From Verrucomicrobiota bacterium (GTDB lineage Bacteria; Verrucomicrobiota; Verrucomicrobiia; Limisphaerales; J093): DNA of 38,942 nucleotides. A program made the position numbers and the translations under genes. The stretch is from positions 1-38,942 of the forward strand of contig JAAYVR010000067.1 in assembly GCA_012517065.1 (NCBI GenBank). The letters run 5' to 3'. The notes below the pieces were generated by a model that saw only the letters and a list, made by a program, of their open reading frames with translations, ran no database searches and had not been told where the DNA came from. This document shows, one piece after another, positions 1 through 38,942 of this stretch. How positions within the stretch are numbered: position 1 is the first letter of the stretch; each line of letters begins with the position of its first letter.

Positions 1-160
1 ACTTCCTGATCCCGCCGCACAAGAGTTCCTCGGACCAGAATTTGGCCTGATACCAACTCTCCAAAACTTTGTCTCAATACCAACGGTTTATGCGCGGAAA
101 ACTCGTCGTGGTGGGTCAGGAAGGGTTCAGCGCTTTTTCCGCGACGTCATGGGGTCTGAG

Positions 161-183
161 AATAAAAGGGCGCACAACGCGCC
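161..183 (-). terminator. Rho-independent terminator after the efflux operon
   Basis: Read on the minus strand, a GGCGC stem, a five-base loop and a GCGCC stem are followed by CTTTTAT. It lies 16 bases past the stop of the outer-membrane efflux gene, where the transcript of the four-gene efflux operon should end. The stem is only five pairs but GC-only, so it is a fair rather than strong terminator. Positions 1-160 hold nothing else I can support. Confidence 0.55.
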
Positions 184-198
184 GCATGCCTTGTCGGT

Positions 199-1767
199 CT
201 ATTGCGCAGCCTTGCCAATCGAAGCTGTCATGCCCGCATCGCCGTTGTCCCAACCGCCGCCAAGTGCCGCGTACAATCGAACGCGGCTTGCCAGTTCGGC
301 AAAGCGCAGTGAAACAAGCCCCTGTTGAGCTGCGAAGAGAGAACGCTGCGCGTCCAAGACAGTTAGGTAGCTGTCGATTCCCTTCTCGTAGCGCGAGAGT
401 GCGACTTTGTAGGTTGCAGACAGGTTATCTGTGAGGGCCTGTTGCGCGGCGAGCTGTTCGCCCACCGTGCCGCGCGCCGCAAGGGCGTCGGCCACTTCGC
501 GGAAGGCGTTCTGGATTGCCCGTTCGTACTGTGTCACGGCAAGTTTCTGTTGGACCTTGCTGGCCTTGAGTGCGGACCATGTGCGGGCGTCAAAGATTGG
601 CATGACCAGTTGAGGGGCATAGCTCCAAGTGCCAGTGCCCGAGCTGAAAAGACGGTCAAGCTCGTCGCTTGCGGTCCCCAACGTGCTTGTGAGAGAAATC
701 CTCGGGAAGAACGCTGCACGTGCTGCACCTATGTCCGCATTGGCGGCCTTGAGGGCGCCCTCGGCCTGTAACACGTCTGGCCGCCGCAGCAACACTTCAG
801 AGGGCAACCCGGGAGAAACGTCGCTGAGCGAACCCACCTGCCCAAGGTTTGCGGGCAGCAGCTCAGCCGGAAGCCGGCAGCCTGCAAGCAAAGTGAGCGC
901 GTTTTCGTCCTGTGCCACAAGCTGAGTGTAGCGGGCCACTTCTCTCCTGGCGGATTCGACGGGTGTCTGCGCCTGGCGAAGGTCTAATTCGGTGGCGACG
1001 CCTGCCGCGTACTGTTTGCGGACGAGTTCATAGGCAGCTTGCTGGGCGTTGAGAGTCTCCCGTGCGAGGGCGAGGCCCTCGCGGTCAGCCGCAAGGGCCA
1101 GATACGCATTCGCGACTCCGGATATGAGGAGCACCTGGGCGCTCCTTCGAGCCTGTTCGGTGGCGAGATACTTTTCGAGCGCCTCGTCTTTGAGACTCCG
1201 GATTCGGCCGAAAAAGTCTATTTCCCAGGAAAAGACACCGAGGTTGGCGTCGTAACGTTCTGTTGTTCTAGGCATGCCCGGCTGGGTAAGGTCAGCCGAC
1301 GCTCTTTGTTTGGCGGCGCCGGCTGTTGCGTTCAGGGCAGGATAGAGTTGGTCGCGTTGGATGCCATAAAGCGCCCGGGCGAACTCGACGTTCAGAGCAG
1401 CGAGACGGAGGTCGCGATTGTTTGTCAAAGCGATGCTAATAATCTGCTGCAACTTTGGGTCGGCAAAAAAGTCCTGCCAGTTCAGGTCGGGCGCAAAGGG
1501 CGCGTTGGTGGCGGTGGCTTTTTCGTACGCGGAACCGGTCGGCCACTGGCCCGGGATGGGCGCAGCGGGCCTGGCATATTTGGGGGCCATGGTGCAGCCG
1601 CTGATCAAGACAACCAGCGGAACAGCGGCCACAATTGGCAGTATCCAGCTCAGGGGTGCGGTCTGTGCCACGATTGTTCGGCACGACGCCGAACCCGGCT
1701 CGGTCGATGCGTGTGCTGCCTGTTTGGATTGTGTAAGTCTGTTCATGAGAAGGGAAAACTTATTCAT
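199..1767 (-). CDS. NodT/OprM-type outer membrane efflux lipoprotein (TolC superfamily)
   Basis: Outer-membrane channel of a tripartite RND efflux system; its trimer forms the exit duct contacted by the adaptor encoded upstream. A lipobox (LISGC) puts the lipidated cysteine at residue 58, followed by TMAPKYARP, the usual start of mature NodT-family proteins. The rest shows the two internally repeated outer-membrane-factor halves, including LRRPDVLQAE at the start of the second half. I chose the ATG at 1767: it overlaps the pump stop codon (ATGAATAA, 8 bases) and has GGAGGG at good spacing. It gives a 522-residue product, but the region before the cysteine (57 residues) is long for a lipoprotein signal; a GTG at 1671 would give a normal 25-residue signal but has no ribosome-binding site. 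Last gene of the operon. Substrate unknown. Confidence 0.93.
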   Translation of the reverse strand: MNKFSLLMNRLTQSKQAAHASTEPGSASCRTIVAQTAPLSWILPIVAAVPLVVLISGCTMAPKYARPAAPIPGQWPTGSAYEKATATNAPFAPDLNWQDFFADPKLQQIISIALTNNRDLRLAALNVEFARALYGIQRDQLYPALNATAGAAKQRASADLTQPGMPRTTERYDANLGVFSWEIDFFGRIRSLKDEALEKYLATEQARRSAQVLLISGVANAYLALAADREGLALARETLNAQQAAYELVRKQYAAGVATELDLRQAQTPVESARREVARYTQLVAQDENALTLLAGCRLPAELLPANLGQVGSLSDVSPGLPSEVLLRRPDVLQAEGALKAANADIGAARAAFFPRISLTSTLGTASDELDRLFSSGTGTWSYAPQLVMPIFDARTWSALKASKVQQKLAVTQYERAIQNAFREVADALAARGTVGEQLAAQQALTDNLSATYKVALSRYEKGIDSYLTVLDAQRSLFAAQQGLVSLRFAELASRVRLYAALGGGWDNGDAGMTASIGKAAQ

Positions 1768-4700
1768 GGCCTTGCCCTCCAGTGGAACTATTCGCCGCAG
1801 AGGCAGTTGCCGGCTGCGTATTGCGTTTTCCAAAAGTTCTTTCGATTACCACGTAGAACAGCGGAGCGAACAGGATAACCAGCATGGTGCCGGTGATCAT
1901 GCCGCCGAGAACGGATGTGCCGATGGCATTCATTGCGCCGGCGCCGGCGCCGCCTGCCAGTGCCAACGGCAAAACGCCGCCGCCGAAGGCCAGCGAGGTC
2001 ATGACAATCGGCCGAAACCGCAGACGTGTGCCTTCGAGCGTGGCATCGAGCAAGTTCATTCCCTGTTCGACGCGCAGTTTGGCGAACTGGACGATTAGGA
2101 TTGCGTTCTTGGTCGTCAGACCAAGAGTGGTCAGAAGACCGATCTGGAAATAGACGTCGTTGGGCAGGCCGCGGAGTGTCGATGCAATAACACCGCCGAT
2201 GGCGCCCAGCGGCAGCACGAGCAGGATTGCGATCGGGATTGGCCAGCTCTCATAAAGCGCCGCAAGGCACAGGAAAATCACCAGCACGGAGAAAGCGTAG
2301 AGTGGGGCGGTTTGTGCCTTTGCCATGCGTTCCTGGTAAGAAACGCCGGTGTAATCGTAGCCGATGCCCTGGGGCAGTTTGGCGACAATTTCCTCGAAAG
2401 CGCGCATGGCCTCGCCCGTGCTGCGCCCCGGTGCCGGTTCGCCCTGGATGTTCAGGCTGGGGAAACCGTTGAAGCGCTCCAAACGCGGCGAGCCCGTTGT
2501 CCAGTGCGTCGAGGCAAACGACGAAAACGGCACCATTTTGCCCGCTCTGTTGCGGACGTAGATTTTCTCAAGGTCGCTTGGCAGGCGCCGGAATGGTGCA
2601 TCGGCCTGGACATAGACACGCTTGACGCGCCCGCCTTGGACGAAATTGTTGACGTAATAGCCGCCAAAAGCCGCCGAGAGCGCATTGTGGATCGAGCTGA
2701 GAGGCAGGCCCAACGCGCCGGCTTTTTCCCAGTCCACATCCACGCGCAATTCTGGCACGTCTTCCATGCCGTTGGGGCGGACGTTGACCAAACGTTTGTC
2801 CTGCATGGCCATGCCAAGAAACATGTTACGGGCAGCCATGAGAGCCTGGTGCCCCAGCCCGCCCCGGTCAACCAACTGGAAATCGACACCGCGGGCTGTT
2901 CCCAACTCGACCACCGGCGGCGGCGGGAACGAGTAAACCATCGCCTTGCGCATTCGGGCAAAGGCCATCATAGCGCGGCCTGCCACTGCCTTGACTCGCA
3001 GGTCGGGACGGTCGCGCAGTTTCCAGTCCTTCATTTTTACGAAGACCATGCCGTTGTTCTGGGCTCGGCCGGCGAAGCCCATTCCAGCAACGGTCATGCA
3101 AGATTCCACAGCGTCTTTTTCGTTCTCCATGAAGTGGGTTCGGACTTCATCCGCGACAGTCTGGGTTTGTTCCAGCGTTGCGCCGGTGGGGAGCATGATT
3201 TGGGCGAGCAAAATACCCTGGTCTTCATCCGGTAGGAACGATGTGGGCATCCGCGTGAACAGGAAACCAAGTCCAGCCACGATAATCACAAAAACCAGCG
3301 CGTACCGCAACCGTCGAACCAGAGCGTGGCCGACCAATTTCACAGCGGCGGCGCGCACGGCGAAGAACACACGGTCAAACCAGACAAAGAACGGGCGCAA
3401 AAACCAGATCGCAGCTTCGGCAGGTTCGTGTCCCTTGGGCACGGGCCTGAGCATCGTTGCGCACAACACCGGCGTCAGGATCAATGCCACCAGCACCGAC
3501 AGCAACATTGCCGACGCGATTGTGATTGAAAACTGGCGGTAGATGACGCCGGTCGAGCCACCAAAGAAAGCCATCGGGCCAAACACCGCCGCCAAGACCA
3601 GCCCGATTCCGATCAGCGCGCTGGTGATCTGGTCCATGGACTTGGCCGTGGCTTCGCGCGGCGAAATGCCTTCCTCGGTCATGATCCGCTCGACGTTCTC
3701 GACCACCACGATTGCGTCGTCCACCAACAACCCGATGGCCAGCACCATGGCGAACATGGTCAGCATGTTGATCGAGAACCCGAACGCCCCAAGGACCGCG
3801 AACGTGCCGAGGATAACCACGGGCACAGCGATTGTCGGGATAAGCGTGGCGCGAATGTTGCCCATGAACAGCCACATCACAAGGAACACCAGCAACACCG
3901 CCTCGAAAAGTGTTTTGACCACTTCGTTGATGGCCACCTTCACGAACGGTGTGGTGTCATAAGGATAAACCACTTTCATGCCCTTGGGGAAATAGCGGCT
4001 CATCTCGGCCAGCTTGGATTTGATGGCATCGGCCGTGTCGAGTGCGTTGGCGCCGGGCGCCTGGCGGATGGCCAGACCCGCCGAGGGTCGGCCGTTGTGA
4101 AACACCTGGACATCGTAGAACTCGGTCCCCAATTCGGTCCGGCCCACGTCGCGAACCCGCACCACTGAACCGTCCGGATTGGTGCGGATGGGAATGGCTG
4201 CGAATTCGTCGGGCGTTTTGAGCAGGTTTTGGACGATGATCGAGACGTTGAGCCGTTGGCCGGGCACGGCTGGCGCACCGCCGAGCTGGCCCGCAGAAAC
4301 TTCGACGTTGTAAGTTCTAAGGGCCAGAATCACATCCTCGATGGTCAGGTTGTAATCGGTGAGTTTGTCCGGGTTCAGCCACACCCGCATCGCATACTGC
4401 GAACCGAAGGTCATTACTTCGCCCACGCCAGGCACGCGCGCCAATACTTTTTCGAGGTTGGACTGGGCATAATCGCGCAGGTCGTTCCCGTCCATGCTTC
4501 CGTCCTCCGAAACAAGCCCTACGATGAGGAGGAAGTTGCGCGTGGATTTGCTGACCATGACGCCGGCGCGCTGCACCACTTCCGGCAGACTCGCCATCGC
4601 CAGTTGCAGTTTGTTTTGCACCTTGGCCCATGCAATGTCCGGATCCGTGCCCGGCCTGAAAGTCAACTCAATCCGAGACGCCCCCGCCGAATCGCTCGTG

Positions 4701-4942
4701 GCAGACAGGTAAATCATGTCATCAAACCCGGTCATCTTTTGTTCGATGATCTGGGTGACGCTGTTTTCGACCGTCTCTGCCGATGCGCCCGGATAAAACG
4801 TGTCGATGGCGATCGAGGGCGGCGCGATTGGAGGATACTGCGAGATGGGCAGGTTATAGATGGCCAATCCACCAAGCACCATCATCACGATGGCGATTAC
4901 CCACGCAAAGACCGGTCGCTTGAGAAAGAAACGCGATAGCAT
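1760..4942 (-). CDS. RND multidrug efflux pump, inner membrane subunit (AcrB/MexB type, HAE1)
   Basis: Proton-driven trimeric inner-membrane transporter that captures amphiphilic compounds from the periplasm and outer leaflet. At 1060 residues it has the normal family length. It opens with the classic MLSRFFLKRPVFAWVIAI helix and has the TM4 proton-relay pair D408-D409 in LLVDDAIVVVEN, plus the TM10 lysine in LTTKNAILIV that pairs with it. Large periplasmic loops follow TM1 and TM7, as expected (IAPPSIAIDTFYPGAS opens the first). The start at 4942 is 12 bases after the adaptor stop and has GGAGG at proper spacing. It is intact with all relay residues present. The substrate cannot be read from the sequence. 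Confidence 0.97.
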   Translation of the reverse strand: MLSRFFLKRPVFAWVIAIVMMVLGGLAIYNLPISQYPPIAPPSIAIDTFYPGASAETVENSVTQIIEQKMTGFDDMIYLSATSDSAGASRIELTFRPGTDPDIAWAKVQNKLQLAMASLPEVVQRAGVMVSKSTRNFLLIVGLVSEDGSMDGNDLRDYAQSNLEKVLARVPGVGEVMTFGSQYAMRVWLNPDKLTDYNLTIEDVILALRTYNVEVSAGQLGGAPAVPGQRLNVSIIVQNLLKTPDEFAAIPIRTNPDGSVVRVRDVGRTELGTEFYDVQVFHNGRPSAGLAIRQAPGANALDTADAIKSKLAEMSRYFPKGMKVVYPYDTTPFVKVAINEVVKTLFEAVLLVFLVMWLFMGNIRATLIPTIAVPVVILGTFAVLGAFGFSINMLTMFAMVLAIGLLVDDAIVVVENVERIMTEEGISPREATAKSMDQITSALIGIGLVLAAVFGPMAFFGGSTGVIYRQFSITIASAMLLSVLVALILTPVLCATMLRPVPKGHEPAEAAIWFLRPFFVWFDRVFFAVRAAAVKLVGHALVRRLRYALVFVIIVAGLGFLFTRMPTSFLPDEDQGILLAQIMLPTGATLEQTQTVADEVRTHFMENEKDAVESCMTVAGMGFAGRAQNNGMVFVKMKDWKLRDRPDLRVKAVAGRAMMAFARMRKAMVYSFPPPPVVELGTARGVDFQLVDRGGLGHQALMAARNMFLGMAMQDKRLVNVRPNGMEDVPELRVDVDWEKAGALGLPLSSIHNALSAAFGGYYVNNFVQGGRVKRVYVQADAPFRRLPSDLEKIYVRNRAGKMVPFSSFASTHWTTGSPRLERFNGFPSLNIQGEPAPGRSTGEAMRAFEEIVAKLPQGIGYDYTGVSYQERMAKAQTAPLYAFSVLVIFLCLAALYESWPIPIAILLVLPLGAIGGVIASTLRGLPNDVYFQIGLLTTLGLTTKNAILIVQFAKLRVEQGMNLLDATLEGTRLRFRPIVMTSLAFGGGVLPLALAGGAGAGAMNAIGTSVLGGMITGTMLVILFAPLFYVVIERTFGKRNTQPATASAANSSTGGQGHE

Positions 4943-4954
4943 GGTGGTCCTCCA

Positions 4955-6214
4955 TTACTTGGCTTTGGGCGTTGCAGCCGGTGTTTGACCGGGCGGCATT
5001 TGGCCAGACGGCATCCCTTTGCCGGCCGACATGCCTTGACCTGGCGCACCTGCTGGTGGACCTTCCCTGACCGGCATGCCGGGCCTCAGACGTTGCAGGC
5101 CTTCGACGATCACGCGGTCACCGGGCGCAAGGCCACTTGCCACAAGCCATTTGTCCCCGATCGCGCGCTCGAGCACCAGCGGCCGAGCCTGCGCCTTGCT
5201 CTCGCCATCCAGAATCAACACATACGGGTTCCCCTTCGGGTCGCGCAACACCGCTTGCTGAGGAATCAGAATGGCCTTCTCATTGATGCCCTCCTTGACC
5301 AACGCCCGAACAAACATGCCCGGCAGCAGAACAGTTTTCGGGTTCGGGAACACCATGCGCAGAATCACCGTGGCCGTGGTGGGGTCCACTGACACATCCC
5401 GGAATTGGAGTGTGCCTTCGAGCTCATACCGAGTGTCGTCATCCAACAGCAGTTGCACGGCGTTCTGATCGTTGCCGCCGCGGGCCAGCCGGCCTTCCGC
5501 CAGCCGCTTTTGCAGCCGGAGCAATTCAGCAGTGGATTGCGGCGCGTCCACATAGATCGGGTCCAGTTGCTGCACCACAGCCAAAGGCACAGGTTGATAA
5601 GCCGTCACAATGGCGCCATCGGTCACGCTGGATTTGCCTATGCGACCTGAGATGGGCGAGGTGATCTTGGTGTAACCAAGGTTGATGCGCGCCGTTTCCA
5701 CCGCAGCTTTCCAGTATTGGATTTCGGCTTCGGCCTGGCGCAGGGCCGAAGACGCGTCGTCATAGGCCTGTTGGCTGACGGCCCTCTCGGCGACCAGTTG
5801 CCTGAACCGTTCTTCGCGGGCGCGAATTGCCGGCAGGTTCGCTTCAGCCCGGCCAAGGGCGGCAAGAGCGTTGTCGAGTGCAGCTTGGAACGGAGCGGGA
5901 TCGATCTGATACAGCACCTGGCCGGCTTTCACTTCCGAACCTTCCTCGAAAAGCCGTTTCAGAATCAGGCCGCTGACCTGCGGCCGGATTTCGGCGATCA
6001 GGTATGGCGACGTGCGCCCGGGAAGCTCGGTCGTCAAAACAACCTGCTGTTGTGTAACCGTGACCGCCACAACTTCCGGCACCATGCCGCCCATCATCGC
6101 GGCAGCACCGCCGGGAGGGCCGCCGCCGGGTGGTTTGCCGCATCCCACCAGCGCCAGCCCGAAAGCAGCCGCTGCCAATAACCCGACAGCGTTTTTTGCG
6201 CCTGTTGTTCTCAT
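4955..6214 (-). CDS. RND efflux periplasmic adaptor lipoprotein (AcrA/MexA family)
   Basis: Membrane-fusion protein bridging the pump and the outer-membrane channel. From the ATG at 6214 (AGGAGAG eight bases upstream) the product is 419 residues. A lipoprotein signal ends in the lipobox LVGC. Then come a Gly/Pro-rich linker, the lipoyl half-motif (GRTSPYLIAEIRPQVSGLI), a coiled-coil hairpin with alternating Ala/Glu/Arg (roughly residues 105-170), the second lipoyl half (ITSPISGRIGKSSV) and a beta-barrel domain. The tail, about 35 residues, is a low-complexity stretch rich in Gly, Pro and Met. An upstream in-frame start at 6358 exists but would put the signal peptide internally, so I reject it. 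It sits 161 bases after tetR and 12 before the pump gene. Confidence 0.95.
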   Translation of the reverse strand: MRTTGAKNAVGLLAAAAFGLALVGCGKPPGGGPPGGAAAMMGGMVPEVVAVTVTQQQVVLTTELPGRTSPYLIAEIRPQVSGLILKRLFEEGSEVKAGQVLYQIDPAPFQAALDNALAALGRAEANLPAIRAREERFRQLVAERAVSQQAYDDASSALRQAEAEIQYWKAAVETARINLGYTKITSPISGRIGKSSVTDGAIVTAYQPVPLAVVQQLDPIYVDAPQSTAELLRLQKRLAEGRLARGGNDQNAVQLLLDDDTRYELEGTLQFRDVSVDPTTATVILRMVFPNPKTVLLPGMFVRALVKEGINEKAILIPQQAVLRDPKGNPYVLILDGESKAQARPLVLERAIGDKWLVASGLAPGDRVIVEGLQRLRPGMPVREGPPAGAPGQGMSAGKGMPSGQMPPGQTPAATPKAK

Positions 6215-6375
6215 TGGGAGTTCTCTCCTGAGTATTGAATCACTGTTCATTTTGTCCAAAACCTGTTCTCTGGCCGCCGCGAAATGGCCAATACCATCCG
6301 CGTCCCGCCGTGATAAAGCAAGTCCTCTGAAAGCTGGCAGTTTGTCCGCACCTGGCATAGTCCTCGTCCCGAATT

Positions 6376-7047
6376 CTATCCCGTTTTATTTCTCCTTGCG
6401 CTTGTGTGTCCGTTCCGACGAACACCGTTCGCCCGCTTTGAAGCATGGTTCTCAGCCCGGCCCGGCGCCGCCCCGTGCAAAAACACTTCCACGAGGGTTT
6501 CCGCCACCGTTCGATTCAGCGGTTGATCCGGTTGCAACACATGCAACAAAACGTGCAAATGCATCAACCCAGCAAATCCCATCGCAAGAGCCCTGGTGTC
6601 AAATCGCCGCGTCAACTCGCCGTTTTCCTGGCCGCGCCTGATCAAATCTTCCAAAAACAAATAGCTCTTGAACCCCTTCTGGAAGCACTCGGCTTCAGCC
6701 GGAACCTCTCCGGATGCAGCCACCGCACTCGCAAAAGCAAGGCGCATCAGTTCCCGGTTCGCCGAGGCGAACTCGAACATTGTTATCGCGATTTCTCGCA
6801 ACTGGCCGGCAAGGGTGGTGGCGCGAGCAACAGCCTCGCGCATCAAACGCAGCCGTTCTTCAGCCGCCCAATCCACGAGCGCCCGATAAAGGCCCGCCTT
6901 GCTGCCGAAATAATAGTACAGCACTGGCCGCGAAACCCGTGCCGTGGTGACGATGTCACTCACCGAGGTTCCGGCATAACCCTTTCGTGCGAACCATTTC
7001 AGGGCCGCCTGCAAGATGTGTTGGCGCGTGTCAGCCTCACCGTGCAT
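6376..7047 (-). CDS. TetR/AcrR-family transcriptional regulator of the efflux operon
   Basis: A DNA-binding repressor, 223 residues. The N-terminal helix-turn-helix is clear: ILQAALKWFARKGYAGTSV, then DIVTTARVSRPVLYYYFGSK, the standard TetR recognition helix with the YYYFGSK ending. The rest is the all-helical ligand-binding and dimerisation domain. The last 25 or so residues are rich in Arg, Lys and Asn and are not part of the usual fold. First gene of the tetR-adaptor-pump-channel operon, so it probably represses its own operon through the palindrome just upstream. The ATG at 7047 has no ribosome-binding site and the predicted transcript start lies only a few bases before it, so the message may be nearly leaderless. 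Confidence 0.93.
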   Translation of the reverse strand: MHGEADTRQHILQAALKWFARKGYAGTSVSDIVTTARVSRPVLYYYFGSKAGLYRALVDWAAEERLRLMREAVARATTLAGQLREIAITMFEFASANRELMRLAFASAVAASGEVPAEAECFQKGFKSYLFLEDLIRRGQENGELTRRFDTRALAMGFAGLMHLHVLLHVLQPDQPLNRTVAETLVEVFLHGAAPGRAENHASKRANGVRRNGHTSARRNKTG

Positions 7048-7053
7048 AAAAAT

Positions 7054-7067
7054 CTACCGAACGGTAG
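7054..7067. promoter_or_regulatory. Palindromic TetR operator
   Basis: CTACCG-AA-CGGTAG is a perfect six-base inverted repeat with a two-base centre, seven bases before the tetR start. Its size and place fit the operator of a TetR-family repressor, and it covers the predicted -10 element of the operon. The assignment to this TetR is inferred from position. Confidence 0.7.
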
Positions 7068-7089
7068 GTCTAGACTGACACCCTGTCAA
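7061..7089 (-). promoter_or_regulatory. Predicted sigma-70-type promoter of the tetR-efflux operon
   Basis: On the minus strand TTGACA (7084-7089, a perfect -35) is followed after 17 bases by TACCGT (7061-7066) as a weak -10. The -10 lies inside the CTACCG/CGGTAG operator, so repressor binding would block polymerase directly. The start point would be about six bases from the tetR ATG. Confidence 0.5.
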
Positions 7090-7355
7090 GCGATTTTTTT
7101 TTGTGCCGGGGATTTGGCACTGGGCAATCCCTTTTGCGCTCGATCGCCGGAGCGTCCTCATTGCAGCGCCGCAGCAAATGGCACTGACCTCACTGTTCCA
7201 AAAGTGTATGTGCATCTGCATTCTGTGTTTCATTTCGTTCGAATCTGTGCGCCACGGTGAACCTGTGAGGAATGCTTCGCCATGGAACGAAGCGGTCGCG
7301 GAGCCTCGCCAAGGTTCATAACGCCGGCTGCCGGTGTTGCGTGGAAACGGGATTG

Positions 7356-8249
7356 ATGGTTTTCTTTCGGCGTTACATGCGACTGAGCATCTCAAACCCC
7401 GGAGTTGAGCTGCAGGCATGGTTGGTTCTGAGTCGGGTGGCTGCACTGCCAACGGTTTGGTCCAACTGCCTGGCTGCTTGGGTTCTCAGCGGGGGCGGGT
7501 CTGCGACACGCATGGTTGGCCTTACACTGGGCGCCAGCCTGTTGTACGTCGGCGCCGCGTGGTTGAATGACTTCTTCGATGCCGAATTCGATCGCCAGCG
7601 CCGGCTCGCGCGTCCACTGGTTTCAGGTTGGATTGCGCATGACGCCGTGGGGAAACTCGGTGCGCTTTGGTTGGTTCTTGGGGCGGTGCTATTGGTCGTC
7701 AGTGGCGCGCATCTTGCGCCCGTTTTTCTTGTTCTGACGCTGGCCATGCTGTACGACCGGTTTCATAATGTCACGAAGCTGTCGCCGGTGTTGCTGGGAT
7801 TGTGCCGATTCTTTCTGTACGTCGCGGTGGCGTCGGCGGCGCCTCGCGGTGTGACCGGTTTTCTGTTGTGGTGCGGCATAGCGCTTGGGGCATATGTTGG
7901 AGCGACCGGTCACGTCGCACAAAACAGCGCCGCACGCGACCTGATTCAGCGCTGGCCATTATTCCTGCTGGGCGCGCCGGTTGTTCTGGCGCTGCTTGCC
8001 AATCGCGGTGAATACCAACAACCCGCCATATGGTTGAGCTTCGTTTTGGCCCTTTGGGTACTCCCTTGTTTGCGGCACGCATTGCGCGGGGAAAACAGCA
8101 ACAGAAAACTCACCGTGTCCGGATTGACGGCAGGGATTGTATTGGTTGACCTCCTGGCCACTGGCGGCGAATCGCCAACGACAATAGTGATTTTTGGTCT
8201 GCTGTTTGTCCTGTGCCTTGCGTTGCAGCGGTACGCGCCGGACACCTGA
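7356..8249 (+). CDS. UbiA-family integral membrane prenyltransferase-like protein
   Basis: A polytopic membrane protein of 297 residues with about eight or nine hydrophobic helices. The first UbiA aspartate motif is intact: N71-D72-F-F-D75-A-E-F-D79, followed by RLARPLVSG, the usual downstream element that binds the Mg-diphosphate of the prenyl donor. The second conserved region reads LYDRFHNVTKLSPVLLGLCR; it has the YxR/GxxR layout of the EboC-like branch of UbiA proteins but lacks a second DxxxD. The family attaches isoprenoid chains to aromatic or sugar-like acceptors; the acceptor here is unknown. The start is uncertain: ATG 7356 (weak GGA upstream) or ATG 7377. No co-transcribed partner is obvious; pyrK follows after 281 bases containing a repeat. 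Confidence 0.82.
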   Translation: MVFFRRYMRLSISNPGVELQAWLVLSRVAALPTVWSNCLAAWVLSGGGSATRMVGLTLGASLLYVGAAWLNDFFDAEFDRQRRLARPLVSGWIAHDAVGKLGALWLVLGAVLLVVSGAHLAPVFLVLTLAMLYDRFHNVTKLSPVLLGLCRFFLYVAVASAAPRGVTGFLLWCGIALGAYVGATGHVAQNSAARDLIQRWPLFLLGAPVVLALLANRGEYQQPAIWLSFVLALWVLPCLRHALRGENSNRKLTVSGLTAGIVLVDLLATGGESPTTIVIFGLLFVLCLALQRYAPDT

Positions 8250-8310
8250 ACCTAACCCGGAAATCTCACCAACCACCCCCTCCGGATTCACCCATGCTTT
8301 CGCTCCGGCG

Positions 8311-8460
8311 AAAACAACGTGTCTGTCCCCATATCTTCATGCGCGGGGTTCCCCGCAGACTTTGGCCAATAACGTGCCTGGATAACCTGCCTGGCACTTC
8401 GTCGGAAACAACGAGCCTGGCACCCTATTTGGGTCCACACCCAAACCACGAGCCTTGCAC
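8311..8460 (-). repeat. Family A intergenic repeat, degenerate copy (A1)
   Basis: Read on the minus strand it contains ATATGGGGACAGACACGTTG (8315-8334) preceded by the GTCTGCGG...CCCC box seen in the other copies, plus GTGCCAGG variants at about 8385-8420. The GCGGCAGC hairpin part of the full element is missing. It fills most of the 281-base gap between the UbiA-like gene and pyrK. Confidence 0.75.
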
Positions 8461-8530
8461 ACTGCATCAACTTGGGCGGGCGACGCAGCATTGACTCGCC
8501 GACAAATACTGACCATCCTCACCAGCGCGA

Positions 8531-9316
8531 ATGGTCGAGCAAACAGCGACAATCATCTCGAACCGATGTGAGACGGGCCTCTATTTCCGCCTGGTGCTGC
8601 ATGCACCGGCAATCGCCCCGAACGTCCAGCCGGGTCAGTTCGTCCACATCCGGATTCCGTCTCTCAAGGATGCCCTGCTCCGGCGTCCGTTCAGTGTTTT
8701 TGACACCGGCCAAGAAACCATTTCGATCTTGTACAAGGTCGTAGGCAAAGGAACCGTCGCATTGGCTCGCATGCGCGAGAACGAAGACCTGAGCCTGCTG
8801 GGGCCACTCGGTCACGGGTTCACAATCCCAACCGCCAACAGTGAATTCCCACTGCTCGTGGCGGGTGGTTACGGAATGGCCGCTTTGTACCTTCTTGCCA
8901 AGCAATCAACGCAGAAAGGAATCGTTTTCGCAGGCGCGCGCGAGCGAAACGACATTCTGTGCGAAGCTGAGTTCCGTGCTCTCGGATGGGATGTGCGAGT
9001 GGCGACCGAGGACGGAAGTTACGGCGAACGCGGCCTTGTGACACAACCGCTGAGGACCGAATTGGAACGACAGGCGGAAGGGCGCAAACTGTTCGCGTGC
9101 GGTCCCACGCCGATGTTGGAAGCCGTGTCGAAACTGGCAGAAGAGTTTGGCGTGGGCGCCGAAGTGTCGCTTGATCAACACTTGTGCTGTGGAGTCGGGG
9201 CTTGCTTGACCTGTGTCGTGCCGGTCAAGACATCTGACGGCTGGGAATACCAACGCGCCTGCACGGAAGGGCCGGTGTTCGACGCCCGAAAAATACTGTG
9301 GGAGGCGGGGCTGTGA
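8531..9316 (+). CDS. pyrK: Dihydroorotate dehydrogenase B, electron transfer subunit (PyrK)
   Basis: FAD and [2Fe-2S] protein that passes electrons from the PyrD active site to NAD+ in the fourth step of pyrimidine synthesis. At 261 residues it has the usual length. The FAD-binding RRPFS motif is at residues 51-55, GGYGMAAL near 112-119 and the nucleotide-site CGPTPML at 190-196. The cluster ligands are C220, C225, C228 and C244 (C-x4-C-x2-C-x15-C) followed by EGPVF, the normal PyrK ending. The ATG at 8531 has no convincing ribosome-binding site but matches the family N-terminus. It overlaps pyrD by four bases, so the two subunits are probably made in step. Confidence 0.95.
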   Translation: MVEQTATIISNRCETGLYFRLVLHAPAIAPNVQPGQFVHIRIPSLKDALLRRPFSVFDTGQETISILYKVVGKGTVALARMRENEDLSLLGPLGHGFTIPTANSEFPLLVAGGYGMAALYLLAKQSTQKGIVFAGARERNDILCEAEFRALGWDVRVATEDGSYGERGLVTQPLRTELERQAEGRKLFACGPTPMLEAVSKLAEEFGVGAEVSLDQHLCCGVGACLTCVVPVKTSDGWEYQRACTEGPVFDARKILWEAGL

Positions 9317-10239
9317 ATCTCTCTGTAAAGATAGGCAGGCTGACACTACAGAATCCCGTCACCGTGGCCTCCGGCACGTTCGGTTACGGTGCCGAATACG
9401 CGCGGTTGATCGATTTGAACCAGCTCGGGGCTGTCACAGTAAAAGGCATTCGGGTCTGCCCCGTGCGGGGAAATCCTACGCCACGCACTTTCGAGGTCAC
9501 AAGCGGGCTCCTCAATGCCATCGGTCTGCAGGGGCCGGGTGTGGACGCGTTCATTAAGAAGTACTGGCCTTTCTTGAGAGAACTGAAGGTCCCAACCATC
9601 GTCAACATTTGGGGCACGACCGTGGACGAGTACGTCGAGGTGACGCGCCGACTCAGCGAGCTGGAAGGATTGGGCGCAATCGAAATCAACGTTTCGTGTC
9701 CGAACGTCAACGGCGACGGCACCGCGTTTGGGACCGATTTGAATCTGCTGGGTGAGATCGTGTCTGCGTGCCGCCGTGCAACGTCGCTGACCCTGATAAC
9801 AAAGCTCAGCCCGAACGTCTCGAGCATAGTGCCTTATGCCAAAGCCGCCGAACAAGCCGGCAGCGATGCGCTGTCGATCATGAACAGCTACCCTGCCATG
9901 GCGATCGATCCTGAAACGCGCCGGCCGCGGCTGGGGAATGTCACCGGCGGATTGAGCGGTCCGTGCATCAAACCCATCGCCGTGAAATTGGTTTTCGATG
10001 CTGCGCGCGCGGTCCGAATCCCGATCATCGGCATAGGCGGGATTCAAGATGCATCCGACGCGCTCGAATTCATCATTGCCGGCGCCACGGCAGTTGCAAT
10101 TGGCACGGCCAACTTCTATGAACCGCAGACAGCGTTGCGGGTGGTAGAAGGACTGCGCGAATACCTCAAGAACCACCAGATCGAAGACATCAACGACCTG
10201 ATCGGCAGCGTCCGGATTGAAAGAAAAAGCTCCTGCTGA
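9313..10239 (+). CDS. pyrD: Dihydroorotate dehydrogenase B, catalytic subunit (PyrD, class 1B)
   Basis: Oxidises dihydroorotate to orotate using FMN; electrons leave through PyrK. The catalytic base C129 lies in INVSCPNV, and a cysteine here rather than serine marks class 1. Other family blocks are NPVTVASGTFGYG, LNAIGLQGPGVD, TKLSPNV, NVTGGLSGPCIKP and IIGIGGI. I take the GTG at 9313: it overlaps the pyrK stop as GTGA and has GGAGGCGGGG upstream; an in-frame GTG at 9298 would lie inside that site. The product is 308 residues, the normal length. The gene ends only 18 bases before a gene on the other strand. Confidence 0.96.
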   Translation: MNLSVKIGRLTLQNPVTVASGTFGYGAEYARLIDLNQLGAVTVKGIRVCPVRGNPTPRTFEVTSGLLNAIGLQGPGVDAFIKKYWPFLRELKVPTIVNIWGTTVDEYVEVTRRLSELEGLGAIEINVSCPNVNGDGTAFGTDLNLLGEIVSACRRATSLTLITKLSPNVSSIVPYAKAAEQAGSDALSIMNSYPAMAIDPETRRPRLGNVTGGLSGPCIKPIAVKLVFDAARAVRIPIIGIGGIQDASDALEFIIAGATAVAIGTANFYEPQTALRVVEGLREYLKNHQIEDINDLIGSVRIERKSSC

Positions 10240-10257
10240 GAATCGGCCGGCTGGTGG

Positions 10258-10521
10258 TTATTGACGAGAACTCTTCTGGAGAAACCGGCGGCACCAAGTC
10301 CTCACCCTGCACCGGAATACGGAGAGCCCAAGGTCCGGGTACTTTGGCGCGATCCTGCTTGAGAAAAGTTGCCGCACTTTGTTCTCGAACTCCGACTCGG
10401 CTTCCCTTGCTTTAGCGGAGAGCGGATCGAGAGCGAATTCGAATCTATCAAACAAGTCAGCCAGCTCCTCTAACTCGGATCTGGAAACAAGCCGTTCGGG
10501 ATCGCCGACCTCTTCTCGCAT
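10258..10521 (-). CDS. Small unknown protein, 87 residues
   Basis: I do not recognise this protein. The first two thirds are highly charged and probably helical (many Glu, Arg and Leu); the C-terminal third is basic with two cysteines and ends in SSRQ. The ATG at 10521 has an excellent ribosome-binding site (AGGAGGAG, five bases away), which is the main reason to call it. It overlaps the upstream unknown gene by 52 bases in another frame, so translation may be coupled. Confidence 0.55.
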   Translation of the reverse strand: MREEVGDPERLVSRSELEELADLFDRFEFALDPLSAKAREAESEFENKVRQLFSSRIAPKYPDLGLSVFRCRVRTWCRRFLQKSSRQ

Positions 10522-10904
10522 TCGATCTCCTCCTGCACTGCTTGCAGCCGTTTGTCAGCGGCCAGCTTGTAATCAAGCACACGATCGTAAAGTTGCGCTG
10601 TGCCGCAGTGGGGATACTTGTTCTTGAGACTGCGCAATTCCTCGAGAGCCAACTGGCAAAACTGGCTCATTTGCTCCCACACTTCGGCCACCTCGGAAAG
10701 ATCGCCTCCCTTCTTTCGTGCTACAACTGCAGCGATTTTGTAGCACTGAATGACGGCGCCTTCGAGCAATTGGACTTGTTGGCCAAAGGCCTCACAAGCA
10801 CCGTCCTGATCCACACTCTCGAATGAGTCGCCAATCTCCCGCAATTTGCTGATTTCAGGTCGGTTGATTCTCAAAATATCCTCGAACTCAAGGCATGCCT
10901 TCAT
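10470..10904 (-). CDS. Unknown soluble helical protein, 144 residues
   Basis: I do not recognise this family. The sequence is soluble, mostly helical by composition, with no signal peptide or membrane segment and five cysteines scattered along it. It lies downstream of eno on the same strand, separated by a strong hairpin, so it may have its own promoter: TAATAT sits 13 bases before the ATG, directly after the hairpin. No ribosome-binding site is visible. Its end overlaps the next small gene by 52 bases. Confidence 0.6.
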   Translation of the reverse strand: MKACLEFEDILRINRPEISKLREIGDSFESVDQDGACEAFGQQVQLLEGAVIQCYKIAAVVARKKGGDLSEVAEVWEQMSQFCQLALEELRSLKNKYPHCGTAQLYDRVLDYKLAADKRLQAVQEEIECEKRSAIPNGLFPDPS

Positions 10905-10919
10905 ACAGACCGTATATTA

Positions 10920-10958
10920 GCCGGTGTGGGCTGTGAATGCAACCTCGCCCACACCGGC
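10920..10958 (-). terminator. Strong hairpin after eno, likely terminator
   Basis: Twelve perfect pairs (GCCGGTGTGGGC / GCCCACACCGGC) with a 15-base loop, 32 bases past the eno stop. There is no T-run after it; instead TAATATACGG follows, which could be the -10 region of the next gene. It is either a terminator without a U-tract or an RNA stabiliser. Confidence 0.55.
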
Positions 10959-10990
10959 CCCAAGAATGCGTGAGTGTTTGGAAGCGGCTG

Positions 10991-12367
<1,377 letters not shown>

Positions 12368-12559
12368 TCAACTCCCTTGTCTGCCACGAGCCTAACACAT
12401 CAGGCCGATAGCGCAAGAAGGGCGTTGGCCGTCGCACTTGCCATTTGCACGACCAACGGCGTTTTTGCCAGATGCAACCGCACCGCCGGGGTCGTCGGCA
12501 CCTGCCAACATGGGCAGCCAATAGCTCTGACTGCAACAGTTTCTCACCGATCGAAATCT

Positions 12560-14521
12560 TTACTTCCTTTCGATTACCGGCCGAAGCCCCGACCATAGAC
12601 GACGCGCAGTCTCGATATAGGCTTTCTGGGCGGCATCCTCGGAAACAGCCGCCAGTTTTGTGACCTTGCCTGCGGCGGCCAGGATTCGCCGTTGTCGCGC
12701 CACATCCACGCACCGGATAGCCAGACGCGCGTGGGCAGCTTCGTAGCTGCTTCCGCGTCCCTCGCGTTCGAGTTTGCGCAGCGTCTGTTCACATTCCCGG
12801 CGCATCACCGCAAGGTCATCGTTCTCACCGACGGCTGCATCGGCGTGCTCCGCTTCCGAGGGCGGCAGAAACATCTGCTGCACGGGCTCAGGACTTGCAC
12901 CGCCCATCAGGATCAACACACGCGCTGCATCGGGCGTCTCAGAATACGGCAGGAAAACCCCGTGCTTGTCGTGCTTGGACCATGCTTTGCCGTTCAGACG
13001 CGCCCCCGTAACGGGTCCGCGCCCACGAGTGGCGAGGTAAACCCGTTTCGTGCCAAAGCGGATTGGGAAGCGCTGCTCCAACTCTTCGATCTCGGGCGGG
13101 ACATGGGGCAGAATTGTCAGACCATCAGCACGGTACAAATACTCGAACAACCCGCGCACGAATGCAGCCGGCGGCCCAAAGGCATCGTAAGTGAGATTGA
13201 TCGGCTGATTAGGCTGGTAAACGTCGCTGCCACAGCGAGTGAGCGGATTATCCATGCGGAACGTGTCGGCGAGCTTGAGCAAACGCCGCATGGACCTGCG
13301 GGCATCTTCGTATTTGCCAAGCCGGTAATAAGCCAGAATCATCCGCGCTTCGCAGGTTGACCAATGCCCGCCGTTGACCCACGTCCCATAGGCCCAAAGC
13401 CCTTCGGTCCGTTCGTACATGTCGTCGTACGACGGATAATTCGGCAAAACAAAATCGTGCGGACGCAGTCCGGGTATCGCAGCCATCACTTCAAAAATGC
13501 GGTTTGCCTCGGCATCTCCAACGACACGAAACGCTATGGCATCGTGATTTGGCGAAGCCTCGAAGTAACCGTGCTTTTCTGCACCGTACACGCCGTGTTT
13601 CGTCCCGTCCGGATCAAGCGACCTGATAAAGTATCCCCCGGGCGCAAGCAAATGATCAAGGCCCCGGCGAGCCCGGTCACGACAATGGCTGAACCTCTCG
13701 GCTTCCGCTGTCCGGCCCGCGAGTTTCTCCAGTTCAATCAGCCTGTCCAACGCGGCGATATAAGTCACCGACAGTCCAGCCAGATACGCGGCGCCATAAG
13801 TGCCGTCGGCACGCTTGTGGCCTGCGTAACTCGGGGCGAGAAGATTCCCCGCGGGGCCAGCGAGGAAAAGGTCGTTTGCAGGATCACGCCTTGTTTCGAC
13901 GAAAAGAGCCGATCGTTCGAGCTTCGGGAGGTATCGAGCGATCGCATCGCGATCGCGGCTTATCAACAGCAGCTCGGATTGCATGACGATGCCGGCGGCG
14001 GTGAACTCCATGCCCCAGTCATGGATCGAGATTCGTCCGTCACCCTGTTTATAGACGATCCATCCTGGCCTTGCCGCGTCGCACAACGCGCCATCAGGAG
14101 CGATCCAATCAAATGGTGGCGGGGCGCCGACGCGTCGCCCGTCGCCCATTTGGTCGAACCACAAATCCTGAGAGTTCTGCAGAAACGTCAGGAACGGTTC
14201 TTCGAGAAACGGCAGCGCGGAATAGGTTGTTCCATAGCTGTTTTGAATCCACCAGGCATCCCACGTCGGCCCCTCGACAAGTCCGTTCCAGTTCGTCGTG
14301 TACAGCATTGCAAGGTTCGGGCGGAGCGGCGTGGGTTCAAAAAGGCTCCGTGCCGATTCGAGCAGCTCGAGATGTTCGGTCCCGCCTCTGCCCCTGAAAA
14401 AGCGGCCTTCAAACACCGTGTCTGCAGCGGAGGTCTCCGGGTTGATTGTGCAGAAAATGCCGAGCCAAAATGCAACCGCACGGAATGATGTTGTCACGAA
14501 ATCAAACTCACGATGTTTCAT
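12560..14521 (-). CDS. Secreted six-hairpin (alpha/alpha) glycosidase-like protein
   Basis: A 653-residue exported protein; the N-terminus has a hydrophobic core (AVAFWLGIFCTI) and a likely cleavage site after ETSA. The body resembles (alpha/alpha)6-barrel glycosidases: WNGLVEGPTWDAWWIQNSYG near the N-terminus, YERTEGLWAYGTWVNGGHW in the middle and, near the end, TYDAFGPPAAFVRGLFEY with LTILPHVP, which parallels the 'E-x-LFG-x-x-P' region of GH63/78/94-type enzymes. Acidic residues in GLVEGPTWD and ERTEG are candidate catalytic residues. I cannot assign a GH family or substrate. A C-terminal helical extension of about 110 residues follows the beta domain. It starts 84 bases after the LtaS-like gene and may be co-transcribed. 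Confidence 0.7.
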   Translation of the reverse strand: MKHREFDFVTTSFRAVAFWLGIFCTINPETSAADTVFEGRFFRGRGGTEHLELLESARSLFEPTPLRPNLAMLYTTNWNGLVEGPTWDAWWIQNSYGTTYSALPFLEEPFLTFLQNSQDLWFDQMGDGRRVGAPPPFDWIAPDGALCDAARPGWIVYKQGDGRISIHDWGMEFTAAGIVMQSELLLISRDRDAIARYLPKLERSALFVETRRDPANDLFLAGPAGNLLAPSYAGHKRADGTYGAAYLAGLSVTYIAALDRLIELEKLAGRTAEAERFSHCRDRARRGLDHLLAPGGYFIRSLDPDGTKHGVYGAEKHGYFEASPNHDAIAFRVVGDAEANRIFEVMAAIPGLRPHDFVLPNYPSYDDMYERTEGLWAYGTWVNGGHWSTCEARMILAYYRLGKYEDARRSMRRLLKLADTFRMDNPLTRCGSDVYQPNQPINLTYDAFGPPAAFVRGLFEYLYRADGLTILPHVPPEIEELEQRFPIRFGTKRVYLATRGRGPVTGARLNGKAWSKHDKHGVFLPYSETPDAARVLILMGGASPEPVQQMFLPPSEAEHADAAVGENDDLAVMRRECEQTLRKLEREGRGSSYEAAHARLAIRCVDVARQRRILAAAGKVTKLAAVSEDAAQKAYIETARRLWSGLRPVIERK

Positions 14522-14605
14522 ACAACAAATCAAGCATCTGATCGCCACAGGCCGGTCGAGATCGTAACTGCCTTAGCGGTTTACCCGACCCGGCGCTCTA
14601 ATTGC

Positions 14606-16711
14606 TCACGGCGTTTTTCGCGCGGACAGGTCGGGACCATTAACCACCCGCCACCAGCTCAGCGCCCGCAATGCCTGCCATTGTCGCACAGCCGCGCTTT
14701 CTGTGGCTGTCGCCGGTCGGTCGGACATCTCGCGCAGCCCCAACACAACGTTCGGTTCGGTGGGGTCCAATAACCAGTCTGGCGTCACGATTGCCTGTGA
14801 GCCGAGTCCGATCTGCGGCCCCGCCAGATCGAACATGTTGCGGCCAAAGGCGTGGTACTCGAAACCGCGTTGCGCGGCCAGTTCAATCATCGTTGGCAAG
14901 ATGTCCGTGTGCGAACCGGCAAGCCTTTTCCCGTCCAATCCCTCGGGCAACACGCCACGCCCGCGCCACAGCATCAGGACGGCCGTTCTTTCATAAGCGT
15001 TTGGGCGTTCATTGACGAACCGGCGCGACCAATGATCGCCCGTTGCAGCAAACAATGTCGTGCCAAGCCGCTTTTCCGCCTCGAGAACAAAACTGCTGAA
15101 GGAATGGTCGGCAAACCACAAATGCCCCAGAACCTTGAAATCGAGCGTCCTGGAACAAATCGGCTTCAAATCTGGCGGCGGTTGTCGCACCCCATAGCCG
15201 TGGCCAAATACATCCGTCGAATAAGGCGGGTGATAACCCGCCGAGAGTATAAGGTTGAAGCTGGGCGGATCGTCCGACACTTTTCCAAGAACGTAGTTGA
15301 ACAACTTGTCGTCTTCGACGCCCCACTCGCGCTTCAGCAGGCCGCCCTCGTCAATGTCGCCCCCGCCGTGCACTTCGTCGAAACCTTGTTCTAGGCAGAA
15401 ATCTCCGAACCGCTGCCAACTCAGGTACCCCGCATAAAAAGCGCGTGTTCGGTAGCCAAGCCGCTTGAAGATTGGCGCAATGCTTGTCGGAAGAGGTGTT
15501 CTGCACGCCGGCTCGTAGTTCACAACCAGCCCCGAATAAGGAAGCCCGGTAATCAATGCACTGACCGAGATCATCGTTCCCGCACCCGCAGGCACAAAAG
15601 CGGGGATCAACACACCTTCCCGCGCCAGCGACCGCACGCCCTCGCTGAGCTGTAGCGATCGATACCGGTCGAGCAAAGGCCATGCGTCGTAGCTTTCCAG
15701 TACCACAAGGAAGACATGTCTTGGCCGTTTCCCCGGCAGCCCCTGTGCAACACGCATCGTCATGCTGTCCAGATCACACCCGCCTGCCGCAGAGGGGAAG
15801 GCGGTCTTCGCCGCGTCCCGGATATCACCGTTCGGCCACAGAACCTGCAGGTTCCTGCCGCGTATCACCTCGAGCTGCTGGCTAATCGCGTATTTCAGGG
15901 CTGAGTACGGGTTTAGAACCAGCTTGTTCAGAACACGATCTTTCGTAACCGCCGCATCCTTCAACTGCACCGGACGTCTCCCGACGGACCCCCGGACAGC
16001 CACCACGGCAACTGCAGCCATGGACAACACCACAATCGCCCGCCCTGAAACCGACCTGATCAAACCTGTCGCGCGCTCCGGATCAATCCGTCCGATGCCA
16101 CACAGCCACTTCCACAACCTCACAAGGGCCACGCAAACAACCGCCATTCCAAACACCGCGGGAATCACAGGGTAACTCTTCCACACGGTGCGCAAAACAG
16201 CCCGCATGTCGTCAAAAACAACCCCCAGAATCCAGTGATTGAAGTGGTCCTTGTACTCCGCGAAGAAACCTATCGCAACCGCTCCAATCAGAGTGGTCAC
16301 GGCCACGAACAGCGTCGCAACCACTGCCCGCGTTGTTTCAGCCAGTGACCGTCTTCGTGCCGCCACTGCAACCAATGTCCCGGCAAAACACGGTAGCGCC
16401 CAATACATCGCCACGCTCGCATCGAACCTCGCCCCGGTAAACAGGCATTTCAGGACCTCCATCCAGTCCGCTCTCGTGCCAATGCTCCCTGCAAAAACCA
16501 GCAACATCAACACCCGTAGCAACGCCAACAGACCAAAAGCAAACAACCAGAACTTCCAATCTTTCACTGATTGCTCGACGAACAACCCCCATCGCCGCTC
16601 GTGATCGATGGCACCACGCGCCGTTGGCGTGTTTCCTCCTTCCCTCTGGCCAGAAACAATCGGTTCTCCGCTCACACGCCGCGAGAGTATCAGGTCGCCG
16701 AACGCGGTCAA
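14606..16711 (-). CDS. LtaS/MdoB-like membrane-anchored sulfatase-fold phosphotransferase
   Basis: Five predicted membrane helices (about residues 52-74, 103-118, 126-150, 184-200 and 224-240) followed by a large outside sulfatase-fold domain: the lipoteichoic-acid-synthase layout. Metal and active-site residues fit LtaS: E339 in VFLVVLESYDAW, the Thr nucleophile T379 in AGAGTMISVSALITG, W432/R434 in YLSWQRFG, and D559-H560 in ATGDHW, then GSHTDILPT. Family members move phosphoglycerol or phosphoethanolamine groups onto envelope glycans; the substrate in this Gram-negative is unknown. The start is uncertain: the frame opens with TTG at 16711, and a GTG at 16675 is also possible; neither has a clear ribosome-binding site. 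Confidence 0.82.
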   Translation of the reverse strand: MTAFGDLILSRRVSGEPIVSGQREGGNTPTARGAIDHERRWGLFVEQSVKDWKFWLFAFGLLALLRVLMLLVFAGSIGTRADWMEVLKCLFTGARFDASVAMYWALPCFAGTLVAVAARRRSLAETTRAVVATLFVAVTTLIGAVAIGFFAEYKDHFNHWILGVVFDDMRAVLRTVWKSYPVIPAVFGMAVVCVALVRLWKWLCGIGRIDPERATGLIRSVSGRAIVVLSMAAVAVVAVRGSVGRRPVQLKDAAVTKDRVLNKLVLNPYSALKYAISQQLEVIRGRNLQVLWPNGDIRDAAKTAFPSAAGGCDLDSMTMRVAQGLPGKRPRHVFLVVLESYDAWPLLDRYRSLQLSEGVRSLAREGVLIPAFVPAGAGTMISVSALITGLPYSGLVVNYEPACRTPLPTSIAPIFKRLGYRTRAFYAGYLSWQRFGDFCLEQGFDEVHGGGDIDEGGLLKREWGVEDDKLFNYVLGKVSDDPPSFNLILSAGYHPPYSTDVFGHGYGVRQPPPDLKPICSRTLDFKVLGHLWFADHSFSSFVLEAEKRLGTTLFAATGDHWSRRFVNERPNAYERTAVLMLWRGRGVLPEGLDGKRLAGSHTDILPTMIELAAQRGFEYHAFGRNMFDLAGPQIGLGSQAIVTPDWLLDPTEPNVVLGLREMSDRPATATESAAVRQWQALRALSWWRVVNGPDLSARKTP

Positions 16712-16734
16712 ACAGCGAGATCATTCTGCAAATA

Positions 16735-17050
16735 AAGTGCCAGGCTCGTTATCTGGGCTTCGCCCACCGAAAAGGTGCCAGGCTCGTTGTTTGGGTTTTG
16801 AGCCCCGATTGCTGCGTGGCCACCATATTGTCCCTTGTTCCGATCCGCGGTTGCCGAAGTCTGCGGAGGTACCCCTCGGATGCAGATATGGGGACAGACA
16901 CGTTGTTTGCGGCTTCCTGCCGATCCGGTTCCAGGCACGTTGGTTGCGCATAGAAACAAAGCGGCAGCAAGCTGCCGCACTCCAAACGCTTCGCGCCTGC
17001 CAACGCCCACAGCATCCGCGGCGGCGCGTGAGAAACCATCGGGATCAGCG
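16735..17050 (+). repeat. Family A intergenic repeat, full copy (A2)
   Basis: The most complete copy. In order: GTGCCAGGCTCGTT twice (16738, 16775), CCGATTGCTGCGTGGCC, CGGTTGCCGAAGTCTGCGG, ATATGGGGACAGACACGTTG (16886-16905), TTCCAGGCACGTTGG, then the perfect hairpin GCGGCAGC-AA-GCTGCCGC (16961-16978) and CTCCAAACGCTTCGCGCC. A 42-base stretch (16956-16997) is identical to 34171-34212. It is followed by a family B element on the opposite strand. Positions 16712-17236 hold no gene I can support. Confidence 0.85.
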
Positions 17051-17075
17051 CGTTCTTCCTTGCAACGGAGTCGCA

Positions 17076-17193
17076 GGGCAGATTTCGCAGCCCGGCGTGG
17101 CTGCAGGGCCGGGTGGGGTGCAAGGGCCGGGGGCGTTGCCCGTCAGGCGACTTTGGTTCCGGCACGCCGGGCTGGGGAATATGCGGGCTAAAC
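17076..17193 (-). repeat. Family B inverted-repeat element (B1)
   Basis: About 110 bases bounded by a perfect 12-base inverted repeat, CAGCCCGGCGTG (17088-17099) and CACGCCGGGCTG (17163-17174), with ATATGC/GCAGAT flanks. Its core at 17126-17162 is a 37-base perfect match to the reverse complement of 38458-38494. It is MITE-like in size and symmetry and carries no gene. Confidence 0.8.
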
Positions 17194-17236
17194 CTTGCCA
17201 AAAGGCAGTCGGGATGTAATTGTTCAGAAGCAAGAT

Positions 17237-18028
17237 GTGATCACGAACCCAGCCAGAGCTGCCGGTTTTAGCAACGTGGATGGCCATCGGCAGGCGTGCG
17301 CCGTTGTTGGGACGGCGCAACCAACTTCGCTGTGTGCTTTCACGCTGATCGAGTTATTGGTTGTGATTGCCATCATAGCGATTTTGGCGGGGATGCTATT
17401 GCCCGCTCTTTCGAGGGCCAAGGAACGGGCGCAACGGATGACCTGCTTGAACAACATCAAGCAGCTAACGTACGCGGTCCTGATGTATGCCGATGACAAC
17501 CGGGACAGGTTTATGCCTGACGGCGACGATGATCCGCATTGGGTCAAGCTGCCTTTCCGCGACATGCTTCGCACGAATTACTCGGTCACGCGCCCCACGT
17601 TCTATTGTCCGTCAAATCCGAAGTGGAACCGGGACGATTTCTGGACATGGCCGGACAACCAGAGCTGTGTGATTGGCTTTGTCTATCTTGTGGCCGAGCC
17701 GTCGTATAACAATAACACCAGTCTTTACCCAAAGCCGATTTCGCATCAGCCGATATTCGCTCAACGGAGCACGGACAACGCGTACTATCCGCTGATCTGG
17801 GCTGATATGAACCGGAAGCTTAACGGCTCATGGATGCGGCCTGGCGATCCGGACCCGATGGTGCGCGGGGTGAATCATTTCGATTATCGGGGCAAACAAC
17901 CCGCTGGATCGAACGAGGGATACCTCGACGGTCACGTCGAATGGGTGCCCGCAGTGAAGTTCGTCAGCAAACCAAAAATGGATTTCGGCGGGCTTCAGTT
18001 GTTTTTCTACGCTGGTAAGGACAACTGA
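17237..18028 (+). CDS. Prepilin-like protein with type IV pilin/type II secretion N-terminus
   Basis: An exported protein with a class III leader: a short N-terminal part, then [19 protein letters not shown] with the methylation glutamate at position 5 of the mature chain. The residue before the cut is Ala rather than the usual Gly. After the helix come [17 protein letters not shown] and [20 protein letters not shown], the standard opening of the large Verrucomicrobia/Planctomycetes prepilin-like family, and near the end [11 protein letters not shown], the 'DG' motif of that family. These proteins are abundant in the phylum and of unknown function; they are not major pilins. The start is unsure: GTG 17237 or GTG 17276 (21-residue leader); the frame itself opens inside repeat B1. 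Confidence 0.85.
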
Positions 18029-18029
18029 G

Positions 18030-18046
18030 CCGGGTGATTGGCCCGG
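18030..18046. terminator. Weak hairpin between convergent genes
   Basis: CCGGG, a seven-base spacer and CCCGG directly after the prepilin-like gene stop, in the 100-base gap between convergent genes. No T-run follows, so a terminator role is only suggested by position. The same gap also has the perfect palindrome GGGCTAGCCC at about 18103-18112. Confidence 0.3.
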
Positions 18047-18128
18047 AAATCTCACCGGATTGAAGGCATGGGTGCATTTCGGGGGCTGGCTCGCAAGATT
18101 CCTGGGCTAGCCCGCAGAGGAGTTGAGT

Positions 18129-19604
18129 TCAGGGGGCGACCGTCAACCACAGTTGGTCGGTCTCGTTGATCAGAAGCCTCCCGAGGGGTGCATAACGCCC
18201 AACCAATGGGGCGACCGCATGGTCAAATTGCGGCGGAACGGATCTGACATCGACCACGCTGACCACAAAGGGTCGGTTGGCAGGTGCAGCAGTTGAGTCT
18301 GCTCTTAATTGCAGTGTCACCTTGTCAACGCCCGGTTCTGCTGTTTGTGGCACACAGGAAATCCCGTCGGGCAAGCTGAGCGCCGAGACCTGCAAGATGC
18401 TGTCTGAGGCTGAGGGGCGTTTCAGATTCACAACGACTGGAATGCTCTCCCCGGGTTTCAATCTGTAACTGTGTGCTTCCACTGTTGCCCGGAAAAAAGG
18501 CTCCGGCGAGGCAACTTCCAATTGGAACGAATACAGCGGTCCTCCGTTTTCTTCCACGTCCGACACTGCGACGATGTAACTGCCCGGGCCGGGGGAAACC
18601 CAGACCAGTTCAGCGTCGCCTGCGGGCGCGGCTTCGGCGAGAACGGTCATGTCATTGTCCAGCACACGAAGCAGTGGTTGCAACGGCGAATCGATGCTTT
18701 TTGCGATGACGCGAAATCTGAACCTTTCCTGGCCGCGCGTTTCGAAACCGTAGTTGATTTGCCGTCCTGCAGGTGCGATTACGCCTCTTGTCACGCTGGG
18801 GATCATGAGTGTTCGCACTGCCACCATCGGCCGGAACATTTCCACGACTGTCTGAAGGCTGCGGGGGGCCTGGACGGTTGTTGTCGGCGGCGGCTTGGCG
18901 GGGTTGGCGCTTACCGTGACGCGATAGGCGGCCGCTTCGGTTTCGAGCAGTTCTTTTCTGTCATCTTCTGCACCGTTAACGAACACACGCAGAAGATAAA
19001 CGCCGCCCGCCGAGATGAAACTGGACAGGGTCGTGTCACGGTCCGGGGCTGCGTGTTGGAGAGCGACGCGATTTGTTTTCTCATCCAAGAGTTCGAGGGA
19101 CGGACTTGCTGGGGCATCCAGTGCTACGGCACAGACGGCGGCTTCCAACTGGCAACTGTCCGGCAAACGCAGTGTGAAGGTGTTGACTCGATTAGTGCGC
19201 GTGATCAACCCGTTCAATGTTGCGGGGAATGAATCGATGACCGTGGTTGTCAGGGTGTTTGAAGAGGACGGCGCAATGAACTCCGGGTTGTTGCCGACGA
19301 CGAATTGGACCGGGGGTGTTACGCTGGTTGGGTGGTAAAACCTGACCAAATGCGGCCCGATGCGTGTCGTGCTGGAAATTTCGACCTCGAGCTGCCCGAT
19401 CGTTTGCCCGGGCATGAACTTGAGGCCGGCGTCGTCGGTCCACACCTCAACGGGCCAGCTTTCGAAAGTTCCGGTGCAGGTTACGCTGATGTGTGAACCC
19501 GCCTGACCACCTGCGGGGAAAAGGCATTTGACGGCCAGGTCGCCAGCCTGGAGCGAACCGCACATCGTGGCGAGCAACGCCAGCATTTTGAACCTCAGCA
19601 GCAT
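18129..19604 (-). CDS. Secreted protein with PPC-like beta-sandwich domains
   Basis: A 491-residue exported protein with signal peptide MLLRFKMLALLATMCGSLQA. The mature start FPAGGQAGSHISVTCTG with ESWPVEVWTDDAGL is the N-terminal beta domain often found in Planctomycetes/Verrucomicrobia proteins ahead of pre-peptidase C-terminal (PPC) domains. Two PPC-like segments follow, each with a run like INYGFETRGQERFRFRVIA and a later GPGSYIVAVSD. No enzymatic motif is visible, so it is probably a binding or structural surface protein. Start at ATG 19604, or ATG 19586, which has GAGG at good spacing but a weaker signal n-region. It lies 98 bases after the large repeat protein gene on the same strand, so the two are likely one operon. 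Confidence 0.75.
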   Translation of the reverse strand: MLLRFKMLALLATMCGSLQAGDLAVKCLFPAGGQAGSHISVTCTGTFESWPVEVWTDDAGLKFMPGQTIGQLEVEISSTTRIGPHLVRFYHPTSVTPPVQFVVGNNPEFIAPSSSNTLTTTVIDSFPATLNGLITRTNRVNTFTLRLPDSCQLEAAVCAVALDAPASPSLELLDEKTNRVALQHAAPDRDTTLSSFISAGGVYLLRVFVNGAEDDRKELLETEAAAYRVTVSANPAKPPPTTTVQAPRSLQTVVEMFRPMVAVRTLMIPSVTRGVIAPAGRQINYGFETRGQERFRFRVIAKSIDSPLQPLLRVLDNDMTVLAEAAPAGDAELVWVSPGPGSYIVAVSDVEENGGPLYSFQLEVASPEPFFRATVEAHSYRLKPGESIPVVVNLKRPSASDSILQVSALSLPDGISCVPQTAEPGVDKVTLQLRADSTAAPANRPFVVSVVDVRSVPPQFDHAVAPLVGRYAPLGRLLINETDQLWLTVAP

Positions 19605-19702
19605 GCGCAAGTATGATCGCCACAGGAGACATGCAGTCAACCTCGCCCTGCAATCGTCAAACCAAGACCAGTGCCGTGGCTTTGGTTTCGCAACAGGACC
19701 CT

Positions 19703-22700
19703 CTACCACTCGCGCAACCGATAAAAGGCTTGCGGAGCCCCACCCAGCTCGTCGGCATCGATGAACACCACGTCAGTCGTCAGGGGACCGACGGCTGTCC
19801 ACGGCCCAAGCACTGACGGGGCTTTTTCGAGCTGACGAACGCGGCCGTTTGTTTCCCAGCGGAGGATGAAACCACCGGTTCCATCGTTAGGACGGATTTG
19901 GACACAACGTGTAGTGGTTGTCGGAGGAACCACTGCATCGCTGACGATGTAGATGCCGTCCAGGCCGAAATCAGCGAGGTCTTCGAGCGGCTGAAAATTT
20001 CTGAGCAAGTCGCGGTTCCGGTACAATACTTCACCCCGGTCGCTCAACAGGTCGCCGTGGTTTATCCAACCCAGCACACGGTCCTCGAATGATTCTTCGA
20101 CGGAGAACCACACTTCGCCACTTGGCCAAACGTATATCGCATCCAATCCGAAGTCCTTTTCGGCCGGCGGATGGAATTGCGACAGAAGCTGCTCGTGTGT
20201 CTTGACAACAAAACCTTTGTTCGACAGCAGATCGCCGCGCCTGATGAAGACACCGAGTCGTTGGGAAAACAAATCTGTTTCAATGGAGAAGTACACTTCA
20301 CCTGAGCCGAGCACTTGAACGGCGTCGAGCCCGACGTCCGGCACAGGTGGCATTGGCATAAACGGACCAATCAGATCGGCATACGCCGCCACAACGCGCC
20401 CGCGATTCGAGAGCAGGTCGCCGTGATGTAGGTATCCGAGCGTTTCGCTGAACACATTGGTTTCGATTGAAAACGCGATTTCGCTTCCGGGGAGGATATC
20501 GACTGCGTCCAATCCCAGATCAACGGGTTCCGGGGACGGCATCATGCCGAGTTTCGCGGTGAGTTCGCGGTTGAGGACCACGACTCTGCCAACGTCGGAG
20601 ACGAGGTCGCCGCCTGTGACATACTTAGCAGGGGGTGGTTTGATGCCGGGGGTGAACCCATGTGTCGTGGAGAAGAAAATCTCGCGCACCGGGGCGGCAA
20701 CCAACTCGATCTGGTATTGTTGGGTTATCGTGCCGTTTGCCTGATCAAGGGTGACCTGGATGATCGGCCAGCCGCGTTTGACATCGGGAGTCGCGTTTGT
20801 GAGAATGCAAAGCGTGCTGGACGATCCGTTGTCGATCCAGACTTCCATGGTCATGTCTTGGAGCAAGCGGGATTCGCCTCCGACCTTGTAAACGCCACGG
20901 CCACGCGCTTTGTAAACCTGGCCTTGTGGTGAGTTGGCGAAGAACTCGATGTCTTCGACGGCGTAGGTCGAAACGAGCGGGTCTTGACTGACCAATCTCA
21001 GGGTGAACTTGCCTTGCAAGGGAGCGACTATCGGCATTCGATCGCAGATCGGGCAGTCATCCACCAGTCGGCTGCTGGTCAACAGCGTGTAATTCCATGC
21101 CGGGAGCTGAGGCGAGGCAGCCATCTGATCCGGGACGGGCAGAATGTCGATTCCGCCCGCGTCATAAACCGCAAAAGCGCCCTGGCTCGACCTGCCTTGT
21201 CCGCTGAAATTGCCGATGTGATCGTGGTCCCGTCGCCATTGGACAATCCACATTCCCAAGTCTATCTGCTGTTCGATGATTCCAACTTTCGCCGCCGCTA
21301 TCGTGCCGCCGCCGTCTGACAGCATCGGGTAAAACAGCGGTTTGTCAGTGGTTTCGATGATCGCCTGACCGGAGTTGGGTTGCCAGAAAACAAGGCTGTA
21401 TTTGTCCGCGTCCCGCTTCGTGTAAGCCACGGAACCGTGCGCCCATTTTGGTGTTCCCGATGATTGGCTAGGGTTGGGCACGGCGCCAATTGCATGCATG
21501 CCACCGAAGCTGTCAGCCGTGTCCACGAGCACCTTGTCATCAGCCGCCACGGACCACAACTGCTGCTTGGTTCCCGTGTGGTCCGGTACGACGAAGAAGC
21601 CCGACATTGGCCCGGTGATGAAGTGGCTTCGGATCAGCCCCAGTTCGTTTCTGAGTTTGTCCATCGAGAGTCCGGCCCAAACGCCCCATGGCGTGATGGC
21701 CCAGACGCGTTCGTCAACGACTTCGCCTGCTTCGTTCAATTGCCAGCCGGTAAACCAGAAATTGCCTGTCCCTGAATATCGGACCATTGGGTCGCCAGCC
21801 ACGCCAGAGGCGCGAATGCCGATCGACCGCAGCTTCAATCCCCCTGGCGGTTGGACGGTCCCACTCTCGAAGTCGGCAATCGCAAGAACAGACCCATGGT
21901 CGCCAAGAACCAGCACTGTGCGGCCGCTCGGGTCGCATGCCATTTGATAAACCTCTTCCATGGGCAAGGGGAGAGTAATCACCTCGAACGTGATCATATG
22001 CCCTGAGCGAGACCGAATATTCACCAGCCGGGGCTGTTTTTGGCCGCCTTGAACGGCAATCAGATCGTGACCTATCAATGTCCGCCCGCTGTCCGCCAAC
22101 AGTGCGAGCTGAAAAGTGGCCAAATCGAGACCCGCTGCCCGGAGTTGATCGGTGCTGATGTGAACCCGCTCCGTAATGGGACCGGCATCTGTCGTAGAAA
22201 CCATCCGGGGCAAACCGACGGCATTGAGTTCGGCCATGACCGACTGGCCATGGAAGAAATGACCTGGATTTGGGGGTTGCGCGGCACGGCGGATTGCCAG
22301 TGCGTAGTTTGGCCACCAATCCCAAACTGAACCACTCGATCCATCTGAACGGCGAAACTCGGAGATCAGGTCGGAGGCCGGAGCGGCGTTTATGCTTGCG
22401 ATCCCGGCTGCTTTCAAGGTTGTTACTTCGTTCTCTTCAGCTACGGCGTTTCCATTGGTGTCTCTCCAGAGATAGAGCGGGTCGAGTTCTTCGCCTTCGA
22501 TCCGTCCATCATGGTTAATATCAAAAACGGCCCGCAGATGAGCGAATCCGTCCGGCCAACCACCGGCCGTGCCGACGAGGTCCTTGCCATTGGTGGGCTT
22601 GGGGTTGATCGTCAGGAGGGCGTCTCCGGGTGCCACCCACTCAGTGACGTCAATGAATCCGTCGCCATCGATGTCAAACGCCGCGTATGGGCCGGTGAGC

Positions 22701-23272
22701 CTTGCAGGATGCGGATTCCACAGACCACGAGAAGCCCCGAGAACGCCGTCCCCGTCCATGTCGAGCACAAGCGGGCTTACGTACGCGGAAGCGCCGGGCA
22801 ACTCGAACTGAACGCCGCCAACCAAAACTTTGATCGGCTCGCCCGCCCACGCTAGGGTTCGGCTAGGAACAATGTTTGCCGCGGGGATCGCTCCGCTGAA
22901 AGCTGACGCGAGGCTGAACGGGCCTGTTACACCCAAAGCGGCCGTTGCCGAGGATGAAATTGGCAGGAGCGCATAGCTTGGCTCAGCCCAGAGCGCGATG
23001 AAAACCTCGCGCGCAGGTGGGAAGTTGGCGGTGGCCGCGGTCGCAAAAGAACAAAAGCTGGCAGCCTGATCGAACCCGAGGGCGCCGGCGGTTAGACCGA
23101 TTGTTTCAGGTGCGAAGATAGGACTAGACTCAGGATTGGCAGCCAGGTCGAATTGCGGGTTCTTATCGAGGTCCAAAATGGTCTGTGGCTGGGCGATGGC
23201 GCCACAGAGCAGCAAAGCTGCAAGGCATGTTGCGGACTGCCGCGTGATCAAAACAGAATTGGTGGGATTCAT
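19703..23272 (-). CDS. Large secreted calcium-loop protein with 61-residue tandem repeats
   Basis: A 1189-residue exported protein; signal peptide with core CLAALLLCGAIA. Residues 171-282 hold four EF-hand-type loops (DMDGDGVLG, DIDGDGFIDVTE, DINHDGRIEGEE, DTNGNAVAEENE); the last two with LYLWRDTNGNAV and LKAAGI resemble calcium-binding modules of RTX/adhesin proteins. A middle region of about 500 residues looks like a beta-propeller or similar beta-rich domain. The C-terminal third has tandem repeats that open with D-x-GLDA at 918, 979, 1040 and 1101, exactly 61 residues apart, each with SGEVxFSIE and HGDLLSNRG. The end (LRWETNGRVRQLEKA ... QAFYRLREW) is the usual C-terminal domain of this phylum. 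Function unknown; likely a surface protein working with the PPC-like protein downstream. Confidence 0.85.
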   Translation of the reverse strand: MNPTNSVLITRQSATCLAALLLCGAIAQPQTILDLDKNPQFDLAANPESSPIFAPETIGLTAGALGFDQAASFCSFATAATANFPPAREVFIALWAEPSYALLPISSSATAALGVTGPFSLASAFSGAIPAANIVPSRTLAWAGEPIKVLVGGVQFELPGASAYVSPLVLDMDGDGVLGASRGLWNPHPARLTGPYAAFDIDGDGFIDVTEWVAPGDALLTINPKPTNGKDLVGTAGGWPDGFAHLRAVFDINHDGRIEGEELDPLYLWRDTNGNAVAEENEVTTLKAAGIASINAAPASDLISEFRRSDGSSGSVWDWWPNYALAIRRAAQPPNPGHFFHGQSVMAELNAVGLPRMVSTTDAGPITERVHISTDQLRAAGLDLATFQLALLADSGRTLIGHDLIAVQGGQKQPRLVNIRSRSGHMITFEVITLPLPMEEVYQMACDPSGRTVLVLGDHGSVLAIADFESGTVQPPGGLKLRSIGIRASGVAGDPMVRYSGTGNFWFTGWQLNEAGEVVDERVWAITPWGVWAGLSMDKLRNELGLIRSHFITGPMSGFFVVPDHTGTKQQLWSVAADDKVLVDTADSFGGMHAIGAVPNPSQSSGTPKWAHGSVAYTKRDADKYSLVFWQPNSGQAIIETTDKPLFYPMLSDGGGTIAAAKVGIIEQQIDLGMWIVQWRRDHDHIGNFSGQGRSSQGAFAVYDAGGIDILPVPDQMAASPQLPAWNYTLLTSSRLVDDCPICDRMPIVAPLQGKFTLRLVSQDPLVSTYAVEDIEFFANSPQGQVYKARGRGVYKVGGESRLLQDMTMEVWIDNGSSSTLCILTNATPDVKRGWPIIQVTLDQANGTITQQYQIELVAAPVREIFFSTTHGFTPGIKPPPAKYVTGGDLVSDVGRVVVLNRELTAKLGMMPSPEPVDLGLDAVDILPGSEIAFSIETNVFSETLGYLHHGDLLSNRGRVVAAYADLIGPFMPMPPVPDVGLDAVQVLGSGEVYFSIETDLFSQRLGVFIRRGDLLSNKGFVVKTHEQLLSQFHPPAEKDFGLDAIYVWPSGEVWFSVEESFEDRVLGWINHGDLLSDRGEVLYRNRDLLRNFQPLEDLADFGLDGIYIVSDAVVPPTTTTRCVQIRPNDGTGGFILRWETNGRVRQLEKAPSVLGPWTAVGPLTTDVVFIDADELGGAPQAFYRLREW
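19937..20704 (-). repeat. In-gene tandem repeat, 183-bp period
   Basis: Coding repeat inside the large secreted protein. The D-x-GLDA codons fall at 20521, 20338, 20155 and 19972, each 183 bases apart with no indel; a diverged unit precedes them (REIFFSTT ... GGDLVSDVGRVVV) and a cut-short unit follows. DNA identity between units is modest while protein identity is clear, so the array is old and under selection for the protein. Confidence 0.85.
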
Positions 23273-23719
23273 AACTGATGTAGCGCTTGTTCGTGTTTGG
23301 GAACGTTCGGCTTGAACTCCGTTGGGTTGAACCGGGCAGAGTGCCCACGGCTGACCTTTCGCGCATGGGACACAGAATCAAACACTGGCGTTCCACGGAC
23401 TGCCCCGCAGGCGTTCTCCCCCGTCATTTCGGTCTGGGACGACGTCCTGACCGGTATAACCGGCGGAGGACCGGTGCCGGTATTGCGGGCGGAGTTCATG
23501 GCTTGGAGCCTTTGCAGATTTGAACATACCATAGGCAACCCTGCCCGAGTGTCAAGACCGCACGAAGGGTGTTTTGCAGTTACGAATGAGTCGATTCTGC
23601 AAGTGCAGTCGGACGCGCACGCCCAGCAAAAAGCAAACAAAGTGCCTGGCACTCTATTCAAAACTACACGCAAACGGTTTGTTGCCTGATTGTGCAGGTT
23701 TTGCTTTGCTCTCAGGAGC
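23273..23719. other. Intergenic region without a supported gene
   Basis: 447 bases between the divergent large secreted protein gene and the YjbQ-family gene, so both promoters should be here, but I find no convincing -35/-10 pair. Possible reading frames across it (for example 23297-23689 plus) lack family resemblance and a ribosome-binding site. It holds a cluster of ACCGGT-like hexamers at 23450-23481 and a short family A remnant at 23641-23653. Confidence 0.5.
23641..23653. repeat. Family A remnant (A6): palindrome AGTGCCTGGCACT
   Basis: A perfect 13-base palindrome with one central base, matching the GTGCCAGGC motif of the family A repeats and flanked by AAACAA/TTGTTT-type sequence as in the other copies. 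Only this motif is left here. Confidence 0.5.
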
Positions 23720-24139
23720 ATGAAGTCGCTCACTGAACGCCTCTTTTTTGAAATTCCGCATCGCCGCGGGTACGTGAACATCACGGACAAGGTGGCCGCG
23801 CTGGTCAGACGCAGCGGGGTGAAAGAAGGGCTGTGCCTTGTCAACGCGATGCACATATCCGCGTCCGTGTTCATCAACGACAATGAAGAAGGGTTGCTGC
23901 ACGATTTTGATGTCTGGTTGGAACGGCTGGCGCCTCATGCCCCGATTACCCAGTACCGGCACAATATGACCGGCGAAGACAACGCCGACGCGCATCTGAA
24001 GCGCCAGGTGATGGGCCGCGAGGTTGTAATCGCGATCACAGACGGCGAACTCGATTTCGGGCCATGGGAACAGATTTTTTACGGCGAGTTTGATGGCCGA
24101 AGGCGGAAAGCCGTGCTCGTGAAGATCATTGGCGAGTGA
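23720..24139 (+). CDS. YjbQ/UPF0047-family protein (secondary thiamine-phosphate synthase type)
   Basis: A compact cytoplasmic protein of 139 residues, full length for the family. Typical blocks are all present: [64 protein letters not shown] and [19 protein letters not shown]. The conserved histidines in AMH, YRHN and DAHL form the presumed active site. E. coli YjbQ has weak thiamine-phosphate synthase activity in vivo; the true role is unsettled. The ATG at 23720 fits the family N-terminus, although AGGAG is only one base from it, an unusually tight spacing. A hairpin directly follows the stop. Confidence 0.93.
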
Positions 24140-24160
24140 ACCCAGAACGAGAATCTGGGT
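24140..24160. terminator. Hairpin between convergent genes
   Basis: ACCCAGA / TCTGGGT, seven pairs with a seven-base loop, begins at the base after the stop of the YjbQ-family gene and lies between convergent genes. No T-run follows on either strand, so confidence is moderate. Confidence 0.5.
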
Positions 24161-24215
24161 CGGTTGCACCGGAGTTTAACGACGGGACAACTCCGTGAGA
24201 GTTGCCACGCCGCAA

Positions 24216-25019
24216 TCAGGCCAGACGGACAGTGTAGCTCTTGGATTTCTCGTCGGCTTCGAGTTTCACCAAACCCCGGCGCTGCGCCTCGAGCAGGAGG
24301 TCGTGGAACGACCGCAAACCGCAGGCGCGTTCGCTGAAGCCCGGGTCGCGTCGTTTAATGGCCTGTTTGACCATGGAACTCCAAATGCGATCGTTTTCCT
24401 CGCGTTCTTCGCTCAGAGCCTCGACCGTTTCAACAACCAGGTTCAACGCTCTTTCGAGGGCTGCGGCCTTGTCGGCATCGGATGCCGTGGGTGTGCCACC
24501 CGCAGAGCGCACCTTCGACTTTGAAGCCTCGGCATGGACAAGATCGTCGTAGTACAAGAACTCGTCGCAGTTGTTCAGGAAAAGGTCCGACGTGGATTTG
24601 CGCACGCCGACGCCGATCACCTTTTTTGCATTTTCACGGAGCTTGCTGACAAGGGGCGAGAAATCCGAGTCGCCGCTCACAATCACGAATGTGTCCACGT
24701 GACTCTTGGTGTAACAAAGATCAAGGGCGTCCACGACCATCCGAATATCGGCGGAGTTTTTGCCGGACTGCCGGACATGCGGGATTTCGATCAGCTCGAA
24801 AGCGGCTTCGTGCAGGTCGCGTTTGAACTCCTTGAACCGCTCGAAATCGCAATAGGCTTTTTTGACCACGATATGGCCTTTGAGCAGCATTCGTTCGAGC
24901 ACTTTCCGGATGTCGAAACGGGGTAAATTGGCCTCGCGCGCCCCGATGGCGATGTTTTCGAGGTCAAGAAAGACGGCCATTGTAGCGTTTTGACCTGAGC
25001 TGTTCATTTTCGCTGACAT
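24216..25019 (-). CDS. NYN-domain (LabA-like) putative RNase with C-terminal OST-HTH/LOTUS domain
   Basis: 267 residues from the ATG at 25019. The N-terminal half is an NYN/PIN-like domain: FLDLENIAIG (D19, N22), KNSADIRMVVDAL (aspartates near 91 and 97) and VSGDSDFSPLVSKLREN (D117, D119) supply the acidic metal site expected of an endoribonuclease. After a charged linker, residues about 203-267 (IWSSMVKQAIKRRDPGFSE ... FHDLLLEAQRRGLV) match the LOTUS/OST-HTH RNA-binding fold often fused to NYN domains. Likely an RNA-processing or decay factor; the target is unknown. The start may instead be ATG 25007. It is divergent from plsY with about 90 bases between them; no link in function is evident. 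Confidence 0.88.
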   Translation of the reverse strand: MSAKMNSSGQNATMAVFLDLENIAIGAREANLPRFDIRKVLERMLLKGHIVVKKAYCDFERFKEFKRDLHEAAFELIEIPHVRQSGKNSADIRMVVDALDLCYTKSHVDTFVIVSGDSDFSPLVSKLRENAKKVIGVGVRKSTSDLFLNNCDEFLYYDDLVHAEASKSKVRSAGGTPTASDADKAAALERALNLVVETVEALSEEREENDRIWSSMVKQAIKRRDPGFSERACGLRSFHDLLLEAQRRGLVKLEADEKSKSYTVRLA

Positions 25020-25108
25020 GCAGTGTAGCAGGTCACAGGCTTTTGCACAGACCAATCTGATTGCTGGAGTTTTGTGGACAAACAACGTCTGTCGCCTAGA
25101 GTTTTCGC

Positions 25109-25834
25109 ATGACCATCATTCTGTGCCTTGCAGCAGTCGTTTTTGGATACCTGCTTGGCTCGGTTCCGACGGGCTTTCTCATGGGGCGGGCCCGGGGGGT
25201 AGATTTGCGCAGTGTGGGCAGCGGCAACATAGGGGCAACAAACGCGTTGCGTGTGCTCGGAAAAAAAGCGGGCGCAATGGTGCTGATTCTTGATGCCGCC
25301 AAAGGCGCGCTTGCGTGCTGGGGACTGCCCCGGCTTGCCGAGGTAGTTGGGCCAACGGCAGGTTCCGATCAGAATCTGCTTTCGGTGCTTGCTGGTGCTG
25401 GCGCGATCCTCGGGCACAATTATACCTGTTGGTTGAAGTTCAAGGGCGGGAAAGGCGTTGCAACATCGGCCGGGGTTCTGGCGGTCATCACTCCGGTCGC
25501 GCTCCTGCTTGCAACGGCGGTGTGGGTGATCGTTTTTGTCGTTGGCCGCTATGTTTCGCTTGCGTCAATCAGCGCAGCTTTGGCCCTGCCTTTTCTGGTC
25601 TGGCTCACGAAGGGTAACTCTTTCCTAACCGCGTTTGCCGTGTTAATGGCGGCGGTAGTCATATACGCGCACAGATCGAACATCAAAAGGCTCGTGAACG
25701 GGACGGAACATCGGTTTGGCCGAAACAAGGCGCTCGACGCCGCCGAAGAGCCTCTGCGTGGCACCGACACAACCGAGACAACCGAGTTCCAAAGAAGACA
25801 AACCGGCGGCGTGGCGAGGACCCTGGAGCACTGA
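25109..25834 (+). CDS. plsY: Glycerol-3-phosphate acyltransferase PlsY
   Basis: Inner-membrane enzyme that acylates glycerol-3-phosphate from acyl-phosphate, the first committed step of phospholipid synthesis. All three family motifs are present: GSVPTGFLMGR with GSGNIGATNALRVLGKKAG, GHNYTCWLKFKGGKGVATSAG (phosphate-binding glycines), and HRSNIKRLVNGTEHRFG. Five or so membrane helices lie between them. At 241 residues it is longer than the usual 200-215 because of a polar tail of about 35 residues after HRFG, which may be an accretion from the following sequence. The ATG at 25109 lacks a clear ribosome-binding site. gpsA, which makes its substrate, follows 123 bases later. Confidence 0.96.
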   Translation: MTIILCLAAVVFGYLLGSVPTGFLMGRARGVDLRSVGSGNIGATNALRVLGKKAGAMVLILDAAKGALACWGLPRLAEVVGPTAGSDQNLLSVLAGAGAILGHNYTCWLKFKGGKGVATSAGVLAVITPVALLLATAVWVIVFVVGRYVSLASISAALALPFLVWLTKGNSFLTAFAVLMAAVVIYAHRSNIKRLVNGTEHRFGRNKALDAAEEPLRGTDTTETTEFQRRQTGGVARTLEH

Positions 25835-25888
25835 CAACAGACCAAGCACCAGAACCATGGACCGCGAACGGGGGAAGAGCAGGGTAAC

Positions 25889-25920
25889 CGAGTATCGGAG
25901 TTTCGGAGTTTCGAAGTATC
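25889..25920. repeat. Short tandem repeat, four 7-8-base units
   Basis: Units CGAGTAT, CGGAGTTT, CGGAGTTT and CGAAGTAT in a row, in the plsY-gpsA gap. A small microsatellite-like tract with no evident function. Confidence 0.6.
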
Positions 25921-25957
25921 CGCGTGAATTTGGAATGATAGCAGTGCAAGCAAGTCT

Positions 25958-26938
25958 ATGAAGATTTCCGTTTTGGGAGCTGGCGCATGGGGCACTGCGC
26001 TTGCCCGACATCTCCATCAGGGGGGCAACAATGTCGTTCTGTGGGACAACGACACGCCAAATCTTCTTCGCATTCCGACGGCGGGCAGGAACCAGAAATA
26101 CCTGCCGGATATTGACCTGCCCGAGGGGTTGGGGGTCGAGCCGGACCTCGCCGTTGCGGCAAATGCGGGTGAAATAGTCGTCATGGCCGTTCCGTCTTTC
26201 GCTTATCGGCGCGTTGGGAGCGCTTTGCGCGAGTTCAACGGAATTGTGGTCAGTGTCACAAAAGGAATCGATTACGAGTCCGGACTACCAATGAGCGGCG
26301 TGCTCGGGGCGGTCGCGCCTCGGGCACGTTGCGTGGCTTTGTCAGGGCCGACGCTGGCTCTTGAAGTTGCCCGCGGAATCCCTACTGCGGCCGTGGCGGC
26401 GAGCCGGGACTCAGAGGACGCGGCGCTTGTGCAACGGCTGTTTCACCGGCCAGCTTTCAGGGTCTATACGAGCACCGACATTCTCGGAGTCGAGTTTGGC
26501 GGAGCGCTTAAGAACGTGATCGCAATTGCCGCTGGTGTATGCGACGGACTTGGTTTTGGCGACAACTCGAAGGCCGCACTTGTAACCCGTGCCATTGCGG
26601 AAATCCGCCGGCTCGGTGTGGCGTGTGGAGCGCGCGCTGACACGTTCGCCGGATTGAGCGGGATTGGCGATCTTGTCGTGACATGTTTTTCGAAGCTGAG
26701 CCGGAACAGAACCTTGGGCGAACGATTGGGCCGGGGCGAACAGCTCTCTGAGATTCTTGCTTCGTCCGTCAGCGTGGCTGAGGGTTACCCAACGGCGCGA
26801 TCAGCCTACGCCCTTGCTCGGCGCCACAACGTCTCCACGCCAATCATTGACGAAGTGTATGCAATGCTCTACCAGGGCAAGAGCGTGAGAGCCGCTTTGC
26901 AAGACCTCACCAGCCGGGACGTGAAACCGGAAGATTGA
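25958..26938 (+). CDS. gpsA: Glycerol-3-phosphate dehydrogenase [NAD(P)+]
   Basis: Makes sn-glycerol-3-phosphate from dihydroxyacetone phosphate for phospholipid synthesis, feeding PlsY directly. 326 residues, normal length. The nucleotide-binding GAGAWGTALA is at the N-terminus; the family blocks VALSGPTLALEVARG, FGGALKNVIAIAAG (catalytic lysine), GDNSKAALVTRAIAEI and LSGIGDLVVTC with SRNR follow in order. The ATG at 25958 starts exactly at the Rossmann strand (MKISVLGAG), as in the family. Same strand as plsY, probably one transcription unit. Confidence 0.97.
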   Translation: MKISVLGAGAWGTALARHLHQGGNNVVLWDNDTPNLLRIPTAGRNQKYLPDIDLPEGLGVEPDLAVAANAGEIVVMAVPSFAYRRVGSALREFNGIVVSVTKGIDYESGLPMSGVLGAVAPRARCVALSGPTLALEVARGIPTAAVAASRDSEDAALVQRLFHRPAFRVYTSTDILGVEFGGALKNVIAIAAGVCDGLGFGDNSKAALVTRAIAEIRRLGVACGARADTFAGLSGIGDLVVTCFSKLSRNRTLGERLGRGEQLSEILASSVSVAEGYPTARSAYALARRHNVSTPIIDEVYAMLYQGKSVRAALQDLTSRDVKPED

Positions 26939-27046
26939 TTGGCGATGTTGCCCTTGGTTGCCCCCGGTTGCTTGCGCGGTCGCGCACGGCGGGTTCGCGT
27001 TAGGCCGTAAGCCCGCCAAACCACCCGGCTACAGATAACACAGCGC

Positions 27047-27655
27047 TCAGTTTTGGTGCTCTTTCCGGATCAGGTTCAAAAGGTCGGGGTAGTCTTCGAC
27101 CGATTTAAACTGTGGGAATTCGCGCCGCACGTTTTCAGGCGCGCGAAACAGAAAGCCCACGTCGGCTTCTTTCAACATGGCGGTGTCGTTGTAAGAATCC
27201 CCAACGGCGATCACCCTGTAGTTAAGCGATTTCAGCGCCGCCACGGCGCGTTGCTTCTGTTCGCGAACGCGAATCTGGTAACCGACTATCCGGTCGTTCT
27301 CGACAACAAGGCGATGGCAAAAGAGCGTCGGCCATTCTAGTTGGCGCAGCAACGGCTGCGCAAACTGCTCGAACGTGTCAGAGAGGATGATTACCTGTGT
27401 GAACGCGCGCAGCTCGCGCAGGAACTCGAGGGCTCCATCCAAGGGCTGCAAAGTGCTGATCACGGACTGAATGTGCGAAAGGCAGAGTCCATGTTTGGCC
27501 AGCAGGGCGAGCCTGCCCCGCATCAACACGTCGTAATCCGGAACGTCGCGGGTAGTAAGCCTGAGCTCAGGGATGCCCGTCTTTTCCGCGACGGCGATCC
27601 AGATTTCGGGCGTGAGCACGCCTTCCATGTCAAGGGTTACGATCGATTGTTGCAC
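27047..27655 (-). CDS. thrH: ThrH-type phosphoserine phosphatase / homoserine phosphotransferase
   Basis: HAD-family enzyme; Pseudomonas ThrH hydrolyses phosphoserine and can move the phosphate to homoserine. HAD motif I here is LDMEGVLTPEIWI (nucleophile in DMEG), motif II ILSDTFEQF, and motif III/IV AVGDSYNDTAMLKEADVG. TTRDVPDYDVLMRGRL and APENVRREFPQF are ThrH-specific. I place the start at GTG 27655 (202 residues, about the family length); an ATG at 27706 would add 17 residues with no family match. No ribosome-binding site at either. It converges on gpsA; a loose hairpin (GGCGGG 26988 / CCCGCC 27012) lies in the gap. It could supply serine from phosphoserine. Confidence 0.92.
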   Translation of the reverse strand: MQQSIVTLDMEGVLTPEIWIAVAEKTGIPELRLTTRDVPDYDVLMRGRLALLAKHGLCLSHIQSVISTLQPLDGALEFLRELRAFTQVIILSDTFEQFAQPLLRQLEWPTLFCHRLVVENDRIVGYQIRVREQKQRAVAALKSLNYRVIAVGDSYNDTAMLKEADVGFLFRAPENVRREFPQFKSVEDYPDLLNLIRKEHQN

Positions 27656-27881
27656 GACACGAGGTTTGCAGGGCTGGTGGCGCCTGTCGAGTCGAACCCT
27701 GCGCATCGGAATGGCTACAGGGAGTTTTTACATCCAGCGTTAACGCGGAGCTCCGGCGGCGATCGGTTGTCCCATGCACCTGGCGATGTCACCACCGCGG
27801 CGCGTGAGCAACTACCAGCCTGTCACTCTGGTCATCGCACTGATTTGCCAGAAGGTGTGGTCTGCCCGATACGCGGTGTGG

Positions 27882-29390
27882 CTAACTCGATTTCTTGCCC
27901 TGCAACGTTGGCAGTTTGCGTGATCCAAATGACACGTTTGCTTCTCGGTCCAGCGTGACCTTGTCCCCCTCGAATTTGAGCCTGTAAATCAGATGATACG
28001 GAGTTTCGTAGGCACAAACCTTGATTTCGATGGTATCGGGCGTTGTCCATGCAAAAGTGCCGGCCACGGGTTCGCTCGGGAACTCGGACAACAGACCCAT
28101 GGAAAGAGGTGCACGTCCAAGGCGGTACTGCTCATAACCTGCGGGCAATCTGACCTCTTTTCCATCGAACTCCATCACCAATGTTACGCTCTGACCGTTG
28201 TCGGTTGACTTGACCGACACGCTGCCGAGCTTTTGATCGTTTGCCGGAAAAACATACCGGCAATTCAAGACTTCAGCAGCCAAACCTGAAGTTTTGGCAC
28301 CGCGGACCGGAGGCACCCTCAAGCTCGCCAACCGCTGCCTCAACTCGCCTTCCGAAGCACGGTTCGGTCGGAGCTTCTTCTGTTGGCACGCGGGCAGATA
28401 CTTGTCCCAGATGACATTCAACACGGCCTGCATGTTGCCCGTGCCACTGTTGATAGCGATAACCGAGTCTTGGTCAGGCATCACGAGACAGTACTGGCCA
28501 AACGCTCCATCGCCGCGGTAGGCATTGTGGCGGCAGCGCCAGAATTGGAAACCGTAACCCTGGTTCCAATCGCTTTCCGGATTGCTGCCGTTGGAGACCT
28601 GCTTCGAGGTTGCCATCTGGATCCATGTTGCTGGCAGCAACTGTTTGCCCTGCCACCGTCCACTCTGAAGGTACAATTGGCCGAACCTGGCAATGTCTTC
28701 CGTGCGCACTCGAAGACCGTATCCGCCAAGGGAAATCCCCTGAAAATTCGTCTCCCAAACCGGATGTTCGATCCCCAGCGGTTGAAACAACCGAGGCCGA
28801 AGGTAATCAAACACCGTTTGCCCGGTCACTTTCTGAACAATTGCCGACAACATAAAAGTGGCGGCAGTGTTGTACTTGAAGTGCGTGCCCGGCAAATGAG
28901 GGACTGGGTGCGCAAGGAACGACTTCGCGCACATTTCACCGGGCGAGATCGGCGGTTCGTCCTGATGGCCTGTGGACATCGTCAGAAGGTCCCGAACGCG
29001 CATTGCTTTCAAGTTGCTGCTGGGGTTGGCCGGCATGTCTTCGGGGAAAAATCTGATGACTTCATCGTCAATGCTAAGCTTGCCCTCGGTCACGGCAAAT
29101 CCGACAGCAGTCGAAGTGAAACTTTTGCTGAGCGAATACAGCACGTGGTTATGTTCTGAACCGTACGGCTCCCACCAGCCTTCGGCAATCACACGCCCGT
29201 GACGCACAATCATGATGCCGTGCATGCCATCGATCTGCTGGTCCAAAGCGTTCACAAACTCGAGCAGCGCCGACGACGAAACACCCTGTTCCTCCGGAGT
29301 GCTTCGCGGAAGCGAAACTGCCGAATGACCAATCCACAAGGCTGTTGCAAGAAGCCAGCCGAGGACCAAATAAACCAGATTCTTTCTCAT
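27882..29390 (-). CDS. Exported serine hydrolase, beta-lactamase class C/penicillin-binding fold
   Basis: 502 residues. An N-terminal hydrophobic stretch (NLVYLVLGWLLATALWIG) exports it or anchors it to the membrane. The catalytic S86-L-S-K89 is in VLYSLSKSFTSTA and the Y173-N174 motif in FKYNTAATFML; the third motif region is GDGAFGQYC, which replaces the KTG/HxG of true class C enzymes. A separate C-terminal beta domain of about 130 residues follows. Such proteins are usually esterases or peptidases acting on cell-wall or other amides and esters rather than antibiotic-resistance enzymes. The ATG at 29390 has GGAG at proper spacing. The 226 bases between its end and the thrH start hold nothing I can name. 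Confidence 0.9.
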   Translation of the reverse strand: MRKNLVYLVLGWLLATALWIGHSAVSLPRSTPEEQGVSSSALLEFVNALDQQIDGMHGIMIVRHGRVIAEGWWEPYGSEHNHVLYSLSKSFTSTAVGFAVTEGKLSIDDEVIRFFPEDMPANPSSNLKAMRVRDLLTMSTGHQDEPPISPGEMCAKSFLAHPVPHLPGTHFKYNTAATFMLSAIVQKVTGQTVFDYLRPRLFQPLGIEHPVWETNFQGISLGGYGLRVRTEDIARFGQLYLQSGRWQGKQLLPATWIQMATSKQVSNGSNPESDWNQGYGFQFWRCRHNAYRGDGAFGQYCLVMPDQDSVIAINSGTGNMQAVLNVIWDKYLPACQQKKLRPNRASEGELRQRLASLRVPPVRGAKTSGLAAEVLNCRYVFPANDQKLGSVSVKSTDNGQSVTLVMEFDGKEVRLPAGYEQYRLGRAPLSMGLLSEFPSEPVAGTFAWTTPDTIEIKVCAYETPYHLIYRLKFEGDKVTLDREANVSFGSRKLPTLQGKKSS

Positions 29391-29558
29391 AAAACTCCTG
29401 TTCTTACCGTCGGGAATCCAAGATCAACGTGCCGGTTTTGATTTCGCGACGGCAAGGTTGTTCCGGTTGCACTGCGCTGTATGAGAGTGCTATGTGATCG
29501 GCTGCAAGGCAATTTCATTTGAACTGGACAGGATCGACTTAGGCCACATGCTGTGCGC

Positions 29559-30710
29559 ATGCGTTGTTGTCATTGGGTGAGGAACCTCGGGTGGAAATCG
29601 CATGCAACCGGCGGTCAAGATCAAAGACGTTGCTTGCTCATTCTGTCGCTTGCATGCCTGAGCGGTTGGTTTGATGCGTCCGCGGCCGGGCAAGCGCTCG
29701 ACAGTTCGAGCACAGGTACCCAGGTTGTCAATGTCATTGTCATCAATTTCGATCCCGTTCTCAAGACGCGGAACAACGTCAGGCTCCACGAATACATGAA
29801 ATGGTCCGACCCATGGCAGCTCACAGACAAGATGATTGCCGACGCGAAGCTTACCAGCGGCGGTTATGTGGATTACCGTGTCGTGGAGAAGATCGAATAC
29901 GATGGTTTCACCACCTTTCGCGATGGTTTCACCTACACCGAAGAAGCCTTTCTGCACATGTGGGAGAACGACCGCGCCTCCGCCAACCCGGGCATGACAA
30001 GCTTCAAATGGCTCTTTAGGAAGTTTGATCTGGAGGCCAAAATCCGTGAAAAAGACGTGCGCGAGATTTGGCTCTGGGGCGCACCTTACATGGCATGGGA
30101 CGAGTTCCATTGGAAGATCCCGGGCGACAAAATCCCCTACCAGACCGATAATCCATGGTTTTACCGCCCCTACGACATCCCGGATATCGGGCGCACCATC
30201 TGGATCATGGGCTGGAATTACGAGCGCGGCGAAGGCGAGATGCTGGAAAGCTACTGTCACCGGATCGAAAGCGCTCTCGCACTCACAGTGGGCCGGGGCG
30301 TGTGGGACCACAAACGCAATCCAAAGAATGCCTGGAATCAGTTCACCCGTGTGGACAAGGATTTCCCCGGCCAAGCCGAGGTTGGGAGCGTGCATTTTGC
30401 GCCGAATTCGGTCAGCGACTACGACTGGAGCAATACCAACTCGGTGTGGACCTACGCCGATGATTGGTTCACCTATCCGGTCTTGCCCCGAAAGAAAAAA
30501 CTGTTGAACGCCGCGACAGGCGGGTGGGACGGCATCGTGAATCATCATCTTTGGTGGATGAAACATCTGCCGCACAACCCCGGAACCACCGACGGCTTTT
30601 ACAACAACTGGTGGCAGTACATTGTCAACTACGACGAAGCAATTCGAAGCTTACCACCTCCGGGGGCGACATTCCGCAAGGCGAAACACGCCATGTATTC
30701 AAATCAGTGA
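29559..30710 (+). CDS. Unknown Trp-rich secreted protein
   Basis: I do not recognise a named family. Signal peptide core CLLILSLACLSGW with cleavage near DASAAG. The mature protein (about 340 residues) is rich in Trp, Tyr and Asp; notable blocks are VNVIVINFDPVL, RDGFTYTEEAF, REIWLWGAPYMAWDE, IWIMGWNYERGEGEMLES, CHRIESAL and, near the end, GGWDGIVNHHLWWMKHLP. HH, ERGEGE and repeated acidic residues could form a metal or catalytic site, but this is a guess. The start is uncertain: ATG 29559 or the GTG at 29553; no ribosome-binding site is seen. It is a single-gene unit between oppositely directed neighbours. Confidence 0.72.
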   Translation: MRCCHWVRNLGWKSHATGGQDQRRCLLILSLACLSGWFDASAAGQALDSSSTGTQVVNVIVINFDPVLKTRNNVRLHEYMKWSDPWQLTDKMIADAKLTSGGYVDYRVVEKIEYDGFTTFRDGFTYTEEAFLHMWENDRASANPGMTSFKWLFRKFDLEAKIREKDVREIWLWGAPYMAWDEFHWKIPGDKIPYQTDNPWFYRPYDIPDIGRTIWIMGWNYERGEGEMLESYCHRIESALALTVGRGVWDHKRNPKNAWNQFTRVDKDFPGQAEVGSVHFAPNSVSDYDWSNTNSVWTYADDWFTYPVLPRKKKLLNAATGGWDGIVNHHLWWMKHLPHNPGTTDGFYNNWWQYIVNYDEAIRSLPPPGATFRKAKHAMYSNQ

Positions 30711-30715
30711 GGGTT

Positions 30716-30775
30716 AACCTCCATACTTCGCAGCCCGGCGTAGCCGAAACCAAAATTGCCTGACGGGTACTGCAC
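30716..30775 (+). repeat. Family B element, half copy (B2)
   Basis: TTCGCAGCCCGGCGTAGCCG then ACCAAAATTGCCTGACGGG matches the first half of the B elements (one TIR arm plus core). The second arm is missing and the sequence passes directly into family A copy A3. Confidence 0.7.
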
Positions 30776-30779
30776 CGGA

Positions 30780-31066
30780 TGCAGTGGCCGTTGGTAGGTG
30801 CGAAGCGCTCGGAGTGCGGCAGCTTGCTACCGCTTTGTTTTTATGCGCAAACACCGTGCCTCGAACCAGATCGGCATGACGCCGCAAACACCGTGTCTGT
30901 CCCCATATCGGCATCGCCGGGTACCTGCACAGAGTTCGGCAACCGCCGATTGGAACAATGGATAATCTGCGGGCCACGCCGCAATCCGGGGTCAAAACCC
31001 AAACAACGAGCCTGTCCCTCTATTTAGGTCCACAACCAGACAATGAGCCTGTCACCCTGTTCCGAC
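30780..31066 (-). repeat. Family A intergenic repeat, full copy (A3)
   Basis: Same order of parts as A2 on the minus strand: GAGCCTGTCNC motifs twice (31009, 31045 region), GCCACGCCGCAATCCGGGG, CAACCGCCGAT, the GTGTCTGTCCCCATAT block (30889-30908) and the GCGGCAGC-TT-GCTACCGC hairpin (30816-30833, one mismatch). With B2 it occupies 30716-31066 of the 555-base gap 30711-31265, which has no gene I can support. Confidence 0.82.
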
Positions 31067-31152
31067 TCACCCCCGAAGGCCGTATCGTCGTTACTGCCTT
31101 ACTGGCGGCCAGAGAACGAGATACAGAGAAATTGACCGAGAATCGCAGCCCG

Positions 31153-31182
31153 AAAGCCTTCGCGAACATGAAGGCCTTTTCA
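31153..31182. terminator. Possible bidirectional terminator
   Basis: GCCTTC (31156-31161) and GAAGGC (31170-31175) with an eight-base loop, flanked by AAA on the left and CTTTTC on the right. It lies between the convergent unknown secreted gene and the second prepilin-like gene. Confidence 0.4.
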
Positions 31183-31265
31183 ATACAGGTGTATGCGTTG
31201 AGCACCCTGCGAAACGGGTGTCTTCAAAAGATCATGCAATATCCGGGCTGTCGTGCGCCAAGAAG

Positions 31266-32045
31266 CTACCACGCAGCGGTGCAACCCGCTTCTTCCCACT
31301 TCAGGCTACCCCGGTAGATGAGCATCTTCGAGATCGGCTTCCATGAGACGGAACCGTCCACGAGACCAATATTGCCACCCGCAGCGCCGATACTCGCCGA
31401 GCTGGCGCCTTCCGCGCCGGCGTTGGTGACGTCGCGTCCGCGCAGTATGGGCCCGTTTGCGCCGTGTGGCGCGAGAGTCTTCCCGTATCCGGGCGACCAA
31501 TCGTTGGCATCGGTGACAAGTGCAAGAGAGGGCTCTTCAGAGAGCTTTTGTGGCGAGATCCATTTGCCTGTGTGACCGGGAAGGGGGTCCCACGGCGTTC
31601 GCGTGTGACCGCCAAGGTAGTTGTAACCTATCACGAATCCGTAGTTCGGTTCGGGCTGCCAGCCCTCGGGCCGGTTGAACGGGTCGCGCAGGCTTGGGCA
31701 GTCCAGCACACGCCAGCTCCCCGCATAGGTGATCATGGCGTTTCGTGTGTTTGTGGACAGGACCGGAATATCCTCCGCGGGAGGGTCGGTGGCCGACTCA
31801 TAGTCTGTGTTGCCCGGCGGCAGGTGCTCGAGAAAATCCCCCGCATAAAGGTGCGTTGCGACAACAAACTGCCGAATATTGTTCAAACACGCTGAGCGCC
31901 GGCTTTTTTCCTTTGCAGAGGAGAGGCTCGGCAGCAGCAGTCCAGCCAAAATCGCTATGATGGCGATCACCACCAACAGTTCGATCAGGGTGAACGCATT
32001 GCCCGGGCGCGAGTTCGTGCAACAGATGTGGTTCGGCGGTTTCAC
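31266..32045 (-). CDS. Second prepilin-like protein, coupled to the PQQ propeller gene
   Basis: 259 residues. A short leader with Lys ([17 protein letters not shown]) precedes [18 protein letters not shown]; again Ala, not Gly, before the cut. Then [35 protein letters not shown], and near the end [16 protein letters not shown], the family 'DG' motif. A paralogue of the protein at 17237-18028. I chose GTG 32045 because it overlaps the upstream stop as GTGA and yields a normal 17-residue leader; an ATG at 32081 would overlap by 40 bases. The tight coupling suggests it is made together with the propeller protein. Confidence 0.85.
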
Positions 32046-33664
32046 GGGTTCTCGACAATTCTGTAGAATCGCTGCGGCCATGCTTCTGTCAATTCATCGA
32101 GAAACACGGTCCCATCTTCGATCTCCAAATCAGTGATTAACTCGGCCCACATCGCAGACGGAGCTGCCACGTCAGAACTGGCCAGAACTTGAATTCCCGG
32201 CAACCGGCCGGACTCGATAGGAGTCCCATCGGCGTTTCGGAATCTGATTCGCACTTTGCCGTTCGTGGCGGCCCGCAGGATCTCGAGGCGGAGCTTCGGC
32301 GGCGGTGGGACAGAGACATCCAGCGCCACGATTTCCTTGGTGCTACGCGCGTAGATTCGACCGTCGATCACCGCAGGCACGTTCCAGCATTTGCCCGACA
32401 AAGCCGCAAACCGCGCAATTTCGGAATACGCGCCAGGGGTTGGTTGGACGAGGACAAGGGCGCCAGCATCGGTGAGCGTGAGCAATTTGTCTCGCACAAG
32501 GAGCACGCCGCCCATGCCGAAACCGTCCTGGGACCACTGTTCTTCAAGCGTGTCAATTCTGAGGCATTTCAGTGGTGCAGTGCCATACTCTTTCGTCCCG
32601 AAAATGCCATACAAAAAGCCTTCGTAACAAACAGGCGTCGCCCATTGACTCTCGAACATGCCGGGTGTCCTTGCGATCTGCGTGGTGGAAAACGCCGATC
32701 CGGATTTCGAGACGCGAATCACCCGTGCGCCTGTGTTGTAACCTGCCGAACAATAGACAAGATCGCCTGCCACTACCGGGGAAGAAGCCGGCGGCACTCC
32801 GTTGTAGCTGCAGGCGTGCCGCCATAGCACAGCGCCGGTGTTCGGGTTGACCGCTACCAACCCGCTCTGCGCATAAAAGATCACTTGCGGAACGCCCAAC
32901 AACTCCGCGTTGACTGGGGTCGAATACGTCATCTTGTCGTCTTGCCCGCTCCACACGAGCGTTCCTGTCTCTGCGTTGAAGGCCATCAGCCGCTTGGAAG
33001 GTACGTTGCCATTCACAATGACAAGGCCATCCCTGACTATGGGTGACGCTGCGTTTTGCCATGTAATAACCGAGGCCTTGTATGGTGCGGCCATGAGATC
33101 AACCGACCAAACCACGTGTCCGTCTTCTGCGTCAAGGCACGCGAGCACCAGCCACGAGGTAAAGACATAGACGCGGTTCCCGTTCACCGTGGGAGTCGAG
33201 CGTGGACCGTCGCCGCCGGTGTTTCCTGGCGCGCCCTCGTTGCCGCCGCCGTCGTATGTTGCAGGCCCCAGAGGCCTTGACCAAAGTTCGACGCCCGTTT
33301 CAGTGTCAAGCGCAACACACACCTCCTGATAAGTTCCGCCGATCGAGCGCCTGACCATCGTGAACAGCCGCTGGCCACTCACTGCAATCGAGCTGAAACC
33401 GTCCTGAAGATTGTTTGCTGTGCCTTTTCGCCACAAAACCTTCGGGGGGTTGGCCGCCCAATCGGTCCGAATTCGGGCATTGGACGTGCCATCGCCGTTC
33501 GGTCCTCGGAATCCGGGCCAATCCCCGCCCAAACATGCGGCAGCGCCCGCAACTGACAGAACGAAGATAGTTTGGAGCAGGAGCTTTGCGACGCGCTGGC
33601 AGACACCGAAGTTGAGCACTGATTGGTTGCCGAATTCGGAGCCTGAGCTGCGATGACACTTCAT
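32042..33664 (-). CDS. Secreted PQQ-binding-like beta-propeller protein
   Basis: 540 residues from the ATG at 33664 (AAGAG upstream). Signal region [20 protein letters not shown]; the mature start [15 protein letters not shown] is the hallmark opening of the large planctomycete/verrucomicrobial 'PQQ-like' propeller proteins. Propeller blades repeat units such as [40 protein letters not shown] and [14 protein letters not shown]. There is no sign of the dehydrogenase metal or disulfide motifs, so it is probably a binding or scaffold protein rather than a quinoprotein enzyme. The last 80 residues form the phylum-typical C-terminal domain ending [13 protein letters not shown] overlap with the prepilin-like gene downstream. 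Confidence 0.92.
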
Positions 33665-34028
33665 AGAATGCTCTTTTTGACGCTCGACTAATTTGAAGCA
33701 TGTTTTGCGCCGCGCAAGCGCCATTGGGACAGATGTTGCGATTTGATTCTCTGGATAGAATACGTAGCCCCCGGTAGCAACGGACGCCGGTCGCTGGAAG
33801 TCCGGTCTCTTGTTGAGTTCTATATTGCTGGGCAGCAGGAATTTTGGTCCCCCGACCAACGTTGTCGCCTACTAACGTGACGCCTTTCATCAACCACGGC
33901 TGAGCGACACCGCGTGTTGGCTGCTCCGTCACCACTTCGTCCTTTGGCGACCGAATACGGCGGCAAATGAGTTGATTCAGTACGTGCTGCCTCCCACCCA
34001 GGTAGATCCGACAAGGACACGAATAGAG
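33665..34028. other. Upstream region of the PQQ propeller gene, no gene seen
   Basis: 364 bases between the propeller gene start and repeat A4. In-frame codons run upstream to 33859 but lack a ribosome-binding site and would bury the signal peptide. I see no clear promoter, hairpin or RNA gene. Confidence 0.5.
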
Positions 34029-34350
34029 GGACAGGCTCGTTATTGGGGTGTTGCCCCCGGATTGCGGCGTGGCCCGCGAATTGCCTCATGCTCCAATCCG
34101 AGGTTGCCGATGCCTGTCGAGAAACCCCTCGGATGCCGATATGGGGACAGACACGTTGTTTGTGCACAAGACAAAGCGGCAGCAAGCTGCCGCACTCCAA
34201 ACGCTTCGCGCCCACCAACGCCCGCTGCATACGCGGCGGCGCGTGAAATACCATCTGGATCAGCGCCGAGATCGAATGAGGCCATATGGGGACAGACACG
34301 TTGCTTTGTAGCTCATGCCGATATGGTGCCAGGCACATTGTTTCCTGAAG
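34029..34350 (+). repeat. Family A intergenic repeat, extended copy (A4)
   Basis: Contains ACAGGCTCGTTATTGGGG, CGGATTGCGGCGTGGCCCG, GAGGTTGCCGATGCCTGTCG, ATATGGGGACAGACACGTTG (34139-34158), the perfect hairpin GCGGCAGC-AA-GCTGCCGC (34176-34193), then a second ATATGGGGACAGACACGTTG (34284-34303) and GGTGCCAGGCACATTGTTT. 34171-34212 is identical to 16956-16997 over 42 bases. Confidence 0.85.
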
Positions 34351-34389
34351 CGCGGTTGGCCACATGCTGTGGGATCATTTGCCTGTTGG

Positions 34390-34466
34390 TTAGCCCGTAT
34401 GTTCCTCGATATTTCGAAGACACCCGCTTCGCAGACCACTTTCGGTATGGGACATGCGGGCTGGTG
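34390..34466. repeat. Diverged family B-like inverted repeat (B4)
   Basis: AGCCCGTATGTTCC (34392-34405) and GGGACATGCGGGCT (34449-34462) form a 14-base inverted repeat with two mismatches around a 43-base centre. The arms resemble the outer ends of B1 (AGCCCGCATATTCCC). It follows copy A4 as B1 follows A2. Confidence 0.55.
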
Positions 34467-34485
34467 ATTGACGCAGCTCGTCAAA

Positions 34486-34501
34486 GGCGCACAATAGCGC
34501 C
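34486..34501 (+). promoter_or_regulatory. Hairpin abutting the start codon of the Gfo/Idh/MocA gene
   Basis: GGCGC-ACAATA-GCGCC ends at the base before the ATG (34502). It occupies the place where a ribosome-binding site would be; none is visible. It may restrict initiation, or the gene may be read from a leaderless transcript. Confidence 0.35.
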
Positions 34502-35797
34502 ATGAAAACCACATCCAGACTCACTCGCAGAGAGTTCGTAGCGGCTTCATCCAAAACACTCGCGCTTGGCGCGGCCCTTGCCAGCGGCCCGGCTCTGAAC
34601 GTGCTTGGTGCAAACGACAAGATTCGACTGGGTTTCATTGGCGTTGGGGGACGCGGGTTCGACCACTTCAAACAGTTCCAAGCCATGTCAGACGTTGAAC
34701 TCGTCGCCGCCGCAGACGCCTCCCAACCGAAACTCGAGCGCGCCAAAGCCGCTGCTTCGCAGATTCGGACCTACAAGGATTACCGGCAACTGCTCGAGTC
34801 GAAGGACATCGATGCCGTGGTGATCGCGACGCCTGACCATTGGCATGCGATCCAGACAATCCATGCCTGCCAGGCTGGCAAGGATGTGTATGTTGAGAAG
34901 CCGCTCGGACACAACATCCGCGAGGGCCGCGCAATGGTGCGTGCAGCACGCAAGTACGACCGAGTTGTGCAACTCGGCACACAGCAACGCTCGGGACCCA
35001 CATGGATCGAAGCCGTCGAACGCATCAAGTCGGGCGAGTTCGGCAAGATCAGCCTCGTGAGGACGTGGAACTGCTGGGGATTGGAAAGCATTCATGCTGA
35101 CATGGGCAATCCCCCTGACTCAGACCCACCGCCGGGTGTTGACTACGATTTGTGGTTGGGACCGGCGCCGAGTCGCCGGTTCAATCCGCGTCATTTTGAC
35201 TTCTATTTCTACTATCACTGGGCGTATTCGGGTGGGATGCTGTCGGCATGGGGCGTCCATTTGTTCGATGTCGTGACATGGGCGATGGGACCGACGATCA
35301 ATGCCGTTACCACCGTGGGCGGAAAATTCGTGTTCAGTGATGCGCGCGAAACGCCCGACACTGCGGCAGTGACATTTGAATGCCCGGGTTATGTCTGGAC
35401 CTATGAATTGCGCCACGGCAATGGCAAAGACCCGTGGGGCGAGATGGACCACGGCATCGAGTTCTACGGAACCAAGGCGTCACTCAGAATAAACCGGCGC
35501 GGTTACACGGTGTTCCTTGAAGATGCAAGGTCTGAACCTCTCAAGGTCCAGGACCGCGGCCAGGACACCCAACACAAGCGCAACTGGCTTGAATGCATAC
35601 GCAGCCGGAAACGGCCAAACGCAGATGTCGAACTCGGGCATCTCGGCAGCATTCCGGGTCATTTGGGAAACATCGCCTATCGAGTGGGCCGCCGGATCGT
35701 CTGGGACGGCCAGAACGAAACGATCCCGAACGATCCCGATGCGACAGCATTGCTTGGGCGCACGTACCGCGCGCCTTACCTGTTGCCTGAAGTGTAG
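34502..35797 (+). CDS. Tat-exported Gfo/Idh/MocA-family oxidoreductase
   Basis: 431 residues. The N-terminus has a twin-arginine signal (LTRREFVAAS, R9-R10) followed by a hydrophobic stretch, so the folded, cofactor-loaded enzyme is exported to the periplasm. The Rossmann motif is FIGVGGRG (47-52), and the EKP motif is at residues 132-134 (YVEKPLGHN), whose lysine is catalytic in the family. TPDHWHA and GTQQRSG are typical of the subgroup common in Verrucomicrobia and Planctomycetes. Such enzymes oxidise or epimerise sugars or inositols with NAD(P); the substrate is unknown. The SSS transporter 90 bases downstream may take up the product. No ribosome-binding site; a hairpin abuts the ATG. Confidence 0.93.
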   Translation: MKTTSRLTRREFVAASSKTLALGAALASGPALNVLGANDKIRLGFIGVGGRGFDHFKQFQAMSDVELVAAADASQPKLERAKAAASQIRTYKDYRQLLESKDIDAVVIATPDHWHAIQTIHACQAGKDVYVEKPLGHNIREGRAMVRAARKYDRVVQLGTQQRSGPTWIEAVERIKSGEFGKISLVRTWNCWGLESIHADMGNPPDSDPPPGVDYDLWLGPAPSRRFNPRHFDFYFYYHWAYSGGMLSAWGVHLFDVVTWAMGPTINAVTTVGGKFVFSDARETPDTAAVTFECPGYVWTYELRHGNGKDPWGEMDHGIEFYGTKASLRINRRGYTVFLEDARSEPLKVQDRGQDTQHKRNWLECIRSRKRPNADVELGHLGSIPGHLGNIAYRVGRRIVWDGQNETIPNDPDATALLGRTYRAPYLLPEV

Positions 35798-35887
35798 GAA
35801 ACACCAGGAATCGTTTTCCAATTGCAGGGGTGCAGCCGCGGGGCTTGACCGGCGTTGACGGTTCCGGTACGGATAACGTCCATCAAT

Positions 35888-38071
35888 ATGAATTTCACGC
35901 CGCTTTTTGCCGCTGCGTCAGGTGGCACTTTGTTGCGCCTGACGCCGGTCGATTTGCTCATCATTGTCATCTACTTCGTCATGGTGCTGATCATCGGGGG
36001 ATATCTGAGGAAATACGCGAGCACGGGCGAAGAGTTTTTCATGGCGGGTCGGAAAATGACGGCGTGGATCGCCGGCCTGAGTTTCATATCAGCGAACCTG
36101 AGCTCCCTCGAGACGATGGGTTGGTCGGCAATGGCATACCAGTACGGCATGCTGGGCGCACATGCTTATTTGATCGGCGCGATCCCGGCCATTCTGTTTC
36201 TGGCGGTGGTGATGATGCCGTTTTATTACATTTGCAAGACGCATTCGGTGCCAGGGTATCTCAAGCTCAGGTATGGCGAAGGATCGCGAGTGCTGGCGGG
36301 TGTTTCGTTCACATTCATGACCGTGCTGGTATGCGGCGTGAACATGTTTGCAATGGCGTCGGTTCTGCATTTGCTGCTCGGCTGGAACATCCACGTGAGC
36401 ATCTGGGTGTCATCCCTCACCGTGGCGGTGTACGTCGCTCTGGGTGGGTTGTTGTCGGCGGTATTCAACGAGGTTCTGCAGTTTTTCCTGATTTGGCTTG
36501 GCATTCTCTTGGTGCCGATACTCGGCCTTGTCGAAGCGGGCGGGCTTTCGGGGATGATGGACCGGATCAACGCCGCGAATCCGGGCACGAACTTCACGAG
36601 TCTGTGGGCAAACATGGGGTCCGCCTCGGACAACCCGATGGGCATGCACTGGACAGGCATGGTGTTTGGACTTGGGCTTGCGGTGTCGTTCGGGTACTGG
36701 TGCACAGACTTTTTGCAGGTCCAGCGCGTTATGGCAGCGAAAAGCCTGCGCGCAGCTCAGAATGGAACGATTATTGGCGCTGTCCTCAAAATGTGTGTGC
36801 CGATCATCGTCACTCTTCCGGGGCTGCTCGGGCTTGCGATTCTTCAAGAGAAAGCAGGGATTAAACTGCTTCCGGAACACGAAGCACAGGCAACCGGCGG
36901 TTACAGCTACAATCAAGTGTTGCCACTGATGATGGCGCGCTATCTTGGCCCGGGATTGTTGGGGTTGGGCGTCACCGCAATGATCGCCGGTTTCATGTCC
37001 GGAATGGCCGGCAATGTCAGCGCATTCGCCACAGTGTGGACATACGACGTTTACCAGCCGTTGCTCAACCGTAACGCGCCCGACCGACACTACGTCAGCA
37101 TGGGCCGGTGGTGTTCGATTATTGGCGTGTTGATTGCGATCGTGACGGCTTACGCGTCGATGTTGTTCAGCAACATCCTCGTTTATCTGCAGGTGCTGGT
37201 GCTGTTCTTTATTGTGCCGCTTTTTGGCGTGGTGATCATGGGCATGCTGTGGAAACAGGCCACTCCCGCAGGAGGGTTCTGGGGCCTTGCCACCGGCACA
37301 CTCGCTTCAATCTGCATGTTCCTTTACGTCCACTGGTTCCCGGGCTGGTACGTCCCGTTCATGGAAAAAGACGTGAAAGACCTTCCCGCGCTCGCTCAGA
37401 AGCTTCACTCCGCTTCAACGCCAATCGCAGCACACGTTTCCCAGAATCTCTCGCCTCAAACGCGCCAGTTGCTCGCGGATTTCGTTGGCTCGGACAAAGT
37501 CGGCGCCATGCAGCAAAAAGGTTTGTGGAACCGGCTGCAGCAGGCTGTAAGAACTCCTGACCCGGAAGTGCTTCGCGTCCGCACTGCTTTGGTCAAGGAC
37601 CTGAACTCGTTGCTGAATCAACCCGGACTCTACACGGCGGAGAGGTTTTCGGGTGTGTCTCTCGACCAGGCCGCTCGGCAAACCGATCCGAGCAAACTCA
37701 AATCCGAAGACCTCGCAAGGTTCAATCGCAGGCTGCTCGTGAGCGCGTTCCCTGCCGAGCTGGCGCCAATGAGAAAGCTTGAAGCGACCCAGCTCAATCC
37801 GCGACATGCCGAACATATCGCGACGTCGCCCAAAGCACAGGACATGGCCGTGAACATGTTTAGCGCGTTTTGGTCTTTGTTACTGACCATTGGCACTGTG
37901 ATTATGGTGAGCCTGTTCACCCGACCAAAACCGGACTCCGAAATCAAGCATCTTGTCTATGGTCTGGCGCCGTTGCCTGATGAAGGGCAGTGCCCGTGGT
38001 ACGAAAAACCCGTTTTCTGGGCTGCCGTTGTGGGCGTCGTGCTCGTTATCGTGAATATCATATTCTGGTGA
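35888..38071 (+). CDS. Sodium:solute symporter (SSS family) with a soluble insert
   Basis: 727 residues, well above the usual 480-600. The transporter core is clear: DLLIIVIYFVMVLIIGGYL with STGEEFFMAGRKM, SANLSSLETMGWSAMAY, and the sodium-site region MIAGFMSGMAGNVSAFATVW with YDVYQPLL. An unusual soluble segment of about 160 residues (roughly 490-650, coordinates 37360-37840), charged and helical, sits between two late membrane helices; the last helices are WSLLLTIGTVIMVSLF and VFWAAVVGVVLVIVNIIFW. Substrate probably a sugar, inositol or sugar acid, from the neighbouring oxidoreductase. Start ATG 35888 (weak site); a TTG at 35855 is in frame. Confidence 0.92.
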   Translation: MNFTPLFAAASGGTLLRLTPVDLLIIVIYFVMVLIIGGYLRKYASTGEEFFMAGRKMTAWIAGLSFISANLSSLETMGWSAMAYQYGMLGAHAYLIGAIPAILFLAVVMMPFYYICKTHSVPGYLKLRYGEGSRVLAGVSFTFMTVLVCGVNMFAMASVLHLLLGWNIHVSIWVSSLTVAVYVALGGLLSAVFNEVLQFFLIWLGILLVPILGLVEAGGLSGMMDRINAANPGTNFTSLWANMGSASDNPMGMHWTGMVFGLGLAVSFGYWCTDFLQVQRVMAAKSLRAAQNGTIIGAVLKMCVPIIVTLPGLLGLAILQEKAGIKLLPEHEAQATGGYSYNQVLPLMMARYLGPGLLGLGVTAMIAGFMSGMAGNVSAFATVWTYDVYQPLLNRNAPDRHYVSMGRWCSIIGVLIAIVTAYASMLFSNILVYLQVLVLFFIVPLFGVVIMGMLWKQATPAGGFWGLATGTLASICMFLYVHWFPGWYVPFMEKDVKDLPALAQKLHSASTPIAAHVSQNLSPQTRQLLADFVGSDKVGAMQQKGLWNRLQQAVRTPDPEVLRVRTALVKDLNSLLNQPGLYTAERFSGVSLDQAARQTDPSKLKSEDLARFNRRLLVSAFPAELAPMRKLEATQLNPRHAEHIATSPKAQDMAVNMFSAFWSLLLTIGTVIMVSLFTRPKPDSEIKHLVYGLAPLPDEGQCPWYEKPVFWAAVVGVVLVIVNIIFW

Positions 38072-38081
38072 GGGGTTGCAT

Positions 38082-38303
38082 ATGGAACACGGACATCATC
38101 AAGTGCCAATTTGGTTTTTCATCGGCGCGCTGCTTACTGTCTATGGCGTGCTGATTCTGGGTGTGGGCATTTACAGCCTTGCCAACCCGCCGATCCAAAA
38201 GGTCGCCCTTTGGGAAAAACACGCCGACATCTGGTGGGGTGCGCTCCTGATCATCATAGGTTTAATTTACGCGATTCGCTTCCGGCCAGGCCGCAGCCCT
38301 TGA
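38082..38303 (+). CDS. Two-helix membrane microprotein coupled to the symporter
   Basis: 73 residues: a His-rich start (MEHGHHQV), helix PIWFFIGALLTVYGVLILGVGIY in two parts around residues 9-30, a short polar loop with NPP and EKHADIWW, a second helix LLIIIGLIYAI and a basic end RFRPGRSP. The ATG at 38082 has AGGGG six bases upstream and is only ten bases after the symporter stop, so it is almost certainly co-translated with it. It may be an accessory or stabilising subunit, by analogy with other small partners of SSS proteins; unproven here. Confidence 0.8.
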   Translation: MEHGHHQVPIWFFIGALLTVYGVLILGVGIYSLANPPIQKVALWEKHADIWWGALLIIIGLIYAIRFRPGRSP

Positions 38304-38429
38304 AACAAGGCGATAGATTCCCCTGCCGATTCCGATTGCCCGGGACGCGGCAGAAAACCGGTGGCGGAAAGATCATAGGCAGAAGAATAGTTGGCAGAAA
38401 GATGGCGGGTAAAACACTTGTCGGTCCTT

Positions 38430-38545
38430 AGCCTGCATATTTCCCAGCCCGGCGCCGCCGGAACCAAAGTCGCCTGACGGGCAACGCCCCCGGCTCTTAC
38501 CCCCGGATCTTCAGACACCGCGGGCTGGGAATATGCCTGCGACAC
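38430..38545 (+). repeat. Family B inverted-repeat element (B3)
   Basis: GCATATTTCCCAGCCCG (38435-38451) and CGGGCTGGGAATATGC (38521-38536) are inverted arms differing by one extra base. The core 38458-38494 is a 37-base perfect match to B1 on the other strand. It lies in a 639-base gene-free end region (38304-38942); 38304-38429 holds nothing I can name. Confidence 0.82.
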
Positions 38546-38615
38546 CGTCGCTGGGAAAAGCGCCATGATCCAGCCCCCACTGGACGCAACCCTGCGGGGG
38601 CAAGTTCCAACCACA

Positions 38616-38870
38616 TCAAACTGTTCCGCCTAAAGGCGGGACCCTAACGGCCGCGGGCGCAGCATCGCCCAAAGTGCAAGCCAACCGATCGCCGCTAGAG
38701 TTCCGCGTTTACGCGGAACACAGGCAGTTCACCGAACAGTGCTGATGCTCACGTTCATGAAACTGTTCTGCCTAAAAGGGGGGACTCTAACGGCCGCAGG
38801 CGCGGCGCCGCCCGATGCGCAGAGCAACCCATCGCTGCCAGACTTCCGCCTTTACGCTGAAAACTGAAAG
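38616..38870. repeat. Family C tandem repeat, two units
   Basis: Two diverged copies of about 110 bases whose starts (AAACTGTTC at 38618 and 38760) are 142 apart. The first has two intact hairpins, CCGCC-TAAA-GGCGG (38626-38639) and GTTCCGCG-TTTA-CGCGGAAC (38700-38719), linked by CTAACGGCCGC; in the second copy both hairpins have decayed. Confidence 0.75.
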
Positions 38871-38902
38871 CTTTCTGGCCCTCATTGTGGTACCCCAGCG
38901 CT

Positions 38903-38942
38903 GCGGCGGATGCAATGGGCGGTGGCAGGCGCGAAGCGTTTG
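38903..38942 (-). repeat. Family A repeat, copy cut by the window end (A5)
   Basis: On the minus strand CAAACGCTTCGCGCCTGCCA then GCATCCGCC matches the 3' part of A2 closely. The rest of the copy would lie beyond 38942. Confidence 0.7.

Follow-up and report, generated by a model that had tools for sequence, protein, structure and literature searches.

A mosaic intergenic repeat element of a Verrucomicrobiota bacterium shares its junction motif with the ends of a multi-copy Y1 transposase gene

Architecture of the element

The window, the whole stretch of 38,942 nucleotides analysed here, is contig C195 of a Verrucomicrobiota genome (G000; 5.26 Mb in 298 contigs). The element under study occupies positions 16726–17191, between a sulfatase-domain gene on the minus strand (14606–16711) and a prepilin-like DUF1559 gene on the plus strand (17195–18028). 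In the initial annotation it was divided into a repeat family A and an adjoining family B in inverted orientation. The two families do adjoin (A at about 16726–17050, B at about 17048–17191); the inversion is a labelling choice only, because the modules M1, M2 and M3 run collinearly along a single strand, giving A and B a common reading direction. The composite is a mosaic M1-M2-M3, in which M3 is B, rather than a two-part unit. A is itself composite, made up of two or three copies of a motif m and the bodies M1 and M2, with m as a separator between most modules of the A side.

All parts of the element are read on the plus strand. The left edge is formed by the first m motif (16726–16757, CTGCAAATAAAGTGCCAGGCTCGTTATCTGGG), which scores 16.1 bits with a weight matrix trained only on transposase ends; homology with the sister species G001 ends just before it, at 16725. 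A second, tandem m-like copy (16770–16796, GGTGCCAGGCTCGTTGTTTGGG; direct repeat D4, 78%) is located about 38 bp downstream and is followed by the M1 body (16797–16879). Then come the second m motif (16880–16911, ATGCAGATATGGGGACAGACACGTTGTTTGCG, 13.7 bits), at which alignment breakpoints cluster genome-wide, and a degenerate third m-like copy (16917–16949, CCGGTTCCAGGCACGTTGGTTGCG), present in some of the aligned copies and absent from others. The M2 body (16950–17047) contains the hairpin GCGGCAG-CAAG-CTGCCGC (16961–16978), followed by CACTCCAAACGCTTCGC. The element closes with M3 (17048–17191), a candidate MITE-like unit consisting of a long palindrome that ends in AAATATGCGGGCTA, the 24-bp arms of which (17077–17101 and 17162–17186) pair in the DNA fold. 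Rfam gave no match for any RNA family in the window.

Further copies are found on both strands of the window. Two are mirror images on the minus strand, as had been annotated: A3-B2 (30710–31055), containing M1-m-M2 and a truncated M3, with its m at 30998–31029 (28.3 bits), and A5-B3 (38428–38942), which is cut by the contig end. The fixed layout claimed for A5-B3 holds in part: the copy exists, but 327 bp of other repeat DNA separate its M3 from its M2, so that only the compact form has a fixed boundary. A4 (34017–34343, plus strand), arranged as m-M1-m-M2-m with an m of 32.5 bits at 34017–34048, had been described as a diverged A-B layout; M1, m and M2 are present, but there is no recognisable B. 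A1 (8296–8464, minus strand) is a degenerate M1/m copy, also lacking B, with an m match at 8403. Two reported identities, of 42 bases (16956–16997 and 34171–34212) and of 37 bases (17126–17162 and the reverse complement of 38458–38494), are exact. A separate repeat, GCGTTAACGCGGAACTC, forms an inverted pair at 27737–27769 and 38682–38714; it belongs to the family that expanded copies carry as an insertion between M2 and M3.

Copies and module order in the genome

Searches of the genome with A and with B return hundreds of candidates for each. In a sample of 1.92 Mb (57 contigs of G000), 154 clusters are present, with 102 copies of M1, 132 of M2 and 100 of M3. Extrapolation to the whole genome gives about 420 clusters, a figure that leans high because the sampled contigs were picked for carrying hits. 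The hairpin core of M2 alone occurs 370 times genome-wide with up to two mismatches, versus zero times for a reversed-pattern control.

The pairing of A and B seen in the window extends to the genome. A is present within about 1 kb in 84 of the 97 B clusters of the sample (87%), where about 14% is expected by chance; 81 of these 84 clusters have their modules on one strand and 79 have them in the order M1-M2-M3. The idea of one mobile unit survives as a preferred compact form, but the unit is a mosaic: 61 of 80 M2-M3 pairs lie in one collinear alignment, and 19 are split by 120 to 760 bp of extra modules. The A-B boundary, whose consistency had been named as the check on that idea, is accordingly that of the dominant compact form, with a minority of expanded forms. 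In alignments of long copies, an optional module X of about 245 bp is located between M1 and M2, and 270–480 bp, including a palindromic repeat GCGTAAACGCGGAAC, lie between M2 and M3; extending 30 loci by long flanks and aligning them with MAFFT yielded no information.

Many contigs end in these sequences. When 57 contig starts were examined, 20 carried transposase ends and 20 carried A/B modules, which explains much of the fragmentation of the assembly. The same figures could be read as a sign that the composite is itself an artefact of metagenome assembly. This is hardly credible: the copies differ by 10–25% and have unique flanks, and the same families occur in the separately assembled sister genome.

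The junction motif

The motif m is 32 letters long, reads approximately AAATAGAGkGACAGACACGTTGTTTGGG, and alignment ends accumulate at GATATGGGGACAGACACGTTGTTTG. The exact 12-mer GGGACAGACACG occurs 499 times in G000, 41 times in the sister species and 0–2 times in 18 further relatives, while its reversed control gives 0 or 1 copies. A weight matrix for m was built from 55 transposase-end sites, none of them from A elements. Applied to the window, this matrix finds five matches above 10 bits (at 8403, 16726, 16880, 30998 and 34017), all within A elements; 20 dinucleotide shuffles of the window give no match above 10 bits, the best reaching 5.0 bits. In the 1.92 Mb sample it finds 269 matches above 10 bits and none in the reversed control, and after retraining on those 269 matches it finds 592, again with none in the control. 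The number of m copies in the genome is estimated at 1,600.

Neighbouring copies of m are overwhelmingly in direct orientation, with 335 direct and 16 inverted neighbours within 1.2 kb in the sample. Their spacings are discrete, near 37, 110–120, 140 and 250–260, and the commonest spacing genome-wide is 30–39 (107 spacings). The direct intervals contain M1 in 92 cases (median length 84), M2 in 50, X in 18 and tandem m in 116; the others include unclassified intervals, part of which resemble the right end of the transposase element by eye.

The initial annotation had likened the repeats to REP-type sequences. In the strict sense this fails for GGGGACAGACAC, which has no GTAG, no conserved hairpin and a direct arrangement. 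The GTAG (or GGAG) tetranucleotide at the palindrome foot is absent from the consensus atgccgATAtgGgGACAGaCACGTTGTTTGgG. The m of A elements folds no better than shuffled sequences and its arms do not covary, which rules out m as a classical REP hairpin; only at the left transposase end does m fold (-5.5, compared with a mean of -2.3). Inside the m of A elements, GGGGACAG fits the published motif GGGGWSAS, and the transposase ends, reading GAGGGACAG or GAGTGACAG, are a near match. A literature search found no paper describing m, and its sequence matched unrelated eukaryotic primers only.

The Y1 transposase gene and its ends

The guessed link with a RAYT-type Y1 transposase gained support from the data: a gene of this kind is absent from the window, but is present in dozens of copies elsewhere in G000, and its ends carry the same motif. 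A profile search with PF01797 gave eight matches, at least five of them cut by contig ends. A protein search found 26 N-terminal copies, a search with the C-terminal part at least 28 copies (the right ends), and a DNA search at least 40 left ends; most of these ends are at contig ends. No complete gene can be read in one piece in G000, because the contigs break inside it. In a relative of the same family (G006) there are 63 matches, many in open frames of 385–400 amino acids.

The protein is assigned to Y1_Tnp in Pfam. For the full-length G006 relative, the best NCBIfam match is REP_Tyr_transpos, at 57.2 bits and below the cut-off of 80, and in NCBIfam scans the protein is nearer to RAYT than to IS200 TnpA. 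RAYT-like (TnpA-REP class 2) transposases are marked by HuH and Y...NP motifs: the fragments from G000 contain NHFHI, and the C-terminal fragment begins with PVRG, consistent with NPVR; the G006 relative reads YIDLNAVRAG. In subclass 2.1 the C-terminal extension is HTH-like; the protein here has a C-terminal extension, in which Pfam gives no HTH match, and neither DnaA_C nor HTH was found there. Among solved structures, nothing better than weak matches, with E near 0.05, was found, to a Y1 transposase of 140 amino acids. Codon comparison of 26 C-terminal copies shows 65 synonymous and 12 non-synonymous changes without stops (84% synonymous, about 24% expected), a pattern that points to a gene kept functional. 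Selection is not clear in the N-terminal codons (13 synonymous and 25 non-synonymous in 10 copies), which lie at contig ends, where errors are possible.

Left ends (n=30) and right ends (n=27) of the transposase element are conserved up to and around m; the left ends read GTTTGACTCCCGGAGTGTGTTGTGCGATTTTACCCCCAAATAGAGGGACAGACACGGTATTTGGG and the right ends reach GGAACAAATAGAGTGACAGACACGATATTG, with two copies diverging immediately beyond. The element is arranged as m-tnp-m, with left and right m in direct orientation, the same motif and orientation as in the A elements. Contigs C203, C78 and C83 contain internally deleted versions in full, with a single m on the left and a pair of m on the right, all in direct orientation. 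An identical deletion junction with different flanks is shared by C78, C83 and C77. A transposase-less version has thus moved to no fewer than three places and provides direct evidence of trans mobility; ancestral duplication of the deleted element is unlikely, because the flanks are unique.

These ends bear on a different reading, in which m belonged to an earlier repeat family and is a preferred landing site of the transposase element, which would insert next to it without having spread the A-B copies; these would have been multiplied by recombination, slippage or another transposase. Upstream of their conserved left end, transposase copies have partly similar flanks, as they would after insertion into repeats, and the tandem 37-bp arrays of m, which make up the commonest spacing class, could stem from slippage. 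We consider this reading distinctly unlikely. An m-like sequence, GTGACAGRYTC, occupies the equivalent upstream position next to related transposases of other genera (G005, G010 and G002), both ends of the deleted derivative have m at each of three loci, and relatives from outside the genus have almost no m.

Related Y1 transposases of other genera were seen in G017 (L153, L162), G010 (L154, L163) and G005 (L161). In G005, two direct copies of GTGACAGRYTC lie in tandem some 70 bp from each other; next to the G017 transposases, inspection by eye shows no clear m-like motif. G000 itself contains two more Y1_Tnp genes. The second is full-length and IS200-like (L061, contig C124, 1859–1501, minus strand; 89 bits over about 119 positions), in surroundings rich in GCGTAAACGCGGAAC and CCCGCCTTTAGGCGG repeats, the repeat that also separates M2 from M3 where copies are expanded. 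The third (L088, contig C169, 6700–8200), with an open frame of 306 amino acids, lies among tandem copies of a repeat GAGCGCGG..CGCCGC that is related to module X.

Comparison with the sister species

The nearest relative examined, G001, has about 90% identity in genes and also contains a partial transposase. At the locus of the element itself, the left neighbour is joined directly to another gene in G001, with no element in between; in G000 those two neighbours are on different contigs, each beside an A/B copy (window position 16725 and C286:14267). Insertion followed by recombination between copies fits this difference, and deletion in G001 would be an alternative reading of the same sequences. 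Elsewhere the two genomes differ by presence and absence of whole segments. An m-M2-M3 insertion in contig C42 of G001 corresponds to an empty site in G000 (C226:18429–18461), and m-bearing segments at two sites of C226 and at C166 of G000 are absent from G001. The number of m copies differs too, with three in G000 against one in G001 at C80 and C114.

The initial annotation had also called the unit recombinogenic, and this receives modest support: 35% of synteny breakpoints (n=26) are within 100 bp of m or of an A/B copy, versus 4.8% of random positions, an enrichment that is suggestive only, because the G001 contigs were chosen partly for carrying A/B. No exact excision scar was found, nor, at about 10 sites inspected, any convincing clean target-site duplication, intergenic turnover blurring most sites.

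Some of these differences could be due to ordinary recombination or slippage between direct m copies, as in solo LTRs, the transposase having acted on A-B elements only in the past or never. A single m in G001 stands where G000 has m-M1-m (C80/sC22, with a similar contrast at C114/sC600), and at C80/sC22 the single m joins the left side of one G000 m to the right side of another; tandem M2-m-M2 forms exist as well. Slippage between m copies explains tandem and single-m states, but not new loci, and sites are present or absent between the species at C226, C166 and C42 of G001. Module order is, moreover, maintained over hundreds of loci. As an account of cassette turnover as a whole we therefore find it unlikely, and favour mobilisation in trans by the transposase.

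The module bodies

Forty genomes were searched; matches to the M2 part of the element occur in 20 of them, and a more stringent pattern of the core in 6. Over 12 genomes the stem is 98.8% paired, with three pairs changed on both sides (7 cells), a covariation score reached by none of 500 shuffles. The M2 core is an older, order-wide REP-like repeat in which the palindrome is kept by compensatory change. Elsewhere the hairpin core is not accompanied by m. In two genomes from other families of the order (L092 and L094, in G003 and G013) it appears by eye to form inverted, REPIN-like pairs, with an AAAG-side foot instead of GTAG.

M3 behaves otherwise. Among 88 copies its arms show no covariation beyond shuffles, although they pair, and B as a conserved RNA was rejected on this ground; an automatic RNAalifold run that missed the arms was set aside. 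A MITE-like unit in decay would be expected to lack covariation. B has a recurrent right end at GCGGGCTA, with no clear target duplication. No m is present at the compact M2-M3 junction, so m alone does not explain the mobility of B. A different element of about 280 bp in G001 (C1:1283–1567), with ends TAGCCCGGAAATCTCACC and AAATATGCGGGCTA and absent at the corresponding site of G000 (C79:28699–28704), has a right end like that of B, and the two may therefore share a transposase.

When the bodies M1, M2, M3, X and Z were compared with the transposase end loci, no similarity was found, and they are therefore not derivatives of the visible parts of the transposase gene; an origin of the A-B bodies as gene deletion derivatives is ruled out for those parts.

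The composite might instead be a selected regulatory or structural element (a terminator, a 3' RNA structure, or a gyrase or nucleoid site), with transposition incidental. Its placement is suggestive in this respect, since intergenic positions account for 148 of 151 clusters, with about twice as many in convergent as in divergent gaps (45 versus 22) at equal total gap length, and the M2 hairpin covaries across the order. Against this, sites vary between the sister species, whose nucleotide identity is about 90%, the arms of M3 covary no more than shuffles do, a conserved hairpin is lacking in m, and Rfam has no match in the window. We regard selection as the primary explanation as improbable.

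Proposed mechanism

The patchworks look like passengers of the transposase rather than two unrelated repeats, because they are joined at the motif that marks the ends of the transposase gene. The A-B composite is probably one of about 400 non-autonomous modular elements that owe their mobility to a Y1 (HUH) transposase of the RAYT/TIRYT branch, present in many copies in the same genome and acting in trans. For Y1 enzymes of the IS200/IS605 and TnpA-REP types, cleavage of single-stranded DNA is established (PMC6006769). The enzyme encoded here most likely recognises m, or m together with a foot, and would cut single-stranded DNA at or near it; circular intermediates and a choice of strand may be involved. 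Segments would be inserted next to m or at new sites, and any DNA between direct copies of m could be handled as an element, which would explain why M1, X and M2 occur as m-bounded cassettes. With direct m on both sides of a segment, cassettes would accumulate head to tail, their gain or loss presumably being catalysed rather than arising by slippage between m copies. The palindromic, MITE-like B may have joined M2 and would now travel in the compact M2-M3 form, carried along.

A further-reaching version of this model is possible but doubtful. In it the Y1 transposase of the RAYT/TIRYT branch runs a cassette system reminiscent of integrons: at direct, non-palindromic 32-bp sites, non-coding cassettes would be inserted, excised and rearranged head to tail into intergenic arrays, with older repeats, namely the order-wide hairpin and a MITE-like unit, recruited as cargo.

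Comparison with known systems

The A-B elements are not canonical REPs. They share with REP, REPIN and BIME sequences and their RAYT (TnpA-REP) enzymes the non-autonomous, intergenic nature of the repeats, the mosaic clusters and a dedicated Y1 transposase with a similar terminal motif, and the best protein match here, below its cut-off, is the NCBIfam family REP_Tyr_transpos. They differ in lacking a GTAG/GGAG tag and a conserved palindrome in m, in the direct pairs, in the cassette bodies of 80–250 bp and in the multi-copy transposase, where a REP/REPIN system would have one that is single-copy and inherited vertically; RAYTs have been described as single-copy and domesticated (PMC8049555). 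The mosaics provide a natural case of how BIME-like bacterial repeats are assembled.

With IS200/IS605 elements and their palindrome-ended derivatives, the system has in common a high-copy Y1 HUH transposase and internally deleted derivatives that keep their ends, but the protein is closer to RAYT and longer (about 385 amino acids in a relative), and the ends have no conserved subterminal hairpin except in the left m. B resembles bacterial MITEs (RUP, NEMIS, ERIC and the enterobacterial RU-1/RU-2) in being short, intergenic, palindromic and non-coding, while differing in that it is mostly fused to M2, a one-sided partner fixed in identity and order, and is a candidate MITE-like unit only. As a functional analogy only, the joining of separate cassettes at a single recurring site of constant orientation recalls integron cassette arrays; here the sites are the 32-bp m, the bodies are non-coding repeats, there is no integrase or attC, and a Y1 transposase would act as the enzyme.

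Among known kinds, the TIRYT or TIRtron comes closest, likened by its flanking motif and Y1_Tnp domain: Y1 transposase genes flanked by terminal inverted repeats (TIRs) with a GGGGWSAS motif (PMC3733652). Both have a Y1_Tnp gene, a motif fitting GGGGWSAS (GGGGACAG here) and dispersed, partly clustered copies of the flanking repeat. The motif is direct here and inverted there, and dozens of transposase copies with about 1,600 motif copies bounding cassettes contrast with TIR families that were termed moderately abundant (PMC3733652). TIRYTs largely correspond to TnpA-Y1 subclass 2.1, which is RAYT group 1, reported as having no recognisable REP partner or REP-like flanks (PMC6006769). In the genome described here, a transposase related to RAYT group 1 is multi-copy and accompanied by a very abundant cognate motif in a direct, cassette-bounding arrangement, and m offers a concrete DNA substrate for biochemical tests of this branch.
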